Below, one piece after another: positions 1 to 64,000 of a stretch of DNA of 64,000 nucleotides (the first letter of the stretch is position 1; each line of letters opens with the position of its first letter). The notes below the pieces were generated by a model. That model was not told the origin of the DNA. It ran no database searches and worked only from the letters and a program-made list of their open reading frames with translations. Origin of the DNA: Micromonospora olivasterospora (GTDB lineage: Bacteria; Actinomycetota; Actinomycetes; Mycobacteriales; Micromonosporaceae); assembly GCF_007830265.1 (NCBI RefSeq), contig NZ_VLKE01000001.1, forward strand, positions 682,001 to 746,000, read 5' to 3'. Both the position numbers and the translations under genes were made by a program.

Positions 1-939
1 GCCTGCGGAGATCGAGTGCGACTCGATCGTCTGGCCGTCGGCGTCCTGCAGCACGTACGTGCGGGTGCCGTGCAGCACGCCCGACGAGCCGCCGGTGATG
101 CTGGCCGCGTGCCGGCCGGTCTCCACCCCCTCGCCGCCGGCCTCGAAGCCGTACAGCCGCACGCCCGGGTCGCCGACGAAGGCGTGGAAGACGCCCAGCG
201 CGTTGGAGCCGCCGCCGACGCAGGCCGCGACCGCGTCGGGCAGCGCGCCGGTCAGCTCCAGGCACTGCTGGCGGGCCTCGTCGCCGATGCCGCGGACGAA
301 GTCCCGGACCATCTCGGGGAACGGGTGCGGGCCCGCGGCGGTGCCGATCAGGTAGTGGGTGTCGTCGACGTTGGCGACCCAGTCCCGCATCGCCTCGTTC
401 ATCGCGTCCTTCAGGGTGCGCGAACCCGTGGTGACCGGGACGACGGTGGCGCCGAGCATCCGCATCCGGGCCACGTTGAGCGCCTGCCGCCGGGTGTCCA
501 CCTCGCCCATGTAGACCACGCACTCGAGGTCGAACAGGGCGGCGGCGGTCGCGGTGGCGACGCCGTGCTGGCCGGCGCCGGTCTCGGCGATCACCCGCCG
601 CTTGCCCATCCGCTTCGTCAGCAGCGCCTGGCCGAGCACGTTGCGCACCTTGTGCGCCCCGGTGTGGTTCAGGTCCTCCCGCTTGAGCAGCACCCGGGCG
701 CCCGCCCGGGCCGAGAACCGCTCGGCCGCGTAGAGCAGCGAGGGTGCGCCGGCGTACGTGCGCAGCAGCGCGTCGAACTCGGCCAGGAACGCCTCGTCGG
801 TCATCGCCTTGCGGTACGCGGCGTCCAGCTCGTCGAGCGCCGCGACCAGCGCCTCCGGGACGAACCGGCCGCCGAACCGGCCGAAGTGACCGGCGGCGTC
901 GGGAAGCTGGCCGGCGTCGGCCGGGGCGTTGGCGCTCAT
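1..939 (-). CDS. trpB: Tryptophan synthase beta subunit (partial, C-terminus cut)
   Basis: This is the beta subunit of tryptophan synthase, the PLP enzyme that joins indole and L-serine to give L-tryptophan. The first 313 codons are present. The protein starts [10 protein letters not shown], then shows [10 protein letters not shown], and the PLP-lysine segment [10 protein letters not shown] (Schiff-base lysine in HTGAHK) at about residue 95. The glycine-rich phosphate-binding stretch GGGSNA also lies inside the window. The family is about 400 residues long, so roughly 85-95 C-terminal residues lie beyond base 1. It follows trpC by 41 nt on the same strand, the usual actinobacterial trpC-trpB(-trpA) order. 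The start is the ATG at 939. Identification is secure; only the end is missing. Confidence 0.97.
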
Positions 940-980
940 CGCGGGTGTCCTCTCGCTGCTGACTGGTGCCTCGGCGCGGC

Positions 981-1835
981 TCAGCGCGCCGGGCGGGGCG
1001 TGGCCGGGTGGTTCCCGGCGTTGACCAGCTCGGCGACCGCCTCGCGGGGACTCTTCTGGGTCACCAGGCCCTCGCCGACCAGGACGGCGTCGGCGCCGGC
1101 CGAGGCGTACCGGATCAGGTCGTGCGGTCCGCGTACGCCGGACTCGGCGATCTTGACGATGCTGCTGGGCAGGCCGGGCGCGATCCGCTCGAAGACCGAG
1201 CGGTCGACCTCCAGGGTACGCAGGTTGCGGGCGTTGACCCCGATCACCTGGGCGCCGGCCTCCAGGGCCCGGTCGGTCTCCTCCTCGTCGTGTACCTCGA
1301 CGAGCGCGGTCATGCCGAGGGACTCGATCCGCTCCAGCAGCCCGACCAGCACGTTCTGCTCCAGCGCGGCGACGATCAGCAGGACCAGGTCGGCGCCGTG
1401 CGCGCGGGCCTCGTGCACCTGGTAGCTGGAGACCACGAAGTCCTTGCGCAGTACGGGGATGTTCACCGCGGCCCGGACGGCGGCGAGGTCGTCCAACGAC
1501 CCGCCGAACCAGCGGCCCTCGGTGAGCACGCTGATCGCCCGGGCGCCGCCGGCCGCGTACTCGCCGGCCAGGTCGGCCGGGTCGGCGATCTCGGCGAGCT
1601 GCCCCTTGGACGGGGACGAGCGCTTCACCTCGGCGATCACCGCCACGCCGGGTCGACGCAGGGCCGCGTACGCGTCCAGCGGCGGCGGCGCGGCGGCGGC
1701 CAGCTCCCGGATCCGCTCCAGCGGAACCTGCTCCTGCCGCCGCGCGACGTCCTCGCGTACGCCGGCCAGGATCTCGTCGAGCACGCTGCCGGACGCGGCT
1801 CCGTCCCCCTCGGCGTGCGCATGCTGAGCAGTCAC
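981..1835 (-). CDS. trpC: Indole-3-glycerol phosphate synthase
   Basis: TrpC closes 1-(2-carboxyphenylamino)-1-deoxyribulose 5-phosphate to indole-3-glycerol phosphate, the step before tryptophan synthase. It is a single TIM barrel with the signatures [28 protein letters not shown] and KIAESGV. I chose the GTG at 1835 because GGGGAG lies 7 nt upstream. An in-frame ATG at 1862 is also possible, since a TAGCAT hexamer 6 nt before it would put the transcript start on that ATG. A third option is the GTG at 1784 (reading MLDEILAG), closest to the common length in the family. No TrpF domain is fused, which fits PriA doing that step. Confidence 0.96.
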
Positions 1836-1861
1836 CAACGGACTCCCCTCTCCGGGTGTCA

Positions 1862-1874
1862 TGGGCCGATGCTA
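1862..1874 (-). promoter_or_regulatory. Putative trpC -10 box and transcription start
   Basis: On the minus strand TAGCAT (1874-1869) is followed after 6 nt by ATG (1862). The same -10/start spacing recurs at other genes in this window. No convincing -35 is visible. Transcription would begin at or near 1862, either making a leaderless trpC or leaving a 27-nt leader with the Shine-Dalgarno of the GTG at 1835. Confidence 0.45.
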
Positions 1875-2251
1875 GGGGGCGCCACCTGGCACCGGGTGCC
1901 GGGGGTATGGCGCTCCTCACGAAATGGGCTGCGGCATAATGTCCGACTTCCGGTGAACAGTGGATCACGCAGAGCCACGCCGGGCGTGGGCGCGCCGACC
2001 CGCCCCTCGGGCGCCGCACCCGTCGCCGGAGGCCCCCATGACGCCATTGTCGGCCCTGCGGCACGCCACACGCACGTCGGGTCGATGTTGTGAGAAAGCT
2101 CAAGGACGCGGGTCCTGCCAGGTCAGCCGGCTCCACCGACCGTTGACGTGGGCGTCATCACGGCGAAACGTCGGCGGGGCATCGTCGTCCTCGGGCAGAC
2201 TCGATGGCGCGCCTGCCTGAGCCGTCGGAACGATATTCGTGCGGGGTGACC
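1875..2251. other. Intergenic region between trpC and the 2252 gene
   Basis: About 375 bases lie between the divergently read trpC and the small gene at 2252. I see no supported gene here: open frames on either strand are arginine/proline-rich shadows. GATATT near 2231 could be part of a promoter for the plus-strand gene. No repeat or terminator hairpin with a T-run was found. Confidence 0.4.
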
Positions 2252-2509
2252 ATGAGCACTGCCGGGCCCAAGCCGACCATCGGGCTGACCACCATCTCCC
2301 GTACCGTCGCGTCGCTCGCCGTGGGGGTGGTGCACACCCTGGAGCGGGCCGTGGTCGGCGACGGCCGGGTCCGCACCGCCCGGGGCAACGCCTGGGAGGC
2401 GGTCTGCGCCGACCGGGCCCGCGCCGACCAGCGCGCCGAACTGGACCGCCTGGTGGCCGAGTTGGCCGCCGCCCGCGCCGCCGCGCGCGACCGCCAGCCC
2501 GTCGCCTGA
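2252..2509 (+). CDS. Small conserved-looking hypothetical protein
   Basis: An 85-residue protein starting MSTAGPKPTI, with the hydrophobic/amphipathic stretch TISRTVASLAVGVVHTLERAVV in its first half and an alanine/arginine-rich helix at the C-terminus (DRLVAELAAARAAA). I do not recognise a family. The composition of the N-terminal half is not the arginine/proline garble of shadow frames, which is why I treat it as a gene. GGGGTG sits just before the ATG; a GTG two codons upstream is an alternative start. It is read opposite to the trp genes on both sides, so it is probably a separate unit inserted in the trp cluster. Function unknown. Confidence 0.55.
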   Translation: MSTAGPKPTIGLTTISRTVASLAVGVVHTLERAVVGDGRVRTARGNAWEAVCADRARADQRAELDRLVAELAAARAAARDRQPVA

Positions 2510-2543
2510 GCCCGGGCCGGGCCGGGCCGGTAGATCCACTCCG

Positions 2544-2596
2544 TGTCGCCGACATGGTGGGGTCCAGCGGGCTCGAACACGCCCATGTCGCCGACA
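2544..2596. repeat. Two copies of a 42-bp spaced TGTCGCCGACA repeat
   Basis: TGTCGCCGACA occurs at 2544-2554 and 2586-2596, exactly 42 bp apart. The spacer (starting tggtggggtcc) resembles the spacer of the 42-bp tandem array at 6570-6680, so both loci carry one dispersed family. The motif is a 5-bp palindrome around a central base. It lies between the 2252 gene and the 3' end of the Trp-operon membrane protein gene. Confidence 0.7.
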
Positions 2597-2620
2597 TCGG
2601 CCTGATCACCAGCCGGACGG

Positions 2621-3211
2621 TCAGCCGGCGGTCGGGTCCTCGCCCCGGTCGAGGGCGTCCCACGCCTCCGTGGTGCGCCGCCCGGTCACCGGGCCGGCCG
2701 CCGCGCCGGCCGGCGCGTCGGTCGCCGGCCGCGCCCGCCGCTCGTACCGGGCGCCCATCGCCGGCCAGTCGCCGCCCCGCAGCGCGGTCAACGCGCCCCC
2801 GGCGGCGGCGAGCAGGCCGCCCACCAGGCAGAGGGCCGGCCAGCTCCGGCTCACCTCGCCGCCCAACGCCGCCACGAGGCCGTAGCCGCCGCCGGCTGCC
2901 ACGGCCACGCCGAGCCCCAGCAGCAGGGCGCCGAGCAGGCGACGTACCGCCGCCCGGGTGGCCAGCACCGCGCCGCCACCGGCCAACGCGACGACCGCCA
3001 GCGCCGGCAGCCACGGCAGCAGCCCGGCGCCGGTGCGCGCCTCGCGTACCGGCGGCAGCGGCGCCGGCCGGGCCGTCAGCTCGACCGCCCAGGTGCGGGT
3101 CGAGGCCCACACCGCCAGGCCAGCCCCGGCCAGGCTCAACAGCACGGCGTACGCCAGCTCGCGCCGCCCCCGCGCGGCCGGCGCCGAGACCTCGGCGGAA
3201 ACCGGTGTCAC
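2621..3211 (-). CDS. Trp-operon associated membrane protein
   Basis: A 196-residue membrane protein with four predicted transmembrane segments: ELAYAVLLSLAGAGLAVWA, WLPALAVVALAGGGAVLA, LLGALLLGLGVAVAAGGG and LCLVGGLLAAAGGALTAL. The first extracytoplasmic loop begins TRTWAVEL. This size, topology and position (between trpE and trpC) match the actinobacterial family annotated as Trp biosynthesis associated membrane protein; its biochemical role is unknown. The GTG at 3211 is chosen because it sits exactly 6 x 59 nt after the GTG that overlaps the trpE stop, and because the last repeat unit ends in a TGA overlapping this GTG. A GTG three codons upstream is possible. Translation is probably coupled to trpE through the repeat array. 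Confidence 0.85.
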   Translation of the reverse strand: MTPVSAEVSAPAARGRRELAYAVLLSLAGAGLAVWASTRTWAVELTARPAPLPPVREARTGAGLLPWLPALAVVALAGGGAVLATRAAVRRLLGALLLGLGVAVAAGGGYGLVAALGGEVSRSWPALCLVGGLLAAAGGALTALRGGDWPAMGARYERRARPATDAPAGAAAGPVTGRRTTEAWDALDRGEDPTAG

Positions 3212-3565
3212 CGGTGCCACTTTCCGTTCGCGACTGCGGGGCTCCGCTCCGCTGCACTCCTCGCGCTCACCGGTGCCACCTTCCGTTCACGACTGCGGGG
3301 CTCCGCTCCGCTGCACTCCTCGCGCTCACCGGAGTCTTCTTTCGTTCGCGACTGCGGGGCTCCGCTCCGCTGCACTCCTCGCGCTCACCGGTGCCACCTT
3401 CCGTTCGCGACTGCGGGGCTCCGCTCCGCTGCACTCCTCGCGCTCACCGGAGTCTTCTTTCGTTCGCGACTGCGGGGCTCCGCTCCGCTGCACTCCTCGC
3501 GCTCACCGGAGTCTTCTTTCGTTCGCGACTGCGGGGCTCCGCTCCGCTGCACTCCTCGCGCTCAC
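3212..3565 (-). repeat. 59-bp relay repeat array, 6 units (trpE to membrane protein)
   Basis: Six tandem units of exactly 59 bp run from the trpE stop to the start of the next gene. On the minus strand each begins GTGAGCGCGAGGAGTGCAGC. GTG codons fall at 3565, 3506, 3447, 3388, 3329 and 3270, and the next step lands on the start codon at 3211. Each unit encodes [15 protein letters not shown] plus 4-5 variable residues, then TGA overlapping the following GTG. The first GTG overlaps the trpE TGA. The variable tails carry GGAAGG- or GAAAGAAG-like Shine-Dalgarno stretches 8-10 nt before the next GTG. The unit can also fold weakly (GCGGAGC with GCCCCGC). Confidence 0.95.
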
Positions 3566-5115
3566 CGGGCGGGCCGGAGCGTCTCGGCGGCGGCGATCGC
3601 CGCCAGCACGGCGGCGGCCTTGTTCCGGGTCTCCTGGTCCTCGGCGGCCGGGTCGGAGTCGGCCACCACCCCCGCCCCGGCCTGCACGTACGCGCGCCCG
3701 TGGCGGATCAGCGCGGTGCGGATGGCGATCGCCATGTCCAGGTCCCCACCGAAGCCGAAGTACCCGACGGTGCCGCCGTAGAGGCCGCGCCGCACCGGCT
3801 CCAGCTCCTCGATGATCTCCATGGCCCGCACCTTCGGCGCCCCGGAGAGCGTCCCGGCCGGGAACGTCGCGGCGAGCGCGTCGAACGCCGTGCACTCCTG
3901 CCGCAGCTCGCCGACGACGGTGGAGACGATGTGCATGACGTGGCTGTACCGCTCGATGGTGGCGAACTCGGGCACCTCGACGGTGCCCGGCCGGCAGACC
4001 CGGCCCAGGTCGTTGCGGCCCAGGTCGACCAGCATCACGTGCTCGGAGCGTTCCTTCGGGTCGCCGAGCAGTTCGGCGGCGAGCCGGGCGTCGGCCTCGG
4101 GGGTGCCGCCGCGCGGCCGGGTGCCGGCGATCGGATGCAGCAGCGCCCGGCGCCGGCCGTCCGCCGCGGTGCTCACCTTCAGGTGCGCCTCGGGGGACGA
4201 GCCGACGATGTCGAAGCCGTCGAAGCGCAGCAGGTACATGTACGGGCTGGGGTTGGTGGTGCGCAGCACCCGGTAGACGTCCAGCGGGTCGGCGTGGGTC
4301 GCCCGCTCGAAGCGCTGGGCCAGCACGATCTGGAAGCACTCGCCGGCCCGGATCGCCTCCTTGGCCGCCTCGACGGCCTTCGGGTAGCCCCCCTCGGCGG
4401 TGCGGCTGACGACGTCGCCGGCCGCCGGCCGGGCCACAGTCGAGATCATCGGCGGGATGGGCCGGGACAGCGCCGTCGTCATCGCGTCCAGCCGCCCGAC
4501 CGCGTGGTGGTACGCGGCGGCGACCTGGGCGTCGCGGTCCGGCGCGTCCGACGGCGGCAGCACGGCGTTGGCGATCAGCAGCGCCGAGCCGTCGTAGTGG
4601 TCGAGGACCACCAGGTCGGTGGCGAGCATCATGCCCAGCTCGGGCACGCCGAGGTCGTCCTCGGTCAGCTCGGGCAGCCGCTCGAAGCGGCGCACCAGGT
4701 CGTACCCCAGGTAGCCGACCATGCCCCCGGTCAGCGGCGGCATGCCGCTGGCCGGGTTCCAGGCCGGGCCGGCGAGGGCCGCGACGGTCTCGCGCAGCAC
4801 CCGGACGGGGTCGCCGCCGGTCGGCAGCCCGGCCGGCGGCTGGCCCGTCCAGTACGCGACGCCGTCGGACGCGGTGAGGGTGGCGCTGCTGCGCACCCCG
4901 ACGAACGAGTACCGCGACCAGGCCAGGCCGGCCGAGCCGGCGCCCTGCTCGGCGGACTCCAGCAGGAAGGTGCCCGGGCCGCCGGCCAGCTTGCGGTAGA
5001 CCCCGACCGGGGTCTCCCCGTCGGCGAGCAGCCGGCGGGTGACCGGGACGACCCGCCAGCGGCCCGCCAGGTCGGTGAAGGTGGCCTGGTCGGGGCTCAC
5101 CACGCCGTCGGTCAT
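3562..5115 (-). CDS. trpE: Anthranilate synthase component I
   Basis: TrpE converts chorismate to anthranilate, the first committed step of tryptophan synthesis, with the glutaminase subunit TrpG (not in this window). The 517-residue protein has the N-terminal domain with the LLES motif ([10 protein letters not shown]) used for tryptophan feedback binding. The C-terminal chorismate-binding domain shows [35 protein letters not shown] and [14 protein letters not shown]. The ATG at 5115 overlaps the TGA of hisI (ATGA), so it is translationally coupled to a histidine gene. Its own TGA overlaps the first GTG of the 59-bp repeat array. Identification is secure. Confidence 0.97.
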
Positions 5116-6476
5116 GCCGGCTCCCCCGTGACGGTCACCGGCAGCTCGGTGAAGAAGCAGGTGCGGTGGCCGGTGTGGCAGGCCGCGCCGACCTGGTCGA
5201 CGCTGACCAGCAGCGCGTCGCCGTCGCAGTCCAGCGCGACGGAGCGGACGTACTGGTGGTGGCCGGACGTGGCGCCCTTCACCCAGTACTCTCCCCGGCT
5301 GCGCGACCAGTACGTGGCCCGGCCGGTGGTGAGGGTGCGGTGCAGCGCCTCGTCGTCCATCCAGGCGACCATCAGCACCTCTCCCGTGTCGTGCTGGCGG
5401 ACCACCGCCGCCACCAGGCCGTCGGGGGTGCGGCGCAGCCGGGCCGCGATGGCCGGGTCGAGCGCGGACGGGCGGGCCGCTCCGCCGGCCGCGGGCGGGG
5501 TCTGCTCGGCGTGGGCGCCGGTCACCGGCGCGTGAGGTACGGGCACAGTGACCCATTGTCCCGCACGCGGCGCGGGCACCGGCGACGAGTCCCACCGGGG
5601 CTGCCCCGGCTCCGGGCTTCGCGGGGGCCGGGGCGGCGGCACGGGGTTGGTCAGTTGGGCGAGGTAGCGGTCCAGCCGGCCGTCGAGCAGCGCGTCGGCC
5701 AGGTCCAGGCCGGCCACCGCGGCGATCTCGTCGGCGTACGGGCGTACCAGCGGGACGGTGCCCGTGACCAGGCGCGCCGCCGCGGCCCAGAGCTGCCCGG
5801 TGGAGCCCGGACGCGCGCCGAGGCAGAGCAGCATGTCGTCGCGGTACCCGGACGGGGCGACGGACAGGTCGAGGGCGGCGGCGAACGCGTACCGCCGGGA
5901 CACCACCCGGACCGACGGGTTGGCCAGCCGGAGCACGGACGGGCAGAGCCGGGCCAGGTCGGCGGCGGCCAGCCGGACGCCGAGGTGGTCGTCGCGGGCG
6001 CGGGCCCCGGCGACCTTACCGAGCGTGGCGATCAACTCCTCCAGCCGCGGCTCGTCGGCGGGCTGGCAGAGCACCGGCAGGTCGAGCCGGGGCCGCCAGC
6101 GCGGGTCGGCCCAGAGCAGGCGGGCCGGCGCGGTGACCGGCAGCCCGAAGGCCCAGTCGGCCGGCTCGCCGAGGTGGGCCAGCCAGGAGCGGACGTCCCG
6201 GACGGCCACCGAGACGTGGGTCAACCGGCCGCCGGATTCGGCCAGGTAGGCGCGGCGGGCGGCGTACGGGACGGGGTGGGGCCCGCCGTTTGCCGGTCCG
6301 GCCCCGGATGCGTCGTCGACCAGCACGTCGAGGTCGACGTCGCTGTGCTCGGTGGCCCCGCGTCGGGCGTGGCTGCCGCGCAGCAGGATGCCGACCACGG
6401 GGCGTTCGGCCGACTGCCGCAGCCGGGCGGCCCACTCGTCGAAGAACCCGTCGCCAGGTGACGCAGCGTGACCCAC
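5112..6476 (-). CDS. hisI: Phosphoribosyl-AMP cyclohydrolase fused to a nucleotidyltransferase-like N-terminal region
   Basis: One uninterrupted 454-codon frame carries two unrelated parts. Residues about 1-300 resemble a MNT/Pol-beta-like nucleotidyltransferase, with the loop [20 protein letters not shown] (GS plus DVDLD metal site). A proline-rich linker ([15 protein letters not shown]) follows. The last ~130 residues are HisI, which opens the ring of phosphoribosyl-AMP in histidine synthesis: [48 protein letters not shown] and the zinc-site cysteines in GAACHTG/TCF. HisI normally stands alone at 110-140 residues, so hisI may instead start inside, for example at a GTG near 5547 or 5523. The GTG at 6476 is my start for the long form; the frame is open back to a GTG at 6524. 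The TGA overlaps the trpE ATG. Confidence 0.85.
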
Positions 6477-6569
6477 CGCGCCATCGTGCCGTACGCCCGA
6501 TCCGGGCGCAATGCCGGTTGGCACACCGCCTGTCCGATCCGGAGCCTAGTGCCCGGTGTCGGTTGGCGC

Positions 6570-6680
6570 GATGTCGCCGGCGTGGCGGTGTCCGGGACGG
6601 CGAGTCCCCGCGATGTCGCCGACACGGCGGGGTCCGGGACGGCGAGTTCCCCCGATGTCGCCGACCCGGCGGTGTCGGGT
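6570..6680 (+). repeat. 42-bp tandem repeat, 3 copies
   Basis: Units starting gatgtcgccg recur at 6570, 6612 and 6654 (period 42), with spacers of the form gtgtccgggacggcgag. Since 42 is a multiple of 3 the array stays open in frame, but nothing suggests it is translated. It shares the TGTCGCCGAC core and spacer with the pair at 2544-2596. It lies between the start of the hisI fusion gene and the promoter region of the ABC transporter. Confidence 0.8.
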
Positions 6681-6788
6681 CCGCGAGCGGGGTCGTGGCA
6701 CCAGCACCCGGAGCCGACCGTTGCGGTCGCCCGGTCATCTCACCTAGCGTTGAGTTCATCGACTGTTGAATTTTGCGGGAGGTGGGCG

Positions 6789-7532
6789 ATGGACCCTGCG
6801 ATCGCGGTCCGCGACCTGGTCGTGGACCGGGGCCGGCGGCGGGTGCTGCACGGCATCAGCTGTGCGGTGCCGCGCGGCGCGGTGACCGGCCTACTCGGCC
6901 CCAGTGGCAGCGGCAAGACCACCCTGATGCGGGCGATCGTCGGGGTGCAGGTCGTCCGCTCCGGCTCGGTGACCGTGCTCGGTCGGCCGGCGGGCGCACC
7001 GGCGCTGCGCCGCCGGGTGGGCTACCTCACCCAGGCCCCCAGCGTGTACGCCGACCTCACGGTGCGGGAGAACGCCCGGTACTTCGCCGCGCTGCAGGGG
7101 CGGGACCGGGCCGACGCCGAGCGGGCCGTGGCCGACGTCGGGTTGGCCGACGCCGCCGGCCAACTCGTCGGCACCCTCTCCGGTGGGCAGCGCAGCCGGG
7201 CCTCCCTGGCCTGTGCCCTGGTCGCGCAGCCGGAGCTGGTCGTCCTCGACGAGCCGACCGTCGGGCAGGACCCGGTGCTACGGGCCGACCTCTGGGCCCG
7301 GTTCCACGCCCTCGCCGCCGCCGGCACGACCCTGCTGGTGTCCAGCCACGTCATGGACGAGGCGGCCCGCTGCGACCGGCTGCTGCTGATCCGCCAGGGT
7401 CGGCTCGTCGCCGACGACACCCCGGACGCGATCCGCGCCGCCGCCGGCGTCGACGACCTCGACGAGGCGTTCCTGCGCCTCATCCGCGCTGGCGAGGCGG
7501 CGGCCGGCCGCGACGGTCGGGGGGCGTCATGA
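6789..7532 (+). CDS. ABC transporter ATP-binding protein (exporter type)
   Basis: A 247-residue ABC ATPase that would drive the permease encoded next. Walker A is GPSGSGKTT (~38-46), the Q-loop region YLTQAPSVY follows, the signature motif is TLSGGQRSR, Walker B is LVVLDEPTVG, and the switch histidine is in LLVSSHVMDEA. This layout fits the DrrA/ABC-2 drug or lipid exporter class. The ATG at 6789 has GGGAGGTG about 6 nt upstream; a longer open frame upstream runs through the 42-bp repeats and is not credible as coding. The stop TGA overlaps the ATG of the permease. The adjacent TetR gene may control the operon. Substrate unknown. Confidence 0.93.
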   Translation: MDPAIAVRDLVVDRGRRRVLHGISCAVPRGAVTGLLGPSGSGKTTLMRAIVGVQVVRSGSVTVLGRPAGAPALRRRVGYLTQAPSVYADLTVRENARYFAALQGRDRADAERAVADVGLADAAGQLVGTLSGGQRSRASLACALVAQPELVVLDEPTVGQDPVLRADLWARFHALAAAGTTLLVSSHVMDEAARCDRLLLIRQGRLVADDTPDAIRAAAGVDDLDEAFLRLIRAGEAAAGRDGRGAS

Positions 7533-8284
7533 CCCCCCGCATCCTGGCCGCCACCACCGGCCGAATCCTGCGGCAGTTGCGGCACGACCGGCGCACCGTC
7601 GCCCTGCTGGTGCTGGTGCCGGCGCTGCTGCTGACGCTCGTCAACTACATGTACGCCGACCAGCCCGCCCCGCCCGGCCAGCCGAGCATGTTCGACCGGG
7701 TGGCGCTGGTGATGCTCGGCGTCTTCCCGTTCGTGATCATGTTCCTGGTGACCAGCATCGCCATGCTGCGCGAGCGCACCTCCGGCACCCTGGAACGCCT
7801 GCTCACCACCCCGCTCGGCCGGCTCGACCTGCTCTTCGGCTACGGCATCGCGTTCGGGCTGGCCGCCGCCGGGCAGGCGTGCGTCGCCGCGGCCGTGGCG
7901 TACTGGGCGTTCGGTCTCGAGACCGCCGGCAGCAGCGCCCTGGTGATCGTGATCGCGGTGGTCAACGCGGTGCTCGGGGTGGCCCTCGGGCTGCTGTGCA
8001 GCGCCTTCGCGCGCACCGAGTTCCAGGCCGTACAGTTCATGCCGGTCGTGGTGCTGCCCCAGCTGCTGCTGTGCGGCTTGTTCGTCGCCAGGGACCAGAT
8101 GGCCGGCTGGTTGCAGGCGGTCAGCGACGCCCTGCCGCTGTCGTACGCGGTGGAGGCGTTGCAGGAGGTCGGCGCCCACGCCGAGCCCACCGCCACGATG
8201 TGGCGCGACCTCGCGGTGGTGGCCGGCTCGGTGGTGCTGGCGCTGGTGCTCGCGGCGGCCACCCTGCGCCGGCGCAGCGGCTGA
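7529..8284 (+). CDS. ABC-2 type transporter permease
   Basis: A 251-residue membrane protein of the ABC-2 permease family, partner of the ATPase just upstream (ATGA overlap). It has six predicted membrane spans, including VALLVLVPALLLTLVNYMYA, MLGVFPFVIMFLVTSIAML, VIVIAVVNAVLGVALGLLC and LAVVAGSVVLALVLAAATL. The conserved cytosolic motif RERTSGTLERLLTTPLGR follows the second span, as in DrrB-like exporters. Likely role: export of a drug, lipid or secondary metabolite; the substrate cannot be read from the sequence. Confidence 0.92.
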   Translation: MTPRILAATTGRILRQLRHDRRTVALLVLVPALLLTLVNYMYADQPAPPGQPSMFDRVALVMLGVFPFVIMFLVTSIAMLRERTSGTLERLLTTPLGRLDLLFGYGIAFGLAAAGQACVAAAVAYWAFGLETAGSSALVIVIAVVNAVLGVALGLLCSAFARTEFQAVQFMPVVVLPQLLLCGLFVARDQMAGWLQAVSDALPLSYAVEALQEVGAHAEPTATMWRDLAVVAGSVVLALVLAAATLRRRSG

Positions 8285-8339
8285 GGCTCCCGGCGGCCCG
8301 CTCCCCCGCGACGCCGCCGGACGGGCCGCGACGGGCAGG

Positions 8340-8505
8340 GAACGGCCGCGACGGACGGGAACACGCAGGAAGGGGGCCCCGACGGGCGGGGGCGGGCCGC
8401 GCCGGACGGGAACAGGCAGGAATGGGCCCCGACGGGCGGGGACGGGCCGCGCCGGACGGGAACAGGCAGGAAGGGGCCGCGACGGGCGGGGGCCGCGACG
8501 GGGGC
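8340..8505 (+). repeat. Tandem repeat of about 50 bp, 3 copies
   Basis: Blocks of the form gacgggaacaggcaggaa followed by ggggcc and gacgggcgggg recur at 8354, 8405 and 8455 (periods 51 and 50). The array fills most of the 241-bp gap between the permease stop and the TetR gene. Each copy contains an AGGAAGGGG-like purine run. I see no start-stop coupling here, so I regard it as unrelated to the 59-bp family. Confidence 0.65.
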
Positions 8506-8525
8506 GGGCTTGGGGCGTACCCGCG

Positions 8526-9140
8526 ATGGACGAGCGAAGGGCGGCGATGGCGCGGCGAACGGGGCGGCGGCCCGGCAACCCGGACACCCGGGAGGCGATC
8601 CTCGGCGCGGCGCGCGCCGCGTTCGCCGAGCGGGGCTTCGACGCGGCCTCGATCCGGTCGATCGCCCAGGCCGCGGGCGTCGACCCGGCGCTGGTCCACC
8701 ACTACTTCGGCAGCAAGGACCAGCTCTTCCTGGCCGCGATGAACGCCCCGCTCGACCCGGGGGCGCTGCTGCCGGCGGTGCTCGCGGGCGCGCCGGACGG
8801 CCTCGGGGAGCGGCTGGTGCGCACCTTCCTCGGGGTGTGGGACTCGCCGGCCGGCGCCGCCGCCGTGGCCCTGCTGCGCTCGGCGGTCAGCAACGAGTGG
8901 ACGGCCCGGCTGCTACGCGAGTTCGTGGTCACCCAGGTGCTGCGCCGGGTGCTCGACCACCTCGACGTCGACCCGGCCGAGCTGCCGCTGCGCGGCTCGC
9001 TGGTGGCCACCCAGCTGATCGGGCTGGCCACGACGCGCTACGTCCTCCGGCTGGAGCCGGTCGCCTCCGCCCCGCCCGAAACCCTGGTCGCCGCGCTCGC
9101 TCCCACCGTGCAGCGCTACCTCTTCGGCGACCTCGGGTGA
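8526..9140 (+). CDS. TetR-family transcriptional regulator
   Basis: A 204-residue TetR-type repressor. The N-terminal helix-turn-helix reads TREAILGAARAAFAERGFD, then SIRSIAQAAGVDPALVHHYF and GSKDQLFLAAM, the classical TetR pattern at residues ~20-65. The C-terminal ligand-binding domain is of the actinobacterial type that includes RLVRTFLGVWDSP. The ATG at 8526 gives the longest form; the ATG at 8547 (MARRTGRR) has GAAGGGCGG directly upstream and may be the true start. It lies downstream of, and in the same direction as, the ABC exporter pair, so regulation of that transporter is likely but not shown. Confidence 0.9.
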   Translation: MDERRAAMARRTGRRPGNPDTREAILGAARAAFAERGFDAASIRSIAQAAGVDPALVHHYFGSKDQLFLAAMNAPLDPGALLPAVLAGAPDGLGERLVRTFLGVWDSPAGAAAVALLRSAVSNEWTARLLREFVVTQVLRRVLDHLDVDPAELPLRGSLVATQLIGLATTRYVLRLEPVASAPPETLVAALAPTVQRYLFGDLG

Positions 9141-9187
9141 GGGCACCGGCCGGCGCCCGGCCCGGCCGGCCCGACCTCCACCGCGGC

Positions 9188-9227
9188 CGTCGTTCCCCGC
9201 CCGCCTGCCGGAGGGCGGGGAACGACG
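9188..9227. terminator. Bidirectional terminator hairpin between convergent genes
   Basis: A perfect 15-bp inverted repeat (CGTCGTTCCCCGCCC at 9188-9202 and its complement at 9213-9227) encloses a 10-nt loop. It sits between the convergent TetR gene (ends 9140) and ABC exporter gene (ends 9230), just where a shared terminator is expected. No long T-run follows, as is common in actinomycetes. Confidence 0.8.
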
Positions 9228-9229
9228 AA

Positions 9230-11023
9230 TCAGCGGGTCTGCTCCAGCCAGGACGCGTACAGCAGGCCGTAGACCGAGTCCGGGTCGCGGACCAGCTCGT
9301 CGTGCGGCCCGCGCTGCACCACGCGGCCCCGGTCCACGACGATCACCTCGTCGGCCGCCTGGGCGGTGGAGAGCCGGTGCGCGATGGCGAGCGTCGTGCG
9401 GCCCCGGGTCACCGCGTCCAGGGTGCGTTGCAGGCGTACCTCGGTGGCCGGGTCGACCGCGCTCGTCGCCTCGTCCAGCACCAGCAGGTCCGGGTCTGCC
9501 ACGTACGCCCGGGCCAGGGCGACCAACTGCCGCTCGCCCACGCTCAGCGCCTCGCCGCGCTCCCCCACCGGCGTGTCCAGCCCCGACGGGAGCCCGTCCA
9601 GCCAGTCGGCCAGCCCCAGCTCGGTGAAGGCGGCGGTGAGCTGCGCGTCGGTCAACTCCGGCCGGGCGAAGCGGACATTCTCCCCGACGGTGGCGTCGAA
9701 CAGGAAGCCGTCCTGCGGGACCATCACCACCCGGGAGCGCAGCGAGGCGAACCGGACCTGCCGCAGCGGCACCCCGGAGAGCAGCACCTCGCCGGTGGCC
9801 GGGTCCATCAGCCGGGTGAGCAGCTTGGCGAACGTCGTCTTGCCGCTGCCGGTCTCCCCGACCACCGCGACCCGGCTCTTCGCCGTGATCTCCAGGGTCA
9901 CGTCGTGCAGCACCGGCGGGCCGCCCGGGTAGGCGAAGCTCACCCCGGCGAACCGGACGTCCAGCGGCCCCGACGGCAGCTCCCGCCCCCGTTCCCCGGG
10001 GTCGGCCACATCCGGGGCGATGTCCAGCACGTCGAGCACCCGCCGCCAGCCGGCGATCGCGTTCTGCGCCTCGTTGAGCACCTCGGTGGCGATCTGCACG
10101 GGCTGGATGAACAGCGTAACCAGGAACAGGAACGCGGTGAGCTGGCCGATGGACAGGTCGCCGCCCGCGCCGAGGACGATGCCGAGGGCCACCACGCCGG
10201 CCAGCGCCAGCCCGGCGGCCAGCTCGCCGACCGAGCTGCCCATGATGCTGATCCGGATCGCCCGCTGCTGGGCCAGCCGCTGCCCGTCGATCGCGACGTC
10301 GAGCCGGCGAGCCGTCCGCCCGGCGATCCCGTACGCCCGGATCACCGGCGCGCCCACCACGCTCTCGGCGATGGTGCCGAGCAGGGTGCCCGTCCGCTGC
10401 CGGACGACCGCGTACGCCCCCGCGAGGCGACGTTGGAGCAGCCGGATCACCAGCACCGCCGGCGCGAACGCGGCGAGCACGACCAGGGTCAACTGCCACG
10501 AGTACGCCAACATCACGGCCGTGGTCACCAGCAGCTGGCCGAGGTTGACGATCAGGATCACGCCGCCCCACTGGAGGAACTGGGTGATCTGGTCGACGTC
10601 GCTGGTCACCCGCGACACCAGCGAGCCGCGCCGCTCGGACTGCTGGTGCAGCATCGACAGGTCGTGCACGTGCCGGAACGCCCGGGTGCGCACGTTGGCC
10701 AGCGCCGTCTCGCTGACCGTGAACAGCCGGCGCATCATCAGGTACCCGCAGACGGTGGTCACCGCCAGGACGGCGGCGGTCACGGCCACGACGGACCACA
10801 CCACGCCCAGGTCGAGCCCGCCGACGATGCCGTCGTCGATGCCCTTCTGCACCGCCACCGGAACGGCGACCCGCCCGACCATGTAGACCAGCGCCAGGCC
10901 GAGCGTGCCGGCCAGGCCGGTGCGCAGCTCCGGGGAGAGAGCCAGCCCGCGGCGCAGCGTCCGCCAGGTCGACTCGCCACCCTCCGCCGGCCGCTCGTCC
11001 TGCTCCACGGTCGCGCTGCTCAC
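9230..11023 (-). CDS. ABC transporter, fused membrane and ATPase domains (second of a pair)
   Basis: A 597-residue half-transporter: six-helix exporter membrane domain (e.g. LGLALVYMVGRVAVPVAVQ, VVWSVVAVTAAVLAVTTVCG, ITQFLQWGGVILIVNLGQLL) followed by a nucleotide-binding domain. Walker A is GETGSGKTTF, the signature region is slightly degenerate (ALSVGERQLVALARAY), Walker B is LLVLDEATSAVD, and the switch histidine is in IAHRLS. The partner is the neighbouring gene at 11261-13138, so they probably form a heterodimer. The GTG at 11023 (MSSATVEQDE) is chosen because the last repeat unit upstream ends in a TGA overlapping it; GAGAGG lies upstream. A GTG 40 codons upstream is in the same frame through the repeats and could give a longer form. 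Confidence 0.93.
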   Translation of the reverse strand: MSSATVEQDERPAEGGESTWRTLRRGLALSPELRTGLAGTLGLALVYMVGRVAVPVAVQKGIDDGIVGGLDLGVVWSVVAVTAAVLAVTTVCGYLMMRRLFTVSETALANVRTRAFRHVHDLSMLHQQSERRGSLVSRVTSDVDQITQFLQWGGVILIVNLGQLLVTTAVMLAYSWQLTLVVLAAFAPAVLVIRLLQRRLAGAYAVVRQRTGTLLGTIAESVVGAPVIRAYGIAGRTARRLDVAIDGQRLAQQRAIRISIMGSSVGELAAGLALAGVVALGIVLGAGGDLSIGQLTAFLFLVTLFIQPVQIATEVLNEAQNAIAGWRRVLDVLDIAPDVADPGERGRELPSGPLDVRFAGVSFAYPGGPPVLHDVTLEITAKSRVAVVGETGSGKTTFAKLLTRLMDPATGEVLLSGVPLRQVRFASLRSRVVMVPQDGFLFDATVGENVRFARPELTDAQLTAAFTELGLADWLDGLPSGLDTPVGERGEALSVGERQLVALARAYVADPDLLVLDEATSAVDPATEVRLQRTLDAVTRGRTTLAIAHRLSTAQAADEVIVVDRGRVVQRGPHDELVRDPDSVYGLLYASWLEQTR

Positions 11024-11264
11024 CGGTCCCACCTCTCGTCCGCGACTGCGGGGCTCCGCTCCGCTGCACTCCTCGCGCTCACCGGGGGCCCGCCTTCCGT
11101 TCGCGACTGCGGGGCTCCGCTCCGCTGCACTCCTCGCGCTCACCGGGGGCCCGCCTTCCGTTCGCGACTGCGGGGCTCCGCTCCGCTGCACTCCTCGCGC
11201 TCACCGGGGCCCGCCTTCCGTTCGCGACTGCGGGGCTCCGCTCCGCTGCACTCCTCGCGCTCAC
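11024..11264 (-). repeat. Relay repeat array, 4 units (60, 61, 61, 59 bp)
   Basis: Four units of the same family as at 3212-3565 lie between the two ABC genes. GTG codons occur at 11264 (overlapping the TGA of the upstream gene), 11204, 11143 and 11082, and the next is the start codon at 11023. Unit lengths differ, but the first three sum to 182, which is 2 modulo 3. A frame opened at 11264 therefore reads through three units and stops at the TGA overlapping the GTG at 11082; the last unit then stops at the TGA overlapping 11023. Confidence 0.93.
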
Positions 11265-13138
11265 CGGTCCACCTCGACTTCCTCCAGGCCGGAGGCCAGC
11301 GGGCCGACCTCGTCGTACGTGCGCTGCTGCGCGCGGTCGGTCTCGGCCTGCTCGTAGGCGGTGACCAGGTCGGCGTAGCCGGGGACGGTGGCGAGCAACT
11401 CGACGTGGGTGCCCCGGGCGACCACCCGCCCCTGCTCCAGGTAGACGACCTCGTCGGCCAGCGCGATGGTGGCCCGCCGGTACGCCACGACGAGGATCGA
11501 CGCGGCCGGACCGCCGGCGGCCGGGGCGCGCAGCCCGGCCAGGATGGCCGCCTCGACCCGGGGGTCGACCGCGCTGGTGGCGTCGTCGAGGACCAGCAGG
11601 CGGGGCCGCCCCGCGAGGGCCCGGGCCAGGGTGAGCCGCTGCCGCTGCCCGCCGGAGAGCGAGGTGCCCCGCTCGCCGACCATCGTGTCGAGCCCGTCGG
11701 GCAACGCCGCGACGAAGCCGTCGGCCTCGGCCAGCCGCAGCGCGGCCCAGACGTCGTCGTCGGTGACGCCCGGCCGGTCGAGGGTGATGTTGGCCCGGAC
11801 GGTGTCGTCGAAGACGAACGGCACCTGGGCGACCAGCGCGACCGTGCCGGCCAGCGACGCGGGAGTGACCTCGCGGACGTCCACCCCGTCCAGGGCGACC
11901 GTGCCGGCGAGGGGGTCGACCAGCCGCACGGCCAGCGACGCGATCGTGGACTTCCCGGAGCCGGTGGGGCCGACCAGGGCCACCGTACGGCCGGCGGGGA
12001 CCGTGAACGAGACCTCGCCGAGCACCTCGGTGCCGGGCAGGTGCGCCTCGGCCGGCTCGTACGCGAAGCTCACGTCGGCGAAGGTGAGGGTGGCCGGGCC
12101 GGCCTCGTCCGGGTCGAGCGCGCGCTCGCCGTACGGCATCTCGCCGGTGGCGTCGAGGACCCGGCGGACGCGGTCCCAGCCGGCGACGCTGCGCGGCAGC
12201 TCGGCCAGGACCCAGCCGATGGCCCGCACCGGGAAGGCCAGCACGGTGAACAGGAACGCGACGCTGACCAGCTCGGTGACGGTGATCGCGCCCTGCCGGA
12301 GCCGGAACGCGCCGACCACCAGCACGGCGAGGGTGCCGAGGCTGGGCAGCGCCTCCAGCATCGGGTCGAAGACGCCGCGCAGCCGGCCGACGGAGATCAG
12401 CGCGTCGCGCAGCTCGCCGGCCCGGGTCGCGAACCGGGCGGTCTCCTGGGCCTCGCGGCCCATGGTCTTGACCACCAGGGCACCGTCGAAGCTCTCGTGG
12501 GCGATCCCGCTGACCTCGGCGCGGAGCCGCTGGGCCCGGGCCTGGCGGGGGGCCATCCGGCGCGAGTAGACCACGTTGAGGGCGAACAGCGCCGGGAAGA
12601 CGGTCAGCCCGACCAGGGCGAGCGCCCAGTCGGTGGCGAAGAGCGAGGCCACCGCGCCGACGAGCATCACGAGCGTGCCGACCGCGAACGGCAGCGGGGC
12701 GATCGGATACCAGGCCGCCTCGACGTCGGAGTTGGCGTTGGACAGCAGGGTGCCGGTGGCGTTGCGCTGGTGCCAGGACAGCGGCAGGTCCAGGTAGCGG
12801 CGGGTGACCCGGCGGCGGTAGGCGGCCTGGAGCCGGAACTGCATGTAACCGGCGCCGAGCCGGCGGCCCCAGATGCCGACCACCCGCAGCACGCTCATGC
12901 CGAACAGGGCGCCGGCCGCCGCGGCGAGCGCCGCGACGCCGACCGACCCGCGCTCGATCGCGGGCACCACCACGTCGCCGACCACCGCCCCGACCACGTA
13001 CGCGGTGGCCACGACCAGCAGGCCGAAGAGCACGCTGCCGGCCACCGCGACCGCGAAGATCCGCGGCTGTTCCCGGATCGCCCGGCCGAGAACCCACAGC
13101 CCTCTGCGCAGCACGTCCCGACTTGTCCTGCTGGTCAC
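11261..13138 (-). CDS. ABC transporter, fused membrane and ATPase domains (first of a pair)
   Basis: A 625-residue exporter half-transporter, first gene of the two-gene ABC operon. The membrane domain begins after VLRRGLWVLGRAIREQ with spans such as IFAVAVAGSVLFGLLVVATA. The nucleotide-binding domain has Walker A GPTGSGKSTI, signature SLSGGQRQRLTLARAL and Walker B LLVLDDATSAVD. Here the catalytic glutamate after the Walker B aspartate is replaced by Asp (LDDA), whereas the partner keeps Glu (LDEA); such asymmetry is common in heterodimeric exporters. The GTG at 13138 has GGGGGAG upstream; a TTG 8 codons earlier is less likely. GATAAT about 20 nt upstream may be the -10. The TGA overlaps the first GTG of the repeat array. 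Confidence 0.93.
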   Translation of the reverse strand: MTSRTSRDVLRRGLWVLGRAIREQPRIFAVAVAGSVLFGLLVVATAYVVGAVVGDVVVPAIERGSVGVAALAAAAGALFGMSVLRVVGIWGRRLGAGYMQFRLQAAYRRRVTRRYLDLPLSWHQRNATGTLLSNANSDVEAAWYPIAPLPFAVGTLVMLVGAVASLFATDWALALVGLTVFPALFALNVVYSRRMAPRQARAQRLRAEVSGIAHESFDGALVVKTMGREAQETARFATRAGELRDALISVGRLRGVFDPMLEALPSLGTLAVLVVGAFRLRQGAITVTELVSVAFLFTVLAFPVRAIGWVLAELPRSVAGWDRVRRVLDATGEMPYGERALDPDEAGPATLTFADVSFAYEPAEAHLPGTEVLGEVSFTVPAGRTVALVGPTGSGKSTIASLAVRLVDPLAGTVALDGVDVREVTPASLAGTVALVAQVPFVFDDTVRANITLDRPGVTDDDVWAALRLAEADGFVAALPDGLDTMVGERGTSLSGGQRQRLTLARALAGRPRLLVLDDATSAVDPRVEAAILAGLRAPAAGGPAASILVVAYRRATIALADEVVYLEQGRVVARGTHVELLATVPGYADLVTAYEQAETDRAQQRTYDEVGPLASGLEEVEVDR

Positions 13139-13291
13139 GCTCTCCCCCGCCGTAAGCCGCAATTATCCCCCCTCATCCTTACCGGTCCGGTCCAACCGCG
13201 CCGCCCCGGGCCGGACATGTCGGCGATCACGTTCCGCGCGTTCTCGACGCGGCGGGCCGCCAGCGGGGCGCGCCGGGCGCGCGGTCCGGCC

Positions 13292-13297
13292 TACGAT
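13292..13297 (+). promoter_or_regulatory. Leaderless -10 box for the 13305 gene
   Basis: TACGAT at 13292-13297 is followed by 7 nt and the ATG at 13305, so transcription would start at the ATG. No Shine-Dalgarno is present. The same spacing is seen at 19962, 27930 and 55538. Confidence 0.55.
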
Positions 13298-13304
13298 CGG
13301 TGCC

Positions 13305-13934
13305 ATGCCGCGGTACGCCCGGTCGGAGCGCGACGCGCTCGCCGACCTGATGCTGAGCGTGGGCCCGGACGCGCCGACCGTCGCGGAGGGCTGGACGGTC
13401 CGGGATCTCGCCGCCCACCTGCTCGTCCGGGAGCGACGGCCGGACGCGGCCGGCGGGATCGTGCTGCCGCCGCTGCGCCGGCGCGCCGAGCGGGTGCGGG
13501 CGCAGCTCGCGACCCGGCCGTTCGCCGAGCTGGTCGCCGAGGTCCGCCGCCCGCCGGCGTGGAGCCCGGTGAGCAACCCGCTCACCCACGAGCTGTTCAA
13601 CACGCTGGAGTTCTACGTCCACCACGAGGACGTCCGCCGGGCCACGGCCGGGTGGCAGCCGCGCGAGCTGCCGGCCGGGCTGCACGCCCGGCTGTGGCGC
13701 CAGGCCGCGGTGCTGGGCAGGCTCGGGCTGCGCCGCTTCCCCGCCGACGTGCTGGTGCAGGCGCCCGGGTACGGCGAGCTGGCGGCGGGCCGGGGCGGCC
13801 CGCGGGTCCGGCTGGTCGCCGCGCCCGGCGAGCTCGCCCTGTTCCTCACCGGCCGGCAGCGGGTGGCCCGGGTCCAGGTGGACGGCCCGGCGGCGCTTGC
13901 CGACCGGCTGCGCGCCGCCCGGCTGGGCATCTGA
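13305..13934 (+). CDS. TIGR03085-type DinB/maleylpyruvate isomerase-like protein
   Basis: A 209-residue protein that fits the actinobacterial family with a mycothiol-dependent maleylpyruvate isomerase (DinB-like) metal-binding N-terminus. It begins MPRYARSERDALADLML; visible family features are GWTVRDLAAHLLVRERRPDA (first metal-ligand histidine in AAHL) and NTLEFYVHHEDVRRA, which holds the HHE metal-binding histidines. The C-terminal domain ends with an SCP2-like segment (LALFLTGR). These proteins are thought to use mycothiol in detoxification, but the exact reaction for this branch is unknown. Probably a single gene with a leaderless transcript. Confidence 0.85.
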   Translation: MPRYARSERDALADLMLSVGPDAPTVAEGWTVRDLAAHLLVRERRPDAAGGIVLPPLRRRAERVRAQLATRPFAELVAEVRRPPAWSPVSNPLTHELFNTLEFYVHHEDVRRATAGWQPRELPAGLHARLWRQAAVLGRLGLRRFPADVLVQAPGYGELAAGRGGPRVRLVAAPGELALFLTGRQRVARVQVDGPAALADRLRAARLGI

Positions 13935-13994
13935 CGCCGGCCGGCGTCGCGCCCACGGGCCAATCATGGGGGCCGATCCGGGCTGTCGTACCCT

Positions 13995-14027
13995 CGTCCG
14001 GGCGCCCGGCCCGGGGCGCCCCGGACG
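13995..14027 (+). promoter_or_regulatory. Strong hairpin in the leader of the terpene synthase gene
   Basis: CGTCCGGGCGCCC (13995-14007) pairs with GGGGCGCCCCGGACG (14013-14027), with one bulged base and a very short loop. The hairpin ends 11 nt before the ATG at 14039 and immediately precedes the Shine-Dalgarno GGAGAGG. It could affect ribosome access or mark the end of the upstream transcript. Confidence 0.5.
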
Positions 14028-14038
14028 GAGAGGCGCAC

Positions 14039-14980
14039 ATGCGGAGCTTCGCGCTCTCGGCACTGCACGAACCGCCGTTTCCCACGCGGCGACACGCGGA
14101 CACCGACCGCGCCGCCGAGGAGAGCCTGGACTGGGCGCGGGCGCTGGGGCTCGCCACCGAGGAACCGCGCCTGCGCCGGCTGCGCCGCGCCGCCGCCGCC
14201 GAGCTGGCCGGGCGCACCTGCCCGGACGCCGCAGCCGACCGGCTGCGCCTGCTGACCGACCTGGTCACCTGGTTGTTCGTCGTCGACGACGCGTGCGACG
14301 AGGACGGCCTGGGCGACGACCCCACCCGGCTGGCCCCCGTGGTCGCCGGCCTGCTGGACGTGCTGGACCGGCACGGCGGCCCGGGCGCGCCGCCCGGCAG
14401 CCCGCTCGCCGCCGCGCTGGACGACCTCTGCCGGCGCACCGGCGCCCACGGGCGGCCGGCGCTGCTGCTGCGCTTCGTCAGCCAGGTGCGCGACTACCTG
14501 CTGGCGCTGCTGTGGGAGGCGGCCAACCGGCAGCACCGGCGGGTGCCGGGGGTGGCCGAGTACGTCCAGCTGCGCCGGCACACCGGCGCCGTGCACCCCG
14601 CCTTCACCCTCACCGACCTGGCGTACGACGCGCCACCGGGGGCGGCCCGCCGGGTCTCCGCGGCGCTGGCCGGCGTCGAGACCCTGGCCGGCGACCTGGT
14701 CTGCTGGTGCAACGACCTGTTCTCGTACGGCAAGGAACACCGCTCGGACCCGGACCCGCACAACCTGGTCAGCGCGATCGCGGCCGAGACCGGGCAGGAC
14801 GAGGCGGCGGCGCTGCGCGCCGCCGCCGACCGGTTCAACCGGGGCCTGGCCACGTACGCGGAGCGGGAGGCCGAGTTGCTCGGGGCCGGCGTTCCCGCGG
14901 TGGGCGCCTTCCTGGCCGCGCGGCGCAACTGGATCAGGGCGACCTACGACTGGTCGGCTCGCTCCGCCCGGTACGCCTGA
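14039..14980 (+). CDS. Class I terpene synthase
   Basis: A 313-residue bacterial class I terpene cyclase. The aspartate-rich metal motif is in LFVVDDACDEDG (DDxxCD form, ~residue 80), and the NSE/DTE-type second metal motif is in WCNDLFSYGKEHR (~residue 230). The pyrophosphate-sensing RY pair lies near the C-terminus (IRATYDWSARSARYA). It would ionise a prenyl diphosphate (probably farnesyl or geranyl diphosphate) and cyclise it; the product cannot be predicted. GGAGAGG stands 6-7 nt before the ATG. No P450 or prenyltransferase partner is nearby; an IS element begins 20 nt after the stop codon and separates it from whatever originally followed. Confidence 0.9.
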   Translation: MRSFALSALHEPPFPTRRHADTDRAAEESLDWARALGLATEEPRLRRLRRAAAAELAGRTCPDAAADRLRLLTDLVTWLFVVDDACDEDGLGDDPTRLAPVVAGLLDVLDRHGGPGAPPGSPLAAALDDLCRRTGAHGRPALLLRFVSQVRDYLLALLWEAANRQHRRVPGVAEYVQLRRHTGAVHPAFTLTDLAYDAPPGAARRVSAALAGVETLAGDLVCWCNDLFSYGKEHRSDPDPHNLVSAIAAETGQDEAAALRAAADRFNRGLATYAEREAELLGAGVPAVGAFLAARRNWIRATYDWSARSARYA

Positions 14981-14992
14981 TCGCGGGCGGTC

Positions 14993-15000
14993 CACTAGCC
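14993..15000 (+). repeat. Left target-site duplication of the IS element
   Basis: CACTAGCC here is repeated exactly at 16516-16523, the 8-bp direct repeat made by insertion of the element. Confidence 0.9.
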
Positions 15001-15062
15001 GCAACGTCGCTCGGTTAAGGCGTTGTGGCGGCTGTCGAGGGGTGTGTCGCTCAGGCAAACAG

Positions 15063-15125
15063 AAGCGGAGTTCCGGTATTGAGGTGAGTCACTCCAAGAC
15101 ACCCTCGAGACCAGGAACTCCGCTT
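15063..15125 (+). repeat. Internal inverted repeat before the transposase start
   Basis: AAGCGGAGTTCC (15063-15074) and GGAACTCCGCTT (15114-15125) are perfect 12-bp complements; the right arm abuts the transposase TTG start. In a transcript entering from outside the element, the hairpin would occlude initiation, as known for IS10 and IS50. If transposase transcription began between the arms, the hairpin would not form. Confidence 0.7.
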
Positions 15126-16501
15126 TGGTCGATCAGATTGCCATAACCCGTACGGTGAGGGTAGCCGCGGGGGTGTTCGCACCGGGTCATCTGGGTGAGT
15201 TGACCCAGTTCATACCTTTCGAGATGGTCGATGAGATCCTCGCGGCGACCCGCCGTACGCAGCAGCGGATCCGACTGCTGCCGGCCCGGGTGGTGGTCTA
15301 TCTCGTCCTGGCGGGTTGCCTGTTCGCCGAACTCGGCTACGGGCAGGTGTGGCGGAAACTGACCGCCGGTCTGGCCGGGCTGGACCTGGCCGAGCCGTCC
15401 TCGGGGACGTTACGTGAGGCACGGCAGCGGCTCGGGTCTGCGCCGCTGCGGGCGTTGTTCGACCTGCTCCGCGGCCCGGCGGTCACCACGGCGAACCACG
15501 CCGTGCGCTGGCGGGGGCTGCTGGTGGCCGCGATCGACGGGACCACGATGTCGGTAGCCGACGCCGAGGCGGTCCGGGCCCGTTACCGCAAACAACGGGG
15601 TAACCACGGCGGGGCCGGCTACCCGGCCCTGCGGCTGAGTGTCCTGCTGACCTGCGGCACCCGCTCGATCATCGACGCCGTGTTCGGCCCGATCAGCACC
15701 GGTGAACTCGACCAGGCCCACACCCTGGCCCGTAGCCTGCGGGCCGGGATGCTGCTACTGGCCGACCGCAACTACGCCGCCGCCGACCTCATCACCACCC
15801 TCGCCGCGACCAAGGCCGACCTGCTGATCCGCTGCAAGAACGGCCGCCGCCTACCCGTGATCACCCGCTACCGCGACGGCTCATGGCTATCGACCATCGG
15901 CACCCTGCGCGTGCGGGTCATCGACGCCCAGATCACCATCAGAACCAGCGACGGCACCCGCACCAGCGGCTACCGGCTGATCACCACCCTGCTCGACCCG
16001 CACACCCACCCCGCCGGCGAATTGATAAAGCTGTATCACCGCAGATGGGAAATCGAAACCGCCTACCTGGAGATCAAATCCAGCATCCTCGGCGGCCGGG
16101 TCCTACGCGCACGCACCCCCGACGGCATCGACCAGGAGATCTACGCCCTGCTCACCGTCTACCAGGCCCTCCGCACCGCCATGACCGATGCCACCGACAG
16201 CCAGCCCGCCACCAACCCCGACCGAGCCAGCTTCACCACCGCCCTGCACACCGCCCGCGACCAGATCACCAACGCCACCGGCGTCATCGCCGACACCGTC
16301 ATCGACCTGGTCGGCGCCATCGGCCGCGCGGTCCTGGCCCACCTGCTACCCGACCGCCGGATCCGGGTGAAAACCCGGATGATCAAACGCTCAAACTCCA
16401 AGTACCAAGCCCGCGGACCCAACGTAGACCGGCATAGCTACAAAGCCACCATCGCGATCGACATCATCACAAACCATTGCGAAACACCCGCCGGACCTTA
16501 A
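15125..16501 (+). CDS. IS4-family transposase (DDE)
   Basis: A 458-residue transposase that cuts and inserts the surrounding element. The first DDE aspartate is in LLVAAIDGTTMSV, the second in LLADRNYAAADL, and the IS4 signature Y(2)R(3)E(6)K is exact in YHRRWEIETAYLEIK (~residue 305), holding the catalytic glutamate. The N-terminal domain (PFEMVDEILAATRRTQQRIRLLPARVVVYLVLA) matches the IS4 N-terminal dimerisation region. The first possible start is a TTG at 15125 at the edge of an inverted repeat; a GTG further in (~15156) is an alternative. The frame is intact to the right end of the element. Confidence 0.93.
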   Translation: MVDQIAITRTVRVAAGVFAPGHLGELTQFIPFEMVDEILAATRRTQQRIRLLPARVVVYLVLAGCLFAELGYGQVWRKLTAGLAGLDLAEPSSGTLREARQRLGSAPLRALFDLLRGPAVTTANHAVRWRGLLVAAIDGTTMSVADAEAVRARYRKQRGNHGGAGYPALRLSVLLTCGTRSIIDAVFGPISTGELDQAHTLARSLRAGMLLLADRNYAAADLITTLAATKADLLIRCKNGRRLPVITRYRDGSWLSTIGTLRVRVIDAQITIRTSDGTRTSGYRLITTLLDPHTHPAGELIKLYHRRWEIETAYLEIKSSILGGRVLRARTPDGIDQEIYALLTVYQALRTAMTDATDSQPATNPDRASFTTALHTARDQITNATGVIADTVIDLVGAIGRAVLAHLLPDRRIRVKTRMIKRSNSKYQARGPNVDRHSYKATIAIDIITNHCETPAGP

Positions 16502-16515
16502 CCGAGCGGCGTTGC

Positions 16516-16523
16516 CACTAGCC
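16516..16523 (+). repeat. Right target-site duplication of the IS element
   Basis: CACTAGCC, identical to 14993-15000. The chromosomal sequence continues seamlessly after it toward the acyl-CoA ligase gene. Confidence 0.9.
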
Positions 16524-16610
16524 GACGTCCGGGGGCAGGCAATACTCTTCGGTAACCGCAGAACCGACGTGACCCCCGTCACGCCTCCACCCCCGAAGGC
16601 GGCTACAGCG

Positions 16611-18437
16611 ATGGCTCTCGATGTACCGTACCGCTCCATCCCGGACATGTTCCTCCAGCGCGTGGCGGCGACCCCCGACCGCCGTGCCTTCGGCCACCCC
16701 GCCCCCGACGACTCCGGGCCGGTCTGGCTGACCTGGGCGCAGGTCGGGCAGCGCGCCAAGGCGATCGCGGCCGGGTTGCACGGGCTCGGCATCGGCCAGG
16801 AGGACCCGGTGGCCATCCTGTCGAGCACCCGGCTCGACTGGGTGCTCGCCGACTTCGGCATCATGCTGGCCGGCGGCGCCACCACGACGGTGTACCCGAC
16901 CACCGAGTCCGCGGACGCCACGTACATCGTCGCGGACTCCGGGTCCCGGGTGCTGTTCGCCGAGAACCCCGTCCAGGCCGCTAAGGTCGCCGGGGCGGAG
17001 CTGCCGGCGCTGACCCACGTGGTGCTCTTCGACGGCGCGGCCGACCCCGCCGCGGCCGTGCCCCAGCTCACCCTGGCCGAGTTGGCGGAGCGCGGCGCCC
17101 GGGCGCTCGAGGCCGAGCCGGGGCTCGTCGAGCGGCTGGCCGAGGGGATCGGGCCGGAGCACCTGGCCACCCTGATCTACACCTCGGGCACCACCGGCCG
17201 TCCCAAGGGCGTCGAACTGCTGCACGGCGGCTGGTGCTGGGAGGGGGTGGCGCAGGCGGACGTGGGGCTGCTGCGCGACGACGACCTGCAGTACCTCTGG
17301 CTCCCGCTGTCCCACTCGTTCGGCAAGACCCTGCTCTGCGGGGTGACCCACGTCGGCCTGCCCACGTACGTCGACGGCCGGGTGGACAAGCTGGTCGAAC
17401 TGCTGTCCGTCGTCCGCCCGACGCTGCTGTGCGGGGCGCCCCGGATCTTCGAGAAGGTCTACAACAAGGCGGTCACCACCGCCCGGGACGCCGGCGGCGC
17501 GAAGGCGAAGATCTTCGCCTGGGGGGTGCGGACCGGCAGGCAGAAGGTCGCGCTCGAGCAGGCCGGCAAGCCGGTCCCCGTCGGGCTGCGGCTGCGCTAC
17601 GCGCTGGCCGAGAAGCTGGTGTTCAGCAAGCTCCAGGCCCGCCTCGGCGGGCGGATCCGGGTGCTGGTCTCCGGTTCCGCGCCGCTGAGCCCGGAGATCG
17701 CCACCTTCTTCGCCGCCGCCAACCTGCCGATCTCCGAGGGGTACGGCCTGACCGAGACCAGCGCCGGGAACTTCGTCAACCCGCCGGGCGGGCTGCGCAT
17801 CGGCACCGTCGGCAAGGCGCTGGGCGACCTGGAGTGCCGGATCGACACCGACAAGGAGATCCTGGTGCGCGGCACGCCGGTGATGCGCGGCTACCACAAC
17901 CTGCCCGAGGAGACGGCCGCCGCGTTCACCGCCGACGGCTTCTTCCGCACGGGGGACATCGGCACCCTGGACGACGACGGGTACCTGCGCATCACCGACC
18001 GCAAGAAGGACCTGGTCAAGACGTCCGGCGGCAAGTACATCGCCCCGTCGCACATCGAGGGCATGTTCAAGGCGCTCTGCCCGTACACCTCGCAGGCGGT
18101 CGTCATCGGTCAGGCCCGCAACTTCTGCACGATGCTGGTCACCCTCGACCTTGACGCGATCCGGGCGTGGGCGGCCGGCGGCCCGCTGGAGGGCAGGGGC
18201 TACGCCGAGATCGTCGCGTCGGCCGAGGCCCGGGCCATGGTCGAGGAGCACGTCGCGCAGCTCAACGCGAAGCTCAACCGCTGGGAGACGATCAAGAAGG
18301 TCACGGTCCTGCCCCGCGACCTGTCCATCGAGCACGGCGAGATGACCCCGTCGCTGAAGATCAAGCGGCGTGGTGTGGAGAGCAACTTCGCCGCCGAGAT
18401 CGACAAGATGTACGAGGGATCGCTCGCGGAGATCTGA
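16611..18437 (+). CDS. Long-chain fatty-acid-CoA ligase (AMP-dependent)
   Basis: A 608-residue adenylate-forming enzyme that activates a fatty acid to acyl-AMP and transfers it to CoA (FadD15-like). Visible motifs are the P-loop-like LIYTSGTTGRPKG (~185), LVSGSAPLSPEIATFF, the adenine site EGYGLTETSAGN, the hinge ITDRKKDLVKTSGGKYIAPS and the C-terminal lysine region TPSLKIKRR. Length suits the FadD15/ACSL group. The ATG at 16611 is preceded by GAAGGCGG 8 nt upstream; a GTG at 16569 would add 14 residues. It may act in lipid degradation or activation. It is convergent with the MocR gene. Confidence 0.93.
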   Translation: MALDVPYRSIPDMFLQRVAATPDRRAFGHPAPDDSGPVWLTWAQVGQRAKAIAAGLHGLGIGQEDPVAILSSTRLDWVLADFGIMLAGGATTTVYPTTESADATYIVADSGSRVLFAENPVQAAKVAGAELPALTHVVLFDGAADPAAAVPQLTLAELAERGARALEAEPGLVERLAEGIGPEHLATLIYTSGTTGRPKGVELLHGGWCWEGVAQADVGLLRDDDLQYLWLPLSHSFGKTLLCGVTHVGLPTYVDGRVDKLVELLSVVRPTLLCGAPRIFEKVYNKAVTTARDAGGAKAKIFAWGVRTGRQKVALEQAGKPVPVGLRLRYALAEKLVFSKLQARLGGRIRVLVSGSAPLSPEIATFFAAANLPISEGYGLTETSAGNFVNPPGGLRIGTVGKALGDLECRIDTDKEILVRGTPVMRGYHNLPEETAAAFTADGFFRTGDIGTLDDDGYLRITDRKKDLVKTSGGKYIAPSHIEGMFKALCPYTSQAVVIGQARNFCTMLVTLDLDAIRAWAAGGPLEGRGYAEIVASAEARAMVEEHVAQLNAKLNRWETIKKVTVLPRDLSIEHGEMTPSLKIKRRGVESNFAAEIDKMYEGSLAEI

Positions 18438-18458
18438 GCCGACCGGCCAGGGCGGGAG

Positions 18459-19916
18459 TCAGGCGATGACCGCCGGCTCCCGCCACTGGGGCCGGCCGCC
18501 GCGGTCCAGGTCGTACCGGACGGCGGCGAGCCGGCCGACGGCCTCGACGAGGTCCGCGGCGGGCAGGGTGAACGGCAGTCGCAGGAAGCGCTCCAGCGTC
18601 CCGTCCAGGCCGAACCGGGGACCGGGCGCCAGCCGTACGCCGATCTCCTCGGCCTCCCGGGCGAGGGCGCTGGAGATCGGCCCGTCCAGCTCGACCCAGA
18701 GCGTCACGCCGCCGCGCGGCACGGTGACCCGCCAGTCCGGCAGCAGCTCGGCCAGCGCGCCCGTGAGCGCGTCCCGCTGCGCGGCGAGCTGCGCCCGGCG
18801 GGCGGCGACGATGGCCGGCCCGGCGGCGAGTAACTGGACCGCGACCAGCTGGTCCAGCACCGGGCTGGCCATGTCCACCCCGACCCGGGCCGCGGCCAGC
18901 CGCTGCACCTGCGGGGCGGAGGCGCGCACCCAGCCGATCCGCAGGCCACCCCAGTACGGCTTGCTCATCCCGCCGATGGAGATCACCCGCGAGTGCCGGT
19001 CGAAGGTGGCGACGGGCGGCGGCAGCGGGGTGCCGTCCAGCGGCAGGTCCACGAACGACTCGTCGATGACCAGGTCGGTGCCGGCCGCGTGCGCGGCGGC
19101 GACCACCCGCTCGCGCAGCCCGGCGGGCATCAGGTGCCCGGTGGGGTTCTGGAACTCCGGGATCAGGTACGCCAGCTTCGGCCGGCCCTGGCGCAGGCTG
19201 CCCAGCAGCAGGTCCGCGTCCCAGCCGGGCCCGTCGACGGCCAGGCCGTGGGTGGTGATCCGGGCCCGGCGCGCGGCCAGCGCGGCCAGGGCGTTCGGGT
19301 ACGTCGGGGACTCGACCAGGACGCTGCCGCCGGGGGCGAGGGCGAGCCGCAGCACCAGGTCCAGCGCGTGCTGGGTGCCGCTGGTGACCATGATCTGGTC
19401 GGGCGAGGTGGGCAGGCCGCGCGCCGCGTACCCGGCGGCCACCGCCTCGCGCAGCTCGATGATGCCCGTCGGATGGTAGCCCGCCCCGCCCAGGTAGCGG
19501 GGCAGATCCTCGGCCGCGGCGCGGGCGGCGGCGAGCAGTTCCGGCGGGGCGGCCAGCGCCGCCACCCCGAGGTCGATCATGTCCCGGTCGTCCTGCGGGG
19601 TCCACAGACCGGTGCTGGCCACGCGATGGGTGCCCGGAAGCATCGTCCAGCTCCCCGCGCCGCGCCGGCTGGCCAGGTGGCCGGTCTCCCGCAGCTGCCG
19701 GTACGCCGCGGTCACCGTGGTCCGGCTGATCCGCAGCGCCTCGGCCAGCTCGCGCTCGGCCGGCAGGCGTACGCCCAGGGGCAGGCGGCCGTCGGCGAGC
19801 AGGCCGCGGACGGCGGCGGCGAGCGCGGCGTAGTCGGGGCTGCGCCGACGGCCCGGCAGGGCGTGCCACTGTCCCAGCAGTCGAGCCAATTGGGCACCGC
19901 GCACCTGACTTGTCAT
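18459..19916 (-). CDS. MocR-type regulator (GntR domain fused to aminotransferase domain)
   Basis: A 485-residue MocR/PdxR-family protein. The N-terminal winged helix spans about residues 30-95 (LPAERELAEALRISRTTVTAAYRQL). The fold-type I aminotransferase-like domain shows VTSGTQHALDLVLRL, EFQNPTGHLMP, LVIDESFVDLP and the PLP-lysine segment ISIGGMSKPYWGG. Proteins of this class bind PLP and usually control PLP metabolism, transport or a neighbouring divergent gene. The ATG at 19916 has GGGAGGGG upstream. The divergent neighbour is a YczE-like membrane protein, and the intergenic region carries three direct ATTGGC repeats, so control of that gene and itself is likely. Confidence 0.93.
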   Translation of the reverse strand: MTSQVRGAQLARLLGQWHALPGRRRSPDYAALAAAVRGLLADGRLPLGVRLPAERELAEALRISRTTVTAAYRQLRETGHLASRRGAGSWTMLPGTHRVASTGLWTPQDDRDMIDLGVAALAAPPELLAAARAAAEDLPRYLGGAGYHPTGIIELREAVAAGYAARGLPTSPDQIMVTSGTQHALDLVLRLALAPGGSVLVESPTYPNALAALAARRARITTHGLAVDGPGWDADLLLGSLRQGRPKLAYLIPEFQNPTGHLMPAGLRERVVAAAHAAGTDLVIDESFVDLPLDGTPLPPPVATFDRHSRVISIGGMSKPYWGGLRIGWVRASAPQVQRLAAARVGVDMASPVLDQLVAVQLLAAGPAIVAARRAQLAAQRDALTGALAELLPDWRVTVPRGGVTLWVELDGPISSALAREAEEIGVRLAPGPRFGLDGTLERFLRLPFTLPAADLVEAVGRLAAVRYDLDRGGRPQWREPAVIA

Positions 19917-19929
19917 GGCCACCCCTCCC

Positions 19930-19990
19930 ATATTGGCTCTTCCCGCATCAGAATTGGCCCCTAGAGTGGCATGCATGTCAGATATTGGCA
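19930..19990. promoter_or_regulatory. Divergent mocR/yczE control region with ATTGGC direct repeats
   Basis: ATTGGC occurs at 19932-19937, 19953-19958 and 19984-19989 (spacings 21 and 31 bp), all in the same direction; the inverted form GCCAAT occurs at 19885 inside the mocR start region. Direct repeats separated by about two helical turns are typical of MocR/PdxR operators. TAGAGT (19962-19967) followed by 7 nt and the ATG at 19975 looks like a leaderless -10 for the plus-strand gene and lies within the repeats. Confidence 0.55.
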
Positions 19991-20643
19991 ATCTGCTCCA
20001 GCGTCCGGTCCGGCGCCTGACCCAGCTCTACGCGGGGCTCGTCCTGTACGGCGCGAGCATGGCGCTGATGGTCCGCTCCGAGCTCGGCCTCGACCCGTGG
20101 GACGTGTTCCACCAGGGGCTGTCCCGGCGCACCGGGCTGTCGTTCGGCACCGTCACCATCGCCGTCGGCGCGCTCGTCCTGCTGCTGTGGATCCCGCTGC
20201 GGCAGCGCCCCGGCCTGGGCACGGTCAGCAACGTGCTCGTCATCGGGCTGGTGGTCGACGCCACCCTGGCCCTGCTGCCGGGCGGCGCCCCGCTGCCGGC
20301 GCGGGCGGCGCTGCTCGTCGCCGGGATCGTGACCAACGGCGCCGCCACCGCGCTGTACCTCGGCGCGCGGCTCGGCCCGGGCCCCCGGGACGGCCTCATG
20401 ACGGGGTACGTGGCCCGCCGCCCGGGCCGGTCGATCCGGCTCGTCCGCACCGTCATCGAGGTCACCGTGCTGGCGCTGGGCTGGCTGCTGGGCGGCACGG
20501 TCGGCGTCGGCACGGTCGCGTACGCGCTCGCCATCGGGCCCCTGGTCCAGCTGTTCCTGCCCAGATGCGCGGTGACCCTGCCGGCGCGGCCGGCCACCGA
20601 CCGCGTCGCGCCGGTCGCGGTGCGGCGCGGACAGCCGGGCTGA
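19975..20643 (+). CDS. YczE/YitT-like integral membrane protein
   Basis: A 222-residue membrane protein with about five or six spans (YAGLVLYGASMALMVRSEL, FGTVTIAVGALVLLLWIPL, VLVIGLVVDATLALLPGG, ALLVAGIVTNGAATALYLGA, VIEVTVLALGWLLGGTVG). The motif GLDPWDVFHQGL after the first span and LGPGPRDGLMTG are hallmarks of the YczE family. Its function is unsettled. The divergent MocR regulator suggests a transport role linked to a PLP-related or amino-compound signal, which is inference. The ATG at 19975 follows a TAGAGT box by 7 nt with no Shine-Dalgarno. Another ATG 4 nt upstream is out of frame. Confidence 0.88.
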   Translation: MSDIGNLLQRPVRRLTQLYAGLVLYGASMALMVRSELGLDPWDVFHQGLSRRTGLSFGTVTIAVGALVLLLWIPLRQRPGLGTVSNVLVIGLVVDATLALLPGGAPLPARAALLVAGIVTNGAATALYLGARLGPGPRDGLMTGYVARRPGRSIRLVRTVIEVTVLALGWLLGGTVGVGTVAYALAIGPLVQLFLPRCAVTLPARPATDRVAPVAVRRGQPG

Positions 20644-20711
20644 GCTGGGACGACGACGGGGTAGCCAAAGTGGCAGTTTCCTCCGAGGCCCGGGCACGGC
20701 ATCATTCCTAC

Positions 20712-21173
20712 ATGGGGGAGAACGGATGGCGCTGGACGGACGCCTGGATCTTCGTGGCACTGGTCATCGCGAGCGGCGCGGGGCGGCACCGCCGGTCGGC
20801 GTCGACCCGCCGGCCGGAGGGGGTCCGGCTCGCTGACGTGCTCTCCACCGCCGACCACCTCAACCAGGCCATACCCGAACGGCACGAGGTGGAGAACGCC
20901 GTCCGACGGCTGCTCGGCGCCGGCCTGGTGACCGTCTCGGACGGCTGGTTCCGGATCACCAGCGAGGGCGAACGACTCTGGCGCACCCGGCCGAGTGCCG
21001 GCCTGGCGACCATGGTGGACACCGTGCAGGGCGCGCTGCGTCGCCGGCACACCCCGGGCAGCGCCGACTGGACGCTCGCCGAGGAGGAGCACGCCGCCGC
21101 CGTGCAGGAGTACGTCGTCCGCTCGATCCCGGCTCCCCGCCGCTCGCCCGAGGGGCAGTCCGGGCGCGGCTGA
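20712..21173 (+). CDS. Hypothetical protein, winged-helix-like
   Basis: A 153-residue protein starting MGENGWRWTDAWIFVALVIA. The segment ADVLSTADHLNQAIPERHEVENAVRRLLGAGLVTVSDGWFRITSEGERLW has the look of a winged helix (helix, helix, then a beta-wing ending RITSEG). I do not recognise a named family; it may be a small DNA-binding or structural protein. The ATG at 20712 has GGCACGGCATCATTCC upstream but no clear Shine-Dalgarno. It stands alone between yczE and the 3' end of hisF. Confidence 0.7.
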   Translation: MGENGWRWTDAWIFVALVIASGAGRHRRSASTRRPEGVRLADVLSTADHLNQAIPERHEVENAVRRLLGAGLVTVSDGWFRITSEGERLWRTRPSAGLATMVDTVQGALRRRHTPGSADWTLAEEEHAAAVQEYVVRSIPAPRRSPEGQSGRG

Positions 21174-21245
21174 CCGGGTCTCCCGTCCGCCCGGCCGGCG
21201 CGCCGGGCGCGGATGGTGCCGCGCGGGCGGCGGCCCCTCCCGGCC

Positions 21246-21321
21246 GTCAGCGGACAGGGTGGCCGTCAGCGGACAGGGTGGCCGTCAGCGGACAGGGCGG
21301 CTGTCAGCGGACAGGGTGGCC
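21246..21321 (-). repeat. 19-bp tandem repeat, 4 copies, overlapping the hisF stop
   Basis: GTCAGCGGACAGGGTGGCC is repeated at 21246, 21265, 21284 (2 changes) and 21303. On the minus strand the first copy read is the last codons of hisF (GHPVR and TGA); the other three repeat the same end, each with its own TGA. It looks like amplification of a gene's 3' end by slippage. Confidence 0.9.
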
Positions 21322-22071
21322 CGAGGCCCGGAGGCTCTCCTTGACCTCGCCGACGGTCAGCTCCCCGAAGTGGAAGACGCTCGCGGCCAGCACCGCGTCG
21401 GCCCCCGCCGCGACCGCCGGCGGAAAGTGGCCGATCTCGCCCGCGCCGCCGCTGGCCACCACCGGTACGTCGACGACGCGGCGCACCGCACCGATCAGCT
21501 CCAGGTCGAAGCCGGCCTTGGTGCCGTCGGCGTCCATCGAGTTGAGCAGGAGCTCCCCCGCGCCCAGCTCGGCGCCGCGCCGCGCCCACTCGACCGCGTC
21601 GATCCCGGTGCCCCGGCGGCCGCCGTGGGTGGTCACCTCGAAGCCGCTCGGCGTCCCGCCGGCCGGGGCGCGGCGCACGTCGAGGGAGAGCACCAGCACC
21701 TGCCGGCCGAACCGGTCGGCGATCTCGGCGATCAGCTCCGGCCGGGCGATCGCGGCGGTGTTCACCCCGACCTTGTCGGCGCCGGCCCGCAGCAGGGTGT
21801 CGACGTCGGCGACCTGCCGGACGCCCCCGCCGACGGTCAGCGGGATGAACACCGACTCGGCGGTGCGGCGCACCACGTCGAGCATCGTGCCGCGGTCGCT
21901 GGACGAGGCGGTCACGTCCAGGAAGGTCAGCTCGTCCGCGCCCGCCCGGTCGTACGCCGCGGCCAGCTCCACCGGGTCGCCCGCGTCCCGCAGGTCGAGG
22001 AAGTTGACCCCTTTGACCACCCGCCCCGCGTCCACGTCCAGACACGGGATCACCCGTACCGCCACCGTCAT
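21304..22071 (-). CDS. hisF: Imidazole glycerol phosphate synthase cyclase subunit
   Basis: HisF is the cyclase half of the glutamine-dependent synthase that makes imidazole glycerol phosphate and AICAR; HisH (23918-24541) supplies ammonia. The 255-residue TIM barrel shows [17 protein letters not shown] (catalytic Asp), [44 protein letters not shown] (second catalytic Asp) and [14 protein letters not shown]. Start ATG at 22071. It is the last gene of the his run; the final codons are part of the 19-bp tandem repeat. Confidence 0.97.
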
Positions 22072-22105
22072 GCCGCGAGCCTATCCCCCGACCGTCGCGC
22101 CTCCC

Positions 22106-22501
22106 TCACCCCACGTCCCCGAGGTACGCCTCCAGCTCGACCTCCACCAGGTGCTCCGGGTCGATCAGCCCGGCCACCACCACCATGGTCGCCACCGGGC
22201 GGACCGCCCCGAACACCGCGTTGTGCGCCCGGCCGATCTCGTCGGCGAGGCTCCGGTCGGTCACGTACATCCGGGTCCGGACCACGTCGGTCGGCCCCGC
22301 GCCCACCTCGGCGAGCGCGGCCAGGCCGATCCGCAGCGCCTGCGCGGTCTGCGCGGCGGCGTCGCCGACGTGTACCACCCGGCCGTCGACGGTCGAGGTG
22401 CAGCCGGCGGTGATCGCCAGATCGCCCGCGCGGACCACCCGCGAGTAGCCGTACACGGCCTCCCAGGGGCCGCCGGAGCCGAGCCGGGTGACGGCGGTCA
22501 C
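22106..22501 (-). CDS. RidA family protein
   Basis: A 131-residue RidA/YjgF-like protein with [23 protein letters not shown] at the N-terminus and [30 protein letters not shown] at the C-terminus, the latter similar to the conserved RidA signature. RidA proteins hydrolyse reactive enamines/imines released by PLP enzymes. This subgroup commonly sits with his genes in actinomycetes. The GTG at 22501 overlaps the TGA of priA (GTGA), so translation is coupled. The canonical RidA arginine before the signature is retained in AVRP. Confidence 0.88.
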
Positions 22502-23223
22502 GCGGCAGCCAGGACGTCGAGCGCCTGCCGCACGGTGAACGCGCCCGCGTAGAGCGCCTTGCCGGCGATCACGCCCTCGACCCCGACCGGCTCCAGGGCC
22601 GCCAGGGCGCGCAGGTCGTCCAGGGTCGACACGCCCCCGGAGGCGATCACCGGGGCGCCGGTGCGGGCGCAGACCTCGCGCAGCAGGTCCAGGTTCGGCC
22701 CGCGCATGGTGCCGTCCTTGGTGATGTCGGTGACCACGTACCGGGAGGCCCCGGCCTTGTCGAGCCGCTCCAGCACCTCGAACAGGTCACCGCCCTCGCG
22801 GGTCCAGCCCCGGGCCGCCAGGGTACGGCCCCGCACGTCCAGGCCGATGGCGACCCGGTCGCCGTACTCGCCGCAGATCCGGTCGCACCACTGCGGGTCC
22901 TCCAGCGCGGCCGTGCCGATGTTGACCCGGGCCGCGCCGGTGGCCAGGGCGGCCCGCAGCGACTCGTCGTCGCGGATGCCTCCGGAGAGTTCCACCTTGA
23001 CGTCGAGCCGGCGGACCACGTCGGCCAGCAGGGCGGCGTTGGAGCCCCGGCCGAACGCGGCGTCCAGGTCCACCAGGTGGATCCACTCGGCGCCGTCGCG
23101 CTGCCACGCCAGCGCCGCCTCGAGGGGATCGCCGTACGCGGTCTCGCTGCCGGCGGCGCCCTGCACCAGCCGGACGGCCTGGCCGTCGGCGACGTCCACG
23201 GCAGGCAACAGGGTCAGGCTCAC
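22498..23223 (-). CDS. priA: Bifunctional HisA/TrpF isomerase PriA
   Basis: A 241-residue TIM barrel that in actinobacteria isomerises both ProFAR (histidine pathway) and phosphoribosylanthranilate (tryptophan pathway). Signatures: [18 protein letters not shown] (catalytic Asp in AVDV), [48 protein letters not shown] (second catalytic Asp) and PVIASGGVS. No separate trpF is seen in the neighbouring trp cluster, consistent with the dual role. GTG start at 23223, after orf107. Its TGA overlaps the start of ridA. Confidence 0.95.
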
Positions 23224-23266
23224 GTTTCCACTCCTTCGGTCAACTTCTGTCAGCGACGGCGACGCG

Positions 23267-23590
23267 TCAGGAACGCCGGTCCAGGGCGATCACCACGATC
23301 GCCGGCAGCACCAGCAGCAACAGCACGGCCAGCGCCAGCCGCAGCGCGAGGCTGTCGACGAACGCCCAGATCCCGACCAGCGCGACGACGGTCAGCCCGA
23401 CGATCGCCGCCCGCTCCCCGCGGCTGTGCCGGGCGAGCCGGCCGCTGCGGCGACGCGGCCAGCGGGGCGTGACCCGGCGCACCAGCGCCCGGCGGCGCTC
23501 CCGGCGGACCACCCGGCGGCGCCGTACGGCCCGCTCCCGCGCCAACTCGGCCTCGCGGGCCTCCCGCCGGCGGGCCCGCTCCTTGCTCAC
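23267..23590 (-). CDS. Small arginine-rich membrane protein (orf107)
   Basis: A 107-residue protein. The first 60 residues are extremely basic ([32 protein letters not shown]); the rest carries two hydrophobic segments ([18 protein letters not shown] and [20 protein letters not shown]). It is likely a small inner-membrane protein with a cytosolic basic tail. I know of no function; similar small membrane genes occur in his clusters of relatives. The GTG at 23590 has GAGGGG 7 nt upstream. It is separated from hisH by the five-unit relay array and lies just before priA. Confidence 0.75.
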
Positions 23591-23627
23591 CGAGCTGCCC
23601 CTCGTCCGCCGCCAGCCGCCCGGTCAC

Positions 23628-23921
23628 AGGGCCGGCCTTTCGCTCGCGACTGCGGGGCTCCGCTCCGCTGCACTCCTCGCGCTCACAGAGCTGGCCTTTG
23701 CTCGCGACTGCGGGGCTCCGCTCCGCTGCACTCCTCGCGCTCACAGAGCTGGCCTTTCGCTCGCGACTGCGGGGCTCCGCTCCGCTGCACTCCTCGCGCT
23801 CACAGAGCTGGCCTTTCGCTCGCGACTGCGGGGCTCCGCTCCGCTGCACTCCTCGCGCTCACAGAGCTGGCCTTTCGCTCGCGACTGCGGGGCTCCGCTC
23901 CGCTGCACTCCTCGCGCTCAC
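23628..23921 (-). repeat. Relay repeat array, 5 units (59, 59, 59, 58, 59 bp)
   Basis: Five units between hisH and orf107. GTG codons lie at 23921 (overlapping the hisH TGA), 23862, 23803, 23744, 23686, and a last one at 23627. The first three units end in a TGA overlapping the next GTG. The fourth unit has lost one base (AGCAAAGG instead of AGCGAAAGG) and runs on in another frame; the last GTG is 37 nt before the orf107 start, which breaks the strict coupling rule here. Unit tails are of the form GAAAGGCCAGCTCT. Confidence 0.93.
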
Positions 23922-24541
23922 AGGGCGGCCAGCCAGTTGCGCAGCAGCGCCGCACCGGTGTCGGCCGACTTCTCCGGGTGGAACTGCACGGCCGACAGCG
24001 CGCCCCGCTCGACGGCGGCGACGAAGTCCGCCTCGTGGTGGGCCGTGGTCACCGTGACCCCCGCCGCGGCCAGCGCCGCCGGGTCGCTGGCCCCGTACGA
24101 GTGGACGAAGTAGAACCGGCTGTCGGCCGGCAGGCCGGCGAACAGCGCCGACGCGGCGGGGGCGTGCACGGTGTTCCAGCCCATGTGCGGCAGCCGGGCG
24201 GCCGGCAGCCGGGTCACCCCGCCCGGCAGCAGCCCGAGGCCCTTGGTCACCACGCCGTGCTCGTCGCCGTGCTCGAACAGCACCTGCATGCCGACGCAGA
24301 TGCCGAGCACCGGGCGGCCGGCGGCGACCCGCTCGGCGATCACCGGCCCCGCGCCCAGCGCCTCGATCCCCGCCATGCAGGCGGCGAACGCCCCGACGCC
24401 CGGCACGACGAGGCCGTCTGCCTCGGCGGCGGCGGCCAGGTCGTCCGTCACCGTGACGTCCCCGCCGACCCGCTCCAGGGCCCGCTCGGCCGAGCGGAGG
24501 TTGCCCGAGCCGTAGTCGAGGACCACGATCCGCTTGCTCAT
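23918..24541 (-). CDS. hisH: Imidazole glycerol phosphate synthase glutamine amidotransferase subunit
   Basis: HisH hydrolyses glutamine and channels ammonia to HisF. The 207-residue class I amidotransferase has VLDYGSGNLRS at the start, the nucleophile cysteine in GICVGMQVLFEH (~residue 80), and the His-Glu pair in AVQFHPEKS near the C-terminus. The PHMGWN segment characteristic of HisH is present. The ATG at 24541 overlaps the TGA of a 6-codon micro-ORF that itself starts on the stop codon of orf57. Its own TGA overlaps the first GTG of the relay array. Confidence 0.97.
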   Translation of the reverse strand: MSKRIVVLDYGSGNLRSAERALERVGGDVTVTDDLAAAAEADGLVVPGVGAFAACMAGIEALGAGPVIAERVAAGRPVLGICVGMQVLFEHGDEHGVVTKGLGLLPGGVTRLPAARLPHMGWNTVHAPAASALFAGLPADSRFYFVHSYGASDPAALAAAGVTVTTAHHEADFVAAVERGALSAVQFHPEKSADTGAALLRNWLAAL

Positions 24542-24554
24542 GCCGCCGCCTCGC

Positions 24555-24728
24555 TCATGAGCCCTCCCCGGGTAACAGCCAGAGCACCCCGCTGGCGGTG
24601 GCGAGCACCGCGAGCAGCGCCGTGATCACGATGGCACCCCGCGACGCACCATGGCGGTACAGCGACCACGTCCCGCCGACGAGCACGCCCGCCAGGATCA
24701 ACAGCAGGGTGGGCAGCACCGCAGCCAT
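24555..24728 (-). CDS. Small two-span membrane protein (orf57)
   Basis: A 57-residue protein, MAAVLPTLLLILAGVLVGG then TWSLYRHGASRG and a second hydrophobic stretch AIVITALLAVLATASGVLW, ending LLPGEGS. Two transmembrane helices joined by a short basic loop are clear. GGAAGGAAGG lies 5-6 nt before the ATG, and the ATG overlaps a TGA (TGATG) of a 16-codon frame that starts on the hisB stop. Its own stop (TCATGA) overlaps the ATG of a 6-codon frame leading to hisH. Shine-Dalgarno, tight packing and clean hydrophobic pattern support a real gene. Function unknown. Confidence 0.75.
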   Translation of the reverse strand: MAAVLPTLLLILAGVLVGGTWSLYRHGASRGAIVITALLAVLATASGVLWLLPGEGS

Positions 24729-24774
24729 CAGCGCCTTCCTTCCGTCGCCGCGGCGGTCCGCCGCGCCGTCCCGG

Positions 24775-25382
24775 TCACAGGGCCCCCTTGGTGCTGGGGA
24801 TCGCGCCCGCCGCGCGCGGGTCGACCGCGGTGGCCTCCCGCAGCGCCCGGGAGACCGCCTTGAACTGCGCCTCGACGACGTGGTGGGCGTCCGGGTGGCC
24901 GCCGGGGCGGGCCGCCCGCAGCACGTCCACGTGCAGCGTGATCCGGGCCGCCTGGCCGAAGGACTCCCAGATGTGCCGGGTCATGCTGGTCGGGTAGACC
25001 GGCCCGATGTACGGGGCCAGCGGCGGCTCGTCGTGCACCACGTACGGCCGGCCGGACAGGTCGACGGCGGCGCGGACCAGTACCTCGTCCATGGGGACGG
25101 TCGCCGAGCCGTACCGCCGGATGCCGGCCTTGTCCCCCAGCGCCTGGTCGAACGCGGCGCCCAGCGCGAGCACGGTGTCCTCCATGGTGTGGTGCGCGTC
25201 GATCTCCAGGTCACCCACCGTCCGTACCGTCAGGTCGAAGCCGCCGTGCCGGGCGATCTGGTGCAGCATGTGGTCGTAGAAGCCGACCCCGGTGCTGATC
25301 TCGGCCTGGCCGGTGCCGTCGAGGTCGATCTCGACGAGGACCTTGGTCTCCTTGGTGACCCGTTCCACCCGGGCGGTGCGAC

Positions 25383-25386
<4 letters not shown>
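24775..25386 (-). CDS. hisB: Imidazoleglycerol-phosphate dehydratase
   Basis: HisB removes water from imidazole glycerol phosphate to give imidazole acetol phosphate. The 203-residue protein is monofunctional (no HAD phosphatase domain). It starts MSRTARVERVTKETKVLVEI and shows the two manganese-binding histidine motifs, DAHHTMEDTVLALG and, near the C-terminus, DAHHVVEAQFKA. The ATG at 25386 overlaps the TGA of a single diverged relay unit that begins on the hisC stop codon, so the start is well supported. An ATG 21 codons upstream lies inside the relay unit and is unlikely. Confidence 0.97.
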
Positions 25387-26518
<1,132 letters not shown>

Positions 26519-27835
26519 CTACCTTCCCGCGAAGCGGACACTGACCGCCTGCCCGTGGGCGGGCAGGTCCTCCACCCCGGCGAGGGTCACCACGTGCGGG
26601 GCGACCTCGCGCAGCGCGTCCTCGGTGTACTCCACGAGGTGGATGCCGCGCAGGAAGGACTGCACGGACAACCCGGAGGAGTGCCGGGCGCAGCCGCCGG
26701 TCGGCAGGACGTGGTTGGAGCCGGCGCAGTAGTCGCCGAGCGACACCGGCGAGTACGCGCCCACGAAGATCGCCCCGGCGTTGCGCACCCGCAGCGCCCA
26801 CTCGCGGGCGTCCGCGGTCTGGATCTCCAGGTGCTCGGCCGCGTACGCGTCGACCACCCGCAGACCGGCGGCCAGGTCGTCGACGAGCACCACGCCGCTC
26901 TGCTCCCCGCCGAGGGCGGTGGCGACCCGCTCGGCGTGCTTGGTCGCCGGCACCTGCCGGGCCAGCTCGGCCTCGACCGCGTCGGCCAGCGCCACCGACG
27001 GCGTGACCAGGACGCTCGCCGCGAGGGGATCGTGCTCGGCCTGGCTGATCAGGTCGGCGGCGACGTGCGCCGGGTCGGCGGTGTCGTCGGCGAGAATGGC
27101 GATCTCGGTCGGGCCGGCCTCGGCGTCGATGCCGACCACCCCGCGCAGCAGCCGCTTCGCGGCGGTGACCCAGATGTTGCCCGGCCCGGTGATCATGTCG
27201 ACGGGCTCGCAGCGCTCGGCGCCGGCCGGGTCGACCGTCGCCCCGTAGGCGAGCATGGCCACCGCCTGGGCGCCGCCGACGGCGTACACCTCGTCGACGC
27301 CGAGCAGTGCGCACGCGGCGAGGACCCGGGCGTCGGGCAGGCCGCCGTTGTCCTTCTGCGGCGGGCTGGCCACGACCAGCGAACGCACGCCGGCCGCCTG
27401 GGCGGGAACCACGTTCATCACCACGGTCGACGGGTACATCGCCAGGCCCCCGGGGACGTACAGGCCGACCCGGTCGACCGGCACCCACCGCTCGGTGACC
27501 GTGCCGCCCGGCACCACCTGGGTGGTGTGGTCCGTGCGCCGCTGATCGGCGTGCACCCGGCGGGCCCGGCCGATCGACTCCAGCAGGGCCGCCCGGACCG
27601 CCGGGTCGAGCGCCCGCTCGGCCGCCGCGATCGCCGCGCCGGGCACCCGCAGCCGCTCGGGCGAGACCCCGTCGAACCGTTCGCTCGCGTCGCGGATCGC
27701 CGCGTACCCATGCTCCCGGACCGCCTCGACGAGGGGGCGGATCCGCTCGACGGCCACGGAGACGTCGAGCTGGGCACGGGGCAGCAGGCGGCGCGGGTCA
27801 CGGGCGACGCCGCGCAGGTCGATCCGGTTCAACAC
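26519..27835 (-). CDS. hisD: Histidinol dehydrogenase
   Basis: HisD oxidises L-histidinol to L-histidine in two NAD-dependent steps; it is a zinc enzyme. The 438-residue protein starts [15 protein letters not shown] and has [33 protein letters not shown] [47 protein letters not shown]-like AEHLEIQ and [19 protein letters not shown]. The GTG at 27835 is chosen from this conserved N-terminus. First gene of the his run; promoter not obvious. The TAG stop is 6 nt before hisC. Confidence 0.96.
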
Positions 27836-27929
27836 GCCTGCGAGTCTAGGCCGCCGGCCCGCGCAGCGGCCCACGGCGCCCGCAGGCCGGGACGGTGAGC
27901 CGAGCCACGCCCCGCCGGGGCGGGCGGAC

Positions 27930-27935
27930 TAGGCT
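27930..27935 (+). promoter_or_regulatory. Leaderless -10 box for the LON-domain gene
   Basis: TAGGCT at 27930-27935 stands 7 nt before the GTG at 27943, with no Shine-Dalgarno, so the transcript probably starts at the GTG. Confidence 0.55.
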
Positions 27936-27942
27936 CGACGGC

Positions 27943-28644
27943 GTGACTGCGCGGTTGCCGGTTTTCCCCCTCGGAACGGTGCTCTTCCCCGGTCTGGTGC
28001 TGCCACTGCACATATTCGAGGAGCGCTACCGGGCGTTGGTGCGCCACCTGGTGGCCCTGCCGAAGGACGCCCCCCGCGAGTTCGGGGTGGTGGCGATCCG
28101 GACCGGCTGGGAGGTGGCCCCCGGGTCGCCCGAGCACCCGGTGCCCGGCGTCGGCCCGGTCACGCTGCACGAGGTGGGCTGCACCGCCGAGCTGCGCCAG
28201 GTGACCGAGCTGCCCGACGGGGGCTTCGACATCGTCACGGTGGGGCGGCGGCGGTTCCGGGTGACCGGGGTCGACGAGGAGGCCGCGCCGTACCTGACCG
28301 CCGAGGTGGAGTGGCTGCCCGAGCCGGACGGCCCGGACGAGACCGCCGGCCTGCTCGCCGCCCGGGTGATCTCGGTGTTCCGGCAGTACCTCGGCCTGAT
28401 CCGCCCCGACCCGGAGGAGATCTCCGAGCAGCTGCCGGAGGATCCGACCGTGCTGTCCCACCTGGTCGCGGCGACGGCGGTGCTGACCGTCGACGACCGG
28501 CAGCGGCTGCTCGCGATCGACGACACCGCCGCCCGGCTCCGCGCCGAGCTGCGGCTGCTCAACCGCGAGGCGGCTCTGCTGCGCCAGGTGCGGGCGGTTC
28601 CGGTGCCGCTGTCGGAGCTGGCCGGTCCGCCGGCTCCGAACTGA
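27943..28644 (+). CDS. LON peptidase substrate-binding domain protein
   Basis: A 233-residue protein consisting of a LON N-terminal (PUA-like) domain without ATPase or protease parts. The start LPVFPLGTVLFPGLVLPLHIFEERYRAL is the family hallmark, followed by EVGCTAELRQVTELPDGGFDIVTVGRRRFRV. The C-terminal helical part includes QYLGLIRPDPEEISEQLPED. In other organisms such proteins may recruit substrates, but this stand-alone form has no proven role. Divergent from hisD and convergent with the DUF2567 gene. Confidence 0.92.
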   Translation: MTARLPVFPLGTVLFPGLVLPLHIFEERYRALVRHLVALPKDAPREFGVVAIRTGWEVAPGSPEHPVPGVGPVTLHEVGCTAELRQVTELPDGGFDIVTVGRRRFRVTGVDEEAAPYLTAEVEWLPEPDGPDETAGLLAARVISVFRQYLGLIRPDPEEISEQLPEDPTVLSHLVAATAVLTVDDRQRLLAIDDTAARLRAELRLLNREAALLRQVRAVPVPLSELAGPPAPN

Positions 28645-29485
28645 GCCCGTCGGCCGTACCGGCGGCGCCGGTCGCCCCGGGCGCGGCACTCCCGGCGACG
28701 GTCGCGCCCGGCCCGGCGCCGGGGCCGACCGGGGCCAGACCGCGTCGGGCTCCGGCTCCGGCCGCAGCGACGGCCACCGGGACCAGCCGGCCAGCAGGGT
28801 GTACGTCACCGCCGCGCCGAACGCCGCCAGCAGCACGTTGCCGTACGGCACGGGGAGCACGCCGAACAGCAGCTCGACGCCTCCGCCGCGCAGGTCGGCG
28901 GGCTTGGTGAACGCCTGCCCGTCCGGGGCGGTGGCCAGCAGGTGCTCGTATGTCGACAGGCCGACGCGGCGACCGAGCTGCCAGGCCACCAGCGCCGCGC
29001 CGAGCCCGCCGACCACCCCGGCGACCATCCCGACCGGGCCGCGGCGGCGGCGCAGCACCAGCCACAGCCCGAGCGCGGCCAGCACCCCGAAGCCGAGGCC
29101 GAGGAGGCTGAACCAGCCGTCGGCGGCGATCGGCTGCTCGGGCTGCGGCTGGGCGTAGACGGCACCCTCGGCGGTCTTGACCACCGGGGTGCCGGGGGCG
29201 ATCGCCGCCCAGAGCAGCCCCAGCGGCACGCCCAGCGCGGTCAGCACGGCCGCCCCGCCGAGCGCCACGGCGGCGGCCCGGCCGGGCCGGCGGGGCTGCC
29301 CGCCACGGCCGGCGGGAGCGACCCGGCGGGCGGGGCCCGGGGGCGGGCCAGGCGAGCGGATCGGCGCCGGGCGCGGACGCGGGCGTGCCGGCGGGCACCG
29401 GCAGCCCGGCCGGCGCGCCCGGGGCCGGGCCGGCCGGTTCGGCGTGGTGCGGGGGCCGGTCGGGGTCGGAGGTGTCCGGGCTCAC
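28559..29485 (-). CDS. DUF2567-like membrane protein, apparent frameshift
   Basis: The core of this gene is a membrane protein resembling DUF2567: ALGVPLGLLWAAIAPGTPVVK, then GWFSLLGLGFGVLAALGLWL, VAGVVGGLGAALVAWQLG and YGNVLLAAFGAAVTYTLLAG, four spans with an extracytoplasmic GAVYAQPQPEQP. A credible N-terminus, MSPDTSDPDRPPHHAEPAGP, is in a different frame; adding one base in the C/G run near 29331-29345 would join them. Without that the gene could start at the GTG at 29268. The C-terminal end is uncertain: the core frame stays open across the convergent LON gene, while the N-terminal frame stops at 28559. I place the end there provisionally. Confidence 0.6.
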   Translation of the reverse strand: MSPDTSDPDRPPHHAEPAGPAPGAPAGLPVPAGTPASAPGADPLAWPAPGPRPPGRSRRPWRAAPPARPGRRRGARRGGRADRAGRAAGAALGGDRPRHPGGQDRRGCRLRPAAARAADRRRRLVQPPRPRLRGAGRARAVAGAAPPPRPGRDGRRGGRRARRGAGGLAARSPRRPVDIRAPAGHRPGRAGVHQARRPARRRRRAAVRRAPRAVRQRAAGGVRRGGDVHPAGRLVPVAVAAAGAGARRGLAPVGPGAGPGATVAGSAAPGATGAAGTADGLSSEPADRPAPTAAPEPPAPGAAEPPRG

Positions 29486-29542
29486 CCGGCGATCCTCTCA
29501 GGCGCCCCGGCGGTCGGGGGCGCCGGTGCCACCGGATCGCCC

Positions 29543-31146
29543 TCAGCGGGCGAAGGGTTCGAGCATGACCGAGGCGGCGCGCAGCCAGGCCTGCCGCGTC
29601 TCCGGCCGGAGCTGGTGGTAGTCGATCGAGGAGCCGGTCTCCAGCGCCGGGTCGTACGGGACGACGGCGACGGCCCGCGTCCGGGTGGCGAAGTGCCGCT
29701 CCAGGTCGTCCTGCAGCGGGGACCGGCCGGGGGTCGGGCAGGAGATCAGGGTGACGGCGTTGTCGGCCAGCTCACCCATGCCGACCTCGTGCAGCAGGTC
29801 GAGCATCCAGTCCGCGCTGAACGCGGCGTCCTCCCGGGGCACGGTGGTGACCACGAGCTGGTCGGCGGCCTGCATCACCGTACGCCAGTTCGGGCTCTCC
29901 ACGTTGTTGCCGGTGTCCACGCAGACCACGTCGTGGGTGCGCCGCAGCAGCTCCAGCACCCGCTTGACGGTGAACTGGTCCAGCCGCTGGGCGAAGCGGG
30001 GGCTCTCCTCCCCGGCCAGCACGTCGTACGAGCCGTCGGCGGCGTGCCGCAGGTAGTCGTCGAGGCTCGCCAGCAGCTCCTCGCCCTCGCGGATCTCGAT
30101 GTGGGCGAGGTCCGCGATCAGGTGCCGGATGGTCCGGGCGTGCCGGGCGCTGCCGGCGCGCAGCCCGAGGGTGCCGCGCAGCTCGTTGTCGTCCCAGGCG
30201 AGCACGCCCCGCCCCCGCACACTGCCGATCGTGGCGGCGGCCAGCACGGTCGCGGTGGTCTTGTGCACGCCGCCCTTCGGGTTGGCGAAGGCGAGGGCGC
30301 GGGGGCTGCCCAGCTCGCGCCGGAGCATCCCGGCGGCCCGCTCCGCCTCGGTGTCGGGGCTCTGCGGCCGCCACTCGATGCGGGCCGGGTAGCCCCGCTC
30401 GACCACCGCCGGCGGCCCGGCCGGCGGCCGGTACGCGGGCTCCGCCGCCGGCTGGTACGCCGGCTCCGGACGGTAGCCGCCGCCGTCGAGCAGGGCGTAC
30501 CGGGATTCCACCGGCGGGGACGGTTCGGCGTACCGGGGCTCGGCCGGCGGGGACGGTTCGGCGTACCGGGGCTCGGCCGGCGGGGACGGTTCGGGCCGGT
30601 AGCCCCTGTCGAGCAGGGCGTACCGGGACGGAAGTGGCGGTCCGGGCTCGGCCCGGTGCGGCGGCGCGTCCGGCCCGGAGTGTGCCGGGTCGGCCCGCCA
30701 CGACGGCTCGACCGGGTACTGCGGCTGCTGGTACGCCGGCTCGGCCCGGTGCCCGGGGTCGAGCCGGTGCGCCGGGTCCACCTGGTAGCTCGCCCCGGCG
30801 CGGTAGCCGCCCCGGGCCGGCGGGACCGGCTCAGGGGGGTAGCCGGGCTCCGCCCCGTACCCGCCCCGGATCGGCTCGGCCGCGTAGCCGGGCTCCGCGC
30901 CGTACGGCGGCGGCTCGCCGGGGTGCCCAGCCGCCGGTGCCCGGCCGGCCCAGCCGTTGCCCGCCGTCCGGCGGGGCAGCGGCTCCGGGGCCGGCCCCTG
31001 GGCTCCTCGGCGCGGTGGTCGGCCTCGGCCTGCTCCGCGCGACCGCCGTGGGCCCGGTCGAGCAGCGCCCGCCATCGCGGGGCTGCTTCGGCCGGCCGAC
31101 CCCAGCCGGTCTCCGTGCCGTCCAAGGCTCGCCCTCCCAGCGCCAT
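29543..31146 (-). CDS. MinD/ParA-like ATPase with proline-rich N-terminus, apparent frameshift
   Basis: The C-terminal ~290 residues are a SIMIBI ATPase of the MinD/ParA kind: deviant Walker A AFANPKGGVHKTTATVL, switch region VLAWDDNELRGTLG, Walker B VVCVDTGNNV. The first ~250 residues are low-complexity, rich in Pro, Glu, Tyr and Arg, with an 11-residue repeat AEPSPPAEPRY encoded by a 33-bp tandem repeat near 30513-30600. The likely N-terminus, MALGGRALDGTETGWGRPAE (ATG 31146), is in another frame from the rest; one missing base in the run near 30994-31003 explains it. Related actinobacterial proteins are often annotated as chromosome-partitioning ATPases; the true cargo is unknown. Confidence 0.78.
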
Positions 31147-31244
31147 CGATCTCGCCCTGACAGGCTACGAACCAAACCCTATTCGGACCACACCGGTCCG
31201 CGCACATCCTGACCGGTGTTCGTCACTCCGGCCCGGCCACCCGG

Positions 31245-32231
31245 TCAGTCCCCCGCGGCGTCGGGCGAGGTCGCGGGCCCGGGCGGCCCCGCGCCGGGCG
31301 CCGCCGAGGCGCCGGCGGGCGAACGCGCGGGCACCCTCGGTGCGGCTTCCGACGTTTCGCCCGCACCCGGGGCCGGCACGCCGGCGGGCCCGTCGTCGAC
31401 CGGTGGGCGGGCCACGTCGCGCTGCTCGGGCAGCGGCGGGGTGAGCACCGCCCGGTCCAGCCGGACCAGCTCGGGGGCCGGGTCGACGGCCCGCACCCGC
31501 GGTCGGACGGCCAGCGCCCGCAGCGCGTCGGGCGCCGCGCGCACCAGCGCGGCGTAGGCGCAGGCGCAGCCCGTCCGGTACGCGGCGGCCTCCCCCGCCG
31601 CGACCTGCGCCCCGGTGTCGTACTGCCGGCGCAGCTCGGGGTCGGCGGCCCCGGCGGCGCGGGCGGCGTAGTCGGCGGCCTCGCGGTCCTTGCGCTCGGC
31701 CAGGCCGGTCATGCCGGCGAGGACGTCCCGCGGCAGCCGCTGCGCGGGCAGGCGGACGATCTCGGTCTGCCGGCCGGGCAGGGGCGCCCGGACGACCACC
31801 TCGGCCACCGACACCCCGGCGAGCAGCCCCGCCAGCCCGTCCGGCGGCACGTACGCCGAGAACGACACCAGCGCGTACGTCCCGGCCGGCGACGCGGCGG
31901 CCGGCAGGCCCGCCAGCTCCGCCCTCGCGGCGGCCAGGTAGCCGGGGACCGGGGCGCCGGCGGCGATCCCCACCCGGGTCACCTCGCCCACCGTGCGGTC
32001 GCCCACCGGCCGGTCGTGCCGGCTCGCCCAGCCGACGGTGAGCAGCACGGCCGCCACGGCGAGCAGGGCGGCCGAGGTCAGCCAGCGGGGCCGCCGGGAA
32101 CGGTCGTCGGCGCCCGGCTCCGGCGCCCGGTCGGAGGCGGCGTCGCCGGAGGCCCCGTCGGCGCTCGGCTCGCCGGACGGCGGCCGGCCCCGCCGCGGAT
32201 CGTCGGACTGCGGCCGTTCGGCAGCGCGCAC
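31245..32231 (-). CDS. Hypothetical single-span membrane protein
   Basis: A 328-residue protein. About 48 polar N-terminal residues (PQSDDPRRGRPPSGEPSADG) are followed by one transmembrane segment LTSAALLAVAAVLLTVGWA and a long extracytoplasmic domain that contains GTYALVSFSAYVPPDGLAGLL and a lone CAC cysteine pair (RTGCACAYAALV). The last 70 residues are Pro/Ala/Gly-rich. I recognise no family. It lies between rluD and the MinD-like gene, same strand, about 100 nt from the latter. Confidence 0.75.
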   Translation of the reverse strand: MRAAERPQSDDPRRGRPPSGEPSADGASGDAASDRAPEPGADDRSRRPRWLTSAALLAVAAVLLTVGWASRHDRPVGDRTVGEVTRVGIAAGAPVPGYLAAARAELAGLPAAASPAGTYALVSFSAYVPPDGLAGLLAGVSVAEVVVRAPLPGRQTEIVRLPAQRLPRDVLAGMTGLAERKDREAADYAARAAGAADPELRRQYDTGAQVAAGEAAAYRTGCACAYAALVRAAPDALRALAVRPRVRAVDPAPELVRLDRAVLTPPLPEQRDVARPPVDDGPAGVPAPGAGETSEAAPRVPARSPAGASAAPGAGPPGPATSPDAAGD

Positions 32232-32274
32232 CGGCGCGGGCCCCCTCGTCGGATCGTCTCGGCTGGTCGCCGGG

Positions 32275-33219
32275 TCAGTCGCGGAGGATCCGCAGCGCCC
32301 GGTCCAGGTCGTCAGGGTAGTCGCTGACGAACGTCACCTCGTCGCCCGTACGCGGGTGCGCGAAGCTCAGCGACCTGGCGTGCAGCCACTGCCGGCTGAG
32401 CCCGAGCCGGGCGGCGAGGGTCGGGTCCGCGCCGTACGTGAGATCGCCCACGCAGGGGTGGCGCAGCGTGGAGAAGTGCACCCTGATCTGGTGGGTACGG
32501 CCGGTCTCCAACCGCACGTCGAGCAGGCTCGCCGCCGGGAAGGCCTCCAGCGTGTCGTAGTGGGTGACGCTGGGCTTGCCGCCGGAGACGACCGCCCACC
32601 GGTAGTCGTGGTGCGGGTGCCGGTCGATCGGCGCGTCGATGGTGCCGCGCAGCGGATCCGGGTGCCCCTGCACCACGGCGTGGTAGCGCTTCTCCACCTC
32701 GCGGTACTTGAAGGCCCGCTTCAGCGCGGTGTACGCCTGCTCGCTCTTGGCCACCACCATGATCCCGGTCGTGCCCACGTCGAGCCGGTGCACCACGCCC
32801 TGCCGCTCGGCGGCGCCGCTGGTGGAGATGCGGTGGCCGATCGCGGCGAGCGCGCCGATCACCGTCGGGCCGGTCCAGCCGGGGCTCGGGTGGGCGGCCA
32901 CGCCGACGGGCTTGTCCACCGCCACGATGTCGTCGTCGGCGTAGACCACCCGCAGGCCGGGGACGGCCTGCGGCACCACGGTCGGCGGGGCGGCCGGGGC
33001 CGGCAGCGTCACCTCCAGCCAGGCGCCGGCCTTGACCTTGTGCGAGTTCGGCCGGGCCGCGCCGTCGACGCGGGCGTCGCCCGCGTCGACCAGGGCCGCG
33101 GCGGCGGTGCGGGAGAGCCCGAACAGCCGGGCCACGGCCTGGTCCAGCCGCATGCCCTCCAGTCCGTCGGGCACCGGGAGGGAGCGCTGGTCGCCGCCCG
33201 CGGCGAAGGCGGAGGTCAC
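32275..33219 (-). CDS. rluD: Ribosomal large subunit pseudouridine synthase D-like
   Basis: A 314-residue RluA/RluD-family pseudouridine synthase. An N-terminal S4 RNA-binding domain ([20 protein letters not shown]) precedes the catalytic domain with [21 protein letters not shown] and the catalytic aspartate in [18 protein letters not shown]. The motif [13 protein letters not shown] follows. It would isomerise uridines in 23S rRNA helix 69. The GTG at 33219 overlaps the TGA of lspA, the conserved lspA-rluD pairing. Confidence 0.95.
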
Positions 33220-33854
33220 GCCCGCTCCCGCTGCTCGACCGGGGCCTGGTCGGCGGCCCGCTTCGTCCCGACCCGGGAGCCGTCGCGCTGGCGACCGGTG
33301 AGCTCCAGCAGCACGGCCAGGATCACGCCGCAGACCAGGGCGCTGTCGGCCAGGTTGAACACCGGCCACACCCGCCCGTACGGGTCGAACAGGCTGATCA
33401 TGTCGACGACGTGGCCGACGAAGTGCCCCGGGGCGCGGAAGATCCGGTCGGCCAGGTTGCCGAGCGCCCCGCCGAGCACCAGCCCGAGCGAGATCGCCCA
33501 CGGCACGGAGCGCAGCCGCAGCGCCATCCAGCCGATCCAGCCGATCACCGCAATGGTGATCAGGGGAAAGACCCAGGTGTGGTCGGCGCCGATGCTCCAC
33601 GCCGCGCCGCTGTTGCGGGTGAGGCTGAGGTAGACCTCCCCGTCGAGCAGCGACACCGGCCCCCGGTCGGAGAGGGTCTGCAGGGCGAGGTGCTTGGTGA
33701 GCAGGTCGACCAGGAAGGCGACCAGGCCGGTGGCGGCGAGGACGACGATCGCCCGACGCCGGGGCTTGCCGCCGCCCGGCTCAGCGGTGCCGGTTCCGGC
33801 GGGCGGTGTTGCCGTCATCTGCTCCCCATCGACGCTCTCGGCGGTGACGCTCAC
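33216..33854 (-). CDS. lspA: Lipoprotein signal peptidase
   Basis: LspA cleaves the signal peptide of lipid-modified prolipoproteins. The 212-residue protein has four spans ([70 protein letters not shown]). The catalytic aspartates are in [12 protein letters not shown] and [10 protein letters not shown], and the conserved asparagine is in [10 protein letters not shown]. Both tails are hydrophilic and longer than in E. coli. It overlaps rluD and lies 27 nt after the DksA-type gene. Confidence 0.95.
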
Positions 33855-33881
33855 CGCCCGGACCGGCCGGGGAGCGCGGTG

Positions 33882-34301
33882 TCAGCGCCGCTCCTCCAGC
33901 TGCTTGCACTTCACGCAGAGGGTCGCCGACGGGAAGGCGGCGAGCCGCTCCACCGGGATCGGGTCGCCGCACCGCTCGCACCAGCCGTAGCCGCCCTCGT
34001 CGAGCCGCTCCAGTGCCCGCTCGACCTGCGTGATCCGTTCCCGGATGCTGTTGGCGAGTGAGATCTCCTGCTCCCGCTCGAACGTCTTGGTGCCGGTGTC
34101 GGCCTGGTCGTCCCCGGCCGAGTCGGTCAGCCGGTCGCGCTGCAGCTCGGTAATCTCGCTCAGCGTCTGATCGTACTCGGCGCGCAACTCGTCGCGCCGT
34201 GCCGCCAGGGCGGCCCGGATCTTCTCCGTCTCCGCGGCGCTGCGGGTGGCCCGAACTGCGGGCTTGCGGCCGGCGGTCTTCGTCTCGGCTGGCTTCGCCA
34301 T
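33882..34301 (-). CDS. TraR/DksA-type zinc finger protein
   Basis: A 139-residue DksA/TraR-like protein. The middle is a coiled coil (AAETEKIRAALAARRDELRAEYDQTLSEI and ISLANSIRERITQVERALERL); the C-terminus is a four-cysteine zinc finger, WCERCGDPIPVERL and TLCVKCKQLEE. Such proteins bind in the secondary channel of RNA polymerase. The actinobacterial forms are of uncertain function. The ATG at 34301 (MAKPAETKT) has GAGGGAGC upstream; a longer frame exists but runs through non-coding-like sequence. Confidence 0.9.
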   Translation of the reverse strand: MAKPAETKTAGRKPAVRATRSAAETEKIRAALAARRDELRAEYDQTLSEITELQRDRLTDSAGDDQADTGTKTFEREQEISLANSIRERITQVERALERLDEGGYGWCERCGDPIPVERLAAFPSATLCVKCKQLEERR

Positions 34302-34383
34302 CGTCGCTCCCTCGCGCCACGGGCGCCGCGACACCGCCGCGGGCCCTGGACAGGGGTCGCCGGCCTGGCGCCCCCAGGTAACA

Positions 34384-34410
34384 AAACGGGCGCGCGGCAA
34401 GGCGCCGCGC
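34384..34410 (-). terminator. Hairpin between antiporter and DksA-type gene
   Basis: GCGCGGC (34392-34398) pairs with GCCGCGC (34404-34410). In the minus direction it is followed by CCCGTTTTGTTACC. It lies between the antiporter stop (34525) and the DksA-type start (34301) and is a plausible weak intrinsic terminator. Confidence 0.5.
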
Positions 34411-34524
34411 ACTCCGGAGATTGGCAAGAATACGGAACGTACAGGCGTCCGACAACGTGCCGCACCGTCGCACCGCTATTCAGGGCCGAAAAGCCCTCAA
34501 ATGGGCAAAAGGAACGCTAGCAGA

Positions 34525-36029
34525 TCAGTCGTCGCGATCCTCGCCATACTCGCCAAACCACCTGGCCAGGCGTCCCCGCCGGCTCACCGCGCGCAGCCGG
34601 CGCTCCGTCTCGTCCCGCACCCCGGCCGTGGCCACGATGAGCAGGCTGTCGCCGACCTTGAGCCGGGTGTCCGGGCCGGGCACGAAACCCACCCCGTCGC
34701 GCAGCACCAGGGTCACCGACGCGCCCACCGGCAGCCGCAGCTCGTCCACGTGCACCCCGCCCAGCCGGGAGCCCGGCGGCACCTCCAGTTGCAGCAGGTC
34801 CGCCCGCATCCGCTCCAGCGGGGCGGTCTCCACCCGGATCTCCGCCGCCTCGGCGGGCGCGGTCACCCCGAGCCGGCGGGCGACCGGGGCGAGCGTGCTC
34901 GCCTGGAGCAGGGTGAAGATCACCACCAGCACGAAGACCACGTCGAAGAGCCGGTCCGCCCCCGGCACCCGCTCCGACAGCGGGATCGTGGCCAGCACGA
35001 CCGGCACCGCCCCGCGCAGCCCGGCCCAGGACAGGAAGCCCTGCTCGCGCAGACCGACCCCGAACGGCCAGGCGGACACCGCCACCGACAGGGGCGGGCG
35101 ACGAGCACCAGCGCCAGGCCGGCCACCACCGCGGGCAGCACCGCCGCGTCCAGCCGGCCCGGCGAGACCAGGAGCCCGAGCAGCACGAACAGGCCGATCT
35201 GGGCCAGCCACGCCAGCCCGTCGGCGAAGCCCAGGATGGCCTGCCGGTGCGGCAGCCGGGCGTTGCCCAGCAGCACCCCGGCCACGTACACGGCCAGGAA
35301 ACCCGAGGCGTGCAGCACCGCGCCGGCGGCGTACGCGAGCACGGTCAGGCCCACCGCCGCGATCGGGTACAGCCCGGCCGAGGGCAGGGCGGCCCGGCGC
35401 AGCGCCCACCGGCCCGCGAGCCCGGCGGCCGCCCCCACCGCCGCGCCCACGCCCAGCTCGTAGCCGAGCAGCAGCGCCTCGTACCACCACGGGTGGGCGG
35501 CCTCCGCGGCCGACCGGGACAGCAGCACCACCAGCAGCACCACCGGGGCGTCGTTCATCCCCGACTCGGCCTCCAGGGTGGCGACCAGCCGGGGCGGCAA
35601 CCGCAGCCTGCGTAGCGTGGCGAAGACCGCAGCGGCATCGGTACTGGACAGCACGGCCCCGTAGAGCATGGCCAGCCGCCAGTCCAGCCCGAGCAGCAGG
35701 TGCACCGCGAGGCCGACCAGCACGATGCTGACCAGCACGCCCAACGTGGACAGCGTCGCCGCCAGGCCGAGCACCGGCCGCAGGGTGCTCCACCGCGCGG
35801 TCAACCCGCCCTCGGCGATGATCACGATGAGCGCGCAGAAGCCGAGGGTCCGGGTCAGCTCGGCGTCGTCGAACCGGATGCCCAGCCCGGACTCGCCCAG
35901 CGCCACCCCGAGCGCGAGGTAGACCAACAGGCTCGGCACGCCCAGCCGGCTGGAGAGCCGGACGGCGCCGACCGCGACCAGCACCACCGCCGCGCCGAGC
36001 AGCAGCGCGACGTCGAAGCCGGGGTTCAC
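34525..36029 (-). CDS. Potassium/proton antiporter (CPA1/NhaP2-like), apparent frameshift
   Basis: A roughly 500-residue cation/proton antiporter. The membrane part has about 12 spans, with LGVPSLLVYLALGVALGESG, FCALIVIIAEGGLTARW, LYGAVLSSTDAAAVFATLR and EAESGMNDAPVVLLVVLL (the conserved ESGxNDA with ion-binding Asp). The C-terminal third carries a TrkA-C/RCK domain (HVDELRLPVGASVTLVLRDG, DSLLIVATAGV). The two parts are in different frames: the junction is a C run at about 35091-35100, where one base appears missing (ARP then SVAVSAWPFGVGL). The GTG at 36029 overlaps the TGA of a 9-codon frame that starts on the stop of the DUF167 gene. Confidence 0.85.
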
Positions 36030-36051
36030 GCCGCCCCGGGGCGGGCAGCGG

Positions 36052-36351
36052 TCACCGACCCGACCCGTCACGCAGCCGGCACAGCGCCTCGGTCAGCTCG
36101 CGTGTCGGGCGCTCCACGAGGAAGAGCTTGTCACGGCTGGCCGCGCCGGCCCGCAGCGAGACCGCCGCCGGTCGGACCCCGAGGGCGTCCGCGAGCGCCC
36201 GGCGGGCCGCCTCGGTGGCGCGGCCGTCCACCGGGGGGGCGGTCACGGCGATCACCAGGGCCGGCCCGTGCGGGCCGTCGTGCCGGCCGCCGACCCGGGC
36301 CCGGGCGGCGCCGGGCTTCACCCGTACGGGGATCGTGAGCGTGTCGTCCAT
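36052..36351 (-). CDS. DUF167 (YggU) family protein
   Basis: A 99-residue protein of the DUF167/YggU family. Hallmarks: IPVRVKPGAARARVGG at the N-terminus and APPVDGRATEAARRALADALGV followed by VSLRAGAASRDKLFLVE. The small alpha/beta fold is known from structures; the function is unknown. Its TGA overlaps a GTG that opens a 9-codon frame ending on the start codon of the antiporter. Confidence 0.92.
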   Translation of the reverse strand: MDDTLTIPVRVKPGAARARVGGRHDGPHGPALVIAVTAPPVDGRATEAARRALADALGVRPAAVSLRAGAASRDKLFLVERPTRELTEALCRLRDGSGR

Positions 36352-36357
36352 GGGGCG

Positions 36358-36963
36358 TCAGCGCGGCCGGGTGTCGGCGAGCAGGGACGTGTCCGGCGCG
36401 CAGCGGGCGCACGGGGTGAAGCCCAGCGCCACGGCCTCGGAGACCGGCAGCGCCTCGGCGTCCCGCCCGAGCAGGTGCGGGCAGTCGGCGAGGTGGTAGC
36501 GGGGCCGGCCGTCCACGACGAGGACCTCGGCGTCGAGCCCGGCGACGAGCGCCGCGTCGGCCGGGGACACCCGCAGCGCCGGTGGCTCGTCCGGTGGCTC
36601 GTCCGGGGAGGGAACCTCCGACGTGGCCGCGTGCGTCTCGCCCGCCGGGACCGACGACCCGGGCGGTTGCCGCCACCCAGCGTCGTCGGTGCCGTCTGTC
36701 GCGGGAACGTGCTGGGTCGGGATGTCCGGCCCGGCCTGCCCGGTGCGGCCGGCCGGGGGCCGACGGAACCGGGAGGCGTCGGCGTCGGGCCGCCCGGCGG
36801 CCGCCCGGCTGGCAGCCGCGCGGCGGGCGCCCGCCACCAACGCGAGCGCGGCCAGCAGGCTGGCCGCGATCGAGGTGGTCAGCAGGAGGCTGGAGCCACC
36901 GGCGAGGCCGAACACCAGGAGCGCGACCGCGACGAGGATGAGCAGCAGGCTTGCGACTATCAC
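36358..36963 (-). CDS. Conserved membrane protein with cysteine-rich C-terminal motif
   Basis: A 201-residue protein. Two N-terminal spans (ASLLLILVAVALLVFGLAGG and TSIAASLLAALALVAGA) are followed by a disordered Pro/Asp-rich linker and a C-terminal module reading DAEVLVVDGRPRYHLADCPHL, then VALGFTPCARCAPD. The DCPH...PCxRC pattern (cysteine-histidine-cysteines) looks like a metal-binding or Ada-like fold seen in many actinobacterial proteins of this kind. No function is known. GTG start at 36963; 6 nt separate it from the DUF167 gene. Confidence 0.82.
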   Translation of the reverse strand: MIVASLLLILVAVALLVFGLAGGSSLLLTTSIAASLLAALALVAGARRAAASRAAAGRPDADASRFRRPPAGRTGQAGPDIPTQHVPATDGTDDAGWRQPPGSSVPAGETHAATSEVPSPDEPPDEPPALRVSPADAALVAGLDAEVLVVDGRPRYHLADCPHLLGRDAEALPVSEAVALGFTPCARCAPDTSLLADTRPR

Positions 36964-37018
36964 GCCGGCTCACCCCCGCCGCGTCGATTCAGGTGGTCGC
37001 CGTCGGCGGCCGTCGGAG

Positions 37019-37083
37019 CGACGGCCGCCGGCCCGGCAGGATCAGCGGCCGCACGGCCGCCGGCCCGGCAGGATCAGCGGCCC
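37019..37083 (-). repeat. 32-bp tandem duplication at the wag31 stop
   Basis: The block acggccgccggcccggca(ggatcagcgg) occurs at 37021 and again at 37053 (period 32). The upstream copy on the minus strand contains the wag31 TGA (37076-37074); the other lies just beyond. Each copy can form a GGCCGC...GCGGCC hairpin, so the duplication may double a terminator-like structure. Confidence 0.8.
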
Positions 37084-37877
37084 GACTCCAGCGCGCCCGA
37101 ACGACCGCCGCCGTACGAGCTGGCGAGGCCGGCGGCGGCGAGGCCGTTGCTGCCGCCCACGGCCCGGTTGCCCTCGCTGCGGGTCATCTCGGCCTCGAGG
37201 CCCTGGCCCCGGCCGTCGAGGTCACGCAGCTGGCTCTCCAGGTACGCCTTGAGCCGGGTGCGGTACTCCCGCTCGAACTGCTTGAGCTCCTCGATGTGCT
37301 TCTGCAGCGCGGTGCGCTTGGCGTCCAGGCCGCCCATGGCCTCCTGGTGCCGCTGCCGGGCGTCGCGCTCCAGCGCGTCGGCCTTGGCGCGGGCCTCGCG
37401 GGTGACCTCCTCGGCCTTCGCGCGGGCCTCGGAGAGCAGCTGGTCGGCCTCCCGGCGGGCGTCGGAGACGTGGTCGTCAGCCGTGCGCTGGGCCATCATC
37501 AGCACCCGCAGCGCCTGCTGCTCGCCGTCGCCGCCCGCGGCCGGGCCGCCCTGCGCCCGGACCTGCTCCAGCTCGGCCTGCATCGCGCGGGCGGCCTGCT
37601 CGGCCGCCGCCTTGTCGCGCTGCACCCGGTCGAGCTGCGCCTTGACGTCGTTGAGCTCCGCGGCGAGTCGGGCGTCGCCACCGGGGCCGGCGGGGGCACC
37701 GCCACGGCCACCGCGCTCCACCTGGGCGCGCAGCTCGTTGTTCTCCTCGATCAGACGAGCAAGCTCACGCTCGACCTCGTCCAGGAAGGCGTCGACCTCC
37801 TCCTCGTCATACCCCCGCTTGCCGATCGGCGGCTTTTTGAAGGCGACGTTGTGGACGTCGGCCGGGGTCAGCGGCAT
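37074..37877 (-). CDS. wag31: DivIVA-family polar growth protein Wag31
   Basis: A 267-residue DivIVA/Wag31 homologue that marks negatively curved membrane and directs polar growth and branching in actinobacteria. The N-terminal membrane-binding domain reads [20 protein letters not shown] then [18 protein letters not shown]. Two long coiled coils follow ([40 protein letters not shown]). A Gly/Pro-rich linker separates them. It is the last gene of the extended division cluster, after yggT. The stop codon lies in a 32-bp tandem duplication. Confidence 0.95.
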
Positions 37878-37929
37878 CGGAACTCCTCGGGTCAGTTGCG
37901 GCCGCGTAGCGGGCTGGACCTGCGGGTTC

Positions 37930-38229
37930 TCACCCGAGGATCAGCCCCTTCAACACGAACTCCATCAGCACGAACAGGATAACCAGGAGCACAAGGGAGG
38001 CCAGGTCGATGCTCACGGTACCAATTCGCAGTGGAGGGATCACACGCCTCAACGCCTTCAGAGGCGGATCAGTGACGCTCCACACGGATTCCAGTCCCGC
38101 CGTCGCCGCCCGTCCCGGCTGCCAGCGGCGACCGTACGCGAGGACCGCGCTGAGGACAAACCGGGCCAGGAGGAGGATCAGGAAGACATACAGGATCAGG
38201 TACAGCACTTGCAGCAGGATCGACAACAC
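37930..38229 (-). CDS. YggT family membrane protein
   Basis: A 99-residue YggT-type protein with two hydrophobic segments, [20 protein letters not shown] and [16 protein letters not shown], joined by the family motif [24 protein letters not shown]. In many bacteria it sits between sepF and divIVA, as here, and is thought to support division or osmotic tolerance. Start codon at 38229. Confidence 0.92.
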
Positions 38230-38258
38230 AGCAGGCGACGTCCCTCGGTCGGGCGGGT

Positions 38259-38966
38259 CTAACTCAGGCTGAAGAACCCGCCCTCGGCAATCTTGGCCTT
38301 GTCCTCCGCGGTGACCTGGACGTTGGCCGGTGAGAGCAGGAACACCCTGTTGGTCACGCGCTCGATCGTACCGCGCAGGCCGAAAGCCAGCCCGGCGGCG
38401 AAGTCGACCAGTCGGCGCGCATCCGCCTCGTCCATCTCGGTGAGGTTGATGATCACCGGGACTCCGTCGCGGAAGTGCTCCCCGATCGTGCGAGCCTCCC
38501 GGTAGGTGGTCGGGTGCAGCGTGGTGATCTGGTAGCGCTGCTCCTCCTCGGGCGCCACCGCCCGCTCCCGCTGCTGGGCCTGCGGAGCCAGGGCGAGGTT
38601 GTCCCGCGTGTGGTAAGTCAGCGCGCCGGAGCCCTCACCGGCGGAGCCGCGGGTGATCGACCGGACGCTGGACCGCTCCGACCGCTCGGCCCGCTCCGAC
38701 CGCTCGGTCTCGGCCCGATCGGCGTCCAACGGCCGGCTGGCCGAGCGCTCGGTCAGTCGGCCGCGCTCGCCGGCCCGGGGCCGGGGCGCCGGCGGCTCGT
38801 CGGCCTCGTCGTCCTCCTCGTCGGCGAACTCCTCCGCGTACCGGCTGCCCTGCCGGTAGCGCGAGTCGCGGTAGCCACCCTTGTCGTAGCCACCGTCGTC
38901 GTAGGCCCGCTCGTCGTCCTCCTCGACCAGACCGAGCCAGACCCCCGCCTTGCGCAGTGCACCCAT
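38259..38966 (-). CDS. sepF: Cell division protein SepF
   Basis: SepF anchors FtsZ to the membrane and is the main such anchor in actinobacteria lacking FtsA. The 235-residue protein starts [19 protein letters not shown], an amphipathic membrane-binding helix. A charged, Tyr/Arg/Glu-rich linker follows ([20 protein letters not shown] and [16 protein letters not shown]). The C-terminal core reads [55 protein letters not shown] at 38966 with AAGGGCGCGGGG upstream. Confidence 0.95.
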
Positions 38967-39162
38967 CCCCGCGCCCTTCCCGTCCGCCGTGCGGCACGCG
39001 CCCCCGTCGTGCCGTGTCGCTTCTCGCGAGTGGACATCTGGTGCCCACCGGACCGGAACGGCAATCCCCCGGCCCGCGTTTCGCGGTCGCGAGCCGTGCC
39101 CCTCGACGTCGGGACGCCGTTCCTGAAACAACACTGATGTAATTTGCCTTCTCGCGGTCAGG

Positions 39163-39909
39163 CTACCGCAGCGTGGAACGCATTCCGAGCAACGCGCTGC
39201 CGACGCGGACATGTGTCGCGCCGTACGTGATCGCGGCCTCCAGGTCCCCGCTCATCCCGGCGGACAGCGCCGCGGCCTCCGGGTGGACCGCCCGGAACCC
39301 GCGCGCCACCTCGGCCAGCCGGCCGAACGCCCGCTCCGGCTCCCAGCCCAGCGGCGCCACCGCCATCAGCCCGGCCAGCCGCAGCCCGTCGGCACCGGCC
39401 ACCACCTCGGCCACCGGGCCCAGCCCGGTGTCCGGGTCGGCGGAGTCGGCCAGCGCGCCGCCCCGGGCCGGGTCGCCGTCGATGCTGACCTGGACCAGCA
39501 CGTCCAGCGGCCGGTCCCGGCCGGCCACCGCCGCGGCGTCGAGCGCCCGGGCCAGGCGGACGCTGTCGACCGACTGGACGACGTCGGCGTACCGGACGAC
39601 CGAGCGGCACTTGTTGCGCTGCAACTGGCCGATGAAGTGCCACCGCGGGGCCGCCCCCGCGGTGGTCACCTCGGCGGCCTTGCCGGCAGCCTCCCGGTCG
39701 CGGTTCTCCCCCACGTCGGTGACCCCGAGGCTCGCCAGCGCGAGCACGTCGGAGGCCGGGTAGGTCTTGGTCACCGCGATCATGACGACCTCGGAGCGGT
39801 CCCGGCCGGCGGCCGAGCAGGCGTCGGCGATCCGGGCCCGGACCCGGGCCAGCCCGGCCGCCAGTTCGGCGCGGCGGTCCGGGCGGACCGACGGGTGCGC
39901 GTCCGTCAT
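39163..39909 (-). CDS. YggS family PLP homeostasis protein
   Basis: A 248-residue PLP-binding alanine-racemase-fold protein without catalysis, involved in PLP homeostasis. Family signs: the PLP lysine in [76 protein letters not shown] and [10 protein letters not shown]. It is 8 nt after ftsZ, its common position in actinobacteria. ATG at 39909. Confidence 0.94.
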
Positions 39910-39917
39910 CGGGATGG

Positions 39918-41033
39918 TCAGGATCCGTTCTTGAGGAAGTCGGGCACGTCGACGTCGTCGAACAGCACCCGGCGCGGCGACTGGGTCGGCGCCGGCATGG
40001 TCGTCTGCGGCGGCACCGCCGGGGCGGGCTGGGCCGGCTGGTTCTGGTTGCTCTTGCGGCCCGACTCGGCCGCCTTGTACGCCGGCGCGCCGCCGTCGAA
40101 GCCGGCGGCGATGACGGTGACCCGCACCTCGTCGCCGAGGGCGTCGTCGATGACCGCGCCGAAGATGATGTTGGCGTCCGGGTGGGCCGCGTCGGTGACC
40201 AGCTGGGCCGCGTCGTTGATCTCGAACAGTCCGAGGTCGGAACCGCCGGCGATGGACAGCAGCACGCCGCGCGCGCCGTCCATGCTCTGCTCCAGCAGCG
40301 GGCTGGAGATCGCCGCCTCGGCCGCCTCGACCGCGCGGTTCTCCCCCCGGGCGCTGCCGATGCCCATCAGGGCGCTGCCCGCGCCGCTCATCACACTCTT
40401 GACGTCGGCGAAGTCCAGGTTGATCAGACCCGGGGTGGTGATCAGGTCGGTGATGCCCTGGACACCGGAGAGGAGCACCTGGTCGGCCGTGCGGAACGCG
40501 TCCATCATGCTGATGTTGCGGTCGCCGAGGGCGAGCAGCCGGTCGTTGGGGATCACGATGAGCGTGTCGCACTGGTTGCGCAGCTCGTCTATCCCGGCCT
40601 CCGCCTGCACCTGCCGGCGCTTGCCCTCGAACGAGAACGGCCGGGTGACCACGCCGATGGTCAGCGCGCCGAGCTTGCGGGCGATGTTGGCCACCACCGG
40701 GGCGCCGCCCGTGCCCGTGCCGCCACCCTCGCCGCACGTCACGAAGACCATGTCGGCGCCCTTGAGCACCTCCTCGATCTCGTCGCGGTGGTCCTCGGCG
40801 GCGTTCTTGCCGACGTCCGGGTTGGCGCCCGCGCCGAGCCCGCGGGTCAGCTCGCGGCCGACGTCCAGCTTGACGTCGGCGTCGCTCATCAGCAGCGCCT
40901 GCGCGTCGGTGTTGATCGCGATGAACTCGACGCCCTTGAGCCCAACCTCGATCATCCGGTTGACGGCGTTGACGCCGCCGCCCCCGATGCCGACGACCTT
41001 GATGACCGCCAGGTAGTTGTGCGGAGGTGTCAT
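39918..41033 (-). CDS. ftsZ: Cell division protein FtsZ
   Basis: The tubulin-like GTPase that forms the division ring. The 371-residue protein starts [20 protein letters not shown]. The GTP-binding tubulin signature is [14 protein letters not shown]; the catalytic T7 loop is in [14 protein letters not shown] Pro/Gln-rich linker leads to the conserved C-terminal peptide [13 protein letters not shown] that binds SepF. The ATG at 41033 follows AAGGGAAAGGACCGGAG. It has its own promoter region upstream, 276 nt from ftsQ. Confidence 0.98.
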
Positions 41034-41140
41034 CTCCGGTCCTTTCCCTTCGAGATTGGCATGGGCCGACCCCACACGGCTTGGCCAGACCAGCGTCGCC
41101 GGCCGCGACTCCCCAGAGAGACCGAGAGCCGAACCCTCAC

Positions 41141-41169
41141 CCTCTACTAGAGGCCTACAGTTATGTCAA
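41141..41169 (-). promoter_or_regulatory. ftsZ promoter
   Basis: On the minus strand TTGACA (41169-41164) is followed by a 17-nt spacer and TAGAGG (41146-41141), a good match to the vegetative consensus. It lies about 110 nt upstream of the ftsZ ATG in the 276-bp gap after ftsQ. The rest of that gap (41170-41309) shows nothing I can name. Confidence 0.7.
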
Positions 41170-41309
41170 CTACTGATCCTCTTCCGGGCAACGTAAGCGG
41201 CCCCACGCCCGGAGCCAAGGACCCGCTCGGCGTGTCGCCGCCGGAGAGGGCCACGCCTCACTTCCCAATCCGCGCACCGCCCACACCCGGCCGTCCGCTG
41301 ACCCGCGGA

Positions 41310-42125
41310 TCACTTGAACGTGACCACGTCCGGCGCGCTGACGTCGATGGTGTCGGCCTGGCGACCGAGCAGGGCGGTGGCCACCCGCGCCTTGTCCCCG
41401 CTCCGGGTGGCGTCGCCCCAGACCACGGTCCGGCCGCCCGGCAGCCGCAGGCTGATCCGGGCCAGTCCCTCGACGGTGACCTCGACGAGCCCGTCGCGCA
41501 GCTGCGGGGTGAGCGCCGCCAGCACCTCCAGCCCGGCCCGGGTGCCCGGGTCCTTCGGGCCCGGCCGGGCGACCCGCACCACCGGCAGGCCGCCGGGCCG
41601 CTCCGCCACGGTCCGGAAGACCACCCCGGACCGGTCCACCACGGCGAACCGGCCGCCCTGCGGCACCACCGCCACCGGCGTGCGCTCCACCACGCGTACC
41701 ACCAGGGCGTCGGGCCAGTCCCGCGACACGGTGGCCCGTTCCACGGCGGCGAGCCGGCCGACGCGCCGGGCGGTGGCCGCCAGGTCCACCCGGGCCAGCG
41801 GGTAGTCGTCCGGTACCGCGGCGGCCTCCCGGACGTCGACCGGGGTCACCAGCTTCGCGCCCTCCACCCGGACCTCGCGCACCCCGAACAGGCCCGTGCC
41901 CAGCACCGTCCAGGCGACCAGCGCGCCCAGGGCGAGCACCCCGGCGACCACCGCCCAGGGCAGCGCGGCGCGCATCCGGCGCTGCCGGGCCCGGGCCATG
42001 AACCGGCGGGTGGACGGTGGCACGGCGTCCCGGCCGGCCCGGACCAGCTGCCAGCGCCGCGCCGGCCCGCGCCGGCCGCCGGGGTCCGCGCCGGCGGTGC
42101 GGCCGCGCGCCGGACCCGGGCTCAT
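41310..42125 (-). CDS. ftsQ: Cell division protein FtsQ
   Basis: A bitopic divisome protein of 271 residues. The basic N-terminus ends in MARARQRRMRAALPWAVVAG, one membrane span (AVVAGVLALGALVAWTVLG) follows, then the POTRA domain (GVREVRVEGAKLVTPVDVREA) and the beta domain (AVERATVSRDWPDALVVRVVERTPVAVV). The ATG at 42125 overlaps the murC TGA (ATGA). The C-terminus VSAPDVVTFK is typical of the family in actinobacteria. Confidence 0.94.
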   Translation of the reverse strand: MSPGPARGRTAGADPGGRRGPARRWQLVRAGRDAVPPSTRRFMARARQRRMRAALPWAVVAGVLALGALVAWTVLGTGLFGVREVRVEGAKLVTPVDVREAAAVPDDYPLARVDLAATARRVGRLAAVERATVSRDWPDALVVRVVERTPVAVVPQGGRFAVVDRSGVVFRTVAERPGGLPVVRVARPGPKDPGTRAGLEVLAALTPQLRDGLVEVTVEGLARISLRLPGGRTVVWGDATRSGDKARVATALLGRQADTIDVSAPDVVTFK

Positions 42126-43603
42126 CCGGCGGTGGCCGCCGTGCCGTCCGCGTCGCCGGTGGCGCCGACGCCGGCGGCGTCCCCGGTGCGGGCGAGCAGG
42201 GCGTCGAGCAGCTGGTCGCCCATCAGCGAGATCGGCGGGGCGCCCATGGTCACCACCACATCGCCGGGGCGCGCCCGGCGGGCCACCTCGACCGGGGCGT
42301 CCTCCCAGGACTCCACGAAGACCTTCCGCTCCGCCGGCAGCGGCACCGCCTCGACCAGCGCGGCCGACCCCTCCCCGGGCGCCCGCAGCTCGCCGGGGCC
42401 GAAGACCTCCAGCAGCACCAGCTCGTCGGCGATACCCAGCGCCGCGGCGATCTCCGCCTGGAGGTCGCGGGTGCGGTAGAGCCGGTACGGCTGGAACACC
42501 ACGATCAGCCGGCCGTCGCCGGCCACCTCGCGCAGCGTCTGCAACGCCAGCGTCATGGAGGTCGGATGGTAGGCGTACTCGTCGTAGACCAGCACGCCGT
42601 CCGCGACGCCCTTGCGCTCGAAGCGCCGGCGCACGCCGGGGAAGACCGCCAGCGCGGCCTCGGCCGCCTCCACCGGCAGCCCGAGCAGGTACGCCGCCAG
42701 CACCGCCGAGGCGCTGTTGAGGCCCATGTGCCGCCCCGGCACCGGCAGCCGGATCTCGCCCAGCGACCGGCCGTCGATCTCGGCCAGGTAGCGGACGCCC
42801 TGCGCGGAGGAGACCATCTCGCTCAGCCGCAGGTCCGCGTCGGGCGACTCGCCGTACGTGTGCACCCGGCGGCCCTCGGCGCGCAGCGTCTCGGCCAGCC
42901 GCCGCCCGCCCGGGTCGTCCGCGCAGGTGATGACGTACCCGTCGGGGTCGGTGAGCCGGGCGAAGTCGGCGAACGCCGCCTCCAGCGTGGCCAGGTCGCC
43001 GTACGTGTTGAGGTGGTCGGCCTCGATGTTGGTGATGATCGAGACGTACGGGCGGTAGATCAGGAACGAGCGGTCGCTCTCGTCCGCCTCGACCACGAAG
43101 TGCTCGCCGGTGCCGTGGTGGGCCCCCGAGCCGACCTCGGAGATCTCCCCGCCGATCACGAAGGACGGGTCGGCCCCGGCCTGCTGGAGCACCATCGTGA
43201 CCATCGAGGTGGTGGTGGTCTTGCCGTGCGTGCCGGCGACCGCCACCGTCCGGCGGCCGGTCATCGCCGCCGCGAGGGCCTCGGAGCGGTGCAGCACCCG
43301 CAGCCCCCGCCGGCGCGCCTCGACCATCTCCAGGTGGTCCTGCGGGATCGCCGAGGAGTACACGACCGTGTCCACGCCGTCCAGGTTGGACGCCTCGTGG
43401 CTCATGTGGATCGTGCCGCCCAGGGCGCGCAGGCCGGCCAGCGACGGCCACTCCCGCAGCTCGCTGCCGGAGACCGGCAGGCGCCGGGTGAGGAAGAGCC
43501 GGGCCAGCCCGCTCATGCCGACGCCGCCGACCCCGATCAGGTGGATCCGGCCCAGGTCCTCGGCGGTCAGGGTGCCGGCCGGGGTGAACTGCGCGGTGTT
43601 CAT
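42122..43603 (-). CDS. murC: UDP-N-acetylmuramate-L-alanine ligase
   Basis: MurC adds L-Ala to UDP-MurNAc. The 493-residue Mur ligase has the N-terminal GRIHLIGVGGVGMSGLARLF, the P-loop VAVAGTHGKTTTTSMV, EADESDRSFL, NIEADHLNTYGD and the C-terminal domain motif VYDEYAYHPTSMTLALQ. It lies between murG and ftsQ, as usual when murC is inside the cluster. The C-terminal tail is Ala/Gly-rich. ATG at 43603. Confidence 0.97.
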   Translation of the reverse strand: MNTAQFTPAGTLTAEDLGRIHLIGVGGVGMSGLARLFLTRRLPVSGSELREWPSLAGLRALGGTIHMSHEASNLDGVDTVVYSSAIPQDHLEMVEARRRGLRVLHRSEALAAAMTGRRTVAVAGTHGKTTTTSMVTMVLQQAGADPSFVIGGEISEVGSGAHHGTGEHFVVEADESDRSFLIYRPYVSIITNIEADHLNTYGDLATLEAAFADFARLTDPDGYVITCADDPGGRRLAETLRAEGRRVHTYGESPDADLRLSEMVSSAQGVRYLAEIDGRSLGEIRLPVPGRHMGLNSASAVLAAYLLGLPVEAAEAALAVFPGVRRRFERKGVADGVLVYDEYAYHPTSMTLALQTLREVAGDGRLIVVFQPYRLYRTRDLQAEIAAALGIADELVLLEVFGPGELRAPGEGSAALVEAVPLPAERKVFVESWEDAPVEVARRARPGDVVVTMGAPPISLMGDQLLDALLARTGDAAGVGATGDADGTAATAG

Positions 43604-43640
43604 GACGGGTACCTTCCGGCCTCGACGGTCGCCCTGGTCC

Positions 43641-44747
43641 TCATCGGGCCACCGCCTCGTAGACGTAGTTCAGCAGCGCCTCGTCGCCGTCGCGGCGCCC
43701 GTACGCGGCCGCGGCGGCGCCCATCGCGGCCAGCCGGTGCCGGTCGCGGACCAGCGGGATGACCGTCCGCTCCAGCCAGTCCGGGGTCAGCTCGGCGTCG
43801 TCGACGATCAGCCCGCCGCCGGCCTCCACCACGGGCAGCGCGTTGCGCTTCTGCTCCTGGTTGCTGTGCGGGTACGGCACGTAGATGGTGGGCAGCCCGA
43901 TCGCGGCCACCTCGGCGCAGGTCATCGCGCCACCCCGGCCGAGCATCAGGTCGGCGGCGGCGTAGCCGAGCTCCATCTGGGACAGATACGGCAGGGTCAC
44001 GTACGGCACGGGCAGGTCGGTGGGGACCGGTACCGGCTCGTTGCGGGCGCCCATCACGTGCAGCACCTGCACGCCGTTGCGGGCCAGCTCCTTCGCCGCG
44101 CCCGCCACGGCGAGGTTGATCGACCGCGCGCCCTGCGAGCCGCCGGCGACGAAGAGCACCGGCAGGTCGGGGCGCAGCCCGAAGTGGGCCCGCGCGGCGG
44201 CGGCGTTGGCGGCCCGGTCCAGCCCGGCGATGCCCCGGCGCAGCGGCACGCCGACCACCCGCGCGTCGCGCAGCGACTCGGCCTGCGCCGGCTGGTGCGG
44301 GAAGCCGACCGCGACGTGCTTGGTGAACTTCATCCCGAGCCGGTTGGCCACCCCCGGCGGCACGTTCACCTCGTGGATGACGATCGGCAGCTCGCGCCGC
44401 CAGGCGGCGAGGTAGCCGGGCACCGAGACGTACCCGCCGAAGCCCACGACCGCGTCGGCCCGCACCTCGTCGATCACCTTGCCCGCGGCGCGGGCGGCCT
44501 TCCACATCCGGTCCGGGGTGCGGACCAGGCTCATGTTCACCGACCGGGGCAGCTGGTACGCGGGGATCTGCCGCAGGTCGTAGCCGGCCGGCGGGATCAG
44601 CTCGTTCTCCAGGCCCCTCGGTGTGCCGAGGCAGGTGATCCGGACGCCCGGGTCGTGTCGGCGCAGGCAGTCGGCGAAGGCGAGCAGCGGGTAGATGTGG
44701 CCACCCGTACCCCCTCCGCAGAGCACCACCGAACGCAGCGGACCCAT
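43641..44747 (-). CDS. murG: UDP-GlcNAc:lipid I GlcNAc transferase
   Basis: MurG converts lipid I to lipid II on the cytosolic face of the membrane. The 368-residue GT28 enzyme shows the glycine-rich VVLCGGGTGGHIYPLLA, VGFGGYVSVPGYLAAW, HEVNVPPGVANRLG, FVAGGSQGARSIN, LGRGGAMTCAEVAAIGLP and PYPHSNQEQKRNA. The ATG at 44747 overlaps the last base of the ftsW TGA (TGATG), with GAGAGGAGACG upstream. Confidence 0.97.
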   Translation of the reverse strand: MGPLRSVVLCGGGTGGHIYPLLAFADCLRRHDPGVRITCLGTPRGLENELIPPAGYDLRQIPAYQLPRSVNMSLVRTPDRMWKAARAAGKVIDEVRADAVVGFGGYVSVPGYLAAWRRELPIVIHEVNVPPGVANRLGMKFTKHVAVGFPHQPAQAESLRDARVVGVPLRRGIAGLDRAANAAAARAHFGLRPDLPVLFVAGGSQGARSINLAVAGAAKELARNGVQVLHVMGARNEPVPVPTDLPVPYVTLPYLSQMELGYAAADLMLGRGGAMTCAEVAAIGLPTIYVPYPHSNQEQKRNALPVVEAGGGLIVDDAELTPDWLERTVIPLVRDRHRLAAMGAAAAAYGRRDGDEALLNYVYEAVAR

Positions 44748-46282
44748 CAGCGTCTCCTCTCGCTCGCCGCCCCGCCCCGGGCCCGGCCCTGCCGGGCGCC
44801 GCGGGATGCGGCCTGGTCGTCCTCGCGCCGCGCCCGCGACCGGGGTACGGACCCGCGGTCAGCGGGTGGTGGCGCCGGTCGGCGGCGCCGGCCGGGAAGC
44901 GGCGGCAACGGAGCCCACACTAGTCGGACCCACCGGGCCGGCGGACGGGCATGCAGGGCTCGGGCCGCGTCCGGTTCCGCCCGGGCGAACGACGCCAGCA
45001 TCCCGACGGCCGCCAGGGTCACCACCAGGGCGCTGCCGCCGTCGGAGATGAACGGCAGCGGCACGCCGGTCAGCGGGAGCAGGCCGATGACGCCGCCGAT
45101 GTTGATGATCGCCTGCCCGACCAGCCAGGTGGTCGCGCCGGCCGCGGCGAGCCGGCGGAACGGGTCCTCGACCCGCCGGGCGATCCGCAGCCCGGTGTAG
45201 CCGAGCACCGCGAACAGGGTGATCAGCACCACGCAGCCGACGACGCCCAGCTCCTCGGCGAACACCGCGAAGATGAAGTCGTTGTGCGCCTCCGGCAGCC
45301 AGCCGAACTTGAAGCTGCTCTTGCCCAGCCCGACCCCGAACCAGCCACCGTGCTCGATCGCGTTGCGGCCCTGGACCAGCTGGTAGCACCAGCCCTCGAA
45401 GCACTTCTCGGGTTCGGGCGGATTGAAGAAGATGGTCAGCCGGGCGAGTCGGTAGTTCTCCTCACCCTTCGCCCCCGACCCGGCGCCGAGCGAGGCCGCG
45501 GCGACCAGCAGGCCGATCCCGATCAGCCCGACCACCGACAGCACGGCGAAGACCCGGGTGCGCACCCCGGCGGCCCAGAGCAGGCCGACCACGAGCGCGA
45601 GCATGCAGAGCATGCTGCCCAGGTCGTTGAAGCCGACCAGGACGAACAGCAGCGCGACCACCGGGAACAGCGGGGTGGCCAGCTCCTTCCACCAGCCCAG
45701 CCGGGCCCCCTTGCGGGCCAGCAGGTCGGCCCCCCACAGCACCAGCGCGAACTTCGCCAGCTCCGACGGTTGCAGCTGGACGCCACCGACGACCAGCCAC
45801 AGCAGTTTCGCCTCCAGCGGCCCGACCCGCTCTATCTCGAACAGCGAGTTCAGCGCCACCAGCAGATTGAGCAGGAGCAGCAGGGCCACCGCCACGCCGA
45901 GCGCCGTCCGGGCGACCGAGCGGTACGTGCTCGCGGGCAGCCGCTGGCACGCCCAGAACGCCACCACGCCGATCACGGCGAAGATCGCCTGCTGGCTCAG
46001 GTCGACGAAGGCGCTGCCCTCCTCGGCGAAGTTCTTCACGCTGGTGGCCGAGAAGACCATCGTCAGGCCGATGACCAGCAGCAGGCCCGCGCTGGAGATC
46101 AGCAGGTAGTAGGAGGCCAGCGGCCGGGCCAGCAGACCGCGCAGCGCCGCCAGGCCGCCGGCGGCGCCCAGGCCGAAGGGCGGCTCGGGTGCGGGCGGGT
46201 CGGCCGTACGCCCCCCACCGCCCGCGGCCCGCCGCGGCGGCGTGCCGGTCGTCGTCGTGCCCGCGTCTCGTTCCTCCCCCAC
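44747..46282 (-). CDS. ftsW: SEDS glycosyltransferase FtsW
   Basis: FtsW polymerises lipid II at the septum together with the class B PBP FtsI. The 511-residue protein has about ten spans (SYYLLISSAGLLLVIGLTMV, VDLSQQAIFAVIGVVAFWAC and so on) and the SEDS hallmarks VQLQPSELAKFALVLW, LVGFNDLGSMLCMLALVVG, GWFGVGLGKSSFKFGWLPEAHNDFIFAV (acidic catalytic region) and GLLPLTGVPLPFISDGGSAL. Both ends are disordered; the C-terminus is very basic. GTG at 46282 (MGEERDAGTT). It normally follows murD; here it follows mraY across a 164-bp gap. Confidence 0.94.
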   Translation of the reverse strand: MGEERDAGTTTTGTPPRRAAGGGGRTADPPAPEPPFGLGAAGGLAALRGLLARPLASYYLLISSAGLLLVIGLTMVFSATSVKNFAEEGSAFVDLSQQAIFAVIGVVAFWACQRLPASTYRSVARTALGVAVALLLLLNLLVALNSLFEIERVGPLEAKLLWLVVGGVQLQPSELAKFALVLWGADLLARKGARLGWWKELATPLFPVVALLFVLVGFNDLGSMLCMLALVVGLLWAAGVRTRVFAVLSVVGLIGIGLLVAAASLGAGSGAKGEENYRLARLTIFFNPPEPEKCFEGWCYQLVQGRNAIEHGGWFGVGLGKSSFKFGWLPEAHNDFIFAVFAEELGVVGCVVLITLFAVLGYTGLRIARRVEDPFRRLAAAGATTWLVGQAIINIGGVIGLLPLTGVPLPFISDGGSALVVTLAAVGMLASFARAEPDAARALHARPPARWVRLVWAPLPPLPGRRRRPAPPPADRGSVPRSRARREDDQAASRGARQGRARGGAASERRR

Positions 46283-46446
46283 CCGCCCATCATTGCGAAT
46301 AGGGACGGCCCGTTCGCGTCGAACACCCCCGACTCGGCGTGTCGCCGAGAGGGAAGGCCCCCTGTCGACGCGTTTCGCGCGGCAGGGGGCCCCTGTCGAC
46401 ATCCGGGAGGAGGCGGCGTCGGGCCGGCCCGACGAGCCCGGCCGGA
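46283..46446 (-). other. Gap with two hairpins where murD is usually found
   Basis: Between mraY and ftsW only 164 bp remain. It holds CTCGGCG-TGT-CGCCGAG (46333-46349), a 9-bp stem GGCCCCCTG (46356-46364) with CAGGGGGCC (46383-46391), and an 11-bp direct repeat CCCCTGTCGAC at 46359 and 46390. No coding frame or murD remnant is recognisable. Confidence 0.7.
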
Positions 46447-47580
46447 TCAGGTCATCGCTGCCAGGAAGTCGCTGTAGAACAGGCCCAGCGCGATGGCCAC
46501 CCCGATCCCGGCGATGATCCAGAACCGGACCACGATGTTGACCTCGCTCCAGCCGGCCAGTTCGAAGTGGTGCTGCAGCGGCGACATCCGGAAGACGCGC
46601 TTGCCGGTGGTGCGGAACGAGATGATCTGGATGACCACCGACATCGTGATGATCACGAACAGCCCGCCGATGATCGGCAGCAGCAGGATCGTCCGGGTGG
46701 ACATCGCCATGCCCGCGATGAGGCCGCCCAGGCCCAGGGCACCGGTGTCGCCCATGAAGATCCGCGCCGGCGAGGTGTTCCACCAGAGGAAGCCGACGCA
46801 GGCCCCGGCCGCCGCCCCGGCGATCAGGGCGATCTCCAGCGGGTCCCGGACGGTGTAGCAGTAGTTGTTGGGGTTGGCCGTGTACGTCGGGTCGGCGCAC
46901 CAGTGCCGGTACTGCCAGAACGCGATCAGCGCGTACGCCGCGAGCACCATCACGGACGCCCCGGTGGCCAGGCCGTCGAGTCCGTCGGTGAGGTTGACGC
47001 CGTTGGTGGCCGCCATCACCACGAAGATGAAGATGACCACCGCACCGATCTTGGTGACGTCCAGCGCGGGGATGTCCCGGATGAAGCTCAGGGTCGTGGC
47101 GCCCACGGTCTCGGTGTTGGTCGCCGTGCCGCTGGCGTCGGTCATGGTGCTCGGGAAGTACAGCGCCACGACGCCGAAGGCCGCGCCGACGAGGATCTGC
47201 CCGGCCAGCTTGCCGCGCTTGTTGAGGCCGCCGCTGTGCCGCTTGCGCACCTTGAGGAAGTCGTCGATGAAGCCGACCGCGCCCGAGAACACCATCAGCC
47301 CCAGCAGCACCAGCGCCGTGATGGTCGGCTCGACCTGGGCGATCTGACGGTCCGGCAGGGTGGTCAGGGCGAGGTGCCCCGCGACGTACGCGACGACCGT
47401 GGCCAGGATGAAGACCACGCCGCCCATCGTCGGCGTGCCCTTCTTGCCCTGGTGCATCGCCGGGCCCTCGGCCCGGATCGGCTGACCGGCCTTGAGCCGG
47501 GTGAACACCTTGATCGCGATGGGGGTGCAGAACAGCGAGACGATGAAGGCGACCCCGATGGCGACGATCACCGCCCTCAC
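46447..47580 (-). CDS. mraY: Phospho-MurNAc-pentapeptide transferase
   Basis: MraY transfers phospho-MurNAc-pentapeptide to undecaprenyl phosphate to make lipid I. The 377-residue polytopic protein has the family motifs [31 protein letters not shown] (catalytic DD), [17 protein letters not shown] and [18 protein letters not shown], and the cytosolic [12 protein letters not shown] near the end. The GTG at 47580 overlaps the murF TGA. The loop [17 protein letters not shown] between spans is longer than in E. coli but typical of actinobacteria. Confidence 0.97.
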
Positions 47581-48977
47581 GAGGCGGCCCCGTTCCCGGC
47601 GGCCTCGGCGCGCAGCGCGTCGGCCACCTCCCAGGTGCGGTACCGGGAGCCCTTCACCAGGACGACGTCGCCCGGTCGTAGCTCGCTCCGCAGCACCTCG
47701 ACGGCTGCCGCCTGATCGGTGAGCAGCACCGACTCTCCTCCCCAGTCCTCTACCGCTGTCGCGCCCTCGTGGATCGGCGCCGCCGGCTCGCCCACCACGA
47801 GCAGCCGGTCCACACCCAGCTCGGCCGCGAGGCGGCCGACCTCAAGGTGCCCCTCCCTCTCGTACGACCCCAGCTCGGCCATGTAGCCGAGCACTGCGAC
47901 GGTACGCCGCCCAGCGCCGAGGCCGGCGAGGGCCCGCAGCGCGACGCCCGTCGAGGCGGGGTTGGCGTTGTACGAGTCGTCGATCACCGTCACCCCGTCG
48001 GGACGGTCGAAGACGTCCATCCGGCGGGTGGAGACCAGGCCCAGCCCGCCCAGCGCGGTGGCCAGCTCGGCCGGCGGCACGCCCAGCTCCCGGGCCACCG
48101 CCGCGGCGGCGAGGGTGTTGGACACCTGGTGCCGGCCGGTGAGCCCGAGCCGCACCGGCGCGCTTCCCTCCGGCGTCACCAGCGTGTACGACGGCCGCCC
48201 GCGCTCGTCCATCGCGACGTCCACGGCCCGCACGTCGGCGTGCGCCGCCTCGCCGTAGCGGACCACCCGGGCGGAGGTGCGGGCGGCCATCGCGTCGACC
48301 AGCGGGTCGTCGGCGTTGAGCACCGCCAGCCCGTCGGCCGGCAGCGACTCGACCAGTTCCCCCTTGGCCAGCGCGATGTTCTCCACCGAGCCGAACTCGC
48401 CGATGTGCGCCACGCCGACGTTGAGCACCACGGAGATCCGGGGCGGCACCACCTCGCACAGGTAGCGCACGTGCCCCACCCCCCGGGCGCCCTTCTCCAG
48501 CACCAGGAAGCGCGTCTCCGGGCCGGCCTGCAGCGCCGTCCAGGGGTGGCCCAACTCGTTGTTGAACGACCCCGGCGGCGCGACCGTGGGGCCGAGCCGG
48601 ACGGTGAGCTGGGCGATCAGGTCCTTGGTGGTGGTCTTGCCCGAGGAGCCGGTCAGCCCGATCACGGTCAGCTCGGGCAGCCGGTCCACCACGGCCCGGG
48701 CCAGCCGGCCCATCGCGTCGAGGGCGTCGGCGACGAGCACCATCGGCACCCCGGGCACCTCCCGGGTGCCGAGCACGGCCACCGCACCGGCCTCGACGGC
48801 GGCGGCGGCGTAGTCGTGCCCGTCCACGCGCTCGCCGGGGAACGCCACGAAGAGCGCCCCCGGGCCGACCCTGCGGGAGTCGAACTCCACGGAACCGGTG
48901 ACCCGGACGGCCGGGTCGGCGGCGAGCAGGCGACCGTCGACGGCGGCGGTCACCTCGGCCAGGGTGAGCGGGATCAC
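47577..48977 (-). CDS. murF: UDP-MurNAc-tripeptide-D-Ala-D-Ala ligase
   Basis: MurF adds D-Ala-D-Ala to the UDP-MurNAc tripeptide. The 466-residue Mur ligase shows the N-terminal domain motif [20 protein letters not shown]-loop [47 protein letters not shown] and [17 protein letters not shown]. The GTG at 48977 overlaps the murE TGA (GTGA) and its TGA overlaps the mraY GTG, so the three genes are translationally coupled. Confidence 0.97.
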
Positions 48978-50497
48978 CGCAGGCCCACCAGGTCGCCGCC
49001 GAAGCGGGCGCGCAGCGCGTCCGCCAGCTCCGTCCGGTCGTCGAACGGCAGCACCTCGCCCGCCACCTCCTGCCCGCGTTCGTGCCCCTTGCCGAGCAGG
49101 GCGATGGCGTCTCCCGGCGCCGCCAGCCGGACCGCCTCGTCGATCGCGGCCCGCCGGCCGCTCACCTCGATGATCCGGGCCGGCGTGCCCGCCCGGTACG
49201 CCCCGGCCAGCACCTCGGCCCGGATCGCGGCCGGATCCTCGGCGCGCGGGTTGTCGTCGGTGACGATCACGACGTCGGCCCCCTCGGCGGCGGCGGCGCC
49301 CATGGCCGGCCGCTTGCCCCGGTCCCGGTCGCCCCCGGCCCCGAGCACGCAGATCAGTCGCCCGCCGCTCAGCTCGCGGAGCGCGGCCAGGGCGGCCACG
49401 ATCGCGTCCGTCTTGTGCGCGTAGTCGACCACCCCGCGCACCGGGCCGGCGGCCACCAGCTCCAGCCGGCCGGGCACCCCACCGCAGGCGGCGACCCCGG
49501 CAGCGGCCGTCCGGGCGTCCACCCCGGCTGCGACGAGCGCCGCGACGGCCAGCAGGGCGTTGGCGACGTTGTGCCGCCCGGGCAGCGCCACCCCGGCCGG
49601 CACGGTCAGCCCGTCGGGGCCGTGCGCGGTGAACCGCTGGGCGTACCCCTCGCCGTCGACGTCGGTCGCGTACCAGGTCGCGGTCGCGTCCCCGGCGGCC
49701 GAGTAGCTGACCGTGGCAGGTTTGAACAGCGGCCGCAGCGCGGGGTCGTCGGCGTTGAGCACCTCGACGTCGCAGCGCCCGTCGAACAGCTGCGCCTTGG
49801 CCGCGAAGTAGTCCGCCGCGTCGGCGTGGAAGTCCAGGTGGTCGGAGCCGAAGTTGGTGTACCCGCCGACGGTGAACCGGACGCCGCCCACCCGGCCCAG
49901 CGCCAGGGCGTGGCTGGAGACCTCCATGACCACGGCGGTGACCCCCCGCTCGCGGGCGGCGGCCAGCATCGCGTGCAGGTCGGTGGCCTCCGGGGTGGTG
50001 CGCACGCTGTCGACCACGAGGTCGCCCAGCCGGGTCTCCACCGTGCCGAGCAGGCCGGTGACGTGGCCCGCGGCCCGCAGGCCCGACTCGACGAGATAGG
50101 CGGTGGAGGTCTTGCCGGCCGTGCCGGTCACCCCGATCACCGTGAGCCCCTCGGTCGGGTCGCCGTAGACCGCGGCGGCGAGGGTGCCGAGCACGGCGCG
50201 CGGGTCGGGCACCACCAGCGCGGGCAGGCCCCCGTCGGCGACGGCCGGTGCGCCCGCGGGGTCGGTGAGCGCGGCGACCGCGCCGGCGGCCCGCGCGGCG
50301 GCGGCGAACTCCGCGCCGTGCCGGCGGGCGCCGGGCAGGGCGGCGTACAGGTCGCCGGGGCGGACCTCCTGGCTGGCGTGGGTCACACCGGTCACGGGGA
50401 GGTCGGCGGCGCCGGGCGGGGCCTCGACGGCGAGCCGGTCGGCGAGGTCGCCGAGCCTGATTCCTGTCACGGTACGGGGACGCGGATTCCCTGGCAC
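48974..50497 (-). CDS. murE: UDP-MurNAc-dipeptide:meso-diaminopimelate ligase
   Basis: MurE adds the third residue of the stem peptide. The 507-residue protein has P-loop VIGVTGTAGKTSTAYLVE, MEVSSHALALGRV, NFGSDHLDFHADAADYF, VVDYAHKTDAIVAAL and GAGGDRDRGKRPAMG. The DNPR motif (VTDDNPRAEDP) indicates meso-diaminopimelate (or its 3-hydroxy form) rather than lysine as substrate, matching the A1-type wall of Micromonosporaceae. The GTG at 50497 is chosen from the N-terminal alignment; the frame is open 13 codons further. Confidence 0.96.
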   Translation of the reverse strand: MPGNPRPRTVTGIRLGDLADRLAVEAPPGAADLPVTGVTHASQEVRPGDLYAALPGARRHGAEFAAAARAAGAVAALTDPAGAPAVADGGLPALVVPDPRAVLGTLAAAVYGDPTEGLTVIGVTGTAGKTSTAYLVESGLRAAGHVTGLLGTVETRLGDLVVDSVRTTPEATDLHAMLAAARERGVTAVVMEVSSHALALGRVGGVRFTVGGYTNFGSDHLDFHADAADYFAAKAQLFDGRCDVEVLNADDPALRPLFKPATVSYSAAGDATATWYATDVDGEGYAQRFTAHGPDGLTVPAGVALPGRHNVANALLAVAALVAAGVDARTAAAGVAACGGVPGRLELVAAGPVRGVVDYAHKTDAIVAALAALRELSGGRLICVLGAGGDRDRGKRPAMGAAAAEGADVVIVTDDNPRAEDPAAIRAEVLAGAYRAGTPARIIEVSGRRAAIDEAVRLAAPGDAIALLGKGHERGQEVAGEVLPFDDRTELADALRARFGGDLVGLR

Positions 50498-50588
50498 GGC
50501 GTCAGACCCTACCCGGTCGCCCGGTCCCGACCACACAGCCGCCCCGGTGGTTCGTCCCCACTCACCGATGATGTCCCGCCCTGCCAGG

Positions 50589-52798
50589 TCAGCGTGGAAA
50601 GACCTCGAACTTGGGGGTTTTGCCGTCCGTGGACGGCGGTACCCGGTAGTGGTTCAGAGTGAAGCCCATGATCTGCCGGAAGGCCGGCGCGGCGACCGCC
50701 CCGCCCCCGCCGCCCGGGCTCCACACGAAGACCGCGACCACGTAGCGGGGGTTCTCCGCCGGGGCCATGCCGATGAACGAGCCGACCTCGCCGGGTTGCA
50801 GCTTGCCGTCGACGTACCGCAGGCCCGTGCCGGTCTTGCCGGCCACCCGGTAGCCGGGCACCGCGGCGGCGAGGCCGGTGGCGTTCTCGACGGTGGTGAC
50901 AGCCTCCAGCATGGTGCGCAGCGCGGCCGCGTTCTGCGGGCTGAGCACCGGCCGGGTGACCGGGGGCTTGGCGGGCGTCCGCTTGCCGTCCGTGCCGCTG
51001 ATCACCTCCTTGATCAGGTGCGGCTGGACGTACGTGCCGTTGTTGGCGATGGCGGCGTACGCGGCGGCCATCTGCAGCGGGGTGGCGTCGACGCTGTGCC
51101 CGATCGGCACCGACCCCTCCGACGACCCGCTCCACTGGTCGGCGGGCAGCAGCCGGCCGCTGGCCTCCCCCGGCATGCCCTCGCCGGTGGGCTGGCCCAG
51201 CCCGAACCGCTTCTGGTAGTCGATCAGCCGGTCCCGGCCGAGCTTGTCGGCGATCTCGATGGTCCCGACGTTCGACGAGTACGCCAGCATCCCGGGCAGG
51301 CTCATCCGCCGGCCGTTGGCCGGGTGCGTGTCGGTGAACCAGGTGTCGCCCTTGCGGATCGCGTTGGGCACCGGCAGCGTCGTGTCCGGGGTGATCACAC
51401 CCTCCTGGAGCGCGGCGCCGAACGTGATCGCCTTGTGCACCGAGCCGGGGTCGACGATGAAGCTGGTGGCGGCGTCCTCCCGGTCCGTCGGGTCGCTCTC
51501 CTCCGGCTTGGCCGCGTTGTAGCTGGGGTGGCTCGCCTGGGCCAGCACCTCGCCGGTCGCCACGTCGAGCACGATCGCCGCGCCGACGCTGCCGCGGGTG
51601 CGTTCCATCTGCGTGCCGAGGATGCGCTGGCACCGGAACTGCAGGTCCCGGTCGATCGTCAGGGCCAGCGAGCTGCCCGGCTTGGCCGGGGTCGTGCGGC
51701 TGTAGCCGCCGGGGATGGGGGCCCCCAGGTCGCCCTGGCCGGCCTCGTAGACGCGGCGGCCGATCTCGCCGCGCAGCAGGTCGTCGTAGCGGGCCTCCAG
51801 CCCCTCCAGGCCGATCATGTCCTGGCTCGTGAAGCCCAGCAGGTTGGCGGCCAGGTCGCCGCCGGGGACCTCGCGCCGCTCGTCGCGGTGCACGCCGATG
51901 CCGTCCAGGTCCAGGTCCAGGATCTGCTTGGCGGTGGGGATCTCCACGCCCCGGGCGAGGTACTCGAACTGGGAGGCGCGGCCGTTCTCCAGGGTGCGCG
52001 GCTTCATCCGCTCGGCCAGTTCCGACACCGGCAGGCCGAGCAGCGGGGACAGCGCCCGGGCGGTCGCCGTACGGTCCTTGACCCGGGTGGGGTCGGCGTA
52101 GACGTACCGGGCCTCGATGCTGTGGGCCAGCGGGGCGCCGTCGCGGTCGTAGATGGCGCCCCGGGGGGCGGGCAGGTCGACCCGGACCAGCCGATCGGGA
52201 AGGCCCGCCTCGGCGTACGCGGGGGTGTCGACCGCCTGGAGGAAGACCAGCCGGATGCCGATGGTGGCGAACAGCGCCAGCACGACCAGGGTGCCCAGGC
52301 GCAGGCGGCGGCGGGGGTCGGCCAGCCGGGGCGGCTTGCGCGGCTTGCGCGGGGACCGCCCGGGGCGGGCCGGTCCGCGCGGCGCGGGCCCGGCCGGCGG
52401 CGCGGCGGCGCCGGCTCGTCGTCGTCCGTCCAGGCCCGGTCGGGCCGGGGCTGGACCGTGCGGATCACCCCGGACCGGCCGTCCGGGGCGGTCTCCCGGC
52501 GGCCGGCGCGGGCGGCGCCGGCCCGGCCGCCGTCGAGCACCTGCAGCGCCGGCCGGAACGGGTCGCCGGAGCGGCTGCTGCGCGGAGTCCGCCGCTGCTC
52601 GGCGCCGCCGGACCCCGACCGGCCGGCCGCGCCCTGCTCGCGGATCGTGCGCCCCCGAGGGGTGTACGCCCGCGCGCCGGAGATGCCCCCGACGCCCGGC
52701 TCACCGGAGCGCGGCTCCCCCCGCCCGGTCTCGCGTGACGAACCGCGCCGGGAGCCCGTTGTGGCATCCCGGCGCGGTTCCTCCGACCTCGGTGGCAC
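50589..52798 (-). CDS. ftsI: Class B penicillin-binding protein FtsI (PBP3), apparent frameshift
   Basis: The septal transpeptidase, about 736 residues. From 52283 down the frame is intact: membrane span VVLALFATIGIRLVFLQAV, dimerisation domain PAPRGAIYDRDGAPLA, and the transpeptidase motifs SxxK (DPGSVHK), SxN (AYSSNVGT) and KTGTG (VAGKTGTG). A basic, Pro/Arg-rich cytosolic tail starting MPPRSEEPRRDATTGSRR (GTG 52798) is in another frame. One missing base in the run at about 52383-52392 (where PGPAPRGPARPG would read through) restores a single frame. The start lies 5 nt after the ftsL stop with GGGAGG upstream. Confidence 0.9.
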
Positions 52799-52803
52799 GG
52801 TGG

Positions 52804-53404
52804 TCAGCCTCCCGCGCCCTGCTGACTGGTGACCGAGGGCTTGCCGTTGGCCGGCTGCGGCACGCCGATCATGCGCCCGTCCGGCAGCCGGATGTACGCC
52901 GGCTCCTCCGCCTCGACCATGCCCAGCCGCCTGGCGGCGGCGGTGAGGTTGCCCGGCGCCTCCGCCTCGGCGATGTCCTTCTCCAGCTGCTGCTGGTCCA
53001 CGTCGAGCTTGGCCTGCTGCTGCTGGAGCTTCTCCAGCCGGAACGAGTTCTCGTTGATCTTCGTGTTGACCAGCAGGATGCCCAGCACGCCGCCGACCAC
53101 GAGCACCAGGATCAGCGCCACGAACGGCGCCCGCGGCACCGACACCGGCGGCGGCGGCGCCACCCGCAGGCGCGGCGACGCGGTCGCCGCCGGGCGGGAC
53201 CGCTCGGCCGGACGAAGCGCGGCGGTGCCGTTGACCGGGAACTCGCGCGCCCCCCGGGCGCGAGTCTCCGCCTGCCGGTCGAGCCGGCCCGCCCGGGTGC
53301 CGGAGTCCCGGCCCGCGTCGTCCGCTGCGCCGCGGTCCGGCCCCCGACCGCGGTGCGCGCTGCCCGACGCCGGTGTCCCGGACGTCGCGCCTGTTGACGT
53401 TCAT
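52804..53404 (-). CDS. ftsL: FtsL-like septum protein, apparent frameshift
   Basis: A small bitopic protein in the ftsL position between rsmH and ftsI. The intact part has one span ([21 protein letters not shown]) and a short coiled coil ([22 protein letters not shown]), then [18 protein letters not shown]. The ATG at 53404 overlaps the rsmH TGA and begins [19 protein letters not shown], but this frame differs from the downstream one. Removing one G from the G5 run at about 53341-53345 joins them and gives roughly 199 residues. Otherwise translation would begin at the GTG at 53163 with no Shine-Dalgarno. FtsL links FtsQ, FtsW and FtsI. Confidence 0.8.
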
Positions 53405-54489
53405 GTTCCCTCCCCCTCTTCGTCCGTCCCTGCCCCGTCCACCGGAGTCGGCCGAGCCGACCCCGTCCCCGGTTGGTGCATCGCCTTGACCCGGCGGCGG
53501 TACCGTTCGCGGTCGGTCCGCCGCCGCTCGGCCTCCGGGTCGATCCGTTCCGCGGCCCGCAGGCGCACCGAGGCGGCGCGCGGGTTCGCGGCGACCTCCA
53601 CCTCCCCGGGAAGCTCGGCGCCCCGGCTGAGCAGCCGGAACGTCGGGCCCGACCCGGGGAGCTCGACCGGGAGGTCGACCGGGCCCTTGCTGCGGACCCG
53701 GTCGGCGAGGGCCGCCTTGGTGAGCCGATCCTCCAGCGAGTGGTAGGACAGGACCACCATGCGGCCGCCCAGGGTGAGCTTGTCGAGCGCGGCCGGCAGC
53801 GCCGTCTCCAGCGCCGCCAGCTCCCTGTTTACCTCGATCCGTAAAGCCTGAAACGTTCTCTTCGCCGGGTGTCCCCCGGTTCGTCGGGCTGGTGCCGGAA
53901 TGTTCTCCACGACCAGCTCGGCGAGCCGCGCCGACGAGGTGATCCGGGCGCGCTCGCGCTCCCGGACGATCGCCGAGGCGATCCTGATGGCGAACTTCTC
54001 CTCGCCGTACACCCGCAGCACCCGGGCGAGGTCCGGGTGGGGGTAGGTGTTGACCACCTCCTCGGCGGTCACCCCCCGGGTCTGGTCCATCCGCATGTCC
54101 AGCGCGGTGTCCTGCGAGTAGGCGAACCCGCGGTCGGGCGCGTCGAGTTGGAGCGAGGAGACGCCGAGGTCGAACAGGACCCCGTCGACCGCCGGGTAGC
54201 CCAGCCGGGCGAGCACCTCGGGCAGTTCGTCGTAGACGGCGTGCTCGAGGTGGATCCGGTCGGCGAACCGGGCCAGCCGGACCCGCGCGTGGGCGAGGGC
54301 CTCGGTGTCCCGGTCCAGACCGATGAGGACCGTGTGCGGATGCGCCTCCAGCACCGCCTCGGCGTGACCGCCCAGGCCCAGCGTGGCATCGACGTGGATC
54401 GTCCGGTCGGCCCTGCCCAGCGCGGGGGCCAGCAACTCGAGACACCGCTCGAGCAGCACGGGCACGTGCGTGCCGCGAAGCTCCCCCAT
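53401..54489 (-). CDS. rsmH: 16S rRNA (cytosine(1402)-N4)-methyltransferase
   Basis: RsmH (MraW) methylates C1402 of 16S rRNA. The 362-residue SAM-dependent enzyme shows [19 protein letters not shown], the SAM site [47 protein letters not shown] and [18 protein letters not shown], ending with an acidic/Pro-rich tail. The ATG at 54489 fits the family start; a longer frame upstream is not conserved-looking. The TGA overlaps the ftsL ATG. It follows mraZ by about 205 nt, a longer gap than usual with nothing recognisable in it. Confidence 0.96.
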
Positions 54490-54694
54490 GTCGACCCCCA
54501 CTGGTTGAAACCGTCCGTTCTCTCGCCGCGCCTGCCGCCGGACGACGCCACCGTCGTACCGCCAGATCCCCATCCGCTCCCGCCCACCGGAGGCCGCGGC
54601 CCTCCGATCAGATCGTGCGCCTGGCACCGGGGAAGGGGTGCCAGGAGCTCGAAAGCGGCTGGAGATCTCGCAGTACGTCGGGCGTCGTCCCGCC

Positions 54695-55126
54695 CTACAG
54701 ACCGCCGGGCAGCACCCCCTCCTCGATGTCGGCGAAGTCGTCTTCGCTCTCGGCGAGGTAGGTCTCCCAGGCCGCCCTGTCCCAGATCTCCACCCGCGTG
54801 CTCGCCCCGATCACCACCAGGTCCCGGTCGAGCCCGGCGTACGCCCGCAGGTGGGCCGGGATGGTGACCCGGCCCTGCTTGTCCGGGACCTCGTCGTGCG
54901 CGCTGGCAAAGAAGACCCGGCTGTAGGCCCGGGCCGCCTTGTTCGTCATCGGCTGCGCGCGCAACTGGTCGGCGATGCGCTGGAACTCGGGCATCGGGAA
55001 GGCGTAGAGGCAGCGATCCTGCCCTTTCGTGATCACGACACCCCCCGCCAGCTCATCCCGGAACCTCGCCGGCAGGATCAACCGGCCCTTGTCGTCCAGG
55101 CGCGGGGTGTGGGTGCCGAGGAACAT
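54695..55126 (-). CDS. mraZ: Transcriptional regulator MraZ
   Basis: A 143-residue MraZ with two AbrB-like swapped-hairpin repeats: [24 protein letters not shown] and [24 protein letters not shown], each with the DxxGR motif. MraZ forms a ring that binds direct repeats upstream of the dcw operon and represses it. The ATG at 55126 has GAGGGGGTT upstream. First gene of the cluster; its promoter with MraZ-box-like repeats lies at 55211-55242. Confidence 0.97.
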
Positions 55127-55210
55127 CGGCCCAACCCCCTCGCCCTTGCAGCGGCGTTCGCGGCGCCGCCTCCCCCCGGGCCGGTGGACCCTCCCGGCCC
55201 CACCATCGCG

Positions 55211-55242
55211 CCCCACTCTACTCCACTTCCCTCCACCTGCAA
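55211..55242 (-). promoter_or_regulatory. dcw promoter with three MraZ-box-like repeats
   Basis: On the minus strand TTGCAG (55242-55237), 16 nt, then TAGAGT (55220-55215) form a -35/-10 pair. Three direct repeats GTGGAG, GTGGAG and GTGGGG start at 55236, 55226 and 55216, exactly 10 bp apart, covering the spacer and the -10. Known MraZ operators are TGGG-type direct repeats at one helical turn, so this is very likely the MraZ autorepression site. Confidence 0.8.
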
Positions 55243-55298
55243 CCAGAATCGCCCGCGCGGCGCGTCCTTTCCGCGCGCAAAACCGCACGTCAGAAGGG

Positions 55299-55314
55299 GT
55301 GGAGCGGAGTGGAG
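55299..55314 (+). promoter_or_regulatory. Second pair of GTGGAG repeats, opposite strand
   Basis: GTGGAG at 55299-55304 and 55309-55314, again 10 bp apart but on the plus strand, about 65 bp upstream of the dcw promoter. They could let MraZ bridge two sites or act on the divergent murT side. Confidence 0.5.
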
Positions 55315-55391
55315 GGCCGCGGCGGCCCTTCGGCCGCGTCCGCTACCCGACATAGATCGACTCCATCCGGCCGAGCGCCCGCTGCCCGTCC

Positions 55392-55495
55392 GCGGAGAGC
55401 CTCCGGCCGTCCGCGCGACGCCTCCGGCCGTCCGCAGGGAGCCTCCGGCCGTCCGCGCGACGCCTCCGGCCGTCCGCGGGGAGCCACCGGCCGAA
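55392..55495. repeat. 21-bp tandem repeat upstream of murT
   Basis: The core cctccggccgtccgc followed by a 6-bp variable block (gcgacg or agggag alternating) repeats every 21 bp, at least four times, between about 55400 and 55490. Since 21 is a multiple of 3 it stays open on the minus strand (ADGRRLPADGRRRR), but no gene is supported. The region 55315-55530 otherwise shows only a short GCGGCC-CTTC-GGCCGC hairpin at 55322-55337. Confidence 0.75.
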
Positions 55496-55537
55496 CGGTT
55501 CGCCGTCGGCGGCGATCTGGCGGGGACGGCGGTCCGG

Positions 55538-55543
55538 TAACCT
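55538..55543 (+). promoter_or_regulatory. Leaderless -10 box for murT
   Basis: TAACCT at 55538-55543 is 7 nt before the GTG at 55551 and there is no Shine-Dalgarno, so murT-gatD is probably transcribed from its own start codon. Confidence 0.55.
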
Positions 55544-55550
55544 CGCTCGG

Positions 55551-56813
55551 GTGACGGACGCGAAGATGCCCCTGCGGGCAAAGGTGGCCAGCTCCGTGTC
55601 GCGGACCGCTGCGGCGCTGTCGCGAGCCGCGGGCCGCGGCGACGGCTCGGTGATCGGCGGATGGATCGGGCTGAAGATCGACCCCGACCTCCTGGCCCAC
55701 CTCTCGGCCGGACGCGCCATCGCGCTCGTCTCCGGCACCAACGGCAAGACCACCACCACCCGGCTGGCGGCGGCCGCCGTCGGTGTCCTGGGCCGGGTGG
55801 CCACCAACTCCTTCGGCGCCAACATGCCCACCGGCCACACCTCCGCGCTGGCCAAGGCCGGCAGCACCCCGTACGCGGTGCTGGAGGTCGACGAGCACTA
55901 CCTGGCCCAGGTCCTGCGGTCCACCGAGCCGCACGTCGTCGCGCTGCTCAACCTCTCCCGCGACCAGCTCGACCGGGCCAAGGAGGTCGCCATGATGGCG
56001 CAGCTCTGGCGCGCCGCCCTGGTCGACCACCCCGACGTGCGGGTGGTGGCCAACGCCGACGACCCCATGGTGGTCTGGGCGGCCACCCCGCCGGTCGACC
56101 CGGCCCGGGGCGTGCGGGCGCCGCACGTCACCTGGTTCAGCGCGGGCCAGCGCTGGCACGACGACTCGTGGGTCTGCCCCGAGTGCGGCCACACCATCCA
56201 GCGCTCCGGCGAGCAGTGGTGGTGCAGCGGGTGCCCGCTGCGCCGGCCCGAGCCGCAGTGGACCGTCGAGGACGACGGCGTGCTCGACCCGACCGGCGCG
56301 TGGCACAAGGTGAGCCTCCAGCTCCCGGGCCGGGTCAACGTCGGCAACGCGGCCACCGCGCTCGCAATCGCCGCCGAGTTCGGCGTCCGTCCGGTCGACG
56401 CGGTCTCCCGGCTGGCCGCCGTCACCTCCGTGGCCGGCCGCTACGCGCAGGTGGAGCGGGAGGGGCGCAACATCCGGCTGCTGCTGGCGAAGAACCCGGC
56501 CAGCTGGCTGGAGGCGTTCGACATGGCGGACCTGGCGCCGACCCTGCTGTCCATCAACGCCCGGGACCCCGACGGGCTGGACACGTCCTGGCTGTTCGAC
56601 GTCGACTTCGCGCCGCTGCGCGGCCGGCAGGTGCTGATCACCGGCGACCGGGCGTTCGACCTGGCCGTCCGCCTCGAGGTCAACGAGGTGCCGTTCCAGC
56701 ACGTCCGGACGTTCGCCGAGGCGGTCCGGGCGGTCCCGCCCGGCCGCCTGGAGGTCATCGCCAACTACACCGCCTTCCAGGACATCCGAGCGGAGCTGGA
56801 CCGTGTCAACTGA
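55551..56813 (+). CDS. murT: Lipid II isoglutaminyl synthase subunit MurT
   Basis: MurT with GatD amidates the alpha-carboxyl of D-glutamate in lipid II. The 420-residue Mur-ligase-like protein has P-loop ALVSGTNGKTTTTRLAA, NSFGANMPTGH, VLEVDEHYL and NLSRDQLDR, and a zinc ribbon with four cysteines (VCPECGHT and WWCSGCPL) inserted in the central domain, as in known MurT. The C-terminal DUF1727 domain includes KNPASWLEAFDM. It is divergent from mraZ. The gatD GTG lies 11 nt inside its 3' end. Confidence 0.96.
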   Translation: MTDAKMPLRAKVASSVSRTAAALSRAAGRGDGSVIGGWIGLKIDPDLLAHLSAGRAIALVSGTNGKTTTTRLAAAAVGVLGRVATNSFGANMPTGHTSALAKAGSTPYAVLEVDEHYLAQVLRSTEPHVVALLNLSRDQLDRAKEVAMMAQLWRAALVDHPDVRVVANADDPMVVWAATPPVDPARGVRAPHVTWFSAGQRWHDDSWVCPECGHTIQRSGEQWWCSGCPLRRPEPQWTVEDDGVLDPTGAWHKVSLQLPGRVNVGNAATALAIAAEFGVRPVDAVSRLAAVTSVAGRYAQVEREGRNIRLLLAKNPASWLEAFDMADLAPTLLSINARDPDGLDTSWLFDVDFAPLRGRQVLITGDRAFDLAVRLEVNEVPFQHVRTFAEAVRAVPPGRLEVIANYTAFQDIRAELDRVN

Positions 56814-57522
56814 GAGCCTGCGTATCGTCTGGATCTACCCCGACCTGCTGTCCACGTACGGCGACCGGGGCAACATGCTGATCCTGGCCCGCCGGGCACA
56901 GCTGCGCGGGATGCCCGTGGAGGTGCTGGAGGTGCGCTCCGACCAGCGGCTGCCCTCCACCGCCGACATCTACCTCATCGGCGGCGGCGAGGACGGCCCG
57001 CAGGCACTCGGCGCGCAGCGGCTGCTCGCCGACGGCGGCCTGCACCGGGCCGTCGCCCAGGGCTCGGTGGTGTTCGGGGTGTGCGCCGGCTACCAGCTCC
57101 TCGGCACCTCGTTCTTCGCGAAGGGCACCCAGTACCGGGGGCTGGAGCTGCTGGACTTCTCCTCCGACCGGGGCCCCACCCGCGCGGTCGGCGAGCTGGC
57201 CGGCGACATCGACGCCCGGCTCGGCGTGCCGGCGCTGACCGGCTTCGAGAACCACGGCGGCCGCACCCACCTCGGGCCCGGGGTGTCCCCGCTGGCCCGG
57301 GTCACCGCCGGCGTCGGCAACGACGGCGCCACCGAGGGGGCGTGGCGGGGCAAGCTGCTCGGCACGTATTCGCACGGCCCGGCCCTGGCCCGCAACCCCG
57401 CCCTGGCCGACCTGCTGCTGCGCTGGGCGACCGGCGTACACCAGCTCCCGCCCCTGGACGACACCTGGGCCGAACGGCTCCGCGCCGAGCGCCGCGCCGC
57501 GGTGGCCGCCGCCCGCGCGTGA
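56803..57522 (+). CDS. gatD: Lipid II isoglutaminyl synthase glutaminase subunit GatD
   Basis: GatD is the class I-type glutamine amidotransferase that supplies ammonia to MurT. The 239-residue protein starts MSTESLRIVWIYPDLLSTYGDRGN; the nucleophile cysteine is in VVFGVCAGYQLLGTSF, and the catalytic histidine is probably in LLGTYSHGPALARNP. GFENHGGRTHLG is characteristic of the CobB/CobQ-like group. It overlaps murT by 11 nt, and its TGA overlaps the GTG of the next gene. Confidence 0.95.
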   Translation: MSTESLRIVWIYPDLLSTYGDRGNMLILARRAQLRGMPVEVLEVRSDQRLPSTADIYLIGGGEDGPQALGAQRLLADGGLHRAVAQGSVVFGVCAGYQLLGTSFFAKGTQYRGLELLDFSSDRGPTRAVGELAGDIDARLGVPALTGFENHGGRTHLGPGVSPLARVTAGVGNDGATEGAWRGKLLGTYSHGPALARNPALADLLLRWATGVHQLPPLDDTWAERLRAERRAAVAAARA

Positions 57523-58205
57523 TCCGGGTGGTCCGACGGCTGCTCCGGCAGCCGTCGGCGCGCCGGTTCGCCCTGCTGCTGCTCCTGCTCGCGGCGTTCA
57601 CCGCGCTGCTGGCGGTGGTGCCCCGACCCGACGTGGCGCACCTGCCGCGGCTGGCCGACCCCCTCGGCCCGTACGCGCCGGTCGCGGCCGTGGTCGGCGG
57701 CGCGTTGCTGCTGGTCGCCCTGGTGCCCCGCACCTTCGTCACGCTCGCCGCCGGGGCGGTCTTCGGCCCGGTCGCGGGCGCCGCGTACGCCCTCGGCGCC
57801 GCGCTGCTGGCCGCCGCGATCGGCTTCGCCGTCGGCCGGGCGCTGGGCCGCGAGTTCGTCGCCGAGCGGGTACGCGGCCGGCTCGCCCGGCTGGACGGCT
57901 GGCTCGCCCGGCAGAGCGTGCTCGGGGTGGTCACCGTCCGGCTGCTGCCGATCGCCGGCTTCGGCCTGGTCAGCTACGGCTACGGCACCACGGGCGCGCG
58001 GGTGCTGCCGTTCCTGGCCGGCAGCCTGCTCGCCTCCGCCCCGACCGCGTTCGGCTACGCCGCGATCGGCGCGGCGGCCGCCTCGCCCGGCGCCGTGAAC
58101 TGGTACGCCGCCGCGCCCGCCGCCCTCGGGCTGGTCGCCAGCGTCGTGCTGGCGCACCGGTGGTGGCGGGCGGAACGCCGCCGCCGCGCGGAGCCGGCCC
58201 CGTGA
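57519..58205 (+). CDS. TVP38/TMEM64 family membrane protein
   Basis: A 228-residue membrane protein of the DedA/TVP38 superfamily with about five spans (RFALLLLLLAAFTALLAVV, APVAAVVGGALLLVALVP, AAYALGAALLAAAIGFAVG and others). The family core is LVPRTFVTLAAGAVFGPVAGAAYA and VRLLPIAGFGLVSYGYGTTG. Such proteins are linked to lipid scrambling or membrane homeostasis. The GTG at 57519 overlaps the gatD TGA (GTGA). Its own TGA overlaps the first GTG of the relay array. Confidence 0.9.
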   Translation: MIRVVRRLLRQPSARRFALLLLLLAAFTALLAVVPRPDVAHLPRLADPLGPYAPVAAVVGGALLLVALVPRTFVTLAAGAVFGPVAGAAYALGAALLAAAIGFAVGRALGREFVAERVRGRLARLDGWLARQSVLGVVTVRLLPIAGFGLVSYGYGTTGARVLPFLAGSLLASAPTAFGYAAIGAAAASPGAVNWYAAAPAALGLVASVVLAHRWWRAERRRRAEPAP

Positions 58206-58378
58206 GCGCGAGGAGCGCAGCGCAGCGAAGCCCCACAGTCGCGAACGAAAGAAAGCACCCGTGAGCGCGAGGAGCGCAGCGCAGCGAAGCCCCACAGTCG
58301 CGAACGAAAGAAAGCACCCGTGAGCGCGAGGAGCGCAGCGCAGCGAAGCCCCACAGTCGCGAACGAAAGAAAGCACCC
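58202..58378 (+). repeat. Relay repeat array, 3 units of 59 bp (plus strand)
   Basis: Three identical 59-bp units on the plus strand, with GTG at 58202 (overlapping the TGA of the TVP38 gene), 58261 and 58320; the next step, 58379, is the GTG of the kinase gene. Each encodes MSARSAAQRSPTVANERKHP and stops at a TGA overlapping the next GTG. Here the core is diverged (CAGCGAAGCCCCACAG) compared with the other arrays, but length and overlaps are exact. Confidence 0.95.
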
Positions 58379-59122
58379 GTGAGCGCTGAGGAGCTGCTGC
58401 CGGGTGGTTGGGTCGCGGAGGTCGCCCGGGTCGGGGACACGGTGCGGCGTACCCCGCCGGCCAACGCCGGGTACGTCGCCGAGCTGCTGCGGCACCTGGA
58501 GCGGGTGGGCTGCCGGGTGGCGCCGGCGTACCTGGGGGTCGACGAGCAGGGCCGGCAGGTGCTGGGCTACCTCGACGGGCGGGTGCCCTGGCGGGACCGG
58601 GAGGATCCGGCGTACTTCTCCGACGGCGCGCTCGCGGGGGTGGCCCGGCTGGTCCGGGCGCTGCACGACGCCTGCGCCGGCACCCCGCTGGCCGGCGACG
58701 CGGAGACGGTCTGCCACCGCGACCTCTCCCCCAAGAACACCGTCTACCGGGACGCTGGGCAGGGACCGCTGCCGGTGGCCTTCCTGGACTGGGACCTGGC
58801 CGGCCCGGGCCGGCGGGTCGAGGACGTGGCCTTCGTCTGCTGGCACTGGGCCGAGCTGGGCCCGGGCGCGGACCCGCACGAGCTGGCCCGCCGCTGCCGG
58901 CTGGTCCGGGACGCGTACGGGCCGCTGCCGGGCGCCGACGAGCTGCTCGACGTGATGCTGACCCAGGTCGACGGCACGTGGCGCGGCATCGCCGAGGGCG
59001 CCGAGCGGGACGTCCCGGGCATGCGCCGACTGCGCGCGGCCGGCGCGGTGGAGGCGATCCGGGGCTGGCACGCCTGGCTCCGGGCCCACCACGGAGCCCT
59101 GACGACCCTCCTGACCCCCTAA
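58379..59122 (+). CDS. APH-type phosphotransferase
   Basis: A 247-residue aminoglycoside-phosphotransferase-fold kinase. It has the catalytic loop VCHRDLSPKNTVYR (Brenner-like HxDxxxxN) and the metal site VAFLDWDLAGPGRRVED. The N-terminal lobe is short. It could phosphorylate a small metabolite or an antibiotic; the substrate is unknown. The GTG at 58379 is fixed by the relay array, and the gene's own start (GTGAGCGCTGAGGAG) resembles the start of the repeat unit, which hints at how the units arose. Convergent with leuS. Confidence 0.88.
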   Translation: MSAEELLPGGWVAEVARVGDTVRRTPPANAGYVAELLRHLERVGCRVAPAYLGVDEQGRQVLGYLDGRVPWRDREDPAYFSDGALAGVARLVRALHDACAGTPLAGDAETVCHRDLSPKNTVYRDAGQGPLPVAFLDWDLAGPGRRVEDVAFVCWHWAELGPGADPHELARRCRLVRDAYGPLPGADELLDVMLTQVDGTWRGIAEGAERDVPGMRRLRAAGAVEAIRGWHAWLRAHHGALTTLLTP

Positions 59123-59179
59123 CCGCCCACCGTGCCCTCGCACCCCCGCGCGCCGCGCCCGCGCGCCCCAAGATCCGCG

Positions 59180-59237
59180 CAACTTCGGGGAAGTAGTCCC
59201 CTCCCGGCGCGGAATGGCCGCAACTTCCGTGAAGTTG
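59180..59237. repeat. Two CAACTTC...GAAGT palindromes between convergent genes
   Basis: CAACTTCGGGGAAGTAG (59180-59196) and CAACTTCCGTGAAGTTG (59221-59237) are related short palindromes 41 bp apart; the second is a perfect 7-bp stem with a CGT loop. They lie between the kinase and leuS 3' ends and may act as terminators. Confidence 0.55.
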
Positions 59238-59258
59238 TCGCCACGGGCCGGGCGGGAG

Positions 59259-59336
59259 GTGCGGGGGTGCGGGGGGTGCGGGGGGGTGCGGGGGGGTGCG
59301 GGGGGGGGCGGGCGGTGCGGGCCGGGCGGGGGCTCG
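59259..59336 (+). repeat. G-tract repeat (GGGGGGGTGC) with quadruplex potential
   Basis: Runs of five to nine guanines separated by TGC or C recur in tandem (period 10-11) on the plus strand, in the gap between the kinase and leuS. At least five G-runs sit close enough to form an intramolecular quadruplex. Run lengths differ, as expected from slippage. Confidence 0.7.
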
Positions 59337-59372
59337 GCGGTGCGGGCGGTGCCGCACCGCCGAGAGCCGGGG

Positions 59373-62206
<2,834 letters not shown>

Positions 62207-62210
<4 letters not shown>

Positions 62211-62287
62211 GGCGTCTCCTCGCTTCGCTCGTCGCCGCCGGCCATGCCCCGGCCGGGCTGGGTGCTGACCTCGCTCGGCGCGGTCAT
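62207..62287 (-). other. 26-codon frame ending on the leuS start codon
   Basis: An open frame [20 protein letters not shown]... runs from the ATG at 62287 (or a GTG at 62416, directly after the terminator T-run) to a TGA at 62209-62207, which overlaps the leuS ATG (ATGA). It may be a translated leader that couples to leuS after terminator read-through. The composition is not clearly protein-like, so I do not call it a gene. Confidence 0.4.
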
Positions 62288-62416
62288 GTCGGGTATGGGG
62301 AGTGGATCCGCTCGCCGCGTCGCCGCCCGGCGGCGGTCGGATGCCGCCGCCGGCGTGGCGGACGCGGTGCCCGCCGCCTGTCGCGGGGCGCGGTGCCGCC
62401 GCCCGGCGGAGGGCAC

Positions 62417-62442
62417 AAAAAAGCCCCTCGCGCAGGAGGGGC
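62417..62442 (-). terminator. Attenuator terminator of leuS
   Basis: In the minus direction GCCCCTC-CTGCGC-GAGGGGC is followed by six T residues: a textbook Rho-independent terminator, the only one with a true T-run seen in this window. It lies between the Leu leader peptide and leuS. An upstream stem, GCCGTGC (62477-62471) with GCACGGC (62450-62444), starts inside the leader-peptide codons and ends next to the terminator. Confidence 0.85.
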
Positions 62443-62467
62443 CGCCGTGCCGTCGCGCGTCAGCGCA

Positions 62468-62506
62468 TCAGCACGGCCCGGTAAGAAGCAGGAAGACTCC
62501 AGCCAT
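62468..62506 (-). CDS. Leucine leader peptide of the leuS attenuator
   Basis: A 12-residue peptide, MAGVFLLLTGPC, with three consecutive leucine codons CTG CTT CTT; CTT is a rare codon in such GC-rich genomes. TACACT (62519-62514) lies 7 nt before its ATG, so the transcript probably starts at this ATG (leaderless). The terminator follows 26 nt after the stop. Stalling of a ribosome at the Leu codons when charged tRNA-Leu is scarce would free the terminator-competing pairing and allow leuS expression. This is the standard amino-acid attenuation layout; I infer it from the sequence alone. Confidence 0.8.
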   Translation of the reverse strand: MAGVFLLLTGPC

Positions 62507-62513
62507 GACGGGC

Positions 62514-62519
62514 AGTGTA
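62514..62519 (-). promoter_or_regulatory. -10 box of the leuS leader transcript
   Basis: TACACT on the minus strand, 7 nt before the ATG of the leader peptide (62506). No clear -35. Confidence 0.6.
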
Positions 62520-62769
62520 CCCCGTTCGTCCGGACGGCACCCCGGCCGCACCGCCAGGTGGGACTCCCGCCCCCCGCGTGGCTCCCCCGTCAGACAGATA
62601 TTCCGGGCGTAACCGACCGACTGCCTGCGCGGGTCGGCGGTGACGGTAAACATAGTTAGCCTGAGAGGCCAGTGAGAAATCTGCGGCAGACGAGTCTCCC
62701 GTCGCGAACCAAAGGGCGGGGCCAGGTGCTCTGAACAGAGCTGCCGTTCCGGCGACGAGGAGGAGGCCC

Positions 62770-63819
62770 GTGACACAACAGACCTGGGACGAGGTGGGCG
62801 GTCTGCTGCCGCACGACGAGTTCCGCGCCGCCAGCGAGGCCATCGTGGCCAACATCGAGCAGGTCATCGAGGGTAAGACCGCGACCGTGCGCCTCGCCCT
62901 CGCCGTCCTGCTCGCCGAGGGTCACCTGCTCATCGAGGACGTCCCGGGGGTCGGCAAGACCAAGCTGGCCAAGGCCCTCGCCCGCTCCATCGACTGCTCC
63001 GTGCGCCGCATCCAGTTCACCCCCGACCTGCTGCCCAGCGACGTCACCGGCGTCAGCGTCTACAACCAGGAGACGCACGACTTCGAGTTCCGGCCCGGCG
63101 CGGTCTTCGCCAACCTGGTGGTCGGCGACGAGATCAACCGGGCGTCGCCGAAGACCCAGTCCGCCCTGCTGGAGTGCATGGAGGAGCGGCAGGTCACCGT
63201 CGACGGGGTCACCTACCAGCTCCAGACGCCGTTCATGGTGATCGCCACCCAGAACCCGATCGAGATGGAGGGGACGTACCCCCTGCCGGAGGCGCAGCGC
63301 GACCGGTTCACCGCCCGGATCGCCATGGGCTACCCGGACCCCGGGGCCGAGCTGGCGATGCTGGACGGGCACGGCGCGGCCGACCCGCTGCAGGAGCTGC
63401 GCCCGGTCTCCGACGCCGACACGGTCCGCCGGCTGATCGCCACGGTCCGCCAGGTGCACGTCGCCGACGCGGTCAAGCAGTACGCCGTCGACCTGGTCAC
63501 CGCCACCCGCGAGGCCGCCGACCTGCGGCTGGGCGCGTCCCCGCGGGCGACCCTGCAGCTGCTGCGCACCGCCCGGGCCGTCGCCGCCCTGGAGGGGCGC
63601 GACTACGTCCTGCCCGACGACCTCCAGGTGCTCGCGGTGCCGGTGCTCGCCCACCGCATCATCCCGACCGCCGACGCCCAGCTCGCCCGGCGCACCACCG
63701 ACGCGATCGTCTCCGAGCTGGTCCACCGGCTGCCGCTGCCGCACGACCGCAAGCGCTCCCCGTACGACACCCGGTCCGACGGCAACGGCCGCGCTCCGTA
63801 CGAGCCGCGGAGGCGGTGA
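62770..63819 (+). CDS. MoxR-family AAA+ ATPase
   Basis: A 349-residue MoxR ATPase. Walker A is LIEDVPGVGKTKLAKAL (~55), followed by IQFTPDLLPSDVTG, Walker B VVGDEINRASPKTQSALLECM, sensor-1 VIATQNPIEMEGTYPLPEAQRDRF and sensor-2-like GASPRATLQLLRTARA. MoxR proteins act with DUF58 and VWA-domain proteins, usually as chaperones for metal or cofactor insertion or envelope-related complexes. The DUF58 gene follows with a GTGA overlap. GTG at 62770 with GGAGGAGG upstream. Divergent from the leuS leader. Confidence 0.95.
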   Translation: MTQQTWDEVGGLLPHDEFRAASEAIVANIEQVIEGKTATVRLALAVLLAEGHLLIEDVPGVGKTKLAKALARSIDCSVRRIQFTPDLLPSDVTGVSVYNQETHDFEFRPGAVFANLVVGDEINRASPKTQSALLECMEERQVTVDGVTYQLQTPFMVIATQNPIEMEGTYPLPEAQRDRFTARIAMGYPDPGAELAMLDGHGAADPLQELRPVSDADTVRRLIATVRQVHVADAVKQYAVDLVTATREAADLRLGASPRATLQLLRTARAVAALEGRDYVLPDDLQVLAVPVLAHRIIPTADAQLARRTTDAIVSELVHRLPLPHDRKRSPYDTRSDGNGRAPYEPRRR

Positions 63820-64000
63820 CCGTGCGCGACGGGCTCCGGGGGCTCACCACCCGTGGCCGCTCGTTCCTGGCCGCGGCGGTGGCCGCGGCCGTGTCCGCCG
63901 CCATCCTCGGCGAGAAGGACCTGCTCCGGGTGGCCGTGCTGCTCGCCGTCCTGCCGCTGCTCGCCGCCGCCTACGTCGGGCGCAGCCGCTACAAGCTGGC
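63816..64000 (+). CDS. DUF58 domain protein (partial, N-terminus only)
   Basis: The first 61 codons of a membrane protein: MTVRDGLRGLTTRGRSFLAA, then two hydrophobic stretches (FLAAAVAAAVSAAILG and LLRVAVLLAVLPLLAAAYVG) that match the N-terminal spans of DUF58 proteins. The GTG at 63816 overlaps the moxR TGA. The DUF58 domain itself would lie beyond the window, so the call rests on position and membrane pattern. Confidence 0.8.
   Translation, partial: MTVRDGLRGLTTRGRSFLAAAVAAAVSAAILGEKDLLRVAVLLAVLPLLAAAYVGRSRYKL

Follow-up and report, generated by a model that had tools for sequence, protein, structure and literature searches.

A tandem array behind trpE in Micromonospora olivasterospora, probably a stack of short mobile repeats that works like the mycobacterial MIRUs

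Known systems and the array between trpE and Trp_oprn_chp

REP/BIME elements, which occur with RAYT (Y1) transposases, are short, dispersed and non-autonomous. Synthetic biology uses bicistronic design leaders, in which ribosomes are brought to an overlapping downstream start by a short ORF that contains a Shine-Dalgarno sequence. A third system is formed by the mycobacterial interspersed repetitive units (MIRUs), for which the primary paper is that of Supply et al. 1997 (Mol Microbiol 26:991). According to a review (PMC12548453), MIRUs are apparently mobile, insert at start codons and contain an internal ORF that is coupled at -4 nt. They are described as tandem repeats of 46-101 bp at 41 loci (PMC3914561), and the copies between senX3 and regX3 are reported (PMC4213456) to drive senX3-independent expression of regX3.

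The window, i.e., the whole stretch of 64,000 nucleotides of Micromonospora olivasterospora that was analysed, contains an array of short repeats behind trpE. On the minus strand, trpE (3562-5115), which encodes anthranilate synthase component I (Pfam PF00425 and PF04715), is followed by Trp_oprn_chp (2621-3211), encoding a tryptophan-associated membrane protein (Pfam PF09534). Between both genes and on the same strand lies an array of six type-A units of 59 nt (3211-3565; Tandem Repeats Finder score of 603), with GTGs at 3565, 3506, 3447, 3388, 3329 and 3270. As an earlier note on this DNA had claimed, all six units open with a GTG and end in a TGA that overlaps the GTG of the next one. The first GTGA (3565-3562, minus strand) joins the TGA of trpE to the GTG of unit 1, and the last one (3211-3208, minus strand) joins the TGA of the sixth unit to the GTG of the downstream gene at 3211, also in agreement with that reading. 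The resulting micro-ORF consists of a GTG, 19 codons and a TGA (63 nt), the TGA being shared with the next GTG. The six copies had been called exact, which is correct for their 59-nt spacing but not for their sequence: a first stretch of 46 nt, constant apart from a single C-to-T change in unit 5, is followed by 13 variable nt. A Shine-Dalgarno-like purine tract, GGAAAG, is present in the tail of unit 6 (3220-3225, minus strand), 8 nt before the downstream GTG, and units 1 to 5 have a purine tract at the same place. An alternative in-frame GTG for Trp_oprn_chp is found at 3220, nine bases upstream of 3211.

Further copies are located elsewhere in the window. Four type-A units with spacings of 60, 61 and 61 nt lie between two ABC exporter half genes (11023-11264, minus strand), and their summed spacings preserve the stop-start frame. 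Five type-A units (spacings of 59, 59, 59 and 58 nt) follow a gene of the his cluster that encodes a glutamine amidotransferase and is hisH by its context (23627-23921, minus strand); a simulated relay of the kind described below fails at this array, the chain being broken. Three type-A units, both spacings being 59 nt, are flanked by a VTT-domain gene on one side and, on the other, by a gene matching the APH (phosphotransferase) domain (58202-58379, plus strand). A single decayed type-C unit is visible at the start of the IGPD (hisB) gene (25381-25440, minus strand). Decayed type-C units of similar sequence, at the same 54-nt distance from the next start, were also observed at loci L311, L324, L326, L330, L176, L195 and L118, and this recurring unit looks like an old shared insertion.

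Some other repeats of the window were recorded as well. A 42-nt tandem repeat with a ATGTCGCCGACA-like motif occurs at 6567-6687, and a similar motif is present near 2550 (2545-2600). A 50-nt tandem repeat of 3.4 copies at 8323-8491, directly after a gene called at 7529-8284, has no evident relation to the units of the 59-nt type.

We consider it likely that a short mobile repeat, apparently non-autonomous, has been stacked in tandem to form the array, that this repeat is transparent to translation and works like the mycobacterial MIRUs, and that most copies are kept through the little harm that they do, with no need of the host for a relay. Both kinds of unit are short, both are found in tandem as well as dispersed at dozens of places, and both vary in copy number. 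They also share the stop-start overlap at -4 nt, an architecture that is known in Micromonospora from the sequence alone. They differ in their host, Micromonospora instead of mycobacteria, in their length (56-59 nt against the 46-101 bp given for MIRUs) and in the three subtypes with exchanged inner segments of the Micromonospora family. The works-like relation is close as an analogy between described features; membership is not claimed, as the host differs. The kind of element is already known, the review (PMC12548453) describing MIRUs in these terms.

Like REP/BIME elements, the Micromonospora units are short, dispersed and apparently non-autonomous. Unlike them, they have a fixed orientation in operons, are compatible with coding and are not linked to the number of Y1 transposases. 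With bicistronic design they share a short ORF, an own Shine-Dalgarno-like tract and an overlapping downstream start, whereas the Micromonospora units are natural, apparently mobile and stackable in tandem. No description of this repeat family was found in the literature available as open-licence full text.

Subtypes, distribution and conserved sequence

The family to which the units belong is dispersed and comprises three subtypes, A, B and C. These have their outer sequence in common and differ in the inner segment, which measures 12, 14 and 9 nt, respectively. Their usual lengths are 59 nt (A), 59 or 60 nt (B) and 56 nt (C), and the tail of subtype B is shorter. Arrays of mixed subtype are rare (3/334). 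Inner segments of still another type, the 10-nt GAGCGAAGCGAG type, were seen at L380 (near 3.056 Mb in the genome studied here) and at G056:C83:85697, which suggests subtypes beyond A, B and C.

Subtype A was searched with a 40-nt pattern, allowing at most three mismatches. This pattern has 34 matches in the 7.07-Mb genome of M. olivasterospora, and its reversed control has none; together with the three further arrays and the decayed copy in the window, and the Tandem Repeats Finder score, these counts bear out that the repeat is more than chance. The pattern is present in 58 of the 61 genomes of the genus. An exact pattern for subtypes B and C, with a gap of 2-10, was found in all 61, with 37 matches in M. 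olivasterospora (38 with a slightly wider pattern). The 61 genomes contain a total of 531 A and 1194 B/C matches. Taken together, these amount to a median of 27 per genome, ranging from 2 to 71, and the genome studied here represents the maximum. It has 75 units at 30 places, with short tandem repeats at many loci.

Tandem copies with variable tails could also result from ordinary slippage of a sequence that happens to sit in an operon. Such a chance minisatellite is refuted by the dispersal, as the same outer sequence recurs at 30 places of the M. olivasterospora genome and all 61 genus genomes searched contain it, in a nearly constant relation to genes; its probability is next to nil.

For the scans of the family and the order, the A-type pattern was widened at two columns. 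In the family, 33 of 150 genomes and 10 of 44 genera match; each matching genome from other genera has 1 to 9 copies. Across the order, matches were found in 33 of 249 genomes and 2 of 68 genera, and none of them lies outside the own family. A sequence profile covering all subtypes matches 27 of 200 genomes of the order, namely 23 of the own genus, one of another genus of the family and three from outside the family, the latter being weak, single matches (E-values of 5e-4 to 8e-4). The counts of the profile per genome seem to be limited by the 26 candidates that were scored, and they were not taken as copy numbers. Among the matches listed, which comprise at least 120 loci, all belong to Micromonospora, Verrucosispora or unclassified Micromonosporaceae, and no mycobacterial occurrence is found among them.

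Between subtypes A and B, the reading frame of the conserved 3' half of the unit changes while the DNA remains unchanged, so it is the nucleotides that are conserved and not the peptide. Two of the most variable columns of the core, 14 and 22, fall on codon positions 2 and 1. Both observations argue against units that encode a functional, conserved micropeptide, as does the fusion of class-0 units (see below) to each other or to the next protein. Although most units have an open frame of about 20 codons and the core is near-identical, we regard such a peptide as very improbable.

Two pairs of columns covary among 144 unique units. Columns 14-30 are G-C in 107 units, A-T in 36 and G-T in one; columns 1-45 are G-C in 123, A-T in 12 and of another combination in nine. 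This covariation might be explained by a structural RNA or promoter element for the downstream gene, such as an attenuator, a processing site or an internal promoter. However, the folding energy is not unusual (z-scores of -0.3 to 1.0 against mononucleotide shuffles), and forcing the covarying pairs results in a worse fold. Rfam 15 gave no match at the gathering score in positions 2000-6000 of the window, and no sigma-70-like promoter was detected in the array, which is a weak test in this phylum. The terminator scan returned one terminator-like site, located on the other strand, against 0.5 expected. RNA structure would, in addition, leave the frame bias described below unexplained, and an element of this kind is quite unlikely.

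In the tail of the units, a purine tract precedes the next start by about 9-14 nt. A Shine-Dalgarno match of at least five bases is present in 55% of 228 tails, in 42% of 211 native NTGA junctions and in 24% of shuffled tails.

Reading frame and relation to the neighbouring genes

Genes were called by a simple codon-bias script, and three sets of arrays were compiled: 111 arrays from the window and 100 regions, 177 flank-unique arrays obtained by adding 80 of the at least 120 listed loci, and 334 arrays from all loci. In the last set, which holds 524 units, arrays were dropped when they were less than 250 nt (start) or less than 400 nt (end) away from the locus end, or when either flank was repeated. 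The 334 arrays are unique by exact flanks only, and orthologous insertions across species are therefore counted more than once, which overstates the small p-values calculated from these arrays.

The element is usually located at an NTGA stop-start overlap and has the orientation of both adjoining genes. Of the 334 flank-unique arrays, 328 are followed by a co-directional gene and six by a gene that faces the other way, so the units are not equally common at genes of other orientation, which the earlier note had named as a refutation of its reading. The upstream gene is co-directional in 321 of these arrays and opposed in 12. Nearby pairs of neighbours free of arrays are co-directional in 363 cases, convergent in 47 and divergent in 43, the 3' neighbour being co-directional in 363 of 457; an NTGA overlap exists in 147 of those 363 co-directional pairs. 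In 230 of the 334 arrays, the upstream gene ends on the first unit's TGA; in the other 104 its stop is a different one, which we count against the preferred reading. At one locus, L097, copies in opposite orientation occur within about 2 kb, and the copy on the minus strand is a rare unit without a co-directional next gene.

Relative to the last unit, the downstream gene can be in one of three frame classes: stop-start (class 2), fused (class 0) and broken (class 1). These contain 272, 38 and 18 arrays (n = 328), and the next start is mostly at a distance of 2 modulo 3 from the last unit. Control GTGAG sites 20-200 nt before gene starts (n = 179) gave 49, 50 and 80 for classes 2, 0 and 1. The predominance of class 2 may stem from the fixed length of a unit placed at an NTGA site, or from the insertion itself, and not from selection. 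A cleaner sign of selection is provided by the internal spacings, of which 50 fall in class 0 and six in class 1. A further 75 fall in class 2, and this distribution of 131 spacings (each length scored once in a given array) is strongly uneven modulo 3; an even spread was a second refutation named by the earlier note. Its unit length of 2 modulo 3 applies to the trp array, but spacings of 57, 58, 60 and 61 nt also occur elsewhere. Subtype C alone is less clean, with 11, 9 and 3 in classes 2, 0 and 1 (n = 23).

A simulated relay arrives at the downstream gene in 98 of 111 arrays and fails in 13, in five of these by running off the locus end. The own genome is represented by 31 rows with 77 units, among which the plus-strand row L036 repeats part of the L383 row. 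The next gene is co-directional in 29 of these rows, and the relay arrives at it in 23. A relay from offset frames is also successful (99 and 89 of 111), and this control did not discriminate because the unit is also open in the fused frame, only class 1 breaking the relay. As the unit is open in two frames, the success of the relay is largely built in, and the evidence lies solely in the depletion of class 1. The deletion of one base from the last tail does discriminate, the relay then arriving in 16 of 111 arrays; a two-base deletion (94/111) or a one-base insertion (93/111) at this place does not break it. The depletion of the broken frame represents the best evidence for translation passing through the units.

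This passage would take the form of a chained termination-reinitiation. A ribosome that ends the upstream gene would restart on the overlapping GTG, read about 20 codons of the unit and stop at the next NTGA, beside the Shine-Dalgarno sequence borne by the unit. The ribosome would then restart, on either the following unit or the actual downstream gene. Where the unit length is 0 modulo 3 (57, 60 or 54 nt), a case that the earlier note had not foreseen, translation would instead continue across the units in a single fused frame. Every unit brings a new NTGA at its end, at which further copies could insert or duplicate head to tail. Most copies would persist probably through their low harm to the operon, and not through a need of the host.

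Arrays of 57-nt units, which form one continuous frame, were observed at several loci. L033 (near 2.886 Mb in the own genome) ends at the downstream start, and the arrays at L040, L108 and L212 are fused to the downstream gene, to which they would add a repetitive N-terminal extension.

Sites without units and mobility

Relatives have the same gene junctions without units. For trp, the gene is present in 60 of 61 genomes, and 30 junctions were examined, including the one in the own genome. At twelve of them, 1, 2 or 6 units are placed precisely at the stop codon of trpE, and the remaining 18 have no recognisable unit at the threshold used. In 14 of these 18 unit-free sites, the downstream gene is open in frame from an NTG overlapping the trpE stop (4-nt overlap). 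The four without direct overlap are L133, L135, L141 and L145, of which L135 and L141 look like decayed arrays, with 12 and 10 mismatches to the 40-nt core. On a tree of the trpE ends, seven gains or losses are required, five of them forced by well-supported branches. In one sister pair, L143 has two units and L148 has none.

A second comparison was made for folB behind a Pterin_bind gene (Pfam PF02152 and PF00809), at 30 loci from the 58 genomes with the gene. A unit is present in only one of these loci; the other 29 are unit-free, and 22 of them show a 4-nt stop-start overlap as scored. The insertion has AGGGGGACCGGTGA on both sides, while the unit-free loci L411 and L417 read gggggaggggaccgATGACC once. 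Its flank is a 14-nt direct repeat, which holds a purine-rich Shine-Dalgarno sequence, a spacer and the start codon. The hisH junction, also used as an empty-site test, is too diverged for exact insertions; its reading exposed subtypes B and C.

Sites with and without units (12 against 18 of the 30 trp junctions, 1 against 29 of the 30 folB loci) provide comparative evidence for mobility by insertion at start codons, a further likeness to MIRUs. The direct repeat with a Shine-Dalgarno sequence and start codon at some insertions may be a difference from them. Since the relatives have unit-free, directly overlapping gene pairs, the array itself made the gap that it bridges.

This bears directly on the translational relay that the earlier note had proposed. 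A stop-start relay would be the natural reading of the architecture, but a host device to cross a 350-nt gap does not agree with 18 of 30 trp junctions being unit-free, 14 of them directly overlapping. Repeats selected to retain ribosomes on the mRNA, or to tune downstream expression by their copy number, would account for the strict stop-start architecture, the Shine-Dalgarno-like tract in the unit tails and the presence of 0, 1, 2 or 6 units at a single trp junction. However, most unit-free relatives are already coupled without a gap (14/18 for trp, 22/29 for folB), units have been repeatedly gained or lost at the trp junction, and the folB insertion is found in one of the 30 genomes examined. 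We therefore regard selection for a host relay as unlikely and retain the reading as a mobile, translation-transparent repeat.

Direct repeats at the insertions were scored as a run, the number of consecutive bases shared by the sequences that precede the first and the last NTGA. For 151 distinct upstream flanks, this run has a mean of 1.70, compared to 0.56 after permutation (permutation maximum of 0.82), and individual runs reach 18 nt, the scoring maximum. By subtype, in a slightly different set (n = 146, 53 and 15), the means are 1.35 for A, 2.55 for B and 1.27 for C, against permuted values of 0.55, 0.58 and 0.37; in subtype C, the largest permutation mean (1.33) is above the observed 1.27. 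These repeats fit a target-site duplication that includes the Shine-Dalgarno sequence and the start codon in recent insertions, or a microhomology used at insertion. In 74 of the 151 arrays the run is 0. Because about half of the arrays are without a direct repeat, target duplication would either not be general or decay fast.

A more far-reaching proposal is that translation initiation sites are the very target of the insertion reaction, which would copy their Shine-Dalgarno sequence and start codon and leave target duplications of variable length, as in target-primed retro-insertion. Each jump would then rebuild both the stop-start junction and the landing site, and the family would be a genus-wide, ribosome-adapted parasite, possibly moving via an RNA intermediate. 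We offer this as a speculation, with a rather small chance of being correct.

A Y1 transposase was considered as the mover and rejected, as its counts do not follow the copy number of the units (Spearman 0.13, p 0.31). PF01797 (Y1) is present in 18 of 61 genomes, versus 61 of 61 for the B/C pattern. No transposase was identified as the mover.

The Micromonospora family suggests that the MIRU way of life, in which a repeat occupies a stop-start overlap and remains invisible to translation, extends beyond the mycobacteria. With its sites with and without units, its three subtypes and its clear frame rule, it makes two questions testable in culturable soil bacteria, i.e., the movement of such repeats and the limits of chained termination-reinitiation. 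The repeats are located in biosynthetic and housekeeping operons (trp, his, fol, transporters), which also makes them relevant to annotation: the calling of start codons can be distorted by the micro-ORFs, and downstream proteins can acquire peptide extensions from them.
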